Source: Sipunculus nudus (lineage: Eukaryota > Annelida > Sipuncula > Golfingiida > Sipunculidae). From it: DNA of 64,000 bases. The DNA is taken from positions 2,317,318-2,381,317 of the forward strand of contig CM049314.1 in NCBI GenBank assembly GCA_026874595.1, written 5' to 3'. The notes below the pieces were generated by a model. The model was not told the origin of the DNA. It worked only from the letters and a program-made list of their open reading frames with translations, and made no database searches. This document shows positions 1-64,000 of the stretch, piece by piece (position 1 is the first letter of the stretch; each line of letters begins with the position of its first letter). The translations under genes were made by a program, and so were the position numbers.

Positions 1-590
1 TTCTTAAGGATGGCTGGTTATTACTGGAAATATTGTCAGAATTTTGCAGAGGTGGTAAGTCCACTAACGACTTATTGAAAAAGGACAAAGAATTTCACTG
101 GGATGAAAAATTTCAATGTGCTTTTGAAAGAGCCAAAGCAATATTACAAAGTGCACCTGTATAACTGTCTCCAAATTTTGACAAAACATTCTAACTCATG
201 ACAGATGCCAGCGATCTCGGAGTAGGAGCTGTGCTTATTCAAGAAGATGACCTTTGATATAGGCCAGCAAGTTTATTACTACTCAAAGAAATTCCTCTCT
301 CATCAAAAGAATAATTCTACTTTTGAGAAGGAAACTCTTGCATTATTGATGGCGTTTTGAAGTATACTTAAGCTCTACTTCTTATCATGTAACTGTTTAT
401 ACTGATCATAATCCAATCACGTTTCTTCATAAGATGAAAAAAAAATCATAGACTGATGAGATGGAGCTTATCTCTGTCAGAATTTAACCTAGTTATAAGC
501 ATATCAAAGGCTCCGATAACATGTTCGCTGACACGTTATCGAGAAGGCATGAATTGTGGCCTAATTGTCTCTTGTTATAACCTCAAAAGT
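1..590 (+). pseudogene. Ty3/gypsy pol fragment (end of RT, RNase H)
   Basis: Reading across frames gives clear gypsy pol similarity: a connection-type segment (AGYYWKYCQNFAEVVSPLT), then the RNase H start with a TDAS box near 200-215 and VGAVLIQED after it, and finally HIKGSDNMFADTLSRRHE near 495-555, the usual end of RNase H. Several in-frame stops and frame changes mean no protein can be made. No integrase follows; the polypurine tract and LTR come about 200 bp later, so the element has lost its integrase region. The 590-700 stretch has a short direct duplication around GTAGGTTTG. Seen directly: motifs and breaks. The family assignment rests on knowledge of gypsy pol. Confidence 0.8.
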
Positions 591-770
591 AGGTTTGCTC
601 TGTCCTAATGTGTATTTTGACCTACTCAAGAGTAGGTTTGTTATGTCTTGATGTGTATTAAGATAATAATGATGATTTGAGTGTTGTGCTTTGATAATAA
701 TAATGATTAACAATGTATAAGATTGTTATTTAAAATTACTAATGCCTTGTTCCCCTCAACTTCTGTCTTT

Positions 771-784
771 AAAAGGGGGGGGGG
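771..784 (+). other. Polypurine tract of the gypsy element
   Basis: AAAA followed by ten G lies directly before the TGTTGTGG start of the LTR. This is the expected place and composition for the plus-strand primer of an LTR retrotransposon. Confidence 0.65.
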
Positions 785-1393
785 TGTTGTGGACCCCTTG
801 ATATCGCACGACTTTTCCTCTTCTGCGTGGACGCCGCGGTGTTGTGAACCTCTGCAGCCGCACCCGTACTGTTCTTCTGGATCGCCTCTACTATCGCCTC
901 TACTGTTTAGAACGTCGTCCGTTGAAAAATTATCCGATATTTTTGTCGCTGGCATGGAACTCGCCCTATTGACAATCAACTTATTTTTGTCCCTGCAACG
1001 GGACTCGCTCTATTGTGGACTCTATTAACGTGTCGACCCCGGGGAAATGGAGCTTCTTTATTTGTCGGTCGTCCTCCCCCACAATAAACCATGGACTTTT
1101 ATTTGTGAAGCGGAAGGACTTTAATTTCTGTGTTGTGTTACTATGGACCAAAGAATCTTCAGTTGAACATTTGGACTTCAGTTTAGTATTCATTCAGTTG
1201 CAGCCGTTTTAAGAGGCTTTTTAGTATACAATATGTATTGATTCTTTGATTATTTGTTATTTTAAATATTGTTTAGTAATATAGCACCATTTTTGCACTT
1301 AAACCCTTTGTTGTGGTTTTTTTTTGAGAATATGTGTCTGAGGTTTTGTGTTATGGTTCGGCCAGTTAGATTTGCTGAGTGAAAGACAACCGT

Positions 1394-1397
<4 letters not shown>
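785..1397 (+). repeat. Probable 3' LTR of the left gypsy element
   Basis: The segment starts TGTTGTGG right after the polypurine tract and ends CGTAACA right before an (AT)n run, so it has the TG...CA ends of an LTR and is about 613 bp long. The matching 5' LTR would lie left of the window, so the pair cannot be compared. Open reading frames inside it (up to about 100 codons) are not treated as genes. Confidence 0.6.
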
Positions 1398-1448
<51 letters not shown>

Positions 1449-1490
1449 TAGATAGATAGATCGATAGATCGATAGATAGATAGATAGATG
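1398..1490. repeat. (AT)n then (GATA)n microsatellite
   Basis: About 47 bp of AT dinucleotide followed by GATA/GATC tetranucleotides. It directly abuts the LTR end, suggesting insertion into an existing AT repeat. Confidence 0.95.
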
Positions 1491-4400
1491 ATTACATGAA
1501 CGACTAAATGCTAAAGTTCAATATGAATGTTGGTCATTTACGTTCCCATGCTGGCAGGCAAATATGTGGATTGTTGTAGCAAATCGATAGACTCCGCGAT
1601 CAAACAAAACGGAAACAGAAGAAACGTTTTTGAAGACAGGAATAAGGTGAACTATGTGCACGGTGATTCCTGATATGCGAAACATATCAGTGCATCATAA
1701 TGTATAATTGTCATTGAATGTGTTCATGAGTAAGAAATATCCTAAGCCGTCACACATCAATGCGTTTTCATAGCACGGCGGTTGATAAATCACAGTTGTG
1801 TATAACTAAGAAGGATGAGTTTAACATTTTTTTGGCTAATTCTGACCCCCCGTGTCACCCAGGTAAACTATATTTGAGATTAAAGGGGCCCAATCACCTA
1901 TACAGCATGTTGAATTAACATGAACGATAGTGTCTTCTTTTTTAAATAAATTAATTGGTACCTGCCAAAATAATGCCTTAAAACGTTTGCTAACTCCTGT
2001 ACAGGAGTGTCAAAAACATTGGACCGGGCGCAGTCAAAGGCGTCAAAATAAACACAGCCCGTGAGAATCCGTGCATAGGCCGAGCCACTACACCTGTAAT
2101 TCAAGAAATACCCTGACTGACTTGTAATACAGTTTCTCGCTGCCTGAAACTATGCGTGTTGCGTTTGCTCAGGGACCCGATACCCGCTCTCGCACTCTGC
2201 TACCTGTGTCATTTAAGCTAAGGCTCCATTGACCGTCATGTCCATCCGGCATAGGAATAATTTAGGAATAACTTAGGATGTAATTAAGCCAGTGACTGTT
2301 TTGCTTCTATCTTTGACAATGTAAGTTGTATTTTGATGCGGTTTTTTAATCACATTTGATCGTGGTAGCCTTAATTTAGTTGGAGAGACAACTTTTGTGA
2401 TTTTTATATCTCCTTACGGTGAATCTGAATGTGATATTTCTATTATATATATATAAATGTGTGTGATGGGGTTCGATGACAACACCTTCATTGGTTTGAA
2501 TCATTTTATTACGACAACTTGAGTATGAACAAAAAAAACCCTGTAACAAAAAGTACAGAAACTTAATTCAACGTTCCTGTCGAATCAATATGACAAATCA
2601 AATCAAATGCAATGTATTATTAGACAAACTGAACATATAATAAGCTTTGTTTAACCTTAGTAATTAAAAATACTTGTGATTTCATTTTGACACAACATGA
2701 AATATTGTCTGTATTCAGGAAACAGCATAATAAATTGAATGACGATCCCCTCGACTTCCGAACAAGTACATGTAGCGTGTAAGTGATCTGTTTGGACCCT
2801 TTGAATATTAATGTCCGTGCTGAACTGTTACATATTAAAGTTTGGTAAGATTACATTAGTTACAACCAATCTTTACAATAAATGTTGTCGTGACTTATGA
2901 ACACAAATAAAGATTACAAGAATAATGGGTTCATTACACACAACATATTCATCTAACACAAAACAACTCTAAATACTATATTAACCACTTTCATGGGTTC
3001 TCCCTGCGATAATAATCACAGAGGATCGCCGCTTGTTCCTATATGAACCTTGCTACTGTTTACGTGGTACCTGCAATGCCATAAACCTGGACTATAACAT
3101 ATGACCGGGTGTTACCCTTAACTGGCCAGTACTTTCCCCAAGTTACATCCCTTACAGGACACCTACTTCACCAGATCGTTAAGCCTTACACACAAGGATA
3201 TACATATAGTACATGAACAAACAAAACATTAACCCCTTCTGACCCATTGGCCTATACCACGTGAATCCCTGCAGTCATATTATAGTGATATGAATACACC
3301 CCCTGCACGTTAGAGATAGAAACTCCAATGATTACGAACAGAAAAGTTATCACAAGACTAACAACATCATTCACAACCCTTACATTACCTGTATGGTAAA
3401 TACAAGCATCACCATGCATTAATGCAATGGATATATAACCCGATGGGTCCTTTATACCTAATATTACTCATACAGTATATCTCAATATCTTCACAGTACA
3501 TTCAAATAAATCTGCTTTATACCCACAGTATTAGCTTACATTTCTATGAGCGGAATATATCAGATACATGGAACTACATAATAAGGAAAAACTCTACTGT
3601 ACTCACTCTAATCATATTGACATTTGTAACAACTACTTACATTGTTTGCAGCTCACAAGTCTGTGTCGCAGCTCTCAATCAAAAGTATTAGTATTAATGT
3701 GCTTGCTTGTTTGTCCCCATTCCTTTCTTCCGTTGACATGAATATTAAGTATACTATTAGTGAAGCGGCTTGAATGCCGAAGTGTGAAACTTGAGTTAAT
3801 TTATAACTTAGCTGTCGCGGAGCGACTGAAATTGACTAGCTATTTGTAACTACTGTAACGGCGACACATTTATGAATTTAGCATCACTACAGCCTGAAGA
3901 TTCGCGCACTGACAGGGGGTGCATTCTCCTTATATACTGGGTAAAAGGAACCAATTAACGGAACAATTTATACGACTTAGGTAAGCTTTATATGCATATT
4001 GTATGCATGCATTGGACAACTATATAGGAATATAGAAAACTTATTCGTAAGACGTTAGGCCTAATGTATACCCTATTTAATTACCATCACTGGGAATACC
4101 CGTATGTATTTTTCTTACACTTAATCCGGTCTTACACTTAGTCTTCGGTCTTCGTTGACAACATCTTGTATGAATGTCAGCAAATCTGAGGCATTTTATA
4201 GTTGACTGCATGCACCTACCTGGTGTATTGAGTTATGAAACGGGTAAATTCGTGTTCATGTAAGATAACCGATAACCGAATGAGTAATATCTTAGCAATA
4301 TCAAAGTATATCAATAAAGCACCTTGTATCAAAAATAAGTATTGTTCTACAAGGCGATAATTCTGTACCACAGTACGCTTTAAGATGTATAACGTCAAAT

Positions 4401-4577
4401 ATTATAATATCTAAGCAAAACAAATGAGTAAGTACTTTTGTAAATATAATTCCATCTTAATGATAAATATGAAAAATAAAAAAGAATACAATGTTAGAAA
4501 ACGGTTCCTTTGTGCAGTATGTTTTATCAGTATCAATAGTGATTAAGGTTGAAACATGCCTCAACCACATGCACCTT
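1491..4577. other. No gene seen
   Basis: AT-rich sequence with frequent stops in all frames. The longest frame (3422-3691, 89 codons) has ordinary AT-rich composition, no domain and no flanking splice pattern. The last part, before 4577, may be the 3' UTR of the minus-strand transporter gene, but I found no clear polyadenylation signal. Confidence 0.6.
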
Positions 4578-4777
4578 CTATAGCCCCTCATCAACACGTT
4601 CTGTGTCAGGGTCCACGGGAATTTCGTGCTCGTCCTCTTTTCCCGTGTCTTTGGTGGATTTCTCACGTCTTCTCTGATAAACTAGCAGCGCAAAAAGTTT
4701 GACCGCCGAGAGTAAGGTGATAATACCGGCAAAGAGGAAGGGCAGATTTAAATTTCTTGTCCCGTCATAAAGCCAGC
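4578..4777 (-). CDS. MCT-like gene, last coding exon
   Basis: Acceptor TTTTACAG|GC follows a T-rich stretch. The exon begins WLYDGT, continuing GPPAAG of exon 4, gives the last helix ([19 protein letters not shown]) and a charged tail ([11 protein letters not shown], then an acidic stretch), and stops with TAG at 4580-4578. Confidence 0.9.
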
Positions 4778-4835
4778 CTGTAAAAGATTAAATTAATCTT
4801 TATGTGTTACCTTAGTCAGACTGATTTGAAATATG

Positions 4836-4899
<64 letters not shown>

Positions 4900-7800
4900 C
4901 AAAAATATGCAGGAAGACTTTCAAAAACGAAAAAAAGAGTTTCAATCTGCAACCGTTGGCCGGTCTGGTATTTAGTAAAATGTTCGATAGGTAACCACTG
5001 ACCATTTTTCATTGACCAGTGAAAAATTTCAACTTGTAACCACTGAGAGGTCTAGTATCTGGGACTCTTCAGACACTTAAAAATTTAATGAAATTATACA
5101 CCAGCATTGGAATAACAGAACAAGTAAAGCTGTTGGGGGATTTCCGTATGGAAAATCTATATCTTGTTTTCACAGGATGTGTTAAAATCATATATTTCTT
5201 TCTCTCTCCTATTTGAAAATGCTTCCGGTTTATCAATCAGGAAACACTGGGAATAGCTTTACGAAACGCGTGGTTATCTTTAAATGTATTTGGTGCTATG
5301 GTACTTCTAATCATCTTCAATCCTTCTGCATGTGGTAAAATAGGTCTATCAGACATTAACATATGATAGGCACCATGTAAAAAAAGTACTTTAAGGCCAA
5401 AAAAATAAAAGGGTATGGTTCTCAGGCACTTTTTTTCAGAAATCAATGCGGGCGGGCGGTATTTTATTTTTGACCTTTTTTTGTATGTTTCGATAAAATG
5501 TTATATGATCAGGGAAAAGCGGGTAAATGACAGGTTTCTTCTTGCTAAGCAGGCAAAAGCACTACATAACAAAGGAAAACGTATCGAAATTGTATTATTT
5601 TACCATTTTGAATGACAAAATCACAATAAAAATGTTTGATGCGGGGGGTTAAAATTGACGCGGGAGGTGCCTGAGAACCACACCTTTTATTTTTTTTGGC
5701 CTAATTATTCTGGAGAGCTTTAAATACTTAATTAGGTTAGCAGTCACTGTATAAGTAAAGAGAATAGTGATAAAACTCAAAACAATGTTGTATCATTTTC
5801 GGTAAGATACTTAATACTAAAAATTCTGCGTCATTAAAAATGACCACACTTCCATTTACCGACGGTGTTAGGTCTGATTTTACTTGGAAGTTATGAATAA
5901 TTAAATGTATGTTATTTTAAACTTACCGGCGGCTGGTGGTCCTAGTAGTGATCCAATTCCATCACCAATCATTAAAAGTCCGAATGCACTGTTCAGTTTT
6001 TGCACTCCAAATATCCTTGTTAGCACCACAGGCATGACCGCCACCTGAATACCAAAACAGACCCCGTATAAAGCTGCGTAAACCATCAGGGTCGCGAGAA
6101 AGGGTTTCAGGGGAACCAACAAAATGGCGCATCCAGCTCCCGTAGTGCTCAGACCATATAACAAAAGTCGGTCGTAACGTGGAGCATTTGGAACGAAACC
6201 AATCACCATCTTACCTAGGAAATTTGTGAGGCCCACCATGGAGACAAGCCATGGAACGCCATCTTTGGATACACCATGCGTTTTGGCATAATCTGGAAGC
6301 AATACTAAAAGTATCAATGATCCCGTGTTCCACATAATGTTACAAAGGACAAGTATCCATTGTCGGCCATCCTTGAAGAGAGATAAGTCAAATATTTTTC
6401 TCCTCTGTTTTATTTCTTTAGTTGTATGTTGCGATGAACTGCCTTCTATTGAACTTTCCTTGGGGTTGTCTGTATCTTCTTTTTGAATACTGATTGGTCG
6501 CAGTAAAGATGAGGCCACACACATGTTGAGACAGATTCCTGCTGAAATCATATACGCCCCGCGCCACCCGAACAGACGGATCAACTGCCGCAATATCGGT
6601 GGCATGGCGAGTGTCCCGGCTCCAACACCCGCAGTACACAGAGCCACAGCCAGAGGTCGCCTCGTGTTGAAGTAATATCCCACAATCACCACGCTGGGAA
6701 CATAGACCAGTCCAAATCCAAGCCCTTCCGTTTATAAGTAAATTAAAAATCAGTATATTTGTTAATTTCAACGAATTATTATTGTCTTTTGAACCTGGGT
6801 TTGGCTTGTATGTTATCAATCATTTTAATTTCAAATAATTTTCCCGTAAGTCACATGTTCGTTTCGCTAAAATATTAAACATTGATCTAATCAACCCGCA
6901 GAAACTCAGAGACATATTGTATTATAAGTCCACAGATTTAAAATGAATATAAAAACAAGGAGAAGTCTGCGTAATGGGAAAAAAAAGTTGGGTTCAGAAC
7001 TTGGTTTTACATGGTTTTCCTCTGACCGACCTCGCTGAACAGTCGTTTCTAGAGGAAAACATTTTTTGCGGTAAAATAAATAGAAATAATACATATTCTA
7101 TCGCTAAATGTGTTGAATAACAAATGTTGAAATGGAATCTGGTCGCGTGACTTTACATACTTTAAACTAATTAAGATTTTGCTTTATTTAAAATTGAATG
7201 GGATTATTGTATTGACATTTTAACAATTGTTTTCTTCATTCAAGAAATGTAGCTCTATGGTCGTTACTTCATTTCACCATTAGAGGTTTCTGTAACCTGT
7301 GCAACGCCACTTACCCATAAGAATTCCATTGCTAATAAATAGTATATAGATTTGTGTCGCGAAGGTACTAATTATACACCCAGCCGTCGCCAAGAGGGCG
7401 CCACAGGTCACAGTTGCTCGGAATCCGAACCTGTAGGTAAGTATAGTGGAAAAAGGTCCTGTAAATAAACGGAAAAGTTTATAAACAGAAATGTTTATGG
7501 TTGAAAAAAGGTCTTATAAATAACCGGAAATGTTTATAGTGGAAAAAGGTCCTGTAAATTTACGGAAATGTTTACAAACGGAAATGTTCATAGTTGAAAA
7601 ATGTCATGTAAATAAACGGAAATGTTTATAAACGAAAATGTTATAGTGGGAAAAGGTCCTGTAAATAAACGGAAATGTTTAAAACTTCCATGGGGACAGA
7701 AATAAAGAGCTGATATAGGTAGTCTGTGTCAGGGGACAAGGTGACCAGATAACCATATCTTTAAGAATCCTTTGGCGAATTTGACCAGAGCACATTACCA

Positions 7801-10800
7801 AGGACCTGGACTTCATTTGCAAAAAAATTGATCCATGAAAAATGAGGAAATCTGTAGAACAATAATGCTCGTGTATGTAATATAGCTTAGAATATCTCAG
7901 AATTCCTTGCGACAGCACTTATTTCCTTTTAGATTGTTACTTTTACTGTCCTTAATTTGGTATTTAAAATAATTAACTCATGGAGAAATTCACATAATCT
8001 CTTAAATTTATTTGTTCATTTTTCCATATCGAATAGCAAACTGAATTGAACATAAAAATATGCCAAAAATAAATTTCAGCGATAATCTGAAACAAAAAAA
8101 AAAAAAAACAGAAACAAATTAGCAACATCGAACCTGTTCCAAAGAGCAGTCCTGTAGTGATAGAACCAGTGATGGCGGTTGTTCCTTTTCCTTCCTGGAA
8201 TGCATCTAATAATTCAATGAATAGAACACCAGCAGAAAAAGCTATCCCTAAGGCGACGAACTGCAGAAAGAACGAGGCAGCGACCACCACCCAGCCGTAA
8301 CCACCGTCAGGGGGCGCTGCATACCCTAACCCCCATCCCTGTCGCCGCAACAGCCTGTCGTAAAAAAAAAGAACTAAAAATTGTCAGTTTCACAAATACA
8401 CCGATATATACAAATACATTGGCACATAAAAGATACACATATAAAAGTATAAACCGCTCCTCTCCGACATGTCTTAATTACTATTAGGGCTTCACGGCCA
8501 AGAGCTGTGTCACAAATGTACCAATATCCCATTATGTGCAATATAATTTGTATATTAGTATTTTAAACTTAGTTCGAGCATTCTTACATCGATCAGCACA
8601 CATGAATGAGCAAAATTATGTAATAAGCATATTGTTATATACATGTATTCTTAAAATGGAATATCAGGTTTGACAGTGTATCAAACTTTCAATAGGTTCA
8701 ATAATCTGATAATAAACAAAAGTTGACGTGTTTCCTCAATACCATCTGATATGTTGCAGTTCTAGTTATTTTCAAACATCGTAAACTCATACATTTGATC
8801 CGATTAATTAATATAAATATGTAATCTAGCTATTATTTAGTTAAACTGGGGACCAATGGGTCTCGACGCTCAGCTGCATTTTTCTATAAGGATATATGTT
8901 TATGAGGTTTTCCAAAATATTGGTCCTGTGATAAGTTTGAAGCCAACTTGTCTACCTAAACTGGAGTTATAATCCATAAACTAATTTGTGAATGGATGGG
9001 CCCTGTGACCTTAACCTTTGACCTTATGACCCCAAAATCAAAAGGAAACTTCCCCTATTGGCAGGTGCACCACATGTTGATGATGGAAGGATTGAGATGA
9101 AAAGTTTGGCTTAAAATGCATCCAAAATCTCTCTAAAGTAGTGGGTCCTGTGACCTTGACCTTTGATCTCATGACCCCAGAATCAACAGTTCTTACTTTA
9201 GTGTTTGGCCATATATAAGTCAAGTTTGAAACCAATATTTCAAACCAAACTGGTGTTATCATCTTGAAACTAATATGTGGATTGATGCCCCCATGACCTT
9301 GACCTTGTGACCCCTAAATCCATAAGTTACTGCGACTATTGGCAGGTGAGCAACATCTGGAAGATAGAATGTTTGGGACAGAAAGGTTGGCTAAAAATAC
9401 ATCAACAATCTTTTTAAAGAAGTGGATCCTGTGACCATGACCTTTGGCCTTATTACCCCAAAAATCAAAAGGGTTCTTACATTATTGGTGGGTCTTATAT
9501 AAGTCAAAATTGAAACCAATATGTCTATCCGAACTGGAGTTATCAACCAGAAACAAATATGTTGACAGATGGGCCCCTTTGACGATGACCTTTGACCCTG
9601 TGACCCCCAAATCAATCAGTTTCTTCCCCTATTGGTAGCTCAGCTAAATGTACATGATGGAAGGTTTTGGATGGAAAGTCTTACTTAAAATGCATCCCCA
9701 ATCTTTTTAAATAAGTTGGTACTGTGACCTTAACCTTTGACCTCATGACCCCATAATTGAACATAATCTTCCCCTATTGGCAGGTAAGCAATATCTTGAA
9801 GATGGAAGGTTTGGGATGAAAAGTTTGCCTTCAAATGCATAAGAAATGATTCCTGTGACCATGATCTTTGACCGTTGGACCCCAAAATCCACACGGTTCA
9901 TACTTTAGTGGTGAGTCATATATGAGTTAAGTTTGAAACCAACATGTCAAACTAAACTGGAGTTATCATCTGGAAACTAATTTGTGAACAGATGGCCCCT
10001 GTGACCTTGACCTTTGACCTTGTGACCCCAAATTCATTTATGCTCTCTCCATACTGGCAAGTCAGCTAAATGTGCAAAATGGAAAGTTTGGGATGAAAAG
10101 CTTGGCTTAAAATGCAGCCATAATCATTTAAAAAAAGTGAGTCCTGCGACTTTGACCTTTGACCTCATGACCCCAAAATCATATAGGTTCTTGCTTTAGT
10201 GAAGGGTCATATGCAAGTCAGGTTTGAAATCCATGTGTCAATACAACCTGGAGTTATCATCTGGAAACAAATTTGTGTGGATGGACGGATGCACAGACAG
10301 ACAGACAAATAGACAGACAGACAGGGTGATAACTATATGGCATCCACTTGTGATCAATAAACACACCAGTTTTTGGGACACTATATGTAATTACAGCTGA
10401 GAAACTGACATGATTGTTGTCATTTTATAGTAAAATAAAAAATATTGGTTAAAATAACAAAAAATACAGGTGGCGCCAACACTTTTCGGGAACTGACAAG
10501 ACTAGTCATGGTCAATATTCAAGGCAAGATTCATTTCAATCCATGCATTAATTATCAAGATATTGGAGGTTTTGTATTATATTTTTTATTATTCTGGGGG
10601 GTACTTTCAAGCCCCATAGCTCGGAGGATATAGGTCGCAGTGACCTACTTTCAGGTTTCCAAAGAGATTTTTTTATTGACCTCCCTGGATATTCACTTAG
10701 AGGTTTCTAGGTCCAGCAGTTACGATTTGTGCCCTGCTAACGAACGACCGGAAGCCCGGACGCCCGGACGGACAACGGACAAAGCGCCATTCCTATAACT

Positions 10801-12483
10801 CAGTTGACTTACAGTCAGTTGAGCTAAAAATGACGGGCCTCAAAAGTAAACACCCCAATATCGGGGGTTATGAGGCCCGACAGTGACCAGTTCTGGACTA
10901 GCTATTGTTCCGATTGACGAGGTACGGTCGATCTTCAGGTTTGCGGCCAGCGTGCTGATTAGGCCATCCTGGTAAAAGTTTCTGGGTCTAACGGTTACGG
11001 CCTGTGCCCATTTAATAGCCTGATTACATCATTTGAAGGTCAAAATATTAGAGAAAAAATGCATAAATATAGGAAAAACTAAAGGTGGCATCACCAGTCT
11101 TCACAAATTGATGAAACTGTTCGTGGTCCATATGCATGTAAAGAATCATGGCAATCGATGCATTGGTTATTCAGATTCTGGAGCTTATGTATCAAATATT
11201 TAATTGTTCTGGTTCGGAATAACAGGCCCCATGCATGAGCAAGAGAATAGAGATCGCAGTTACCTAATTTCAGGTGTCCTGAGAGAATTTTCAAGGACCT
11301 CCCAGGATGTCAGGTTAGAAGATTCAAGGTACAACAGTAAAGTTTTGGGCCCTCTCTGAATGTCTGGGTACTCAAAATCATGTTTACGATCCCATAGTTC
11401 GCAAAATATGTCACCATGACATAATTTCAGATTTCAAGGATATTAGCCTAGGACCTCCCTGAGTGTAAAGTAAGAATGCAACAATAAAGTTTTGTGCCCT
11501 GTCTGACTGCCTAGGTGCAAAAATATCATATCATGAGATTTGTCCAAGACTTCCCTGGATGTTATAAGGTTCTAGGGCTGGAGGACACAATTTGTGCCAC
11601 ATCTGACTAACTGGTGTTCAAAACACTGTTTTTGGCCCGTATTTCGCGACATATAGGACTCAATGACCTAATTCAGGTTTCAAAGGAGATTTGCCTAGGA
11701 ACTTCCTGGATGTACAGTAAGAAGTTTCTAGGTCTATCGGTTACAGTTTGTGCCCTATAAACGGTCTGATTGCTTCATTTGAAGGTCACAAAAATTGAGG
11801 AAAAAATGCGTAAAATTTAGAACACATTACAGGTGGCGATATCAGTCTATAGGAACTGATGAAACATTGCATGATTAATGTGCATGAAAAGAATCAATGG
11901 GTTATTCAGATACTAGAGACTTTGTTTAAAATTTTTAATTAATCTGAGGGTAATTTCGGAAGATATATAGGTCGCAGTGACTCGATTTCAGGTTTCCAAG
12001 GAGAACTTTCAAGGACCTCTGGGGATATAGAGTTATTGTTGCTATGTCTAACGGTTACAATTTGTGCCAGACGGACGTCAAGACGGACGGCCAGACGGAC
12101 GGATGGACAAAGAGTGATCGTAATAACTCAGATGCCTAAAAATCAGCTATGCTAAAAATCTTCGGGGAGAAAAAGTAACACATTTAAGACCTGTTACCTA
12201 GTTTACTCAAACTGGGCCAAAGCAATTGGGTCATAGTAACGAACAACCTGTATAAGTGTCAATGAAACTGGGTGAAAAGAAGACAAATAAATAAATAATA
12301 ATACTAACGGCAGTAATTAACAAATATCTTCGCCTGTGGCTGTGGATATTTTAGGGTAGTGTCGCGTCTTTGTTATCTTACTCCGGGTCAGCCCTAAACA
12401 TGCGGATTCCATGCAAGACGGTTATAACCAATATAAACAATACACACAGCCTTCCAGGGTGAGGGGATCACTTAATTTGTATA

Positions 12484-12525
<42 letters not shown>

Positions 12526-13771
12526 CACATATATATATACCTTTTTCAGCGTCTGTGAATGGCATATATAACTTTATATATATAGATATATATGTATATA
12601 TATACATATATATATACATATATATAGGCCTATATATAATAATTATATATATATATATACTTAATCAGAGTTCATATAATTATAATATTTTAGAAAATAA
12701 GTTATTTTGTGGATTCTAAGCAAGGTTAAGATATAACATTTTTTATTAAATAGATCCAAAGCCTTTAATTTTATTTATAAATATATTTAGTTTGCAATAT
12801 TATAATATTATTCTCTGAAAAGTGGGGGGATGATTACATTGATCATCCCCCCTTGCAAAAAACTGGGGGGTATATATACCCCCCATCCCTTCCTATATTG
12901 ACGCCCCTGAATAAACATACAGATTCAACGTTACAGGCTGTGCAGCTACCGCGGTATTAGGGGCATTTTCGTTCGACTGTGACGGGCTACGCTAATAAAA
13001 GACACTGGTTAGCGAGTGCACACGAGTCGAGGCCAGAAAAGGGCCAGCTAACTCACATGGCGCCTTTGGGCCGTGTGCCTGGTTAGCGCAATTCAATAAA
13101 GCTGGTGTTCTGCTTGGCTCGTCGGTCTCGATCCAGGCACTGTGCTGAATATTGCGTTGTTTGTAAAAACCATGCCACATCCAATTTGTATACACAATCC
13201 TTACCAGACGAATGAAGTACACACACACACACTCTGTCACACACACACACACACATATATTTATATACATAGGCGTGGGAACATCTTTTAAGTTGGAGGG
13301 GGGGGGGGGGCAAATATATAACATCGGCCGAAGGACCATGGTTCTCCGGGAGGTTCGAGGGTGTTGAGGGGAAAATGGTATACTATTCCATCTTCTGAAA
13401 CAAACGATCAATGTCTGTAATTGATTTAATGAAACAGTTATATAAGGCCAACAAATCATGGGGGGGGGGACGAATCTATACTCTTGCCCCACGCCTGTGA
13501 TTTATATATAAGCCTTATACTGCGGCGTGCCGATACGGTAAATCGCTGTAAGCATGTGTTGAGCGCACAGACACAAGGCCCCCTGCTTTAAAGTTAATGG
13601 CCCGAATTAACGACTGCTACGAACAATTTGGTTTGTTTATTCAACTGTCTGTTTATACAGCGTCAGTGAGTAACATATAGACAGGTTAAGCTGACGTCAG
13701 AGCGCGGTGCTCTCTCTGTCCTTTCTAGGTACTGACACTTACCTCATGGTATCGGAAGTTGCTCTGCGCAT
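4578..13771 (-). CDS. Monocarboxylate transporter-like (SLC16/MCT family) gene, 5 coding exons
   Basis: Joining 13771-13743, 8354-8134, 7458-7315, 6724-5927 and 4777-4578 (minus strand) gives 1392 nt: 463 codons plus TAG with all phases matching (2/1, 1/2, 1/2, 1/2). The protein is a 12-helix major facilitator carrier of the SLC16 type at about the usual family length. The N-terminal helix carries the MCT signature DGGYGW (residues 26-31). The second signature, [10 protein letters not shown] (148-157), opens helix 5. A hydrophilic loop rich in S, K and E (about 210-245) separates the two six-helix halves. The C-terminal half ends GPPAAGWLYD (393-402) and a charged cytoplasmic tail rich in E and D. 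SLC16 proteins sit in the plasma membrane and move monocarboxylates, aromatic amino acids, thyroid hormone or other solutes. The substrate cannot be told here. The lysine of helix 1 and the Asp/Arg pair of helix 8 used by proton-linked MCT1-4 are absent (the aligned helix 8 has N299 and K303), so lactate/proton transport is doubtful. An orphan MCT subtype is more likely. Confidence 0.9.
4838..4893. repeat. (AT)n microsatellite in MCT intron 4
   Basis: About 55 bp of uninterrupted AT dinucleotides. Frames through it give Ile-Tyr strings only. Confidence 0.95.
5394..5702. mobile_element. Inverted-repeat element (MITE) in MCT intron 4
   Basis: The left end (GGCCAAAAAAATAAAAGG then GGTTCTCAGGCAC) and the right end (GTGCCTGAGAACC then TTTTATTTTTTTTGGCC) are near-perfect inverted repeats of about 35 bp around a ~235-bp centre. 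There is no transposase. The size and structure fit a non-autonomous DNA transposon; the superfamily is not assigned. Confidence 0.75.
5927..6724 (-). CDS. MCT-like gene, coding exon 4 (helices 4-11)
   Basis: This is the large central exon (798 nt), as in many SLC16 genes. It starts at acceptor ACGGAAG|GG with a poor pyrimidine tract and ends GCCGCCG|GTAAGT. It encodes the second MCT signature, the central charged loop ([10 protein letters not shown] region) and helices 7-11 up to GPPAA. It has no internal stop. Confidence 0.92.
7315..7458 (-). CDS. MCT-like gene, coding exon 3 (helices 3-4)
   Basis: Acceptor TTTACAG|GA and donor ATGG|GTAAGT bound 144 nt. The segment reads [17 protein letters not shown] near its start and ends NGILMG, joining to LGFGLVYVP in exon 4, which matches the usual MCT helix 3-4 region. 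The acceptor and first exon bases are also present twice more in the tandem repeat just upstream (7551 and 7658). Confidence 0.9.
7446..7683. repeat. Degenerate tandem repeat overlapping MCT exon 3 acceptor
   Basis: Copies of GGTCCTGTAAATAAACGGAA and related sequence recur at about 7455, 7511, 7549, 7600 and 7656. Three copies keep the exact complement of the splice acceptor and first exon bases (TTTACAGGACC on the minus strand). Only the copy at 7459/7458 leads into open coding sequence. Confidence 0.8.
8134..8354 (-). CDS. MCT-like gene, coding exon 2 (helix 1 and start of helix 2)
   Basis: Acceptor ...ACGACAG|G follows a T-rich tract (8361-8370 region). The exon has 221 nt and carries [11 protein letters not shown], the family hallmark. 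The donor ACAG|GTTCGA is a GT site with a weak consensus, but the phase fits exon 3 exactly. A second AG (CGACAG, 8340s) lies inside the exon and would shorten it by a few codons. Confidence 0.88.
8355..8989. other. Intron sequence, no feature seen
   Basis: AT-rich intron 1 sequence of the MCT-like gene. I see no further exon or mobile element. Confidence 0.5.
8990..10340. repeat. ~143-bp tandem array with nuclear-receptor-like motifs
   Basis: A block containing CTGTGACCTTGACCTTTGAC or close variants recurs at about 9002, 9147, 9291, 9430, 9581, 9723, 9856, 10000 and 10145, that is nine copies at 133-151 bp spacing. Alternate copies are more alike (a dimer of about 287 bp: one type with CCCCTATTGGCAGGT, the other with TTTAGTG..GTCATAT). 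The array ends in a short (ACAG)n run at 10294-10324. TGACCTTTGACC, two half sites spaced by one base, is exact at 9586, 10008 and 10153 and has one mismatch in several other copies. Confidence 0.9.
10440..12180. repeat. Degenerate repeat cluster (CGCAGTGACC / GTCCGGACGG type)
   Basis: Blocks such as GGTCGCAGTGACCTACTTTC, AGGTTTCCAAGGAGA, GACCTCCCTGGAT and CGGTTACAGTTTGTGCCC recur about six times with 200-350 bp spacing and much divergence. CGGACGGAC strings appear at 10760-10790 and 12068-12110, and AACTCAGTTGACTTACAGTC at 10797 resembles the ends of the dispersed repeat at 40727. No coding frame is supported. Confidence 0.75.
12484..12660. repeat. (TA)n-rich microsatellite cluster
   Basis: Several AT dinucleotide runs broken by short unique pieces. 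The 102-codon frame across it is an Ile/Tyr artefact. Confidence 0.95.
12824..12884. repeat. Two adjacent G/C-capped palindromes
   Basis: GGGGGGATGAT at 12824 pairs with ATCATCCCCCC ending 12852. Twelve bases later GGGGGGTATATATACCCCCC (12865-12884) is a perfect 20-bp palindrome. Both could form hairpins. The flanks (CGCCCCTGA at 12902) suggest an old short mobile element. Confidence 0.85.
13216..13258. repeat. (CA)n microsatellite
   Basis: Two short CA/AC runs separated by CTCTGT, ending in TATATTTATA. Confidence 0.9.
13271..13496. mobile_element. Possible short inverted-repeat element
   Basis: AGGCGTGGGAAC at the left and GCCCCACGCCT at the right form imperfect inverted ends of about 10 bp around ~205 bp containing G runs (13302, 13460). 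Short ends make the call tentative. Confidence 0.4.
13743..13771 (-). CDS. MCT-like gene, coding exon 1
   Basis: ATG at 13771-13769 opens a nine-codon segment (MRRATSDTM) plus two bases, followed by the strong donor GTAAGT (13742-13737). The two carried bases AG plus the first G of exon 2 make an Arg codon, keeping the DGGYGW frame open, so the join is supported by phase as well as splice sites. A second in-frame ATG (codon 9) is possible. The 5' UTR and promoter should lie between about 13772 and 14200; I see no clear TATA box. The 5.4-kb intron that follows is filled with repeats. Confidence 0.7.
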
Positions 13772-13889
13772 GCCCTGACAAACAGTTCCGTTAGATGTAA
13801 TTGCTGAGTGAGTGGCAATCTGGCAAATGTATTCTGATTTTCAAATGTGATGTTATATTGCAAATTATGACAAAATCTTGTGAGGTACG

Positions 13890-14459
13890 AAAATCTTCAT
13901 GTTAAAGGGACAGTCTCGTCCCCGGGACTGGGGCTTAACGTCCTCCGACGCTATTGCCCAGTCAGGGAGCTGGCTATATTTAGAATACGACTTAAGCAAG
14001 CCAGCACCAGTGACAGTAGCTGAAGTTACAGCACTGGCGGTATCAGTGGGAAACTATGACGCGTTCTACGCATGCGGGGTTCGGGCGTTTCCTTGGTTAC
14101 GAAGAACGCGATCTGTTCGTTGACAGGGTCTGTCACTTGTCGTGTTGCTGATGGCGGCCAGCAATTAACCCCTGGCCATCTTGTAGTCATTAAAAAATGA
14201 ATCCATGGAAGTTCAAGACTCCTGTATCCAGCACTGCTAATCCAACTGTGTCAAAGAATTACCTTTTCACTTATATTTATCAGCCAAACCGACTTCGTCA
14301 GTGGCCGATCTGTCAGTTCTGCGTGCACTTATAGGCTGGCTGTCACGACTACGGGGGCCTATATAAAGGCCCTATATTAACATTAACCTTATACTGGTCT
14401 ACTCCTTTGGTGCATTTATCTCTGTTCCCCTTTTGGTTGAAAATATACTCGGTCCAACA
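13890..14459. other. GC-richer sequence upstream of the MCT gene, no gene read
   Basis: This contains TTAAAGGGACAGTCTCGTCC at 13902; a related reversed string (GAGACGATCCCTTTAA) occurs near 20677, so it is probably repeat-derived. The 74-codon frame at 13899-14123 lacks splice or domain support. The MCT promoter may lie in 13772-14200. Confidence 0.4.
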
Positions 14460-15509
14460 TTAACTGCGATCGCGAAGAGATGTCTCAGAAAATCTAACTA
14501 GTTCACTACCATGCAAGTGACAGAATTCAGAACTGCCTTTGCGGCAAGAGCCGCAACACCGGTATCCGATCCTGTCGTAGGTGGGGGCTTGTCCGTGCCT
14601 CGCGGAAGGGAAGCTGCGGGCAGTCAAAATGGGCTGAACTAACAAACCTGCTCACCAAAGTCCATTTTGACTACCAGACTGGCTATGCACGAAGCAAAGG
14701 ATCGTGGAAATTATAGAAGAGGGGCAGAAGAGACACCAATATGGAAGTGGGCCCTTGAACTATTCTGTAGTAGGCCTATTCATATTTAAAATCAACATAA
14801 GCCTATTATCTTGGTTATGTAACATAGGTAAACAAATATTTTTTAAAAATTATATTCAGTGTAAAAAATTGTGACAGTTTAGCTCGACTTTATCAATAAA
14901 ATAATAATAATAATAATAATAATGATGATGATCTAATGCCGACTCATGGTCCATATACAGGAAAAATGAGAGAAATGAGGATAAGAAATAAAAGAACCAT
15001 AGAACAGCAAAATTATTAACAAGAGTTAGGCTAAAAGTGACTTATAATCTTCATAACAAACGTCAACAACAATAATGCTTAGGTTTATTCAATTTCTGTT
15101 TTAATAATTCAGTATCGATGTATGGAAAAAAGACATTCAAGAAATGTAGAGCTTATAATGTAAAATGTAATAAAATAATGTAAAGTTAAGTCAGAACATA
15201 AATATGGTACTAAGGTTTAGTCAATTCGTGTTTAAATAAATCAGTATTGATGCACAAAAAGACAATTTATTCAAGAAATATTGAGCTTAACATGCAAAAC
15301 ATATCACAAGTATTCAGCAAGATCATATATTAATATTGTAATCATCATATCTGGCAAAATTAGAATGGCTGTAATTTCAAGTAAACATCAGTTAAGGCAG
15401 CAGGATTTAAAAAAAAATCTTTATTCAGTATAACTACACACATCAGAACAAATGAATATATATATATATAAATATATATAGAACTGGTATACACAGAAAA
15501 ATTGGTTCA
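14460..15509. other. No gene confirmed; one start-codon/donor pair
   Basis: On the minus strand an ATGGACTTTG|GTGAGCAGG string near 14665 looks like a short first exon, but its phase does not fit the MCT gene and no partner exon was found. A 61-codon minus frame (14645-14460) has no recognisable domain. The rest is AT-rich with an (AAT)n run at 14898-14925. Confidence 0.35.
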
Positions 15510-15585
15510 CTGGCGCTGCCGGTGGGAATCGAACCCGTGATCTTCAGATTTCTTGTCGGCTGATTTAACCACTAAGCTACGCCAG
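15510..15585 (-). repeat. tRNA-derived short repeat (SINE-like head)
   Basis: The minus strand shows an acceptor-like stem CTGGCGT / GCGCCAG, a box A region TAGCTTAGTGG and a box B GGTTCGATTCCC. The D and T arms do not pair well and no clean anticodon loop fits, so a working tRNA is unlikely. AT-rich tails on both sides fit a SINE or tRNA pseudogene. Confidence 0.65.
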
Positions 15586-15589
15586 ATCC

Positions 15590-16117
15590 CCAAATAAATA
15601 TATGTATATTTATATTTGGGGTGTAACAATGCCTTGACCGATGCATTTAAGTGAAGCCCTTGATTATATTGTACTAGATTATTAACCTCTGAATCAAATC
15701 ATTTTGATTTTTTTTCCTGTCATTTCAAAAATCCTCTGTGAGTTCTCAAATGCGACAGAGCAGTTAGGATGCTGAAGCTCTTGAACGGATGTAGGCCTAT
15801 GTCATAAATCTGCTTTAAATGTTTGCAAGTTGACCACTCCACTAGCCAAACACATACATGGCGGTGACAAACAGAGGGAGAGATACATTTTTTTTTATTC
15901 CCCGAAATTTACCAACATCCATCTTGGTAATTTTTTTTTTAACAAATGAAAATATTAAATAAGAACTGAATTGAGAAGTGAATTGAAGATAAGTGGTGTG
16001 CCTATTAATCAATTAAATTTATGATTAGTGGTTTTCTTTCAAAATTGATTAAATCAATTGCATTTTTGCATTATCAATTTAAATCATCAATTATGATTTT
16101 AAGATCAATTCCTACCA

Positions 16118-16166
<49 letters not shown>

Positions 16167-16941
16167 TGACAAGATGGGCGGCGGGGGTCCGTGAATAATT
16201 ACCTGTTTTTTTTCAATGCTTTCACCAAACTTTCCTGGAGCATATATTTGTGTGTGTGTGTGCGAGCTCCCATAGCTTAACCAATGGACCATTGCAACTT
16301 TGATACAATGATGATGATAAGCCAAGGAAAACATCTGACAGACAGTCTTTGAGTTGGCAAGAGTGAAGATGTGGTGTACTCTGTGTTCAACAGACAACAA
16401 GGATCAGGTCCGTATCTTTAAATAAGGAAAAACAGAGAAACATTTATGGAAAAAGCAAAGACGTAATAATTTTGAAAGAGTCAGTTATTTTAAAGATGCT
16501 GGCTATTAAAAAAATTGTGATAATTTGCTAGGGTCAACTGACTTCTCCACTCAGACATTGAGACCTTTGAGTGGCAGAATACCTATAGAAGCTGAGGTAG
16601 TGAAAACGCAGTATGGGGACATGTGGCTCTGACATTCTTTATATGACAGGTGATCACATTTAATATTTTGAACTGAAGTCATTATCCAATCAATGTGCTC
16701 TTTCTCCTGCAGTATAACTGTGCCAGACACTGATCTGTTGGCTTTGACTTTGAAACAATGTCTTTTATAATAAATGTGGAATCTCCAGGGAGGGGTTTGG
16801 GCTTCAAGTCAATTCTCTACACTGAATAACACCCTCCTCCAAAATGTAAGCTACCCGGCCTTGCACATACAAGTATTTCTTTGACAACAGGAATGGAACA
16901 GCTATCCAGGTGGATGCTACTTTGCTGTTTCTGAGCCTCAG
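15590..16941. other. No gene; AT microsatellite at 16120-16165
   Basis: AT-rich sequence. 15950-16110 is rich in ATTGATT/AATCAAT alternations, like the termini of the hAT-like element at 49692. A (TA)n run follows at about 16120-16165. The minus-strand exon-like piece starting at 16942 reads into this region and reaches a stop near 16816. Confidence 0.5.
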
Positions 16942-16942
16942 C
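16816..16942 (-). pseudogene. Exon-like piece, possible 3' end
   Basis: On the minus strand, acceptor TGATTGCAG is followed by an open frame of about 41 codons (AEAQKQQSSIHLDS... ending TAG). When joined to the piece at 17237 in that piece's own frame, translation stops at once, so this is either 3' UTR or a broken exon. Confidence 0.3.
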
Positions 16943-17236
16943 CTGCAATCATTAAAAGTAAACAAGTTTTAAACAAATGTGATCTGTTGTATACATAGTC
17001 AAAATATATTCCTTAGTATAGATTCAAACTTATTTTTGTATACAAAAATCTGTACCCTATGGTGATGCCATTTATAAATAAATAAAATTTTAAATATAAA
17101 TTCTAGAGTACAGTCAATACTAAAAAAACATGGAATTAAAACAACTAAAATTCAAATGTTAAATGATATCCACCACAATCTATTTTAACCTTTAACAATG
17201 TTCCAACAGAAACAGCCAAAATCAAATAAAGCATAC

Positions 17237-17334
17237 CTAATATTCCTTGATCTTTGTCCTTGACTTGCTCACCGCGATTGTGCTCATTCTGGTCAATAGC
17301 AGCTGGGACATTCCTTAGGGTATATCCCCTGTAG
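17237..17334 (-). pseudogene. Exon-like piece of an unrecognised, perhaps transposase-derived gene
   Basis: Bounded by AATGCAG| and TTAG|GTATGC on the minus strand. One frame is open throughout and reads YRGYTLRNVPAAIDQNEHNR. From memory this is like the R.TL..iD.N.N..R pattern of a large group of uncharacterised, transposase-like proteins common in marine invertebrates; that link is an inference only. Phases do not join cleanly with the neighbouring pieces. Confidence 0.35.
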
Positions 17335-17571
17335 CTGCATTAAAAATTAATGAAAATGAATAAAAAATGAATAGGCAAGAGGGTGCATACTTCCACTGCT
17401 TTATTCAAAGATAGGCCTATCTGTCTGGAAGATTGTATTATAATGTAAGATCACCAGGCCTGAAATCTTGACATCACATCAACTTATGCAGTGCATCATT
17501 CATGCAATATCAACATGATACATATTATTTATTATTCAACACCAGATTATCATATCACATTGTTTCAAATT

Positions 17572-17572
<1 letters not shown>

Positions 17573-17627
<55 letters not shown>
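17573..17627. repeat. (AT)n microsatellite
   Basis: About 54 bp of AT dinucleotides. Confidence 0.95.
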
Positions 17628-17629
<2 letters not shown>

Positions 17630-18061
17630 GGTTTGCTTCATATTCGCAGGTTGAACTTAAGCAATTTCCCATTGTTTCATGAACGTTCCATTTTAAGGTT
17701 TCACAAAACAAAAGACCTATACACAGAGTATTACCTTTATTACATGAATTAATTATATCAAATATTATGTGCACAAAATCTTATTAACAAATTACTGTTT
17801 GTTAATGGCAGACATTATCATTTAAAATATCAATCTGTGAACACACACAGTTTATTTTTCTTCATAATTTCAACCTTTTACTTTTCAACTTTGCCTTCAA
17901 CAATCAGGCCTCTTATTCATGATGGTTTTATATTTGCGATAATTTTCCTTTCACAAATACACAAATATGAAACGAACAGGCAATCACAGTATAATTTAAC
18001 ACTCCCTTTATTTAAAAAAATAAGTTCTCAGGCAAAAATTTCCGGGAAGCTGGGTACTCAC

Positions 18062-18140
18062 CGCAGTTAATGTTTTGATTGGGATTTACTTCTCTGCCAT
18101 ACATCAAACTGGTGTAGGATGTCAGTGTGCACAAGCATGT
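18062..18140 (-). pseudogene. Exon-like piece with HQFDVWQRSKS motif
   Basis: On the minus strand, acceptor TTCTCATTGGTAG| and donor TGCG|GTGAGT bound 79 nt. One frame reads VHTDILHQFDVWQRSKSQSK before a stop. HQFDVWH-like strings are typical, as I recall, of the same transposase-like protein group as the piece at 17237, so the two probably come from one gene. The stop and the phase conflict suggest it is dead or that my boundaries are off. Confidence 0.4.
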
Positions 18141-18705
18141 CTACCAATGAGAAAAGAAGTATTTCACATTCTATTCCAGTGTAACTAATATCATTAAATT
18201 ATTGTAATATCTTGAACGGTACATGTGCATTATACATGACTTAACATCAGGGGGCTAAAACAGTAACTGAACCTACAATTTTGTTTAAAAAGTGGGGTCA
18301 ATGCCTAATATGTACTCTACTATAAATGATGAATCATATCATTTGTATTAGTTATATAGCCTTATAGGAAGAATCAATGTCACTTCTTTACTTATTTTTC
18401 TGGACGGGCTGCGTGACATCATTGACAAAAATACCAAGAACTTAAAAAGCGGATTCACTTTGTTCAAAATAAATGTGGGTTCATAGGCAGCAATGTGCAA
18501 TTTCGTAAAAATAAAAATGAAGGTTCAAAAGTTGATTGTCTATTATATACTGAACCCACATTTTCTTTCATAAAATATGTGGTACCTGAAATATATATAT
18601 AACCACAATTGGTTTTTACTCGAATGTATGGCTTGAAAGTACAATCTTTTCCTTAAATATTGCTAGCATTGCCTGTTAACATATTGCTTGAAAAAGATGT
18701 CTCAC

Positions 18706-18773
18706 CTGGCTGTCGTGTGCAAACTGACGTGCCCATCTTCAACCACAGCCTCAAGAATGGCTGCCTCTCCCAT
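18706..18773 (-). pseudogene. Exon-like piece upstream of the HQFDVW piece
   Basis: On the minus strand an open frame from ATG at 18773 reads MGEAAILEAVVEDGHVSLHT and ends at donor GCCAG|GTGAGA. It may be an internal exon, as the frame is open upstream of the ATG. The phase at the donor does not open the HQFDVW frame of the next piece. No function is assigned. Confidence 0.35.
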
Positions 18774-20086
18774 TCTTCTCACACCTCTCCAAGAAACACA
18801 CATTTGTGTGTGTGACATTTTTTTCATAAAAACTTCTGTTCCTTTTGCTTCTGCATCAGAAGCATATTTGCGTCATTTTTACTGTGGGTTTTCTGCAGAA
18901 ATGTCGAGAACCTGTCAGATTCCGCACAATCTGTTACCCAGCAACAGATGTTTACCGGAAACTTGTTATGGGTTCATAACTGAAATGAGATTTCAGTTAT
19001 GGGGATCCTCTTATGGAAAAGCGTAGCAGGGGTATATTGGGATATTTGCAAAATAAACAGAGAAAATGGAGGCAATGTAGCAAATTTCTTACCAATAATG
19101 GCTAATAAACTGTTCTGGAGTAAAAATAAATTATGTAGAAGTGCCCTTATAAGGAAATTGTTAAGATTTCAACTCCTGTGGTTTTTTCTTAGCCTGCCAT
19201 GCGGTCATGTTTATCTTTTGTCACATGACCCTGTCCTTGACCTTATTGATATGAGAAAAGTTGTCCTCTGATTATTGTTCCAAATAAATTATGGTAAATA
19301 TTGTTTCCATAACTTCCATAGGCAAATTTGTTAAAACCTTAAATGATATAGCCATAAACTTATAAAGGACTTATTGAAGCCATATATTATCATTTACTCA
19401 TAAGTATTATTCATGAAATAAGATTTTTTTAATAGATTTATTAGCAATAAATTACTCTGGTACACCAGAGGTCAGGTCACAGGTCAGGTCATGGGTGACC
19501 AGAGTTCATGTCTCAGCAACATGGCTGTGTCAGTGATGGTCTTCTGCTCTTCTCTTCATGATAAAATGCTGTTATATCATATATAACATAAACAGGAGAC
19601 TCCACATGTATGGAAACTGATATATAAAGGATATATAGGTAGAGTGAACATAGTTTAAGCTGCATCTTATTCTTAATTACTCTTTTATTCTTTCCTTCTG
19701 ATACATCAGAAGGACCGCTACGATATTTCGTAAGAACATACTCAAGGCTGAGTATGGAGCCCGGGTCACCTGGTGTGTAATTCTCAGCCTTGCACCAAGG
19801 CAAACCGGAAACGTCCTTTCGCACCTCCTTTGAATGTGCGACTTAAACCTTGGACGTCTAAATATAGATGGCGGAAACTTGAAAGCAACCCGTGGATCAC
19901 TGAAACCCATGTAATATTTTAGACCTAAAATGTCATTATCGACGTGACCTAAATATCAGATATAAAAAGATTAAAAAGAATATATAATATATCATACAGC
20001 CTGAATTAAACATGCAATATATCGTTGCAATGTAAAGGGATATTGATATTTGGTCACTCTCTCTCGGTCTCAATCTCTCCCTGCCT

Positions 20087-20153
<67 letters not shown>

Positions 20154-20845
20154 TATATATATATACACACACACATTTATTTATTAATTTATTAATGCCT
20201 ATATATTATTATAATTTTATTTTCAATCATCGCACTTATCTCCTTAAAAGTCACTAACTAAAGGTAAAATTTGTACATTTAGCAATTATATTTAATATAA
20301 CAGGTAATATAAAAAAGTTATAAAGTACTCAAAATTGTTGTTTGAAATAATATATATATATATTTATATGTGTGTGTGTGTAATACATTTTGCTGATAAT
20401 GGCCTACCATACAGGAGCGTTTATAATTGTAAGACAAAATTTTACATAGGAACACTAGGGCAATGTGATATTTTATTTTTACAATACATTTGGACAAAGC
20501 AATGGGTTCAGCGGTGTACAAACATCATGAAACTTGGTAACACAGTACTGACGTCCAGCATGTTATCTCATCTGATTCATCCGTCATCCGCTTCCGACAT
20601 CCGGGTTTTAGCCAATTACTAGTTTGAAAAACGAGTACTGCGCCATCTGGGGACTGTCTTAGGCAGGCCAGCGCGAGACGATCCCTTTAAAGGGGCTATT
20701 TTGGGAGACTGTCAGAAAGTGATACCAAATATATCAAGTATATAAGTTTCTCGGCATATAATGTTACATTCAGTAATTAGTAATTTTAGACTTTATATGT
20801 TTATCATACCCTCTGCAATATTAATAAAGATGGCTGTACTACTGG
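18774..20845. other. No gene; (CT)n/(TA)n at 20083-20165
   Basis: Mixed AT-rich sequence. A (CT)n run followed by (AT)n and CACACA lies at 20083-20165, with a second short TA/GT run near 20350-20380. Reading frames up to 112 codons (18688-19026) lack domains and are not called. Confidence 0.5.
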
Positions 20846-21037
20846 TATGTGCATACATCATGTATAAGAAACACGTGTTATGTTTGTCTTTTATTTATGT
20901 AAATTACATTTCTTCCAGATTTCTATGGATCGAAGGGGGTTACTTTATCACGTCGTTTTGTGTATTTTTATGTGGTAGCGGTATTACCATAATGTCGACA
21001 TGTTAACTCTAACCTTCAAGTTTAGTGTGTACGCAAA

Positions 21038-21148
21038 ATGGCAGCCCCCATGAGCGGTTCTGAGAAACAGGAAGAACTAAATCTACAAGGGTTCGATGAG
21101 GGCGCGGAAGGCGACACGACAGTACGCCCAAGACAGCGTCCAGGGAGG
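21038..21148 (+). CDS. Exon-like ORF, copy 1 of 4 (37 codons)
   Basis: ATG in the context GCAAAATGG opens MAAPMSGSEKQEELNLQGFD, followed by an acidic stretch (EGAEGD) and an Arg/Pro tail (RPRQRPGR), then donor GGGAGG|GTAGGG in phase 0. Upstream sequence is AT-rich, and the GC-rich codon composition stands out. It looks like a first coding exon of an unknown gene repeated by the tandem duplication. The downstream exon is not certain. It could also be a repeat-borne ORF without function. Confidence 0.45.
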
Positions 21149-22168
21149 GTAGGGGGGTCTAACGGGGTCTATCTGTATAGAGATGGATGGCAAATTTTCA
21201 GATTATATTAATAGTAGGATTTTATGTCCAGAGAGTCAATTATAATAACCGAACAGTCTACTTCCTATTCACGTGTTAATAAATAATTATTTCAAAATGT
21301 TTTGGCCTTATTTCCACCTGCTTCTTATCAAGAGAAATATACAGATAACACACTAGGATACGGTGGCTCGTATAGGACATGCACAACATTATTTTTATCT
21401 CGTTCCAAAGCGATAGTATCCCGTTCTCACGCGTTAGTATCTCGTGGCCACACGATAATTATTGTGTGGGACGAGATAAATGTAGAAAAACAATAAGTAA
21501 GACCTACATCTTAAATCCCTAAGTCATGTTTCTCTTCACTTGATGAAGACTATGGTCAACTATTTGCATGAATTTGGAGCGAGCTTATAATATACTGAGA
21601 CTTTAAATGATGCAACCGGGACTCGTACAACCCTCATGGGCCATGTTTGATCAGAGAATGTGTGAGCAGGGAAAGGGGGGGGGGGGGGTAGTTTGGATGG
21701 AATACATATATTTTCATAATATGAATTACATAACTGAAGTATTATTGTGGAAAGATAGATGTAAATGGAAAATTTTTCATATAAAGGTCTCCTTAAAAAG
21801 TGATGGGTGTATGTCTCTTTGCCCCCCCCCCCCCAAGTCGTAATGAAGTGGCAAGGCTGACACCTTTTGTTGCAAGCTTCTTCCTTATGACATAACACAA
21901 ACCGACATGTTGTTTTCCCATGTTGTTGAACCAACGCAATGAAATGTTGAACCAACGCAATGAAAACTCCCGAAATATGTGCATACATCATGTATAAGAA
22001 ACACGTGTTATGTTTGTCTTTTATTTATGTAAATTACATTTCTTCCATATTTCTATGGATCGAAGGGGGTTACTTTATCACGTCGTTTTGTGTATTTTTA
22101 TGTGGTAGCGGTATTACCATAATGTCGACATGTTAAACTCTAACCTTCAAGTTTAGTGTGTACGCAAA

Positions 22169-22279
22169 ATGGCAGCCCCCATGAGCGGTTTCGAGAAACA
22201 GGAAGAACTAAATCTACAAGGGTTCGATGAGGGCGCGGAAGGCGACACGACAGTACGCCCAAGACAGCGCCCAGGGAGG
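22169..22279 (+). CDS. Exon-like ORF, copy 2 of 4
   Basis: Same as the ORF at 21038, with one residue change (Ser to Phe at codon 8, TCT to TTC) and a silent-type CGT to CGC change near the end. The donor GTAGGG is kept. Confidence 0.4.
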
Positions 22280-23300
22280 GTAGGGGGGTCTATGGGGGTC
22301 TATCTGTATAGAGATGGATGGCAAATTTTCAGATTATATTAATAGTAGGATTTTATGTCCAAAGAGTCAATTATAATAACCGAACAGTCTACTTCCTATT
22401 CACGTGTTAATAAATAATTATTTCAAAATGTTTTGGCCTTATTTCCACCTGCCCCTTATCAAGAGAAATATACAGATAACACACTAGGATACGGTGGCTC
22501 GTATAGGACATGCACAACATTATCTTTATCTCGTTCCAAAGCGATAGTATCCCGTTCTCACGCGTTAGTATCTCGTGGCCACGCGATAATTATTGTGTGG
22601 GACGAGATAAATGTAGATAAACAATACAGTAAGACCTACATCTTAAATCCCTAAGTCATGTTTCTCTTCACTTGATGAAGACTATGGTCAACTATTTGCA
22701 TGAATTTGGAGCGAGCTTATAATATGCTGAGACTTTAAATGATGCAACCGGGACTCGTACAACCCTCATGGGCCATGTTTGATCAGAGAATGTGTGAGCA
22801 GGGAAAGGGGGGGGGGGTAGTTTGGATGGAATACATATATTTTTATAATATGAAATACATAACTGAAGTATTATTGTGGAAAGATAGATGTAAATGGGAA
22901 AATTTCTCATATAAAGGTCTCCTTAAAAAGTGATGGGTGTATGTCTCCCTCCCCCCCCCCCCCCCCAAGTCGTAATGAAGTGGCAAGGCTGACACCTTTT
23001 ATTGTAAGCTTCTTCCTTATGACATAACACAAACCGACATGTTGTTTTCCCATGTTGTTGAACCAACGCAATGAAATGTTGAACCAACGCAATGAAAACT
23101 CCCGAAATATGTGCATACATCATGTATAAGAAACACGTGTTACGTTTGTCTTTTATTTATGTAAATTACATTTCTTCCAGATTTCTATGGATCGAAGGGG
23201 GTTACTTTATCACGTCGTTTTGTGTATTTTTATGTGGTAGCGGTATTACCATAATGTCGTTATGTTAAACTCTAACCTTCAAGTTTAGTGTGTACGCAAA

Positions 23301-23411
23301 ATGGCAGCCCCCATGAGCGGTTCTGAGAAACAGGAAGAACTAAATCTACAAGGGTTCGATGAGGGCGCGGAAGGCGACACGACAGTACGCCCAAGACAGC
23401 GTCCAGGGAGG
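23301..23411 (+). CDS. Exon-like ORF, copy 3 of 4
   Basis: Encodes the same 37 residues as copy 1, with the same start context and donor. Confidence 0.4.
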
Positions 23412-24437
23412 GTAGGGGGGTCTATGGGGGTCTATCTGTATAGAGATGGATGGCAAATTTTCAGATTATATTAATAGTAGAATTTTATGTCCAGAGAGTC
23501 AATTATAATAACCGAACAGTCTACTTCCTATTCACGTGTTAATAAATAATTATTTCAAAATGTTTTGGCCTTATTTCCACCTGCTTCTTATCAAGAGAAA
23601 TATACAGATAACACACTAGGATACAGTGGCTCGTATAGGACATGCACAACATTATTTTTATCTCGTTCCAAAGCGATAGTATCCCGTTCTCACGCGTTAG
23701 TATCTCGTGGCCACGCGATAATTATTGTGTGGGACGAGATAAATGTAGATAAACAATACAGTAAGACCTACATCTTAAATCCCTAAGTCATGTTTCTCTT
23801 CACTTGATGAAGACTATGGTCAACTATTTGCATGAATTTGGAGCGAGCTTATAATATACTGAGACTTTAAATGATGCAACCGGGACTCGTACAACCCTCA
23901 TGGGCCATGTTTGATCAGAGAATGTGTGAGCAGGGAAAGGGGGGGGGGGGGGGGTAGTTTGGATGGAATACATATATTTTTATAATATGAAATACATAAC
24001 TGAAGTATTATTGTGGAAAGATAGATGTAAATGGGAAAATTTCTCATATAAAGGTCTCCTTAAAAAGTGATGGGTGCATGTCTCCCTCCCCCCCCCCCCC
24101 CCCCAGTCGTAATGAAGTGGCAAGGCTGACACCTTTTGTTGTAAGCTTCTTCCTTATGACATAACACAAACCGACATGTTGTTTTCCCATGTTGTTGAAC
24201 CAACGCAATGAAATGTTGAACCAACGCAATGAAAACTCCCGAAATATGTGCATACATCATGTATAAGAAACACGTGTTATGTTTGTCTTTTATTTATGTA
24301 AATTACATTTCTTCCAGATTTCTATGGATCGAAGGGGGTTACTTTATCACGTCGTTTTGTGTATTTTTATGTGGTAGCGGTATTACCATAATGTCGACAT
24401 GTTAAACTCTAACCTTCAAGTTTAGTGTGTACGCAAA

Positions 24438-24548
24438 ATGGCAGCCCCCATGAGCGGTTCCGAGAAACAGGAAGAACTAAATCTACAAGGGTTCGATGAG
24501 GGCGCGGAAGGCGACACGACAGTACGCCCAAGACAGCGTCCAGGGAGG
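24438..24548 (+). CDS. Exon-like ORF, copy 4 of 4
   Basis: Same 37 residues as copy 1 (codon 8 TCC). Its donor is GTAAGG, closer to consensus than the GTAGGG of the other copies, and it is the copy nearest any downstream exon, so it is the most likely to be spliced if the gene is real. Confidence 0.45.
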
Positions 24549-25489
24549 GTAAGGGGGTTCTATGGGGGTCTATCTGTATAGAGATGGATGGCAAATTTTC
24601 AGATTATATTAATAGTAGAATTTTATGTCCAGAGAGTCAATTATAATAACCGAACAGTCTACTTCCTATTCACGTGTTAATAAATAATTATTTCAAAATG
24701 TTTTGGCCTTATTTCCACCTGCTTCTTATCAAGAGAAATATATAGATAACACACTAGGATACGGTGGCTCGTATAGGACATGCACAACATTATTTTTATC
24801 TCGTTCCAAAGCGATAGTATCCCGTTCTCACGCGTTAGTATCTCGTGGCCACGCGATAATTATTGTGTGGGACGAGATAAATGTAGATAAACAATACAGT
24901 AAGACCTACATCTTAAATCCCTAAGTCATGTTTCTCTTCACTTGATGAAGACTATGGTCAACTATTTGCATGAATTTGGAGCGAGCTTATAATATACTGA
25001 GACTTTAAATGATGCAACCGGGACTCGTACAACCCTCATGGGCCATGTTTGATCAGAGAATGTGTGAGCAGGGAAAGGGGGGGGGGGGGTAGTTTGGATG
25101 GAATACATATATTTTTATAATATGAAATACATAACTGAAGTATTATTGTGGAAAGATAGATGTAAATGGGAAAATTTCTCATATAAAGGTCTCCTTAAAA
25201 AGTGATGGGTGCATGTCTCCCTCCCCCCCCCCCCCCCCCCAGTCGTAATGAAGTGGCAAGGCTGACACCTTTTGTTGTAAGCTTCTTCCTTATGACATAA
25301 CACAAACCGACATGTTGTTTTCCCATGTTGTTGAACCAACGCAATGAAATGTTGAACCAACGCAATGAAAACTCCCGAAATTTTCCTGGAAGCATTCGGC
25401 GCAAACGCACATACAACTAAATACATACATTTTAAGCTGCATCAACGCTCGACATACAACAGACCACAATGAGGGCTTTAGCTAGCATG

Positions 25490-25612
25490 ACATACTAACG
25501 CGTGGCCACGCGATACTAACGCGTGGGAACGAGATAATTATCGTGTGGCCACGAGATACTTTCGCGTGGGAACATGATAAAAAAAATCCGGGGGTCCTAT
25601 ACGAGCCACCGA
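25490..25612 (-). repeat. Inverted copy of the ~21-bp minisatellite block
   Basis: On the minus strand this reads CGGTGGCTCGTATAGGA followed by repeats of the TATCTCGTGGCCACACGATA type. The same order is found on the plus strand in each 1.13-kb unit (for example from 21360). The block therefore lies in opposite orientation just outside the tandem array. Confidence 0.85.
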
Positions 25613-27211
25613 ACTAAGACCCACTATCCCTTATAAACATATTTAACAGATATTTCCCCAAATAAACTTTCTGTGAATGCATTGCCTGTTACATAAACAC
25701 CAGAGTGTTCCTTGTTTAAAAGAGATTTCGATTAACCTTATAGGACTCACCAAAAATGATACTGTTATAAGGAATCGCGGATCGTTTTATTTTTAGGGAA
25801 TGAGCTCAAAACCTTTAGTTTTGCCCATTCACTATGAGTGAAAAAAATCCAATCTTTAATATTACGAAAATGAATTATGAATTTCTCATTTACACTTTTT
25901 GTTCATTATGGATCACAGAAGTATTGAATTAAAGCAGAATTCCTTATTCTTCCTGCAAGCTGGAAATGTTATTTTTCGACCAATAAATTCAAGAAAAATC
26001 TTCCTCTTGGCCCAAACTTGTGTGGTGCAAGACTTAGTAGAACTATCTGTAGTGTTAAGTGACCTTCATTTTTCTCTTTGTTGTGTGTCATTTGGAGCTC
26101 CTGGTTCGTTCGGCCTTTCTTCAAAACTTCTTAGCGTACCACGTTTATTATATATGAATATTATCCATATCACCCTGACTGACAAGTAAATATCGTACCA
26201 TGGGATTTTTACGGGACTTTCTCAGTAGAAATACCATCGACGAGAATTTGTAAAATCTTTGAATCTTCTGTCCGTGTTTGCACTAAATCATCAATGAAGC
26301 TGACTTTCGAAATAACTGAATTATGATCACAGTAAATAGCCAGAGATGCATGACAGATGTACCCCTTATGTATATTTAGATTTCGACTTTATTGCCACAG
26401 TCAAACACCACAATGTCTAATATTATCGCCTTGTTGCGGGATTCTGAGTGACGTCCTGTGACCGTTTGGTAAATACTTATCTCCAGTTCCTTTAACGACT
26501 GATAACAAGTAAATCGTAGTGTTTAATACTTTGATCTAGGTAACACCTTGACCGGATCGATTTTATCGGGTGCTTCATACTAAAGATCGGGGTTAATTTA
26601 AAAATTTAAGCATATTTAATTTCTATCATCTGATATATTTTTACTTTCCGTAAATAAAGTTTCATTAAGGAATGGAAAGTGTTTTATCGATATCTGAATT
26701 AATCCGAACTGTTTGGAAAGTAGATATATCTACCTACCGATAAATAACACATTTTTCATTATTGGTATTTAAAGTTCACTTTTTAAATTATTTTTATAGA
26801 TTTGCAGGTCGACAAAAGCAGGGAGGGATAAAGGATCATGGTGAAAAGGCGTGGGGACAACCCGACACTCTGGCGTTGGTAAACATATTTTTATACTATT
26901 TTTACAACTCTTGCATTGAGAATATATAGAGTAGATAACGGTACAAGACGCAAACTTTGTTGTGTTGTATTAAGCGTATATTATTCTGCTTACCAGATTT
27001 TGTAGGTAGTGATTGTACTATTATACTCAGCTACCCGTGCGTCACACAAAGGTGCCATGCATGACATCGGTGTTGAAAGTTTGATGCGTGTACACACACT
27101 TCACTTGTATAAACTCGCAGATACACAGGCTAAAGATACACAGGCTAAAGATGTATATCCCGAGTTCCCATATACGAGTGAAGATGTTTATGCAAGGGAC
27201 ACACACACAAA
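25613..27211. other. Mostly no gene; one exon-like piece
   Basis: AT-rich sequence. Apart from the possible exon at 26808-26878 nothing was recognised. The 96-codon frame at 25899-26189 lacks an expected motif or splice pattern. Confidence 0.5.
26808..26878 (+). CDS. Possible internal exon, unknown protein
   Basis: Acceptor ATAGATTTGCAG| and donor GTTG|GTAAAC bound 71 nt. One frame (entering in phase 1) is open and reads RQKQGGIKDHGEKAWGQPD then TLAL. The composition is polar and unlike its AT-rich surroundings. It would need a preceding exon ending in phase 1. The repeated exons at 21038-24548 end in phase 0, so a link between them is not shown. Confidence 0.3.
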
Positions 27212-27215
27212 TATA

Positions 27216-27275
<60 letters not shown>
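27216..27275. repeat. (AT)n microsatellite at the gypsy insertion site
   Basis: About 60 bp of AT dinucleotides directly joined to the LTR start at 27276. Confidence 0.95.
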
Positions 27276-27280
<5 letters not shown>

Positions 27281-27651
27281 GAGATAACAACTCGGTTCGT
27301 TTGAATCTACAATTCTTAATTAATCTATTTATTGTAACAGGAAGGAAAAAAGGCTGACCACCTCTTTTACAGCATACCGGTGGTGCACATTAGTGCTCCA
27401 GTATGTAACAAAACCTTGATAGTTTGGCTCGCTTATGACAGACGGTTGGTCATGGCGCTCGATCTTAATGCTTGTAACAGAATGGCCAGCTACTGTAGTA
27501 GTCGCTGGCCTTGAAACATGATACATGTTGACATGTCAGCTGGCTGCTATCAAGCCCCTGGACCATATATGATAGCTGATACAATACAAAGTATAAACAA
27601 ACCTACAGAGTACATCAAGTTAATGTTGCTGTGTATTTTGACTTTGTTTCA
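27276..27651 (-). repeat. 3' LTR of the gypsy element
   Basis: Ends TG...CA in either orientation (TGAAACAAAG on the minus strand, ...TCTCTTTCA at its end). Length 376 bp. It holds about 124 bp (27417-27540) that the other LTR lacks. Confidence 0.9.
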
Positions 27652-27666
27652 TCTTCCCCCCTTTTA
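27652..27666 (-). other. Polypurine tract of the gypsy element
   Basis: The minus strand reads AAAAGGGGGGAAGA immediately before the 3' LTR start. Confidence 0.8.
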
Positions 27667-27943
27667 ATCAGGCAGCTCCGCCTGCCTAAAAGCCCTCGAT
27701 AACTAAATTCTTTATGAAATATATAGAAACAAAATGCAAATATAATAGATCAACTTTTGCTATACCTAAAGACATTGATAGGAGAACAAAAAAAAGTTAT
27801 GTAAACACATTAAACAGAGTCACATTGCCATATCAATCGATCAGGAAGAACTCGCAGTTCTGTGCGGTTCACGGTCTTCTCTTGTCCGACTCCATCTTGC
27901 CTCTTTATCTTATACGCCGCACCATTATATGGCTGCTCTAGGA

Positions 27944-29433
27944 TTATGTACGCTCTGACTCCCACATGTCCTGTATTTTATTTCTTCCTAAGCCATGCTT
28001 TCGTAACAGAACCCGAGTGCCCGTGGCTAGAATGGTTGCGTCAGCGTTACGATCATACCTGGCTTTTCTCTGTCTTGCATTCTCTGCTGCATTTTCACTG
28101 GCACGTTCCATAGCATCATTTATTCTCTCATAATGATCGGCTACCCAAGCATCGATGTTCCGATTTCGTAACTGAATGTTCATCACGTGGCTTCCTAACA
28201 AATGATCGATTGGAAGTGACGGTTCGCGCCCAAAGAACAATAAATGGGGTGAATAACTTGTCGCAGAATGTGGTGTTGCATTATATGCAAACAGCAGCTC
28301 AGGTAAAAACTCTGGCCATCGATACTTCTTCTCCTCTGGCAAGGTGCGTAATAAATCATGCATCGTGCGGTTAAACCGCTCAACTTTGCCGTTTCCTTGT
28401 GGATGAAATGGCGTAGTGTGTGATCTGTCGATGTCATAAATTTTACACAGTTCGGCGATAATATGACTTTCAAAGTTCCGCCCCTGGTCACTGTGAATCC
28501 GGCGTGGTATTCCATAGCGGAGAAACCATTCTCGGACTAATGTTTTTGGCACTGTGCGTGCGCGCTGATCTTTGGTGGGGACAGCGATGGTAAATTTACT
28601 AAATCAACAGACATTACTAGCACATTTTCGTATCCGCCGAGCCCTTGTTCTAGCAAGGTGTAATCTATTGCCACCACATCAAGTGGTCGGTTTGCTCGAA
28701 GGTGTTGCATCGATGCGGTTACACGCTTACCTCTTTTTGACACAATGCACCTTGTACATTGTGCACAATGTCTTTCCACATCTTTTCTCAATGTTGGCCA
28801 GTATGCACGCATTTGAATTAGGGAAGCAGTACTATCGATACCCTGGTGTCCCATGTCATCGTGCATTGCATTCAGAACTTGCTGTTTTAAGATTTGTGGA
28901 AGGAGTAGTTGCTCATAATCCCGTCCTTGTAGTTTAACCTTTCGATACCAGACCCCTTGGTGTTGCGTGACGCGATTCCAGGAGCGCAGATGTTTCCTGA
29001 CGTCTGTTTGTTCTTTAATCATTTGCCTCCGAGTGGGCAAATAACCCAGTTCTTTGAAATAGATGAGGCGTTTGATGGTGGGATCTTCCTTCTGTGCCCG
29101 TATCAATCCATCTATTGGTAGTGATGGTAAAGTCTTTGGCACATCGGTTTCTACTCTTTGTGATCTAGTCCTGACTTCATTTACACAAGTTTCTATCATA
29201 AAATTCTCTATTTGTTTTGACATGTTGGACGGAATGGGACTGCCACCCGCATTGTTCTCTAGCTGAGTTTGCACATCGATAATTTCCACGGTTACTTGCT
29301 CCATTGGGCAAACTTGATCAGACGTTGTACTTTCAATCGAATGTTTGCGTCTGGAAAGAGCATCTGCACTTGCATTTTCTCTCCCTGGCCTGAACTTTAT
29401 GTCAAATTGAAAAGTGCCAAATCGGCAACCCAT
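27944..29433 (-). pseudogene. Gypsy integrase region (pol C-terminal part), frameshifted
   Basis: Minus-strand frame 29433-28537 starts at the end of RNase H (ADALSRRKHS), carries the HHCC zinc-binding region (H, H, then CAQCTRC) and the first catalytic Asp (DVVAIDYTLL). Frame 28552-27944 has the second catalytic Asp (HSDQGRNFE) and Glu (GNGKVERFNRT). So the D,D,E triad is present but split over two frames near 28540. The C-terminal part (VLLRKHGLGRNKIQDMW) breaks again near 27960. Integrase joins element cDNA to host DNA; this copy is inactive. Confidence 0.9.
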
Positions 29434-30608
29434 CTCGTTTCTGTCGCACCTAAACGAGCTGTTGATTTCAAATAGGACAAGGGATTATTGTCTGTAAAAA
29501 CAGTAAAGAAAGAACCAATCAATAGATCTCTGAATTTCTCTGTGATCGCCCATTTGAGTGCAAGCAGTTCGAGTTTAGTGTTGGAGTAATTATCCATGTT
29601 ATTTTCATGTTTGTGAAGGGATCTGCTGGCATAGGCAATGACTACTTTCTGTCCATTCTGTTCTTGAGATAATTCGGCACCAAGACCTTCGTGACTAGCG
29701 TCCGTTTCCAGAAGATATGCTTTAGTAAATTCTGGATATCCAAGAACCGGGGCTGTGGTCAAACATGTCTTGACTGTATTAAACGCCTCCTCACATTCTG
29801 TGTTCCACGTTTGGTAAAACCACATTTGTTTCAACCCTTTTTCTTTTCTTGCATTTCCGTTGACCACCCAACAACAAATTCAAAGATTTTACAATCTGTG
29901 CAAAATTCTTAATGAAACATCGGTAGTAACTTGCAAGCCCCAAAAAGCTGCGAAGTTCAGTGATGGTTTTAGGTGTTGGCCATTCACTTACTGCTTTGAT
30001 CTTTCCGGAGTCTGGGGAAACACCTTCTGCACCAACAACATGCCCCAGATAAGAGACGGACTTGTGTCCTACATGACACTTACTAGGTTTTACCTTTAAG
30101 CCGAGGTCACTGAGGCGGGTCAGACTTTGTCTAGTCGATTGGACATCTCTTCAAATGTCCTACCGAAGACAAGAATATCGTCCAAATAAACAAGAACCTG
30201 ATTAAAGTTCATATCACCAAGTCCCTTATCCATTAGCCGCATAAATGTGCCTGGGGCGTTGCATAATCCGAAAGGCATCCTCAGGAATTCATACAACCCA
30301 CCAGTGCCTACACGAAATGCAGTTTTTGGAATATCCTCTTGAGCCATTGGAATTTGATGATACCCATGTGCAAGGTCCAGTGATGAGAAGTAAGTAGCTC
30401 CATGTAATGCATTTAGAGCCTCTTCGATACGTGGCAGAGGATAAGCGTCTTTGATAGTTTTTGCATTCAGTTGCCTATAGTCCACACATATTCTCAATTT
30501 ACCATCTTTCTTTCTGACCAAATCCACAAGTGCAGCGTATGGGGAACAACTGGGTCTTATAATCCCTTGGTTCATTGCTTTTTCCAGTATTCGCGAACCT
30601 CCGCCCAC
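29397..30608 (-). pseudogene. Gypsy reverse transcriptase and RNase H, frameshifted
   Basis: Frame 30608-30120 carries the RT blocks: KKDGKLRICVDYRQLN, FSSLDLAHGYHQIP, MPFGLCNAPGTF and the catalytic box VYLDDI (residues 140-145 of the frame). The stop at 30120 and further frame changes lead through the connection region (LGLASYYRCF, about 29930) to frame 29867-29397 with RNase H (TDASHEGLGA, YASRSLHKHE, TDNNPL). A one-base disturbance near 30595 also separates RT from the upstream protease frame. Confidence 0.92.
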
Positions 30609-31762
30609 TGTGTCGGTGATATCATACGACGAGGAACCTTGATAGGTGACTCATCACTCAGTCGAATTTTGTGTTCGATGTCACTACAGAGTCCAACATC
30701 CTCATCATGTTTACTGAAAATATCAACGTGACGCTCAATGATTTGGGCTAACGATTCTTGTTGTGTCTGATTTAAGTCCTCATCGATGTCCATCTGAGAC
30801 AAGAGCTTCTCTAAATCAGTCCCTTCCATTTGGGACGGAGAAACCTGAGCTTCCTCTCGGCTAACGCGAGTAACTCTCACCGCTGAGGGCATATCGGCGG
30901 GTTCAACACTCGCTAACCGAATGCCAGGGTGAAGGTTAACATCACTCTCTGAGAAGTTGGTAACTTGAACCGGAATAGAGCCAGCCTTTCCAACATCCAC
31001 CACACACCTTCCTACCATCACACCACTTGGCAATGGGACCATTTCTGAACTTATTGACTCAACTATAGCTGTAAAAGTTATTGCTTGCCCACTAGCAGTC
31101 TGACCAATTATAACTTTTGTAGATCTTGCCGGAATCAATTCTGGTGCCTTTCCTGCGAGTCGAACATACGAAAATGATGGCGGTGAGGGGATGTCCACTT
31201 TAACTTCATACATTGACAATATATCAGCAAGTCCCAACTCCTCTGGTCTTACTTCATCTCGCCATATCTTTTTGATGTCTTGACCCAGCTGTTCTTTCAT
31301 CGCACGTAGAATGTTAGCACCAATTAAACCTGGTACGTCTTTACGACGTTCCCCTTGTTCTCCACATGGGTCATCCACGATGAGGAAGCCTAATTTACTG
31401 AAGGTACATTCCCCGACAGTTACGTCCAATTCAACATATCCGTGAAATGGAATTGGCAAGCCTTGTGTACTTGTCAATTTTATGTAGGAGGAAAATTCTT
31501 TCAACACTTCGTCATTCCAGTGTCTCTTAAAGAAGCTCATCGCAATTGTACTGACCGCAGCGCCAGTATCAATAAGGCATTTCGTCTCTACTTCTCCAAG
31601 TAAAACTGTCATGATGGGACATTCGCCAACTATTCTACTCATATCGGGTCGCTGGTTACATGTGGCGGTCCTGACCTGACCCTTGGCACAGGACCATCTT
31701 AGTTTGACGGTTCGGTTGTTTGTTGTGGGCAATCGCGTTGATAATGTCCCTTGCCTTGACAT
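30572..31762 (-). pseudogene. Gypsy pol N-terminal part with aspartic protease
   Basis: A 396-codon open frame. The retropepsin motif IDTGAAVSTI (catalytic Asp at residue 65) is clear. The frame overlaps the gag end by 64 nt and lies in the -1 frame relative to gag, the arrangement used for -1 ribosomal frameshifting. I did not find a canonical heptamer in the overlap. It ends at 30572 in a frame break before RT. Confidence 0.88.
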
Positions 31763-32679
31763 TTAAAACAGGTCACCTCGGATATTGGTCTCCTTTTTCT
31801 TGGCGCGACTGGTCTGTTGAATTGCCCATAAAACCTAGGGGGTAGCGCAGATGGCAGAGTTTGACCTTCTCGCATGGCCCTCACCTCAAGCGTCAATTCT
31901 TGTAACAGGGAGCTTTGGGCCTTGAGTACTTCATGAAGTGATGGCTCTGGGGACTGCTGTTCTACTGCTACTTTTTGTATAGCAACTGCACCAGTCTGCC
32001 CTTCTGGCCCAAGCCACTCTAAAGCAGCCGTCCTCATTTCGAAAAATGACATATCAGGACACTCCCTGTTAAGACGCCTCATCTCTCTCTTTAAGTCAGC
32101 TTGTTGGACAGGTTCAGCAAGCCGCTCTTTCAAAACCCCTTCATTCTGTTCACATTTGGAGGATCCTGATTCATTTTGATTGATCATGCGGTGCAAGCGA
32201 TGAAGCTCCAAAGAGCAACTTATCACCGATTGTCCAGGTTTCTGCACGTTACTATGAAATTGGCTTCGCAACTGGGCTTTGGTTTTATTCTATCCAAAAA
32301 CTGCTGTAATCACACTCAGAATTTTCTCCGTTTTCTCGTAACATGTTGGACCTCGGGCCAGCAGCTCCTCTCGTGCGTGCCCTTTTATATGTTCAAGAAG
32401 AAAACCGGCCTTTTCTCTCTCTGAGTGGAATGCTCTTGTGGCCAATCTCCCTCTAGCCTCACTGCACCAATCTTGCACATCCTCTTTTCCCGTAAAGGGT
32501 TGGAGTGGGGATGTCTGGTTCAAATACACAACTGGAACATTCTGATTTTTAAAGGACACTTCTTCATCCCCATCACTCACTGTTTCTTCTTTTTCCAAAG
32601 GCATCTTGCACCGAGGGGTCAGCCTTTTCCTTTTTTTTTCAAAGAGATTAATAAAAGCAGATCCTGCCGACTGCGCCAA
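31699..32679 (-). pseudogene. Gypsy gag with CCHC zinc knuckle and internal stop
   Basis: Frames 32679-32290 and 32271-31699 lie in the same phase and are separated by one TAG (32292-32290) after ITAVFG. The C-terminal part ends in a nucleocapsid zinc knuckle CFKCQGKGHYQRDC (C-x2-C-x4-H-x4-C). The N-terminal part holds the capsid-like segment (FTGKEDVQDW). The start codon choice is uncertain because the frame runs up to the primer-binding region. Confidence 0.85.
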
Positions 32680-32680
32680 A
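32657..32680 (-). other. Primer-binding region of the gypsy element
   Basis: Directly after the 5' LTR end (..TCTCTTTCA) the minus strand reads TT then TGGCGCAGTCGGCAGGA, the expected position and TGG start of a tRNA-primed binding site. The tRNA is not identified. Confidence 0.65.
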
Positions 32681-32931
32681 TGAAAGAGATAACAACTCGG
32701 TTCTTTTGAATCTACTATTCTTAAATCATCTATTTATTGTAAGAGGAAGGATAAAGGCTGACCACCTCTTTTACAGCATACCGGTGGTGCACATCAGTGC
32801 TCCAGTATGTAACAAAACCTTGGCTGCTATCAAACCCCTGGACCATATATGATAGCTGATACAATATGAAGTATAAACAAACCTACAGAGTACATCAAGT
32901 TAATGTTGCTGTGTATTTTGACTTTTTTTCA
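32681..32931 (-). repeat. 5' LTR of the gypsy element
   Basis: 251 bp matching the LTR at 27276 except for the missing ~124-bp block and scattered changes. TG/CA ends are present. Confidence 0.9.
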
Positions 32932-32939
32932 TATATATA

Positions 32940-35554
32940 CACACTTTAAATGTACTAAAGTCAGGCATACGAAAGGCTTTTGAATATGAAACTTTTTCTG
33001 TTAAATATGGTGGTAAAGAACTGTTTATCACTATTATTTATCGGACACCATATGCAAGCAACCACAGGGTTAGATCAGCTACACTCTTTAGTGAATTTCC
33101 TGACTTCGTATCGAATCTTCTAACGGACTACCAGAATATTATCATTGCCGGAGACTTTAATATACATTAAAATAGAACAGCTGATGTGGATACTGCTAGT
33201 TCAATGGAAGTAGCAGTAACCTTTGGATTGAAACAACAGGTACGTTCACCGTTCTAGGAATACACTTGATTTAATAGGTACCATGAAGGAATCACCAGTT
33301 GACTTGTCGATGCCAATTTCGACTTATTTCATTAATGATCACTGTTTTGTGAGTACGAAACTGTCTGTTTCTTAACCTGGTCTAGTTAGAAATCGAATTA
33401 AAACTAGGAACATGAATCGATGGACCTTTGGTTCATTTAGAAAATCTTTGCATAAGGTAGCGGCTAAGATTCTTGCTCTAAGTAACATCACTGATGCAGT
33501 GGATATATATCAGCAAGGTTTAACACGGGCACTAAATGGACATGCAGCCATCAGGGATAAAACAGTTACCATTTGAAATCGGGTGCCATGGTTTACCATT
33601 GATCTAAACAGAGTTCACAAATATGACCACTGTATAAAGGAAGGTCATAAAGCTAAGATCTTTTAGTTTTGGGGATGAAAACAAAATAGTATGGAACTGT
33701 TATACATGTACAAGGTATATGTTAGATGGGCTAAAAGCAATAACACAAATGACTTGATAATTACTGCGGAAGGTGACACAGGAAACCTGTTCTCCACCCT
33801 GGACAAACTGACGGGACAACTATATGGATACTCCCATGCCTGACGGTGAAGATCAAGACATCGGAGTCTCATTTGCCAATTTCTTCTATGAAAAATTCAT
33901 GAAAAAAGAAAAGTTGACCCATGTGTCAAATTTAATCCTTCAGTTAAGAGCTGCTCACCATTCGACTTTAATTACCATATTAACGAAGAGGAAATTCACA
34001 ATATCATCCAGGGAGCTATATAAGCCTACGACTTGCTCAAATGATCCGATCCCAAGTAGCATCGTGAAGACACAAAGTGATTTACTGTTGTCAGCGATAA
34101 CACATACATGTATAACACATCTATTGTAAATTTAATATTCAACGGTGGAGTATTTCCGGAAACTGTAATATCTGCGGTCATAGAACCAGTACTGAAAAAA
34201 GGAAGGGCCTTGACCTAGCCTCAGCCAATTACAGACCAGTCAGTAATCTGACATTTCTCTCCAAAATCATAGAGAAATCTCGGCAGTTCATTTCAACAGA
34301 CACATAAACAAGTCTCATCTACACTACCAAATTATCAAAGTGCATACAGGGCTGGATTAAGCATGGAAACGCTGCTGTTCCTAATATGTAATGATATTCT
34401 ATGGGATATGGAAAATCAGTGTATCACTTCAGTCGTAGCAATAGACTTGTGTGCTACTTTTGATACGGTTGACAATCTGTTTCGGGGTCACGGATAATGC
34501 GGCACAATGGTTTTCAACATATTTAAAGGACAGGAAGTTTACCGTTCAGATAAATGATAAACATTCACATCCAGTTGTTATTGATTATTCCATACCACAA
34601 GGATCAATACTTGGACCAACACTGTTCTCGTGTTATTGTAGTACTCTAGGCGATCTCGCCGAAAACAGGTCAGAATCGATATGGGGTTATGCGACTGACA
34701 GCACTTTTGTGGAAAAGTTTAAAGCTGTTGATCCTGACGCTGAGTTACATACATTGGACAAACTGGAAAAAGTGTCATTAGATGTTAAACATTGGATGAA
34801 TGGAAATTGGTTGAAAATGAATGATGCAAAAATAGAGTTTGTGGTCAACTCTTTGATTCAGCGGTCTAAGTGCATAAACCTAATGGATTTAAATTGGATA
34901 GTGAACTTTTACTACAAAAATGCAGCTTTGTGTAACATCAATAGAATCCGAAAAATTTCTATAGATACCTAACTCAGGGATATGGAAAGATTCTAGGATC
35001 GGCCACGGTTCTGTCATTGTTTGACTATGGAAACAGTCTTTTTTACGGGAGTACCTGATAACACGCCAAGACCTCTGCAGCTTCTTCCGAAGTATGCGGC
35101 CAAAGTCATAACAAACAAAAAGAAATTTTACACTGCAATGAAGCCTTGACACAATAACACTGGCTGCCAAATCGACCAAGACTCAGTTTGATACCTGCTT
35201 CTTGCTAACAAGTCCCTTCATAATATGGCCCCAGAGTACATGAGTCAGTTATTGAACTTTAAAAAGACAACTAGCGAACGAGAAAAATCAGTTGATAATA
35301 TACATTTAGAAGTACAATTTACCAAGAAAAACTTTTCATGATCGTTGTTCCATATATGATCTCCGGTCTTCAAGCAGTGTCAATAATTTTAAACAGAACT
35401 TGAAAACATCTATGTTTAAAGAGGTTTTTAACTAACGTAACTAAGTCTTGGTTAATATTGATTCATTGTTAAATTGTATCTCCTGAATGTTTTGTAACGT
35501 GCCATTGAAAGTTTTCTTTACTGTATTATGCGCAACATAAATGTGAATGTAATG

Positions 35555-35555
<1 letters not shown>
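32940..35555 (+). pseudogene. Non-LTR retrotransposon (CR1/L2-like), decayed
   Basis: Endonuclease remains: TIIYRTPYASNH near 33035 and the AGDFNIH box at about 33147-33167. RT remains: ANYRPVSNLTFLSKI near 34225, SIPQGSILGPTLF near 34590, and GYATDS (34686) where the active YADD box is expected, so the catalytic pair is lost. The best frame is 34451-34972 (173 codons), ending in the usual WMNGNWLKMNDAKIEF region. The C-terminal end (MFKEVF) is near 35420. Many stops and frame changes show that it is dead. The 3' end runs into a (TA)n array at 35557. The clade name is by similarity from memory. Confidence 0.85.
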
Positions 35556-35605
<50 letters not shown>

Positions 35606-35661
35606 GATGGCGAAAACTACGCTGTAAATTCACTGTAAATTTTCTGAGGGTAACTCTATCA

Positions 35662-35705
<44 letters not shown>

Positions 35706-35742
35706 GATACATAGTAACATTTCTTCGCTTTCTCCTCCGATT

Positions 35743-35786
<44 letters not shown>
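35556..35786. repeat. Three (AT)n arrays close together
   Basis: AT runs at about 35556-35600, 35667-35702 and 35744-35785, separated by short unique stretches. They are followed by GTGTGT and G-rich sequence. Confidence 0.95.
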
Positions 35787-35788
<2 letters not shown>

Positions 35789-35874
35789 TTTGTGAGTGTG
35801 TGTAGATGGGGGGGTAAGGGTGTGTATGCATGCATGTGTTTGCTTATCATCCAAGATATACTATTTCAATTACG

Positions 35875-35940
35875 GAGAGAGAAAGAAAGAGAGTGAAAGA
35901 GAGAGAAAGACAGAGGGGGGATGGGAGAGAAAGAGAGAAT
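35875..35940. repeat. (GA)n-rich low-complexity stretch
   Basis: Purine-only GAGA/GAAAGA sequence with a G run. Confidence 0.9.
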
Positions 35941-36022
35941 GAATTATAAATCAGCGATCACACCAATCCGTATTTTTTCTCAGTAACAGGTATATAGCAA
36001 TGCCAACTTCATTATTACTTAC

Positions 36023-36087
36023 TGCGAGCTTTCCGACCTCTGGTCCGGCTCCAGGTTTGGCTCAGTTTTTTGTTCAAATTCGCCCAT
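36023..36087 (-). CDS. Possible first coding exon, unknown protein
   Basis: On the minus strand, ATG at 36087-36085 (context AAAGGATATGG) opens 21 codons plus two bases, MGEFEQKTEPNLEPDQRSES and onward, ending at the strong donor TCGCA|GTAAGT (36022-36017). The peptide is hydrophilic and acidic, typical of an N-terminus. A TATATAAC-like string about 100 bp upstream (36190 area, minus strand TTATATAC) could be a TATA box. No downstream exon was identified on the minus strand; the next sequence is LINE and gypsy DNA. Confidence 0.35.
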
Positions 36088-36099
36088 ATCCTTTGTCCC

Positions 36100-36980
36100 C
36101 TCCTTCAGAAACAAAATGGTTCAACCGAGGTTAGGTGAAGGAAATTATTACTGAATATACGCATTAGATGGTGGTCTACTCTGAGTCCGTATATAACACG
36201 TGCCAGCTAACAACACCCCTGGTTCAGCCCGTGGTTTATCACTACCAGTGTGTGTTGTAAAATAAACAACATCGCCATGGCTTGGTATGTTTCTTGTCAA
36301 GCTGTGGTAAACCGTAAGGTTATCAACCTTTCAATACCTGTGATTTTTTTTATGCCCAGATTTTGAAAAGTTTGTATAGAGAGCAACTCAGGCCAGACAA
36401 GAGATAACCTGATCAACGGTGACCGGACATTTCTGTGTGGTTTCATACTCCCATGCATGAGCTATGCTTGAGCAAGTATACCAGGGTGGTTTTGGGGTTG
36501 GGGGTTGCGAGTTGTGGATGAGAGTTGCGAGCAGGGCTTATGGTGCTATACGGGAAAGATCTCTCTGTACATATAGAGGGGAGGACGAAAGGTGTTCGGA
36601 GAAGTTTGCCACTAAATATATGGGGGGGGGGATATTTTGAGAGGATTCACCCCTGCATACTTACGTATAAGGGAAGGGGACTGTAAGAAGGGACCCGCCC
36701 CTGAAATAAATATAGTTGACAAAAGGTTATGGGAGGGAGCGGGTGTACCATTGATCTTTTTCTGGGTATCTTTCTTTTTTATTAAAAATGAATAGGTTCT
36801 CAAAAATGCTTTTCAGGATAAAATTAAATGCTTAATGGTATCTACTACTGTTTGTTACAAATAATATATAAAAAATATAAATAGTATGTTAAATTAAACA
36901 AACATCCTCACCCCGAAAGGTAAGATGATTTTTTATAGATTCATGAAATACCAAAACACTGCAAATGTTCAATATACATG
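36100..36980. other. No gene seen
   Basis: Mixed sequence with a G run at 36622-36630; no supported frame or element. Confidence 0.5.
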
Positions 36981-36982
36981 TA

Positions 36983-37165
36983 CAGTAAAACCTCGTTGTG
37001 TCGATCTCGCTTAAGTCGAATACCCCGCTTATGTCGAAGTTACAGACTCGGTATTCCGGACAACTCTAGTTAATTATTACCAAATAAAACCCGCTTGTGT
37101 CGAAGCTCGGATGTGACTAAGTTTTCTGAAGGTCGCTTCGACTTCGACACAACGAGGTTTCACTG
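36983..37165. mobile_element. Pogo/Tigger-like MITE
   Basis: The ends CAGTAAAACCTCGTTGTGTC and (reverse complement of the right end) CAGTGAAACCTCGTTGTGTC form ~24-bp inverted repeats flanked by TA on both sides (36981-36982, 37166-37167). The CAGT(N)AAACCTCGTT start and the TA target are characteristic of the pogo/Tigger branch of Tc1/mariner. The 183-bp body has no transposase. Confidence 0.88.
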
Positions 37166-37189
37166 TATATAATATACATATACAGCATA

Positions 37190-37974
37190 TACAGTGCACT
37201 CCCGCCTGACGATCACTCGTTTAACACGATCATCCCTCTAATACGACCGCTGTATTTGGTCCTAGACAAATCTAATGAAAACCATAATCATAATCTAAAG
37301 CCTCCGGCTTACAGCACTCCCGGCTATGATGTCCATGGGCCTTTTTTTTTTTTTGTCCTGGGCCATCAGCTGAATGCTTGTATCTCAAACACTGGCCGTG
37401 TATACAGGTGGTGTGATCATAGGTCGGATGAGCAGTCACACGCTCATCTTTCAGCTTGGTTTCGCGTTAATTAGACAATCACAGTACCATGGGATGTGTA
37501 GGATATCTCACGCATCGATGCTCATTTAAGGCCCGTGTTAAGGCTATATGTATGTCAGAGGGTTAAAAACGCGCTGCTGTAGGATTATTGCTAACAAACT
37601 TCCAGCATTGAATATACACTTTTCTCTTGTTAGTACAAAACTATTTCCACGGGGAATACAAGATTTCTACTTATAATAGTATTTAATAGTATCTATTGGG
37701 CTGATATATGAGAAAACGCTATTTGAAAAATTATAATTTTTATAACTTCGTATATCTCTCTCAGCCAGGTATATATAGCCTTATAAAATTTAATTAAAAA
37801 GACCGAGTTGTTGTAGAGACCCGTATTCTGTGTACAGTTTTCAAGTGGAAATAATCCATAGTTTGGGAGTTACTTGTCCGGGCATCTCTTCATACGACAA
37901 AAATACATAGACACCGGCTGCAATTATTGTACCCTGTACCTCGCTTTTGGAAGCAAGGATTAAATAATAAATGT
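37190..37974. other. No gene; possible second pogo-like end at 37192
   Basis: CAGTGCACTCCCGCCTGACG at 37192 resembles a pogo-type terminus, but I could not find a matching inverted end. The rest is AT-rich. Confidence 0.4.
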
Positions 37975-38960
37975 AATAATTATAATAATAATAATAAATT
38001 TCAATTATAAAGCGTTTATTCAACTGAAAAGTTATCAAAATCGCTTTAGAAAATAAGAGCAAAAGTTGATCAAATGATTACAAAGACATTAATTACTAAA
38101 AACTTTTAAAAAAGTATTACTTATTAAAAGTATCACTGCAAACCCTGATTTCTAAGAACAACCAAATTCTGATATAAAAAACGTTTCAGGATTTCTTTTA
38201 AAAGAAGCTTATGATGGTGAAACTCTGACTGAATGTGGAGGTTCATTCCACAGCCTCGGTGCCACAGTTGAGAAGGCTCTCAAACGACACACTTAAGTTC
38301 TTGCGCCAGGAACCACCAAAACTCTTGGTCTAATGGCCTAAGCTGGATTAATGGAACATAAAAGTTAAAAGGTTCTTATTATAAATAGGCGATAGACCAT
38401 TTATGGCTTTGTACACAAAATATAAACTTTTAAAATCAATGCATTGTGTCACAGGAAGCCAGTGAAGTTCTTTAACTATTGGTGTAATGTGGTCCCGCTT
38501 CTTGGCGTCATTTACAAGGCCGGCTGCTGTATTCTGCACTCTCTGAAGCCGGTCAATTAACTTGCTAGGAAGACGACATAGCAAAGAGCTGGAACAGTAA
38601 ATTCGAGAACTGATAAAAGCAAATATCAAGATTATAAGTGAATCTTGGGTTAGGAATCCCTTTAGCCAAGCTATATTACGCAGGTGGTAGAAAAAACAAG
38701 TGTCAAGGCACAGCCCCTGGATAAAAACTACTCTCAGAATTCTTGCACTATTAGTTGGCACAGCTATAGAGTTAAATATGACAAGAGTTTGCAACTGAAT
38801 TTTTTACCTTTTCTGGTTTGTTAATATAATCAGAACCTCAGTTTGGCACATCGAAACACCTATATCGTGCAGGCAGGATTCAATGGCATATAAACTGGAA
38901 ATTTGATTCTGGTTGATATGATATATAAATTTGATTTGCAGTATTAGTAGTAGTGGTATC
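37975..38960 (-). pseudogene. Non-LTR retrotransposon 3' end (CR1/L2-like)
   Basis: Minus-strand frame 38794-38348 carries the usual RT C-terminal segment (LPSKLIDRLQRVQNTAAGLV, then HWLPVTQCIDFKSLYFVYKA). Upstream frame 39073-38804 adds AIESCLHDIGVS. After the stop the frame shifts through a degraded YGDRAFS-like end to an (ATT)n tail at 37976-37999, the expected 3' tail type. It is a 5'-truncated, dead copy of a family different in sequence from the LINE at 32940. Confidence 0.85.
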
Positions 38961-39074
38961 CAATTGGTAAAGTAAGATTCCCTGGTTGTCAGGAAGGAAG
39001 AGCCATTCACGTGTTCTCTAGCGCCTGAGTAATACAGCCATGAGCCAAATGGCCCAGTATATATTGACGGCACT

Positions 39075-40726
39075 TGGTCAAGTTACTATGACGTGCTGAG
39101 GGGCTAAACGTTAATCGACATATATAAGGGGAGTTTGTTGATAGTGCCCGCCACAATTGTATAGCTCCTTGTCATTCACGTTTTAACTAATAGACTTTTT
39201 TTGGCCTAGTAATAACAACCATTCCAAATTTGGACGGACCTTTCGGCCGTATGGTGATTATGAACTTTAATTGTTATGTAATTACTTTATTATTAGTATT
39301 AGTAGTATAATCATCATTATCATCATCACAGAGATCAGCATGTAGATCAATCTCCACCTACCGTATGTTTATGGGTTTAGTGGTCATATATGTCACCACA
39401 TATGTAGAGTCACCATAATTCTGATGATGTGTACTTCACAAGCGCGGACAATAACATATGAATTCAAACACCATAAAAATGCGTGTCACAGTTTAACAAA
39501 TCTGTTTTAGCATCACAGGTCCGCTCTGCTCGCAGAAGGAAGGTGGTTACTATTCATGTTATGTTTTTATCGTTATTGATTTTTTAAATATAGCTTATTG
39601 GTCATTACGTTGCTTTGTCAGTTAACACTTAGCTTTCAAAAGTTGCACAGATTGGTATAAACTTGTTTAGAGGATCAGGGTAACATAAGGAACCATCTTT
39701 TACATTTTAGGTAATCTTTATCGCCACAATACGTGTTGCCTTGGCCTTTGATTAACAGGCTCTCCCAGCTTTCATACAATTGAAACGTATTTCAGTAATC
39801 AAGAGTACCTCCAAAAGTTAATAGATATTTTTTTAAAATATGTTTTACGTTTCGAGTACAGCTGCCTACCAAATAACCAACCAACCAACCAATCAACAAA
39901 TAACAAACCACGATAAAAACATTTTTGACCAGATATAATAAAATGAGATAGAGATACATGTACCTCCATTCTCCACCTTAATGTGAAGACACCTCAGACT
40001 GGTTTGAAACCTCACTTGGTGGTCTTGCCAGGTAGTGGCGGCGCCTGTCGACATTAGCAGTAACTAAGTCGGAGGGGTCGTGGAGTTCATCAGATTGAGG
40101 GGATCACGTCAGACGGGAAGATATCACCTTGAAACCCAGGACGCAACCGGTGAAACCTAGATTAATACACACTGATACGTATCCAGGTACTGTAAGCTGT
40201 GTATAAGGTAGGTGAGGGTGATTTATAGAGTCACGTATTTCAGAAACTCATGTTTATATTTTATTACAAACTTGCTTGTTTCAAAACTGTGCTTTTTGTG
40301 GCCTAAAGTTGTTGGGCGATAAACGGTGATTTTGAGAACTGTTCATGGTTAAATGATGTTATAACCATATCTCTATGATTACAACGTTACGTCAGCTTGA
40401 TAACACAGTACAGCCAGCGCCATATGCATTTTGCTGATGGCGCCAGTGAATGTCAATTAAGATATCAACTGCTTTTACTATTTTCAGTCCGTGTATGTAA
40501 AATTTTTGAGCGAATATAGAATACCTCAGGCACCCTGGTTCACTAGTGTCATGAACAGCCGTGTAGCAGCTACCTAATTATCAGAACGTCCTAAAGAGGG
40601 CAATACATTTGATGGGGATAGAGAGGAAAATGGGGTTTAGTCTTTTTTGGGTTCATTTTAAATAATAGAAGAGTTGTGATGTGACTTGTAACCTCCTAGC
40701 CCATAAGAATGAACTCCTCAATTGCT
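39075..40726. other. No gene seen
   Basis: AT-rich sequence with a small (CCAA)n run at 39878-39893. No frame, RNA gene or element was recognised. Confidence 0.5.
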
Positions 40727-41569
40727 TTTTTAGCTCAGCTGACTATAAGTCATCTGAGCTATAGTCGTGGTCCATTGTCCGTCGTCCGTCCGTAGATGTG
40801 GCACGTTTTGAAACCGTAAGACCTAGGAATCCAAAATTCAGCATAATGTTAGATGTCCCCAAGATCTCCTACCAAGCCGAAAACTGGGTCTTTGCGACTT
40901 CGTTCCTTTGAGAAATTAAGGAAAAACCTCAATTTTTTATTAAAATCCTATTTTCACACTTCAGGACTGCCTAATATCAAAACCACTCATCTGTTTTTCC
41001 TCATATTTACCATAAATATTCCTATATATACTTCCTATGTACATGCCAGAAATTAAGTCTGTAAAGTATAAATTCTTTAAGTTATGGGCTCAAACATAAT
41101 GGACTTTGTAAAAAATCAGGAAAATAATAATTCACTTAACATGAACAATTTTGAAACTAGAGTCTATTTTCTCAAGTATATAACTATGTTTAATTAAGAT
41201 TCAATTGTTTACCAAAAATTAGATCTGAATTTTGTAAATTTTTTAAGTTATAAGCATAAAAAAAAATCAGTACCTTAAATTTTGTCCAACTTTGACCATG
41301 GCACGTTTTTTTCCTGTAAGCACCATTGATTTAATTTTCATAGCATGTAAACATAAATATTTAGTTTGTCTAAATCTGAAATTTGAAAATAAAAGCTTGA
41401 AAATTAAGCTAGTTATTGATTTTTTTTTTCTGTAGTCACTTGCTTTGATTACAGATGCAGGGTCCCACTCCAGGTCACTGGAAGTCAGCTATGCCAGGGT
41501 TTCTGATTTGTTACAGTCACTGGGGGAGATCCCCTGCTGTGACAGGTGTACAGTTATTCTCATATCATC

Positions 41570-41602
<33 letters not shown>

Positions 41603-42617
41603 CAAACCCAACCCACCAAGTGTTATGCAGTAATTGTTATTGTTTTCACTGTATCTCCTTAATTGTATTGCTGTTTCCACTCCGATATGCAAAAACTTTC
41701 CTTGAAAAAATAATTCAACTTCAAGGTGTACTCCAGAAGATGCAATGTTGTGTAATGTAGCATTTTTAAAGAAATAAATTTTCTTTTAAATGATTTTAAC
41801 AAATATAAATGAACCCGTCAGTATGCTTAAATTATTATAAAATATGAAGCACATTATGGATAAATGAAGACACAATTAAAAATTGTAAAATCTAAATCAA
41901 GTATTATTTTTAGATATTTATTGTTTTGCAGATTTAAAAGATATATTTTGTGGTAAAAAATAAATAAACATTTGTATGCATGATGTGGTGTTATCTGACA
42001 AAATTGAGATTTATGATGATGCAATTGAGAATTATGAATCAACTTTTATATTCAGATATATATGTTAAATTGGAAATGTATAGAAATATAAACTTAAATT
42101 AAAAAATAAATGATGTGATAAAAAAAATCAGGATTTAATACAAACATTTGTTCATTATTTTCCTGCCTCAGCAGAATTTGAGATCAGGCTTTGTTTGCCC
42201 TGTTTTATGTTGTTAATTAGCTATATTTCAACTGTATACATTTCATAAAAAAATACATATATATTTAATAATATATATTATACAAAAAAATAGATTCAAT
42301 TGAACAAATGTGTAAACTACTGAAATGTCAACAGTTAATCGAAAAACCAACTAATGATCATGGTAATAGTACAGATCATTTGTTCACAAACTGCTCACAT
42401 GCTTTAGTTTCAACATTAGGAAACACATGGTCAGGTCACAAAATATTTTTTGCAACAATTTCTTGCTCATCAATACAAACCAATCATATAAACCAACCAT
42501 GGCCTTTATTACCTCTTCCTCTTACACTTTATCTCCATTAGATATTATATTAGATTTTTACCTTCAAGGTTAAGTTAGCTGAGCACAGTGACCCATAGGT
42601 CCCTTGTTTCAGTGACT
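40727..42617 (+). repeat. Dispersed repeat, copy 1
   Basis: Starts with a near-palindrome AGCTCAGCTGAC...GTCATCTGAGCT followed by GTCCGTCGTCCGTCCGT, and ends TAGCTGAGCACAGTGACCCA then TAGGTCCCTTGTT. Copy 2 lies at 54395-55918. Copy 1 holds a C run of about 29 bases (41572-41600) and about 350 bp after it that copy 2 lacks. The conserved short frames shared by both copies (for example 40853 and 54530) are repeat sequence, not genes. Confidence 0.92.
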
Positions 42618-44099
42618 GACGCAATGTGGAGTCCATAGATTGCACCTGCAGTTAACTGTGATTATAACACTCCATACACAACTGTTAGATTTTACATATA
42701 TCCACTGATTAATGTTCAGTACATCTATGTGTATTGTATATTTGACCACAAAAAAACATTAGGGGACCTACTGTTCTCTTCTCAGTCCTATTTTGCACCA
42801 AGGAAGTTAAAATATGAACATAATAGTACACAGGCTTTGAGCCTTATACAGGACTGCCACCTAATGCAAGATGTCTACCGGGGCTGTTAATGCTTCAATT
42901 CTCTCTGGACAAATAACATCGGTTGTTGATGTTACAGGTGATTCATGCTTTCCAGAATGGTTATTTTTTCATACAGGCCTTTCGACATGCAACATGATGT
43001 GGACATTGGTTTAATAAAACCATAGGAAATATTTTTATTCAATTTTCTTTCTGAGAGTAATAGATCGTATCGTGCTATAAACCCAGTTAGCCCTTTGGTG
43101 GGCCGGCGACGCAACAGAAACCTGAAACCTGTTGCGTTGTTGCGGCGGCTAGTAACGTCCAAGTATCTGACTGTTATGTATGTCTTTTACATATCTGACG
43201 TCTGGTACAGTTCGATCTGGAAGAGACAGAGATATATGTGATTATTATACATGACCTTCAGTGAACATATCCATGAGCAAGACTCGAACCAGCGACCATC
43301 TGCAGAGAAGTCCTGAGCTCTACCACATGACAGGCCTCGAATTTGATGACCTTGCCGGTTAAAATTGGCTGGCTGTCGTCAGCCACAAATCCTCACTGCG
43401 TCCTTCTTGTCTGTACAGATCCTGTCATATCCACGCTGTGTTCAGTTGTAAAAACCCACGTACCTCTTATTTAACAAATATAGTATATAAATAAATACTG
43501 GGAACACCATTAATATATCTGTATCATTCTATATCTATTATCATCGTCCAAATTAGGCCTGCTATTAAATTATGACCTGGTAAAAAAAATCCCATTTCCC
43601 AACCATGTCCGTGTCTCCATTTCACCCACCGTCGTCACGATAGTTTTGAAGACGGGCCAAAGATGACTAGGGGTCACCTGATGACTATTTGTTTGTGAAT
43701 GATGAATAAAACATACTGGGATATGTTTTTTTTTCTTATTTAGACTTTATTCCAAATAAAATAATGCAAACAAATGAAAAAAATGAAAGCTGCCTGTCAA
43801 ATTTCTTTGTTGCCTGTCAAGTTCAAATTTGACAGGCAGCAGTAGCTTGTCATTTCCAAAAATGAAATTCGAGGCCTGCATGAGCAATGAAAACTTGTTG
43901 AAACTTGTTGGAAAATGGGGGTATTTAAGTTTTAATAGACAAAAGATGTTTCTGGGTGAATGAGCATGATCACGTGAGTTGGTGTTGTTGTCAAAGTGTT
44001 GGGGGAACCCCAGTTGTGATGACGTCATTTATAGTGGGCGAAATTGACCCTAGACCAAATCGTCAATTCATATGTTTGACATGGAAATGTGTAGTAGGC
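42618..44099. other. No host gene; tRNA-like repeat inside
   Basis: Apart from the tRNA-like repeat near 43270-43335 and a short inverted duplication of GCTGCCTGTCAA around 43788-43840, nothing was recognised. Confidence 0.5.
43270..43336 (-). repeat. tRNA-derived short repeat (SINE-like)
   Basis: The minus strand shows a box A-like GTCATGTGGTAGAGCTCAGG and a box B GGTTCGAGTCTTG. Acceptor-stem pairing is poor, so a functional tRNA is unlikely. Confidence 0.55.
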
Positions 44100-44139
44100 C
44101 TAGTATGACGAGGAAAAATGATGGGGAGAGACCCCCCAA

Positions 44140-44335
44140 CCTCCCCCCCCCCCCCACCCCCCCCCCCCCCGGTGGCCCTGTAATAGGTAGAATGATAATA
44201 ATGAATGATAAATAATGAGGAATAATGATGGGGGAGACCCCCCAAACCCCCCCCCCCCCCTGTAATAGGTAGAATGATAATAATGAATGATAAATAATGA
44301 GGAATAATTGGGGGGAGACCCCCCCCCCCCGAGGG
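44140..44335. repeat. C-run tandem repeat (~75-bp unit)
   Basis: Three units of the type TGTAATAGGTAGAATGATAA plus ATGAGGAATAATG with GGGGGAGACCCCCC and long C runs at 44145-44171, 44249-44260 and 44319-44330. The opposite strand has several G runs, so quadruplex formation is possible. Confidence 0.85.
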
Positions 44336-45599
44336 AATCAGTAGGAAAAGATCATAGAGAAATGGCACGGGAACGAGGCAACATGGCGGCATTGGTTTAG
44401 GAAAGACGGAGGGGGAGGAATACAGGATACAAATGATAGAAAATTTAGAAGGAATGGACAAATAGACAGTTATCAGTGACAGTATGTGTTACTAAATACA
44501 TACATATCTTGCAATTGAAAGGGTGGGCCATTTAAGTTGGCCAGTTTAGGTGCCTGAGGTATTCTATATTCGTACCAAAATGTTGACAATATATGTACTG
44601 GTATGTGTTTTTATTTTTTAAATATTTATATTAATATGTTAATTGATAATTATTATATGGCTATGCAGTTTTTCATTAATTGCATTATTAGCGAACCTGT
44701 GAGCTGATGCGATGGTGTGGCGTCGTCCGGCGTCCGTCCGGCGTCCGTCGTCTGTACGTTAACCCATACTATCTTGAAAACAGCAAGAGTTAGCATCACC
44801 AAATTTTATGCAAAAAATTAGTCATCTAAAAAACTCCATCGGATTTTGCTTATTTTTTGGCTGACTGCATTTTCTTAGATTTTATAGGGAAAAGCTTAAA
44901 AACCTTTAAAAATCTTCTTAACTGAAACTGTCCAGCCAAATTGTCCAATATTTCACAGAAATGATTCCTGGAACAATCTCTCTCAAGTTTGTTCAAATGG
45001 TTCCAGTTCGGAGATTTTTGGCCCAGTTACAGGAGGTTGAACTTAGTCATCTGTCCAAAAAAGCACACTAAAATTAAAATCTCAGAAACGGCTAGAGATA
45101 TAATGATCAAATTTTATACCAATGTTTGTCACATATGTCATATCTGATTTTGAGGTATTGGTGGCGCCACCTACATTGATGTGTTTTTTACAAGCAAAAA
45201 TGTAATTTTAAACTCTTCTAGCTTATACACTGATTTATGATGAAACTGTTCAGCTGATTGGTTTAAACTTTACAAGAATTATTCTATGGTAGGGTTCTGC
45301 CAGTTTTATAAGAATAGATTCGGTAAATACAGTTTTAAAAAAGCATTTTAGCCAATTGAAAAAGGCTTTCTGTATTTGAGTACAGATTTGACTTCATGCA
45401 GCCAAGTCAAGAGGTCACTCAGTACAAACAGGTGGGGTCCAGACATCACCATGGCAACTGACCTGGCTGGGGGGGGGGTGTCTAGGCGTCTAGACACAGC
45501 GTCTAGACGTCTGGACACAATGTTTAGATGCAGAATTCCCAGATTATTGGAACTATATCTTTCAACTGTTTGAAAAAACTTGGTTTGCATTTTAAGCGA
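44336..45599. other. Repeat-like sequence, no gene
   Basis: GTCCGGCGTCCGTCCGGCGT at 44727 and GGTGGCGCCACCTAC at 45159 mark it as related to the arrays that follow. A GTCTAGACGTCTGGAC-type run lies at 45479-45515. No supported coding frame. Confidence 0.6.
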
Positions 45600-47130
45600 A
45601 TCTGGTTTATCATCAGGTCACATGTGATTTGCAGCGCCTTCATTTTTGGTTGACCTCTTACATTTCCTTGCTGCCCAGTGTCCATTTGTGCGTCTGTTTC
45701 CACACATAAACCCACATATCTCGGGAACCGTTTGACCAATCAGGCTAAATATTTTGCACAAATGTAGCCCTTTGATAGCTTTATAACTAACACTAAAAAT
45801 GGTGGCACCACCTTCAACCAATTTTGCACAGCGTCCATCTGTTCATCTGCTTTGGGATAATATTACTCATATCTCAGCAGTGGTTTAACTTATCCACCTG
45901 AAATTTTGCAGGTGTATACATCCTGGACAGCTTTCTTGATTTTATGACAGGTGGCGCCACCTACATTCACATTTACTCTGTAGACATCCAAGCTCATATC
46001 TTGGGAACCTTTTGACCGATTGGGCCAAAATTTTGCATGTGTATAGATCTTACATAGTTCTTTATCATAGGCAAAACTGGTGGTGCCACCTGCAACCACT
46101 TATGCACAGCGTCCATCTATTCAATGCCTTAGGTTAAAATCACTCATATCTCAGCAGTGGTTTGCCTTTTCCACTTGAAATTTTGCAGGTATTTACATCC
46201 TTGACAGCTTTCTCGATTTTATGACAGGTGGCGCCACCTACATTCATGTTTACTCTGCAGACATCCAAGCTCATATCTCGGGAACCGTTTGACCGATTAG
46301 GCCAAAATGTTTGCTGTGTATAGATCTCACATAGCTCTTCATCATAGGCAAAACTGGTGGCGCCACCTGCAACTTCTTATGCACAGCATCCATCTGTTTA
46401 TCTGCCTTTGGATAATATCACTCATATCTCAGCAGTGGTTTGACTTATCCACCTGAAATTTTGAGGGTTTATACATCCTGGACAGCTTTCTCGATTTATG
46501 ACAGGTGGCGCCACCTACATTCACGTTTACTCTGCAGACATCCAAGCTCATATCTCTCCCCATTGGACTGATTGGGCAAAAGTTTGCATGTGTATAGATC
46601 TCACATAGCTCTTCATAGGCAAAACTGGTGGTGCCACCTGCAACCATTTATGCACAGCATCCATCTGTTCATCTGCCTTAGGGTAAAATCACTCATATCT
46701 CAGCAGTGGTTTGAATTGTCCACCTGAAATTTTGCAGGTATTTTACATCATTGACTGCTTTCTTGATTTTATGACAGGTGTCACCACCTACATTCAAATT
46801 TACTCTGCAGACATCCAAGCTCATATCTTGGGAACCGTTTGATCAATTAGGCCAAAATTTTGCATGTGTATAGATCTCACATAGCACTTCATTATAGGCA
46901 AAACTGGTGGCGCCACCTGCAACCACTTATACACAGCATCCATCTGTTGATCTGCTTTGGGATAAAATCACTCATATCTCGGCAGTGGTTTGACTTATCC
47001 ACCTGAAATTTTGCAGGTTTATACATCCAGGACAATTTTCTTGATTTTATGACAGGTGGCACCACCTACATTCACATTTAAGCTGCCGACATCCATGCTA
47101 ATATGCAACACACCACGCTCTATTCCCCTT
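45600..47130. repeat. ~277-bp tandem array with GGTGGCGCCACC palindrome
   Basis: The block CACAGCGTCCATCTGTTCAT recurs at about 45827, 46104, 46381, 46650 and 46931 (spacing 270-281 bp). Each unit includes CATATCTCAGCAGTGGTTTG, a GACAGGTGGCGCCACCTAC palindrome and GTTTGACCGATTGGGCCAAA. Two diverged half-units in each repeat share CTCATATCT. Confidence 0.9.
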
Positions 47131-48541
47131 GCCACTTTATCCATGCCTCACTTCACCCGTCCCACTCTGATTTCTGCAGATACACATAGTGGCTTGTAGA
47201 CTACCCATATTCTGGTTTTAAAATGTCCTAGTCCGAAACTTGCAGGTCAGAAATGTCCATTTTGCTGAAATCATAATGACTAAGGTAGATATGCAGGACT
47301 TAGGAGGATCAATATTAAATTTTAAAAATATACCTCCATTCATACTCCTAAACTTTGCACAGGTTCGCATTAGGCCTGTAGGCCTTGTGTTTAAACTTTT
47401 CCCCATTTTGGCATTTGCTTTGAACTCTGGGAATTACAGGCAAATGTCCATTGACATCTGCTTGGGCATTAAAGTGAGATTTTAAACTCAGTGTTATTCT
47501 GTGAACATGTTAAAGTAACTTAAACTGTAAAAAATTATGAATGATGTTATTAATTATCAAAATCTTTAAATTGCTGCAACGTTGTGAAAAATTTGGTTAA
47601 ATAATTGATCAAAAGTTAATAAAATATCTTAGTAATTAAACATGATTTCATGGGCGTAGCAAGGAATGAGGGACGGGAGGGGGCCATGATCAGTGGCAGA
47701 TTCAGAAATTTAGGGAAAGGTTGCCAATATGTATGGGCATTTATGAAAACTAAGTGTTATATGTATTAATTTTTATTATTATTATACGTTATATATATTT
47801 TAGTGTATGAAAATTTAGATTTTTTTATTTTCAATTATGAACCAAGGTTTTAAGGTTAATTACAGGTACTTGGGGAGGGTAAGGGAGGGGGTATCTCTCT
47901 CCAATATTGGGAACTTTTTTTAATATGCAATGTAAAGAGGACAATTGAGGCAATTTTCACCCCCCAAAAATGAGGATTTTTTGTTCCTGAAAAACTGTTC
48001 TCATGTGTGTTTGCATTTTGTAGTCAAACTGTAGAGAGGTTCAATATTTAATATTTATATTTCTTCAGAATTGAATATAAAATTTCAATCATTTTCAACA
48101 TGTTTAAGTCAATGGCACAAAGGGCGCATTTACTTTTATAACTTGCAAAATATTATAATCTTTTAAATGTAATGCTCAGAGTAAAATAACTGATATGTTG
48201 AAGTCTTCTGTTAAACTATATAATTACTGTGGACCGTGGTCTCAACAGCACACAGGATTCCTAAGAGCACAGATACATGTTTGAGTTCCAGTATCATCAG
48301 AGCCATGAGATTGTTCAATCGACCCCAACCAGGCCTTGGTGCTCAGCAGTTGATCTGCAGCTGTTCATACATATCCTCAACTAATGAATTTGAAAGAAAT
48401 AAACTGCAGATAGCTGAGATAGAATCTAATTGCTAAAAAAAGAAATATGAAAAATGGAAATTAATCATGAAAATTTGGAAATTAGATAAAATGAGAAATA
48501 TTGTGCGCCAAAGGTGCTCCCTCTGGATCTACCACCAATAC

Positions 48542-48578
<37 letters not shown>

Positions 48579-48724
48579 TCTCTGATGTGTACAGTCATAG
48601 AGAAACATTTAAAATTATACCATTTTATAGGTCAGGTGTATGCAGGAATATAGCTCTATTGCAAGTCTTCAACAAGTTTAACAAATGTTGACAAAACTTT
48701 TCTTACCATCCACACAAATGCATT
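47131..48724. other. No gene; (AT)n at 48544-48573
   Basis: AT-rich sequence upstream of the FUNDC-like gene. A non-coding first exon or promoter could be here, but none was recognised. Confidence 0.5.
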
Positions 48725-48727
48725 CCT

Positions 48728-48806
48728 AGCTTGCTTTATTAGTGAAGCGGTAGAACGTCTGACTTGTGTGTAACAGGTTATGGGTTCAATTCTACATTCG
48801 GCTCTG
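48728..48806 (+). repeat. tRNA-derived short repeat (SINE-like)
   Basis: TTAGTGAAGCGGTAGAACGT resembles box A, TGGGTTCAATTCTAC box B; the spacing fits a tRNA head, but arm pairing is incomplete. Confidence 0.55.
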
Positions 48807-48977
48807 TTTCTGTTTTCACCTTTAAAGCTGTTAAGAATGTTTGAGATTGATACTCTGTCCCATGCTGAAGGAGGATGAGATAAATGATAAAATTTGAGCT
48901 TCTTGGCATGTCTATGAAATTATCAGAGCAAGTTTTTTTAATTTTTACCATGCTTACAATTTTTTTATTATTTTTAG

Positions 48978-49023
48978 GTTTAGGTACTGCATTAAAGACG
49001 ATCACTCCTCAGGATGGCTGTAG
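48978..49023 (+). CDS. FUNDC-like gene, first coding exon (ATG at 49014)
   Basis: Acceptor TTATTTTTAG| opens the exon (so a further 5' UTR exon is likely upstream). The coding part is ATG GCT GTA G, then the strong donor GTAAGT at 49024. The single carried G plus AA of the next exon gives Glu, keeping the FUN14 frame. A second possible acceptor (TTTAG, 48983) would only change the UTR. Confidence 0.72.
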
Positions 49024-52000
49024 GTAAGTATGGCCCTTGTGACCAGATATTTTAAGAGTTAGTTTCGAAAATGTGTTTAATTTTAATTCCAGGCACCATT
49101 ACATGATAATGAAATTTGGACTTTAGGTGACCCTTTCATATGATGGCCAGTGCAAAATAGTTTTTCAAACTGTTTTAAATGCAAGTTCAGTGTTCACACA
49201 TCAACCCTAATTGAAAATGTTTTGAATCTGTTTTGGCCAACAAGTTTTTAATCCAGATTAAAATGTGGTTTCAAACAATTATCAATGTGAATCTCCTAAC
49301 CAAACCTGGTTATTTACTTACAAACATTTTCACATAAAATCTATCCATGCATATCTTCACTGGGCAAGAAATTATGAAAAGCCACCAGACGGGAGGGGGG
49401 GGGGGTTGGCAGAATTTCTTTAACAGGCCTCTGAAATATTTGCTGGACTCGTTTTTTATCTGACGTTAAATTCGCTTTAAAAAATACAACAAGGATTTTC
49501 ATTACATTTTGGAATATGTTCATGTTCAATAAAAAAGAGAGGACTCCATGTAAACAAAAATATGGAGAAAATTACCTATAATTCAGGTGTGCTTAGATGT
49601 ATCAGCCTGAAATTTTGCATGTCCATCCATTTTGCATAGTATTGTCATGGACAAGACTGATGCATCTCAGGATACTCTGATGCCAGTAATGCAGGGCTGG
49701 TATGATTTGAATCACTTGATTTAAATTGCAATTTGAATCATGATTTAAATTACTTAAAAATGTCATAACAATCATCAAAACTGATTTTTTTAGTTAATTG
49801 ACCAATTGAGATAGAGAATACTGCATTATGAATTACTAAACTAAAAATAATCACAAATGGCAGATCTTCTGTGACAAATATTCAAATTAGACTGGAATTA
49901 AATTTTGTTGTGTTTTCACTGACTATGACATATACTTCAAAATTCAAGATAATTTTGCGACCAGTTTCCTATACAGGTTATGATAAACTTTCCCGCTGTT
50001 TTAGTTAGAATGTGGCCGGATTTAGTACCCTGTCTGTCGACTTCCAATGTTGCATTATTGTATCGCCAGACATAGTCTGGAGATACTATGGTTTAGGCAC
50101 GGTCGCGCCGCCGCCGCAGAGATTTCTTTTGGACACAATAACTCAAAAAATATTTCACGGATCTTTACCAAACTTGGTATATGTATAGATATGGGTGAGA
50201 GGACAACACCTATTTAAAATGAGGTCATGACCTCAACTAGGAGAGTGACCATGACCTTGAATAGGTTCAATTTTGGGGAAAATCACACAAATTCTTAAAT
50301 ATCTCAAGGAAACTTGCATGGATTGATCCCAAAATCAAGTTGATCGAAGATCATGGATAGGGTTGTCATGTTCCAGAAACTGGTGGCGCCACCTATTATT
50401 CTTTACTTGTTTTCATGCCGTTTAATATCCCCAAAATTGCTACTTGACAGTACTGTGAGCATTATAAGTCAAAAACTAATGGACAGATTTCTTTCATATT
50501 ATGCAAATACATAGATATGGGTTATGGGATGATGTTTATTTAAATTGGGGTCATGACCTTTCCTATGAGAGTGGCCTTGACCTTGAATATTGCCATATAT
50601 GGTGAAAATCACACAAAAACATTAATTTCTCAATAAGGGATGCATGCATTGGTCCAAAATCAACTTGACCGAAGATCTTGGATAGTAATATCATGTACCG
50701 GAAACAGGTGGCGCCACCTGTTATTCTTTTACTTGTTTTCGTGCCGTTTAATACCCCATCATAGCCACTTAACAGTACATTTATAACCTGTGAGCATTAT
50801 AAGTCAAAAACTAATGGACAGATTTCTTTCATATTATGCATATACATAGACATGGGTTATGGGATGATGTATATATAAATTGGGGTCATGACCTTTCCTA
50901 TTAGAGTGGCCTTGACCTTGAATATTGCCATATATGGTGAAAATTACACAAAATCATTAATATCTCAATAAGGGATGCATGCATTGGTCCAAAAATCATC
51001 ATGTTCGAAGATCTTGGAAAGTATTGTCATGTACCGGAAACAGGTGGCGCCACCTGTTATTCTTTTACTTGTTTTGTGCCGTTTAATACCCCATCATTGC
51101 CATTTATCAGTACTGTGAGCATTATAAGTCAAAAACTAATGGACAAATTTCTTTCATATTATGCATATACATGGATATGGGTTATAGGATAATGTTTATT
51201 TGAATAGGGGTCATGACCTTTCCAATGAGTGGCCTTGACCTTAAATATTGCCATATATGGTGAAAATCACACAAAATCATTAATTTCTCAATAAGGGATG
51301 CATGCATTGGTCCAAAAATCAACTTGACCCAAGATCTTGGATAGTAATGTCATGTACCGGAACCAGGTGGCGCCACCTGTTATTCTTTTACTTGTTTTAG
51401 TGCCGTTTAATACCCCATCATTGCCACTTAACAGTACATTTATAACCTGTGAGCATTATAAGTCAAAAACTAATGGACAGATTTCTTTCATATTATGCAT
51501 ATACATAGACATGGGTTATGGGATAATGTATATATAAATTGGGGTCATGACCTTTCCTATTAGAGTGGCCTTGACCTTGAATATTGCCATATATGGTGAA
51601 AATTACACAAAATCATTAATATCTCAATAAGGGATGCATGCATTGGTCCAAAAATCAACATGTTCGAACATCTTGGAAAGTATTGTCATGTACCGGAAAC
51701 AGGTGGCGCCACCTGTTTTTCTTTTACTTGTTTTGTGCCATTTAATACCCCATCTTTGCCATTTATCAGTACTGTGAACATTATAAGTCAAAAACTAATG
51801 GACAGATTTCTTTCATATTATGCATATACATAGACATGGGTTATGGGATAATGTATATATAAATTGGGGTCATGACCTTTCCTATTAGAGTGGCCTTGAC
51901 CTTGAATATTGCCATATATGGTGAAAATTACACAAAATCATTAATATCTCAATAAGGGATGCATGCATTGGTCCAAAAATCATCATGTTCGAAGATCTTG

Positions 52001-55000
52001 GAAAGTATTGTCATGTACCGGAAACAGGTGGCGCCACCTGTTATTCTTTTACTTGTTTTGTGCCGTTTAATACCCCATCATTGCCATTTATCAGTACTGT
52101 GAGCATTATAAGTCAAAAACTAATGGACAAATTTCTTTCATATTATGCATATACATGGATATGGGTTATAGGATAATGTTTATTTGAATAGGGGTCATGA
52201 CCTTTCCAATGAGTGGCCTTGACCTTAAATATTGCCATATATGGTGAAAATCACACAAAATCATTAATTTCTCAATAAGGGATGCATGCATTGGTCCAAA
52301 AATCAACTTGACCCAAGATCTTGGATAGTAATGTCATGTACCGGAACCAGGTGGCGCCACCTGTTATTCTTTTACTTGTTTTAGTGCCGTTTAATACCCC
52401 ATCATTGCCACTTAACAGTACATTTATAACCTGTGAGCATTATAAGTCAAAAACTAATGGACAGATTTCTTTCATATTATGCATATACATAGACATGGGT
52501 TATGGGATAATGTATATATAAATTGGGGTCATGACCTTTCCTATTAGAGTGGCCTTGACCTTGAATATTGCCATATATGGTGAAAATTACACAAAATCAT
52601 TAATATCTCAATAAGGGATGCATGCATTGGTCCAAAAATCAACATGTTCGAACATCTTGGAAAGTATTGTCATGTACCGGAAACAGGTGGCGCCACCTGT
52701 TTTTCTTTTACTTGTTTTGTGCCATTTAATACCCCATCTTTGCCATTTATCAGTACTGTGAACATTATAAGTCAAAAACTAATGGACAGATTTCTTTCAT
52801 ATTATGCATATACATAGACATGGGTTATGGGATAATGTATATATAAATTGGGGTCATGACCTTTCCTATTAGAGTGGCCTTGACCTTGAATATTGCCATA
52901 TATGGTGAAAATTACACAAAATCATTAATATCTCAATAAGGGATGCATGCATTGGTCCAAAAATCAACATGTTCGAACATCTTGGAAAGTATTGTCATGT
53001 ACCGGAAAAAGGTGGCGCCACCTGTTATTCTTTTACTTGTTTTGTGCCGTTTAATACCCCATCTTTGCCATTTATCAGTACTGTGAGCATTATAAGTCAA
53101 AAACTAATGGACAAATTTCTTTCATATTATGCATATACATGGATATGGGTTATAGGATAATGTTTATTTGAATAGGGGTCATGACCATTCCAATGAGTGG
53201 CCTTGACCTTAAATATTGCCATATATGGTGAAAATCACACAAAATCATTAATTTCTCAATAAGGGATGCATTGATTGGTCCAAAAATCAACTTGAACGAA
53301 GATCTTGGATAGTGTTGTCATGTACGGGAAACAGGTGGTGCCACCTGTTATTCTTTTACTTGTTTTTGTGCCGTTTAATACCCCATCATTGCCACTTAAC
53401 AGTACTGTGAGCATTATAAGTCAAAAACTAATGGACAGATTTCTTGCATATACATAGACATGGGTTAGGGGATGATGTATATTGAAATTTGGATCATGAC
53501 CTTTTCTATGAGAATGACCTTTTCTATGAGTGTGGTCTGATATTAATTGTTGCTGAAGATGGGGGGCCTATTCTTAAAGGGGGGGGGATTAATTGTCTGG
53601 GGATACTATGGCACCTGCGGTGCCAAGAAATATCTAGTTTTTAAATACACTCATAAAATGTAATGAAGATATGCAGAATTATTTACTTAGATTGATAAAT
53701 ACCCTGCTGTGGTGAACGAACCACCAATGTTGCATGGGATTATATGCCACACATATTCTATTCTAATAGACTAAAACTAAGTAGAGAAGACTAATAGATC
53801 ATTCAAACACTGTAGTTTACATAATATAATGATTTCAATTTAATTTTTTTTTGTAATGGGCCATTCAGTGTAAATATGCAGGCATATTGTAGGGTTATAA
53901 ATACATGATCAGTCTGAAATGTTGGAATCAGGTTTGCCAGTGATTACAGTTTCATAACAAAAAAACTTCCTATTAATTCCCTTTTATACTACATATTACT
54001 TTTACTTTTACAGTCATAATAACATGCATTATTAAACCTTTTAATTTAGCTGATAAGAATAGAAGAAATGATTAATTTATCATAAGTTGATTTAAATCAT
54101 TTAAAGTGGATTTAAATAAAAAAAAATAAAAAATCAGGTATTTTTTTATAAAAGTCAAATTTTTACCAGCCCTGCAGCAATGTCTAGGGTTCTTAAGACA
54201 TTTATGCCTCACACAATCCATTGCCCACAGATTTGGCCATACACAACATATTCTAGTTATTATTATCATAAAGTACTTTAAGTCTTTCCAAATGCTACTT
54301 TGTGCAGTAAGTTGTTCGATTCATGTTTCAGTCAGACAATGTGTATGAGAATATTTTGGCACCAACATCAAATCAGTGATTACCAAACCTGATTTTTTTT
54401 AGCTCAGCTGACTATAAGTCATCTGAGCTATAGTCGTGGTCCATTGTCCGTCGTCTGTCCGTCCGTCCGTAGATGTGGCACGTTTTGAAACCGTAAGACC
54501 TAGGAATCCAAAATTCAGCATAATGTTAGATGTCCCCAAGATCTCCTACCAAGCCGAAAACTGGGTCTTTGCGACTTTGTTCCTTTGAGAAATTAAGGAA
54601 AAACCTCAATTTTTTATTAAAATCCTATTTTCACACTTCAGGACTGCCTAATATCAAAACCACTCATCTGTTTTTCCTCATATTTACCATAAATATTCCT
54701 CTATATAGTTTCTATGTACATGCCAGAAATTAAGTCTGTAAAGTATAAATTCTTCAAGTTATGGGCCCAAACATAATGGACTTTGTAAAAAATCAGAAAA
54801 AATAATAACTCACTTAACATGAACAATTTTGAAACAAGAGTCTATTTTCTCAAGTATATAACTATGTTTAATTAAGATTCAATTGTTTACCCCAAATTAG
54901 ATCTGAATTTTGTAAATTTTTTAAGTTATTAGCATAAAAAAAATCAGTACCTTAAATTTTGCCCAACTTTGACCATGGCACGTTTTTTTCCTGTAAGCAC

Positions 55001-58000
55001 CATTGATTTAATTTTCACAGCATGTAAACATAAATATTTAGTTTGTCTAAATCTGAAATTTGAAAATAAAAGCTTGAAAATTAAGCTAGTTATTGATTTT
55101 TTTTCTGTAGTCACTTGCTTTGATTACAGATGCAGGGTCCCACTCCAGGTCACTGGAAGTCAGTTATGCCAGGGTTTCTGATTTGTTACAGTCACTGGGG
55201 GAGATCCCCTGCTGTGACAGGTGTACAGTTATTCTCATATCACCACCCTAATATTTTTGTGGTAAAAAATAAATAAACATTTGTATGCATGATGTGGTGT
55301 TATCTGACAAGATTGAGATTTATGATGATGCAATTGAGAATTATGAATCAACTTTTATATTCAGATATATATGTTAAATTGGAAATGTATAGAAATATAA
55401 ACTTAAATTAAAAAATAATTGATGTGATAAAAAAATCAGGATTTAATACAAACATTTGTTTATTATTTTCCTGCCTCAGCAGAATTTGAGATCAGGCTTT
55501 GTTTGCCCTGTTTTATGTTGTTAATTAGCTATATTTCAACTGTACACATTTCATAAAAAAATACATATATATTTAATAATATATATTATACAAAAAAATA
55601 GATTCAATTGAACAAATGTGTAAACTACTGAAATGTCAACAGTTAATCGAAAAACCAACTAATGATCATGGTAATAGTACAGATCATTTGTTCACAAACT
55701 GCTCACATGCTTTAGTTTCAACATTAGGAAACACATGGTCAGGTCACAAAATATTTTTTGCAACAATTTCTTGCTCATCAATACAAACCAATCATACAAA
55801 CCAACCATGGCCTTTATTACCTCTTCCTCTTACACTTTATCTCCATTTGATATTATTTTAGATTTTTACCTTCAAGGTTTACGTCAGCTGAGCACAGTGA
55901 CCCATAGGTCCCTTGTTTTGTTTATTCAGAGCCATCTTGCCACTGACCCCTGTCATGTCTGTCGATATACATTGTATCATGAAATTTAAGATTAAAAATA
56001 ATTTAAGATGGTAAAGTAATCATTATTTTCAAATGATATGCAAGCTATAAGTATATTTTTAGGGCCCAGCTTGACAAGCAGTGCCCTATAATGATCATTG
56101 TGTCAGTCCGTCCTTCCTTCCATCGGTCCTTCCGTCAGTGACACTTTCTTTCCGATGCCATAACTCAACAACAACATACTGCAGCTTTCCCAACTTCACC
56201 AGGATGATTGGTACCTATGAGGGCTCCAGACCTATTGAATTAAAGACTGGTCGGAATTCAAATATGGCCGCCACAGCCCATACACTGATTTTCTTTTGCA
56301 TGCAATAACTCAACAACAACAAACACACTGCAGCTTTCCCAAATTCACCGAGATGATTGGTACCTATGACAGCTCCAGACCTATCGAATAACAGACTTGT
56401 CGGAATTCCAATATGGCCGCCACAGCCCCAATCACACGCGTTAACTCAACAACAACATACTGCAGCTTTCCATAATTAACAGGGATGGTTGGTACCTATG
56501 AGGGTTCCAGACCTGTTGAATAACAGACCTGTCGGAATTCCAATATGGCTGCCACAGCCCAATTGCTCTTTTTCTATCGCGCCTGATAACTCAACAACAA
56601 CCTACTGCAGCTTTCCTAAATTTACATTGATGATTGGTACCTATAAGGCCCCAGACCTATTGAATTACAGACATGTTGGAATTCCAATATGGCCACCACA
56701 GCCCGATTGCTGATTTTCTTTCACGAGCAATATTTCAGAAACCTACTGCAGCTTTCCCAATTTCACAGGGATGATTGGTACCTGTGAGGGATCCAGACCT
56801 ATTGAATTACAGACCTGTCTGTATTCCAATATGACAGCCACAGCCCAATCGCTGATTTTCTATTGGGCGCTATAACTCAACAACAACCTCCTGCAGCTTT
56901 CCCAAATTCACAGGGATGATTGGTACCTATAAGGGCCCCAGACCTATTGAATTACAGACATGTTGGAATTCCAATATGGCTGCCTTCTCCCATTCGCTGA
57001 CTTTCTTTCACGAGTGAAAACTCAACAACAACCTACTGCAGCTTTCTAAAATTCACAGGGATGATTGGTACCTATAAGGGCTCCAGCCTATTGAATTACA
57101 GACCTGTCAGAATTCCAATATGGCCGTCACAGCCCGTTTGCTGATTTTCTTTTGCAAGCGATAATTCAAAAACAACCTACTGCAGCTTTCCCAAATTCAC
57201 AGGGATGATTGGTACCTGTGAGGGATCCAGACCTATTGAATAAAGACCTGTCTGAATTCCAATATGGCTGCCACAGCCCAATTTCTGATTTTCTATCACT
57301 CGCAATAACTCAACAACAACCTACTGCAGCTTTCCCAAATTCACAGGGAAGGTTGGTACATTTAAGGGCTCCAGACCTGTTGAATTACAGACCTATTTGA
57401 ATTGCAATATGGCTGCCACAGCCTGATCGCTGATTTTCTTTTGCATGCAATAACTCAACAACAACCTACTGCTGCTTTCCCAATTTCACAGGGATCATTG
57501 GTGCCTATGAGGGCTCCAGACCTATTTAATTACAGACTTGCTCAAAATCAAATATGGCTAACAGACTACATTCGGTGATTTTCTATTGCATACATTATTT
57601 CAGACATATCTTCTGTAATATCTTTTGATCCAGTAGGATTTTTTTCCTAATGCTTATGGATAAAAACCTGTTTTTGTTTGTCATATTTTTCAAATTTTTC
57701 ACCCATATGTAAACTAGTCCAGCACTAGCAGAAATGCGGGGCCCTCTGAGGACCATTGTCCAACCACATCTAGGTATTCGTTTAAATTTTTGCCACTTTT
57801 TTTAGTTTGCCAGAGTACTGGATGTACACATTTACAAGGTAATATTTTGTAATAAAACCTCTTTTTAAAAAAAATATATCTTTTTTCTAAATCCCATAAT
57901 GAAATTGAACATTTGATATGGACAAGTTGAAGCCCTTTAAAACCTATCCATTTATACTATTGAACAAGTGGTTTTTGTCAGATTTATTATTTTTTACAGA

Positions 58001-61000
58001 AAAGAAGAAGTCTGATGAAGAATTTGAGATCCTTGACCTGACAGATAAGAACTTCCTGCAGAAAGTGGTGGCTGACCTGTCAAAAGCTGGAGCAGCAAAG
58101 CAGATAGCAGTGGGTGGTGCTAGTGGCTGGTGAGGACTTACTTATACAGGACAGAATCAGTAACATCAGCTCTCGAGTAACTTCCTCCTCACACAGGCCT
58201 CTGTGGCCTTCTGGGGGGTCCTAGGGGTTATGACCCAGCAATGGGATTGATTACACACCCAAGACCGGTAGGTGTGGTTACTGTGTTACACTGAGTCCTG
58301 TTGATGCCAGGATAATCTCACATGTGTAAGTCCCTGTCACATAGCGAGTCCAAAACCTGAATGAAATTATTCAGATGAATCATGTACATAGTACTCATAT
58401 AAACAGGCAATAAAAATGTAGGAAGTTACCTCCTCAAAAAATCTTAAGGAAAAAAATACTTTGTTCAGCACCTTATGTTACTGTGGTGATAGAGTTTCTA
58501 GCTTGCCCAGTAAACCAGGCTGTTCATATTTTTATTTTTACCTAAAAATTGGTGTAACAATCTGGTATTTTGCCTATGACCACCAACACACAATTCAGAT
58601 GTTCTGTTGCTTTTCCAGAAAATAAGCTCCAGGGTCAGTGGAGATATTGCTAGAATATGTTAAGGAGATGAGAAGATTTTCTACAAAATCCATAACTACA
58701 CTAGTAGCAACCTTTTAAATATGGCCATTGTGCTGATCAGATAAATATTCAATCCTGATCAGTTTTGAAGCTCACATTGGGCTTTGTGATTGAACAAAAT
58801 TCACTTTATTAAAATAACTAATTGTGTATCACAGCTAAATGCACACACATGTTTCACCCAACACACTAGTTGACATGAACAGTGTGCTTTTAAGAGAATA
58901 TACAGACTGCATATATATGTATTTTGACTCCAGAAAACAAGGGTGTTTTTAAAAAGAAACTCTCTGGCAAGCTTGACAGTTATAAATAATATTAATAATT
59001 ATAAGAACTCTTCTCTTCCAGGGAATTAAACCAGCTGGACTTGCACTAGGTGTGAAATCTGATTAGATGAACACGGAAAACATTTGTGTGACTTTTGACA
59101 TTAACTTTGGTTAAACATTATGTAGGAGACTATCTGCATTCATGGTGCAGTCAGCATGTATGTAAAGCATGGGTTAGACATATTGCCCATAATGACCTAT
59201 TTCCCATATTGATAGCTTTCCCTTGTTGACAGATTTCCCATGTTGACAAATTTCCCATGTTGACAGATTTCCCATATTGACAGATTTCCCATATTGACAG
59301 ATTTCCCATATTGTATTGATATTGATGTACAGAAGCCTAAAAGGGAATCTGTTAGCATAACACTATAAATGGTCTCTAAGCATGGATGAATTTTATTTTG
59401 TAATACTGTATCTTCCTATTGTTAACTTAGTGTTCAGTAGTTGCTTAATATAACAGAAACTATATTATGATAATCTGTACACTTCTGATACTTGAATTGT
59501 ATAATGCTCATGGAGGTTTGGTTATTTTCATTTACTCCTATTTTAGTATCATGTCAGTACTTTCACTGTTGCTAAGCTGCTGTCACTATTGGCAACAGAT
59601 TATATGATCACTCTCCATACATAAGTATATTTTTGTCCTCAGGGTAACAGGCTGTCTGGCAGGGAAGATAGGAAAGGCTGTCGCAGGGACAGTAGGGGGC
59701 ACAATATTGTTATTACAGGTTGGGTTCCTTAATGTTTTGTCTGTTATATTTGTATTCTGTTTCTTTCATATGAACATTTGTCTAAGTGGTTTGCTGGATC
59801 TTATACATTAATTATTAACATCTTTTTAATTAAATTTTAATTAAAGTAGCTATATATCTTGATTGCAGATTTCAAACTGAAGGAGTTACACACAAAATGG
59901 GTTAGACACATGAGGATATTATGCTTTGAGATATTGTGAAATTTCATTTTCAACAGATATGCTATGATAATCACTCTTTATTAAATAAATAAACTTAAAA
60001 ACTTGTAAAATCTTAAAAGATCTACTGGTTATAGAAACGCAATCAAATTCCAGAATGCAGAGAACATTTGTAGCTTTCAGAATATGTGTGTAAAGTTTCA
60101 CCAGATTAAGAAGTTTTAACTGTTTTGCACATTAAAGATAAATTAAAGCACAATTTTTGCACAATCCATGGACAACCCATGGACCCTGAGACCAAAGTGG
60201 CTCCAGTCTCTATGTCTCATGTCGATGCTCTGGAGATGGCAAGCCAGTGTTAGACAAGTGTTCATATATATCTGTTGTTCTCTACTCTGTTTCTTCCTGT
60301 TGCAGTTCATAACATTTCATGGGGACCCTGCAGTAACACATTCAAAAGACTATTTCTGGACCAGGATAATTAATTTACTACCCATTAATCCATGTCCTGA
60401 CTCCTTACAATCCATGTAGCTGACAGCATAGTATATACAGTGACTCCTTACAACCCATGTAGCTGCCAGCATAGTATATCCAGTGACCCCTTACAACCCA
60501 TATAGCTGCCAGCTTAGTATATCCAGTGACTCCTTACAACCCATGTAGCTGCAAGCATAGTATATCCAGTGACTCCTAACAACCCATGTAGCTGCCAGCA
60601 TAGTATATCCAGTGACTCCTTACAACCCATGTAGCTGCCAGCATAGTATATCCAGTGACCCCTTTCAATCCTAGTAGCTGCCAGCATAGTATATCTAATG
60701 ACCCCTTACAACCCATGTAGCTGCCAGCATAGTATATCCAGTGACTCCTTACAACCCATGTAGCTGCCAGCATAGTATATCCAGTGACCCCTTACAATCC
60801 ATGTAGCTGCCAGCATTGTATATCCAGTGACTCCTTACAACCCATGTAGCTGCCAGCATAGTATATCCAGTGACTCCTTACAATCCTTGTAGCTGTAAGC
60901 ATAGTATATTCAGTGACCCCTTACAATCCTTTTAGCTGCCAGCATAGTATATCCAGTGACTCTTTACAACCAATGTAGCTGCCAGCATAGTATATCCAGT

Positions 61001-63774
61001 GACTTCTTACAACCCATGTAGCTGCCAGCATAGTATATCCAGTGACTCCTTACAATCCTTTTAGCTGCTAGCATAGTATATCCAGTGACTCCTTACAACC
61101 CATGTAGCTGCCAGCTTAGTATATCCAGTGACTTCTTACAACCCATGTAGCTGCCAGCATAGTATATCCGGTGACTCCTTACAACCCATGTAGCTGCCAG
61201 CATAGTATATCCAGTGACTCTTTACAACCCGTGTAGCTGCCAGCATAGTATATCAAGTGACTCCTTACAACCCATGTAGCTGCCAGCTTAGTATATCCAG
61301 TGACTACTTACAACCTATGTAGCTGCCAGCATAGTATATCCAGTGACTCTTTACAACCCATGTAGCTGCCAGCATAGTATATCCAGTGACTCCTTACAAC
61401 CCATGTAGCTGCCAGCTTAGTATATCCAGTGACTGTTTACAACCCATGTAGCTGCCAGCTTAGTATATCCAGTGACTCTTTACAACCCATGTAGCTGCCA
61501 GCATAGTATATCCAGTGACTCCTTACAACCCATGTAGCTGCCAGCATAGTATATCCAGTGACTGTTTACAACCTGTGTAGCTGCCAGCTTAGTATATCCA
61601 GTGACTCCTTACAACCCATGTAGCTGCCAGCATAGTATATCCAGTGACTCCTTACAACCCGTGTAGCTGCCAGCATAGTATATCCAGTGACCCCTTACAA
61701 CCCATATAGCTGCCAGCTTAGTATATCCAGTGACTCCTTACAACCCATGTAGCTGCCAGCATAGTATATCCATTGACTCTTTACAGCCCGTGTAGCTGCC
61801 AGCTTAGTATATCCAGTGACTCCTTACAACCCATGTAGCTGCCAGCATAGTATATCCAGTGACTCTTTACAGCCCGTGTAGCTGCCAGCTTAGTATATCC
61901 AGTGACTCCTTACAACCCATGTAGCTGCCAGCATAGTATATCCAGTGACTCCTTACAACCCATGTAGCTGCCAGCATAGTATATCCAGTGACTCCTTACA
62001 ACCCATGTAGCTGCCAGCATAGTATATCCAGTGACTCCTTACAACCCATGTAGCTGCCAGCATATTATATCCAGTGACCCCTTACAACCTGTGTAGCTGC
62101 CAGCTTAGTGTATCCAGTGACTCCTTACAACCCATGTAGCTGCCAGCATAGTATATATAGTGACTCTTTACAGCCCGTGTAGCTGCCAGCTTAGTATATC
62201 CAGTGACTCCTTACAACCCATGTAGCTGCCAGCATAGTATATCCAGTGACTCTTTACAACCCATGTAGCTGCCAGCATAGTATATCCAGTGACTCCTTAC
62301 AACCCATGTAGCTGCCAGCATAGTATATCCAGTGACTCCTTACTACCCATGTAGCTGCCAGCATAGTATATCCAGTGACCCCTTACAACCTGTGTAGCTG
62401 CCAGCTCAGTATATCCAGTGACTCCTTACAACCCATGTAGCTGCCAGCATAGTATATATAGTGACTCTTTACAGCCCGTGTAGCTGCCAGCTTAGTATAT
62501 CCAGTGACTCCGTACAACCCATGTAGCTGCCAGCATAGTATATCCAGCCTGAGTTATCCATTTGCCAATCATTATCTCAGCCAACAAGGTTGTCATTTCT
62601 GTTCATAAGAATTTTCCAAAAAGTTCCCAATGAATTTTGGAGAAATTTTATGAAAGAATTGGCCATGAATAAGCTCATTACATTTTTTTGATTATTTATA
62701 TATGAACTGGCAATAAAAAGTAAAAGTTAATTAAAATTTTGGCTTAAATGTTAAATTTTTGTATTAATGTAGATAAATTTTCCAGGAAAAGTCATTGTCA
62801 GTCAAATTTTTGGATGATAAGTTTAGGTGAGCATATTGATATGGTGTTGGGTATTTGTAGAGGTGGCGGCTCGAGTGATTTCTAGTTTTAGCTATATTTG
62901 TTTTAGTGTATTGTTTGCTTGAAATTATGTCATTGAAGCTACATGTTAGAATCACTTGTTAAACACTCTAAATATCTTCAAGCTATAAAAGTGGCTCTGT
63001 CATTCGAAATGAGAAAAAAAAATCAAACAATTACCCAGGATACTGGTGGTCATAAATTTTCCTGCTAATCAAATCCATTTCGGTAGTCAAGCTTTTTATA
63101 TATTTCATTGAATTTAACTTTAAAGGGTCATTAACACTTGAAAGATTAGAGTTTTTTTCCAACTGAGGCAGACTCAGAGACTTGGCCCTCAGAGTTTATT
63201 TCTGCAACATCCTTATTTCTCTAACACAGTCATTTAAATGTATATCTTTTTCAGATCGGTGGTATTTGGTTGCAGTTAGTCACCCTTATTGCTCATAGGT
63301 GGCAGCATTGAGTTTGCCATTAGCTTATTCAGTTTTCATTCCTCAATCTTCATTTCTCTTCAGTGAAAACTTGCATCATCCATTATACCTTATACAATTT
63401 AGCAGGTGGCAGCACTGCCTCTGCATTTTAACAGCATTTGCACTTGCACAGTTAATCATCACAATGGTCATCCTTTCATGTGTATAAATCACTGAGTTCC
63501 TTTTTAGTTTTGCTTACATAATTGATTTTGCTAGATTTCTTTGGCACAAAATTTTATAAACCCTATGATGTTCTTTTTTCATAGTTACTGCAGGGTCTTC
63601 AGTCACCCCTCTTTCAGCCATCACAGAATGCCCCATCCATGACCAGACCTCTGGTGTAATGTTCAGCAGTCATATGCATTGCCTCAGCTTGCTTTCAGGT
63701 GCGCAGGCTACCTTAGCGGGAATGTCGGAAAAAGTGCCGCAGCTGCCCTGGGTGGGAGTCTCCTTATACTTCAG
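48978..63774 (+). CDS. FUN14-domain (FUNDC1-like) gene, 5' part, with an alternative exon pair
   Basis: Exons seen: 48978-49023 (start codon at 49014), 58000-58129, then either 59643-59718 or 63699-63774; the gene continues beyond the window. Phases join as 1/2, 2/1 and 0. The N-terminus reads MAVEKKKSDEEFEILDLTD. FEIL (residues 12-15), preceded by acidic residues and a serine, matches the LC3-interacting region of FUNDC1 (YEVL in human), the site that binds LC3/GABARAP in mitophagy. AAKQIAVGGASGW aligns with the FUN14 domain start, and the next exon gives the first membrane segment. FUNDC proteins sit in the outer mitochondrial membrane with the N-terminus in the cytosol. The N-terminal region is shorter than in human FUNDC1. 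The 9-kb first intron holds a hAT-like element, a dispersed repeat and two tandem arrays. Confidence 0.88.
49692..54174. mobile_element. hAT-like non-autonomous element holding a tandem array
   Basis: The left end CAGGGCTGGTATGATTTGAA and the right end (reverse complement CAGGGCTGGTAAAAATTTGA) form inverted termini, followed on both sides by ATTTAAAT-rich subterminal repeats. The flanks CAGTAATG (49684-49691) and CAGCAATG (54175-54182) match at seven of eight bases, an 8-bp target duplication as in hAT transposons. No transposase is seen; the centre is the array at 50060-53640. It lies in intron 1 of the FUNDC-like gene. Confidence 0.85.
50060..53640. repeat. ~325-bp tandem array, 10 units, with 984-bp higher-order repeat
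   Basis: The palindrome AGGTGGCGCCACCT (or a one-base variant) recurs at about 50385, 50708, 51044, 51366, 51702, 52028, 52350, 52686, 53010 and 53333. A three-unit block of 984 bp is repeated essentially without change (51001 onward equals 51985 onward; 52969 onward is a slightly diverged third start). Each unit also has GGGGTCATGACCTTTCC and GCCTTGACCTTGAATATTGC. Both array borders carry GTCTGG(A/G)GATACTATGG (50072 and 53598). Confidence 0.95.
54395..55918 (+). repeat. Dispersed repeat, copy 2
   Basis: Nearly identical to 40727-42617 over its whole length except for the missing C run and the ~350 bp after it (junction near 55250), and an extra GTCCGTCC at the start. It lies inside intron 1 of the FUNDC-like gene. 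Confidence 0.92.
56060..57780 (+). repeat. ~144-bp tandem array, about 10 units, with YY1-like motif
   Basis: GGGATGATTGGTACCTATGA or variants recur at about 56203, 56352, 56483, 56630, 56769, 56914, 57059, 57203, 57347 and 57490. Units contain ACTCAACAACAACCTACTGC, CAGACCTATTGAATTACAGA and CCAATATGGCNGCCACAGCC. The block is bordered by AGGGCCCAGCTTGAC at 56060 and GCGGGGCCCTCTGAGG at 57737. Confidence 0.93.
58000..58129 (+). CDS. FUNDC-like gene, exon with LC3-interacting motif
   Basis: Acceptor TTTTTTACAG| after a T-rich tract, donor GGCTG|GTGAGG. The 130-nt exon reads KKKSDEEFEILDLTDKN, then LQKVVADLSKAGAAKQ and IAVGGASGW. EILDLT and the GG..GW ending match the FUNDC family. Confidence 0.92.
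58130..59205. other. FUNDC-like intron, no feature seen
   Basis: AT-rich intron sequence; no exon, RNA gene or recognisable element found. Confidence 0.5.
59206..59320. repeat. 17-bp tandem repeat
   Basis: About six copies of ATTTCCCATATTGACAG with TATT/TGTT variants, within the FUNDC-like intron before exon A. Confidence 0.9.
59643..59718 (+). CDS. FUNDC-like gene, alternative exon A
   Basis: Acceptor TTTTTGTCCTCAG|, donor TTACAG|GTTGGG; 76 nt: one base completes Trp, then 25 codons VTGCLAGKIGKAVAGTVG and GTILLLQ. It aligns with the first FUN14 membrane segment. The length is not a multiple of three, so it cannot be spliced together with exon B without shifting the frame. Confidence 0.88.
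59719..60396. other. FUNDC-like intron after exon A
   Basis: A good acceptor-like string (TTTCTTCCTGTTGCAG, 60289-60304) is followed by an open stretch, but the predicted peptide (ITFHGDPAVTHSKDYF) has no FUN14 similarity, so no exon is called. Confidence 0.45.
60397..62547. repeat. 43-bp minisatellite, about 50 copies
   Basis: The unit is CCCATGTAGCTGCCAGCATA + GTATATCCAGTGACTCCTTA + CAA, repeated over about 2.15 kb with point variants (CATAG/CTTAG, ACTCC/ACCCC/ACTCT, CATGT/CGTGT). Variant order suggests local multi-unit duplications (for example the CCCGTGTAGCTG-containing blocks near 61783, 61865, 62173 and 62475). It lies between the two alternative exons of the FUNDC-like gene. Confidence 0.97.
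62548..63698. other. FUNDC-like intron before exon B
   Basis: AT-rich. TTTTTCAG at 63247-63254 is acceptor-like, but the following frame (IGGIWLQLVTL) does not match FUN14 and has no clear donor. No other feature seen. Confidence 0.45.
63699..63774 (+). CDS. FUNDC-like gene, alternative exon B
   Basis: Acceptor TTGCTTTCAG|, donor CTTCAG|GTGCTA; also exactly 76 nt in the same phase, giving CAGYLSGNVGKSAAAALG and GSLLILQ. With the carried Trp it reads WCAGYL, closer to human FUNDC1 (WCAGF) than exon A, and keeps the VGK, GG and LLxLQ positions. It therefore encodes the same domain segment as exon A in a diverged form. Confidence 0.88.
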
Positions 63775-63954
63775 GTGCTAAATTTAATTAGTTTTCTGTA
63801 AAAGAAATATTTTTTTAAGCAAATCTTTTTTAGGACACTAAAACTGTCATGTTTTAAAGGCTGTTAGAACAATAGCAGTTGTGAATTTGATTAAATAAAA
63901 TTGTCAGATGGTGTTTGTATAAGTGATTTTACCCTGAATTTTATGTAAAATGTA

Positions 63955-64000
63955 TGACATAATATAATAATAATAAAACAGTAATAATAATAATAATAAT
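63955..64000. repeat. (AAT)n microsatellite at the window edge
   Basis: AATAATAAT repeats run off the right end of the window. Confidence 0.9.

What the first reader, a model, noticed from the sequence alone, without database searches (positions are those of the whole stretch)
59643..63774. Mutually exclusive exon pair in a FUNDC1-like mitophagy receptor gene
Two exons 4 kb apart have exactly the same length (76 nt) and the same entry and exit phases, and both encode the first FUN14 membrane segment (WVTGCLAGKIGK versus WCAGYLSGNVGK, both ending in L-Q). As 76 is not a multiple of three, using both would shift the frame, so only one can be used per transcript. Human FUNDC1, as I know it, has one such segment. 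The alternative exons would change residues in the membrane helix next to the LC3-binding N-terminus.
Basis: partly seen in the sequence, partly recalled or inferred. Interest (0 to 1): 0.85.

Follow-up and report, generated by a model that had tools for sequence, protein, structure and literature searches.

The report
Swappable exon pair in mitophagy receptor
An invertebrate's apparently single gene for the mitochondrial clearance receptor FUNDC1 carries two interchangeable versions of one exon, and the swap changes a lysine that in humans contacts the fusion protein OPA1, so splicing could alter how mitochondria are marked for fission and removal.

Summary
Exons A (59643-59718) and B (63699-63774) are both 76 nt, enter in phase 2, leave in phase 0, have AG/GT borders, and encode homologous FUN14 segments (12 of 26 residues, 42 of 76 nt identical). 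DNA fetched beyond the window completed the gene: single exons 4 and 5 follow B, one exon 2 precedes A, so B is not part of a second gene. Mouse Fundc1 also has a 76-nt exon at what looks like this place (PMC5063418). Both exons together give a stop at B's sixth codon; neither gives TGA at the junction. Best reading: a mutually exclusive exon pair; no RNA data were available. New here: the exon aligns with human residues 62-87 and contains the whole 69-73 OPA1-binding loop; the residue aligned with human K70 is K in A and N in B. The same genome carries the published coq-2 e/a exclusive pair, an oxygen-linked splicing switch in helminths, as positive control and analogue. That A/B toggles OPA1 binding is inference (about one in three).

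The parts
58000..58129 (+). FUNDC exon 2 (shared): KKKSDEEFEILDLTDKNFLQKVVADLSKAGAAKQIAVGGASG-W; ends phase 2 (TG|)
   Evidence: splice borders ttttttacag|AAAAGA and TGGCTG|gtgagg
58023..58034 (+). LIR-like motif F-E-I-L, aligned with human Y18-E-V-L21
   Evidence: translation; alignment with recalled human FUNDC1; motif definition in PMC5526904 (passages)
59643..59718 (+). Exon 3A, 76 nt, WVTGCLAGKIGKAVAGTVGGTILLLQ; lysine at the position of human K70
60398..62547 (+). 43-bp minisatellite, 50 copies, in the intron between A and B (no role shown)
63699..63774 (+). Exon 3B, 76 nt, WCAGYLSGNVGKSAAAALGGSLLILQ; asparagine at the position of human K70

Best explanation
This is one FUNDC1-type gene with a mutually exclusive pair of alternative exons 3 (the confidence below is for this sentence). 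Shown: two homologous, intact, same-length, same-phase exons lie between a single set of shared exons, and of the four combinations only the two with exactly one of them stay open. Inferred: each transcript uses one, and double inclusion or double skipping is removed by nonsense-mediated decay. Inferred and less certain (about one in three): the swap replaces the OPA1-contact loop (human 69-73), so the A form (GKIGK, with K70) holds OPA1 as human FUNDC1 does, while the B form (GNVGK) binds it weakly and is biased towards fission and mitophagy. The choice may follow tissue or oxygen state, as for coq-2 e/a.
For: Gene anatomy and exon uniqueness. Mouse Fundc1 has a 76-nt exon followed by a 129-nt exon and the last exon (coordinates in Table 2 of PMC5063418, passages); here 76, 120 and last, and the 9-nt difference equals the 3-residue gap in the alignment, so the 76-nt exon looks ancestral and duplicated here. 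Frame logic: A+B stops at nt 224 of the model, upstream of junctions at 282 and 402; neither gives TGA at the junction. Selection: dN 0.48, dS 1.70 (NG86); 32 of 50 first/second codon positions match against 10 of 26 third positions; neutral control 191 of 300,000. Each exon is a little closer to human FUNDC1 (recalled) than to the other: A 14, B 16, A-B 12 of 26; against human FUNDC2 (recalled) 13 each. Loop 69-73 binds OPA1, K70 matters, K70R keeps binding, and K70 is conserved in nearly all animal FUN14 proteins (PMC5526904, passages); under stress FUNDC1 and OPA1 separate and fission follows (PMC9358025, passages). The same genome holds the coq-2 e/a pair with the published L/S versus F/A residues.
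Against: No transcript data of any kind. The codon-position contrast is borderline (Fisher p = 0.051) on 26 codons; of three dN/dS methods tried, only NG86 gave a value. 14 of 26 positions differ between A and B, so a difference at any one named position, K70 included, is not surprising by itself, and K73 stays in both. B is less hydrophobic than A through the TM1-loop part (19-residue means down to 0.08 against about 0.6), which could mean weaker membrane insertion. No complementary elements stood out in 500-nt flanks: best of 15 region pairs was matched by 8 of 100 shuffles. Exon 1 was not located. No other invertebrate gene could be compared.
Confidence: 0.87

Rival explanations
1. One exon is a relic: the gene uses only A or only B, and the other is an old duplicated exon no longer spliced in.
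For: No transcripts were available; 26 codons give limited power (Fisher p = 0.051).
Against: At dS about 1.7 an unused exon would be expected to have lost frame or splice sites: 12,930 of 300,000 neutral runs kept frame plus both splice dinucleotides, 191 of 300,000 also kept 12 of 26 residues. Both forms pass the FUN14 cut-off, A only just (23.5 against 22.5).
Confidence: 0.08
2. B belongs to a separate downstream FUNDC paralogue, or A to an upstream one.
For: Tandem duplication is a common origin of similar exons.
Against: Single exon 2 upstream, single exons 4 and 5 downstream, no tblastn hit of human FUNDC1 better than E 1 between A and B. Whole-genome searches: exon 2 + B + exon 4 gave 3 places, B DNA 1, A peptide 1, all here; the A-form protein gave 5, four here and one on C7 at E 5.2, 26% identity with a stop. 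Limit: query B did not return A, nor query A return B, so a diverged short exon elsewhere can be missed.
Confidence: 0.02
3. Double inclusion is the point: A+B (or neither) is a poison transcript that lowers FUNDC1 through nonsense-mediated decay, and protein choice between A and B is secondary.
For: Both aberrant combinations stop at once, upstream of later junctions.
Against: Nothing shown; each exon encodes a FUN14 segment over the family cut-off, more than a poison exon needs. Not exclusive with the best explanation.
Confidence: 0.06
4. B is reached from an alternative promoter and first exon inside the A-B intron, so the two forms differ at the N-terminus as well.
For: The intron is 3,980 nt long and was not tested for promoters.
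Against: No FUN14-like exon was found between A and B by tblastn (a non-homologous first exon would escape), and exon 2 joins B in frame.
Confidence: 0.04

Closest known systems
coq-2 mutually exclusive exons 6a/6e (PMC7434440; abstract, passages and section 8 seen)
   Same: Mitochondrial membrane protein gene with two homologous exons swapping a core segment; one exon like the pan-eukaryotic form, the other distinct. Present in this same genome: e 131 nt, a 134 nt, 3,351 nt apart.
   Different: Different protein and outcome (quinone choice); RNA and exon-deletion evidence exists for it. Shared regulation with FUNDC is untested; no 8-mers were shared in the 250 nt upstream of e and A, or of e and B.
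Human FUNDC1 / FUNDC2 and mouse Fundc1 (FUN14 family, PF04930)
   Same: Same order of LIR, FUN14 core and C-terminal GGFLLGLAS; the swapped exon aligns without gaps with human 62-87. Mouse Fundc1 has a 76-nt exon before a 129-nt exon (PMC5063418).
   Different: One version of this segment, as recalled; the passages read do not discuss such isoforms ('isoform' and 'exon' occur 0 times in PMC5526904; 'isoform' 0 times in PMC9358025). Mouse Fundc1 splicing is in print, but for inclusion of the 129-nt exon on SMN loss (Table 2 of PMC5063418, passages).
mrp-1 mutually exclusive exons (named in a passage of PMC7434440)
   Same: Equal-length exon pair in a gene for a transporter tied to mitochondrial B12 uptake in helminths, annelids and molluscs, said there to have arisen independently.
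   Different: Another protein; not examined here.

Membership tests
FUN14 / FUNDC1-like proteins | FUN14 domain over the Pfam cut-off | tested here: met
   B form 29.7 bits, A form 23.5, cut-off 22.5
FUN14 / FUNDC1-like proteins | N-terminal LIR (Y/W/F-x-x-L/I/V) | tested here: met
   F-E-I-L at 58023-58034, aligned with human Y18-E-V-L21; LC3 binding itself untested
FUN14 / FUNDC1-like proteins | K70 in the OPA1-binding loop | tested here: inconclusive
   Met in A (K), not met in B (N)
Mutually exclusive exon pairs | Adjacent homologous exons, same phases, between shared exons | tested here: met
Mutually exclusive exon pairs | Both-in and both-out break the reading frame | tested here: met
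Mutually exclusive exon pairs | Transcripts contain exactly one of the two | not testable with these tools
   No RNA data held
Mutually exclusive exon pairs | A mechanism enforcing exclusivity (steric, U2/U12, intron pairing) | tested here: inconclusive
   3,980 nt spacing speaks against steric hindrance; donors gtgagg, gttggg, gtgcta do not look like the U12 type (consensus recalled); no pairing signal in 15 pairs of 500-nt flanks
Separate tandem FUNDC paralogues | Each copy has its own shared exons | tested here: not met

The most novel reading that the evidence does not exclude
An oxygen- or tissue-linked splicing switch in a facultative anaerobe swaps the OPA1-contact loop of its only FUNDC1: the A form (K70) restrains fission through OPA1, the B form (N70) is released from it, so mitophagy is tuned by exon choice in parallel with the coq-2 e/a quinone switch.
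Probability: 0.25. Interest if true: 0.85.

Novelty: new member of a known kind. Interest (0 to 1): 0.62.

Why it matters
FUNDC1 is described as a receptor switched by phosphorylation and by release from OPA1. A gene in which the OPA1-contact loop itself is exchanged by splicing would give two natural receptor forms, one with and one without the key lysine, and a direct way to ask what OPA1 contact does for mitophagy. It would also add a second mitochondrial gene, after coq-2, in which an animal with low-oxygen metabolism uses mutually exclusive exons.

Tried and rejected
Separate paralogue: rejected as far as the searches reach. A third copy of exon 3 in the 144 kb held: none; apart from A, the best further hit of the B query was E 0.22 on the other strand. 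Intron pairing: 15 region pairs against 100 shuffles each, none convincing; only 500-nt flanks were tested. Shared intron words with the coq-2 pair: none upstream of e/A, e/B or a/A, two upstream of a/B, and two to six downstream in each pair, with no pattern (8-mers, 250 nt). Seven 9-mers were shared between the flanks of A and B, mostly A+T-rich and not pursued. PF04930 over the own genome gave 0 matches at E 0.001 from 3 candidates, although the gene is there: short exons score weakly over 1.43 Gb. A PDB sequence search with the 68-residue B form listed 8 sequences up to E 1, none of them a FUN14 protein. In one search, two of three dN/dS methods gave no value. No other animal genome was in the collections I had, so conservation of the pair was not tested. 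Papers: seven searches were aimed at FUNDC1 or FUN14 and two at mutually exclusive exons or rhodoquinone in molluscs; listings were capped at 15 of 5,350 and 15 of 1,908. Six papers were opened: PMC7434440 (abstract, passages, section 8), and passages only of PMC5526904, PMC9358025, PMC5063418, PMC6765046 and PMC12432130. None of what I saw reports alternative versions of the 76-nt FUNDC1 exon; PMC5063418 does report a different Fundc1 splicing event in mouse, and PMC6765046 gives a single isoform for mouse Fundc2. The other listed papers were not opened, and gene-model databases were not searchable.

Full report
What is there. The window lies in a 1.43 Gb genome at C9:2317318-2381317. Exon 2 of a FUN14 gene (58000-58129) encodes KKKSDEEFEILDLTDKNFLQKVVADLSKAGAAKQIAVGGASG and ends two bases into a tryptophan codon. 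Exon A (59643-59718) and exon B (63699-63774) each complete that codon and add 25 residues, ending on CAG. The window stops 226 bases after B, so I fetched the next 80 kb. There exon 4 (65803-65922 in continued window coordinates, C9:2383120-2383239) and exon 5 (72380-72457, C9:2389697-2389774) finish the protein with ...SFAGGFLLGLAS and a stop. Exon 1 was not found.

One gene, not two. In the 144 kb held, tblastn with recalled human FUNDC1 gave five hits better than E 1, one per exon: exon 4 1.6e-6, B 8.0e-5, exon 5 0.002, A 0.009, exon 2 0.016. Searches of the whole genome gave three places for exon 2 + B + exon 4, one for B DNA, one for the A peptide, and five for the complete A form; all lie at this locus except one of the last five, on C7 at E 5.2 with 26% identity and a stop, which is at chance level. 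The searches have a limit: the B query did not return A nor the A query B, so a diverged short exon elsewhere could be missed. A single FUN14 gene agrees with what PMC5526904 says of invertebrates outside Drosophila (passages).

The 76-nt exon is old. Table 2 of PMC5063418 gives a mouse Fundc1 splicing event whose three exons, by their coordinates, are 76 nt, 129 nt and a long last exon (passages). Here the order is 76, 120, last, and the 9-nt difference equals the three-residue gap in the alignment of exon 4 with human FUNDC1. That the mouse exon encodes the same 26 residues is inferred from this layout. So one 76-nt exon at this place is probably the ancestral state and the second copy the innovation.

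Frame logic. With exactly one of A or B the protein is open to the final stop. With both, the sixth codon of B is a stop, upstream of two later junctions. With neither, TG joins ATC and makes TGA at the junction. So only one-exon transcripts make a full receptor; that the cell actually uses both is inferred.

Is either exon a relic? A and B share 12 of 26 residues and 42 of 76 bases; NG86 gives dN 0.48 and dS 1.70, while two other methods tried gave no value. First and second codon positions match 32 of 50, third positions 10 of 26 (Fisher p = 0.051). Under neutral change to the same divergence, 12,930 of 300,000 runs kept frame and splice dinucleotides and 191 of 300,000 also kept at least 12 residues; an earlier run with a threshold of 13 gave 22 of 200,000. 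Both forms pass the FUN14 cut-off, A narrowly. Against recalled human FUNDC1, A has 14 and B 16 of 26 identities; against recalled FUNDC2, 13 each; against each other, 12. This suggests an old duplication, but the margins are one to four residues.

What the swap changes. By ungapped alignment the exon is human 62-87: the end of TM1, the intermembrane-space loop and the start of TM2. PMC5526904 (passages) states that residues 69-73 bind OPA1, that K70 is important, that arginine there retains binding, and that K70 is conserved in nearly all animal FUN14 proteins. In A the loop reads GKIGK; in B, GNVGK. So A keeps the lysine, and B, slightly the more human-like exon, has asparagine. PMC9358025 (passages) describes FUNDC1 bound to OPA1 at K70 in normal conditions and their separation under stress, followed by DRP1 recruitment and fission. 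I therefore propose that A is the OPA1-held form and B the released form. This is inference: with 14 of 26 positions different, a change at K70 alone is not statistically striking, K73 remains in both, and B is also less hydrophobic through this part, so other effects are possible.

A known analogue in the same genome. PMC7434440 (abstract, passages and section 8) shows that coq-2 has mutually exclusive exons a and e in helminths, annelids and molluscs that make rhodoquinone, and that in parasitic helminths e rises in low-oxygen stages. In this genome COQ2 lies at C10:12252180-12268669 on the minus strand, in 7 of the 35 matches, two of them for the same stretch of the profile: an e form (VTLNWG...YDTIYSHQ, 131 nt) and an a form (MTFNWG...YDTIYAHQ, 134 nt), 3,351 nt apart. 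They bear the Leu/Ser versus Phe/Ala pairs given in the paper; in the a form the two residues are 39 apart, as Phe204 and Ala243 are (my count). Joined to the neighbouring exons, either alone is open over the piece read, both or neither is not. So the anatomy seen in FUNDC is, in this very genome, that of a known exclusive pair, and the animal can probably make rhodoquinone. I found no shared flanking sequence that would tie the two switches together.

How exclusivity is kept is open. Spacing and donor sequences speak against two of the classical mechanisms, and pairing between the 500-nt flanks showed nothing above shuffles. Decay of the double and empty products plus regulatory proteins is the remaining, untested answer.

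Novelty. Mutually exclusive exons are a known kind. What I saw of the literature (nine searches; six papers opened in part) does not report alternative versions of this FUNDC1 exon; a different mouse Fundc1 splicing event is reported (PMC5063418). Most listed papers were not opened, and gene-model databases could not be searched, so unreported annotated isoforms may exist. I file it as a new member of a known kind, with an unusually testable functional proposal.

Noticed in passing
60398-62547: A 43-bp minisatellite of 50 copies (91% matches) fills more than half of the intron between A and B; length variation there could affect splicing.
   Followed up: partly
59177-59313 and 56162-57559: A 17-bp tandem array (8.1 copies) ending 330 bases upstream of exon A, and a 145/289-bp array in the intron before exon 2.
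   Followed up: no
G000:C10:12252180-12268669 (L026, L027): The genome's COQ2 gene carries the e and a mutually exclusive exons linked in print to rhodoquinone synthesis.
   Followed up: yes
G000 contigs C61-C90 (16 contigs with C138): 26 of the 35 UbiA-family matches lie on 16 other contigs, mostly as long stop-free frames and many with identical scores; this looks like bacterial genomes, perhaps symbiont strains, in the animal's assembly.
   Followed up: no
[quoted passage not shown]).
   Followed up: partly
5901-8383, minus strand: Open frames that look like a monocarboxylate-transporter-type membrane protein ([14 protein letters not shown]; name recalled, no family search).
   Followed up: no
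27944-32733, minus strand: Pieces of a Ty3/gypsy-like retroelement (protease, reverse transcriptase, integrase-like frames; recognised by eye) split over several frames.
   Followed up: no
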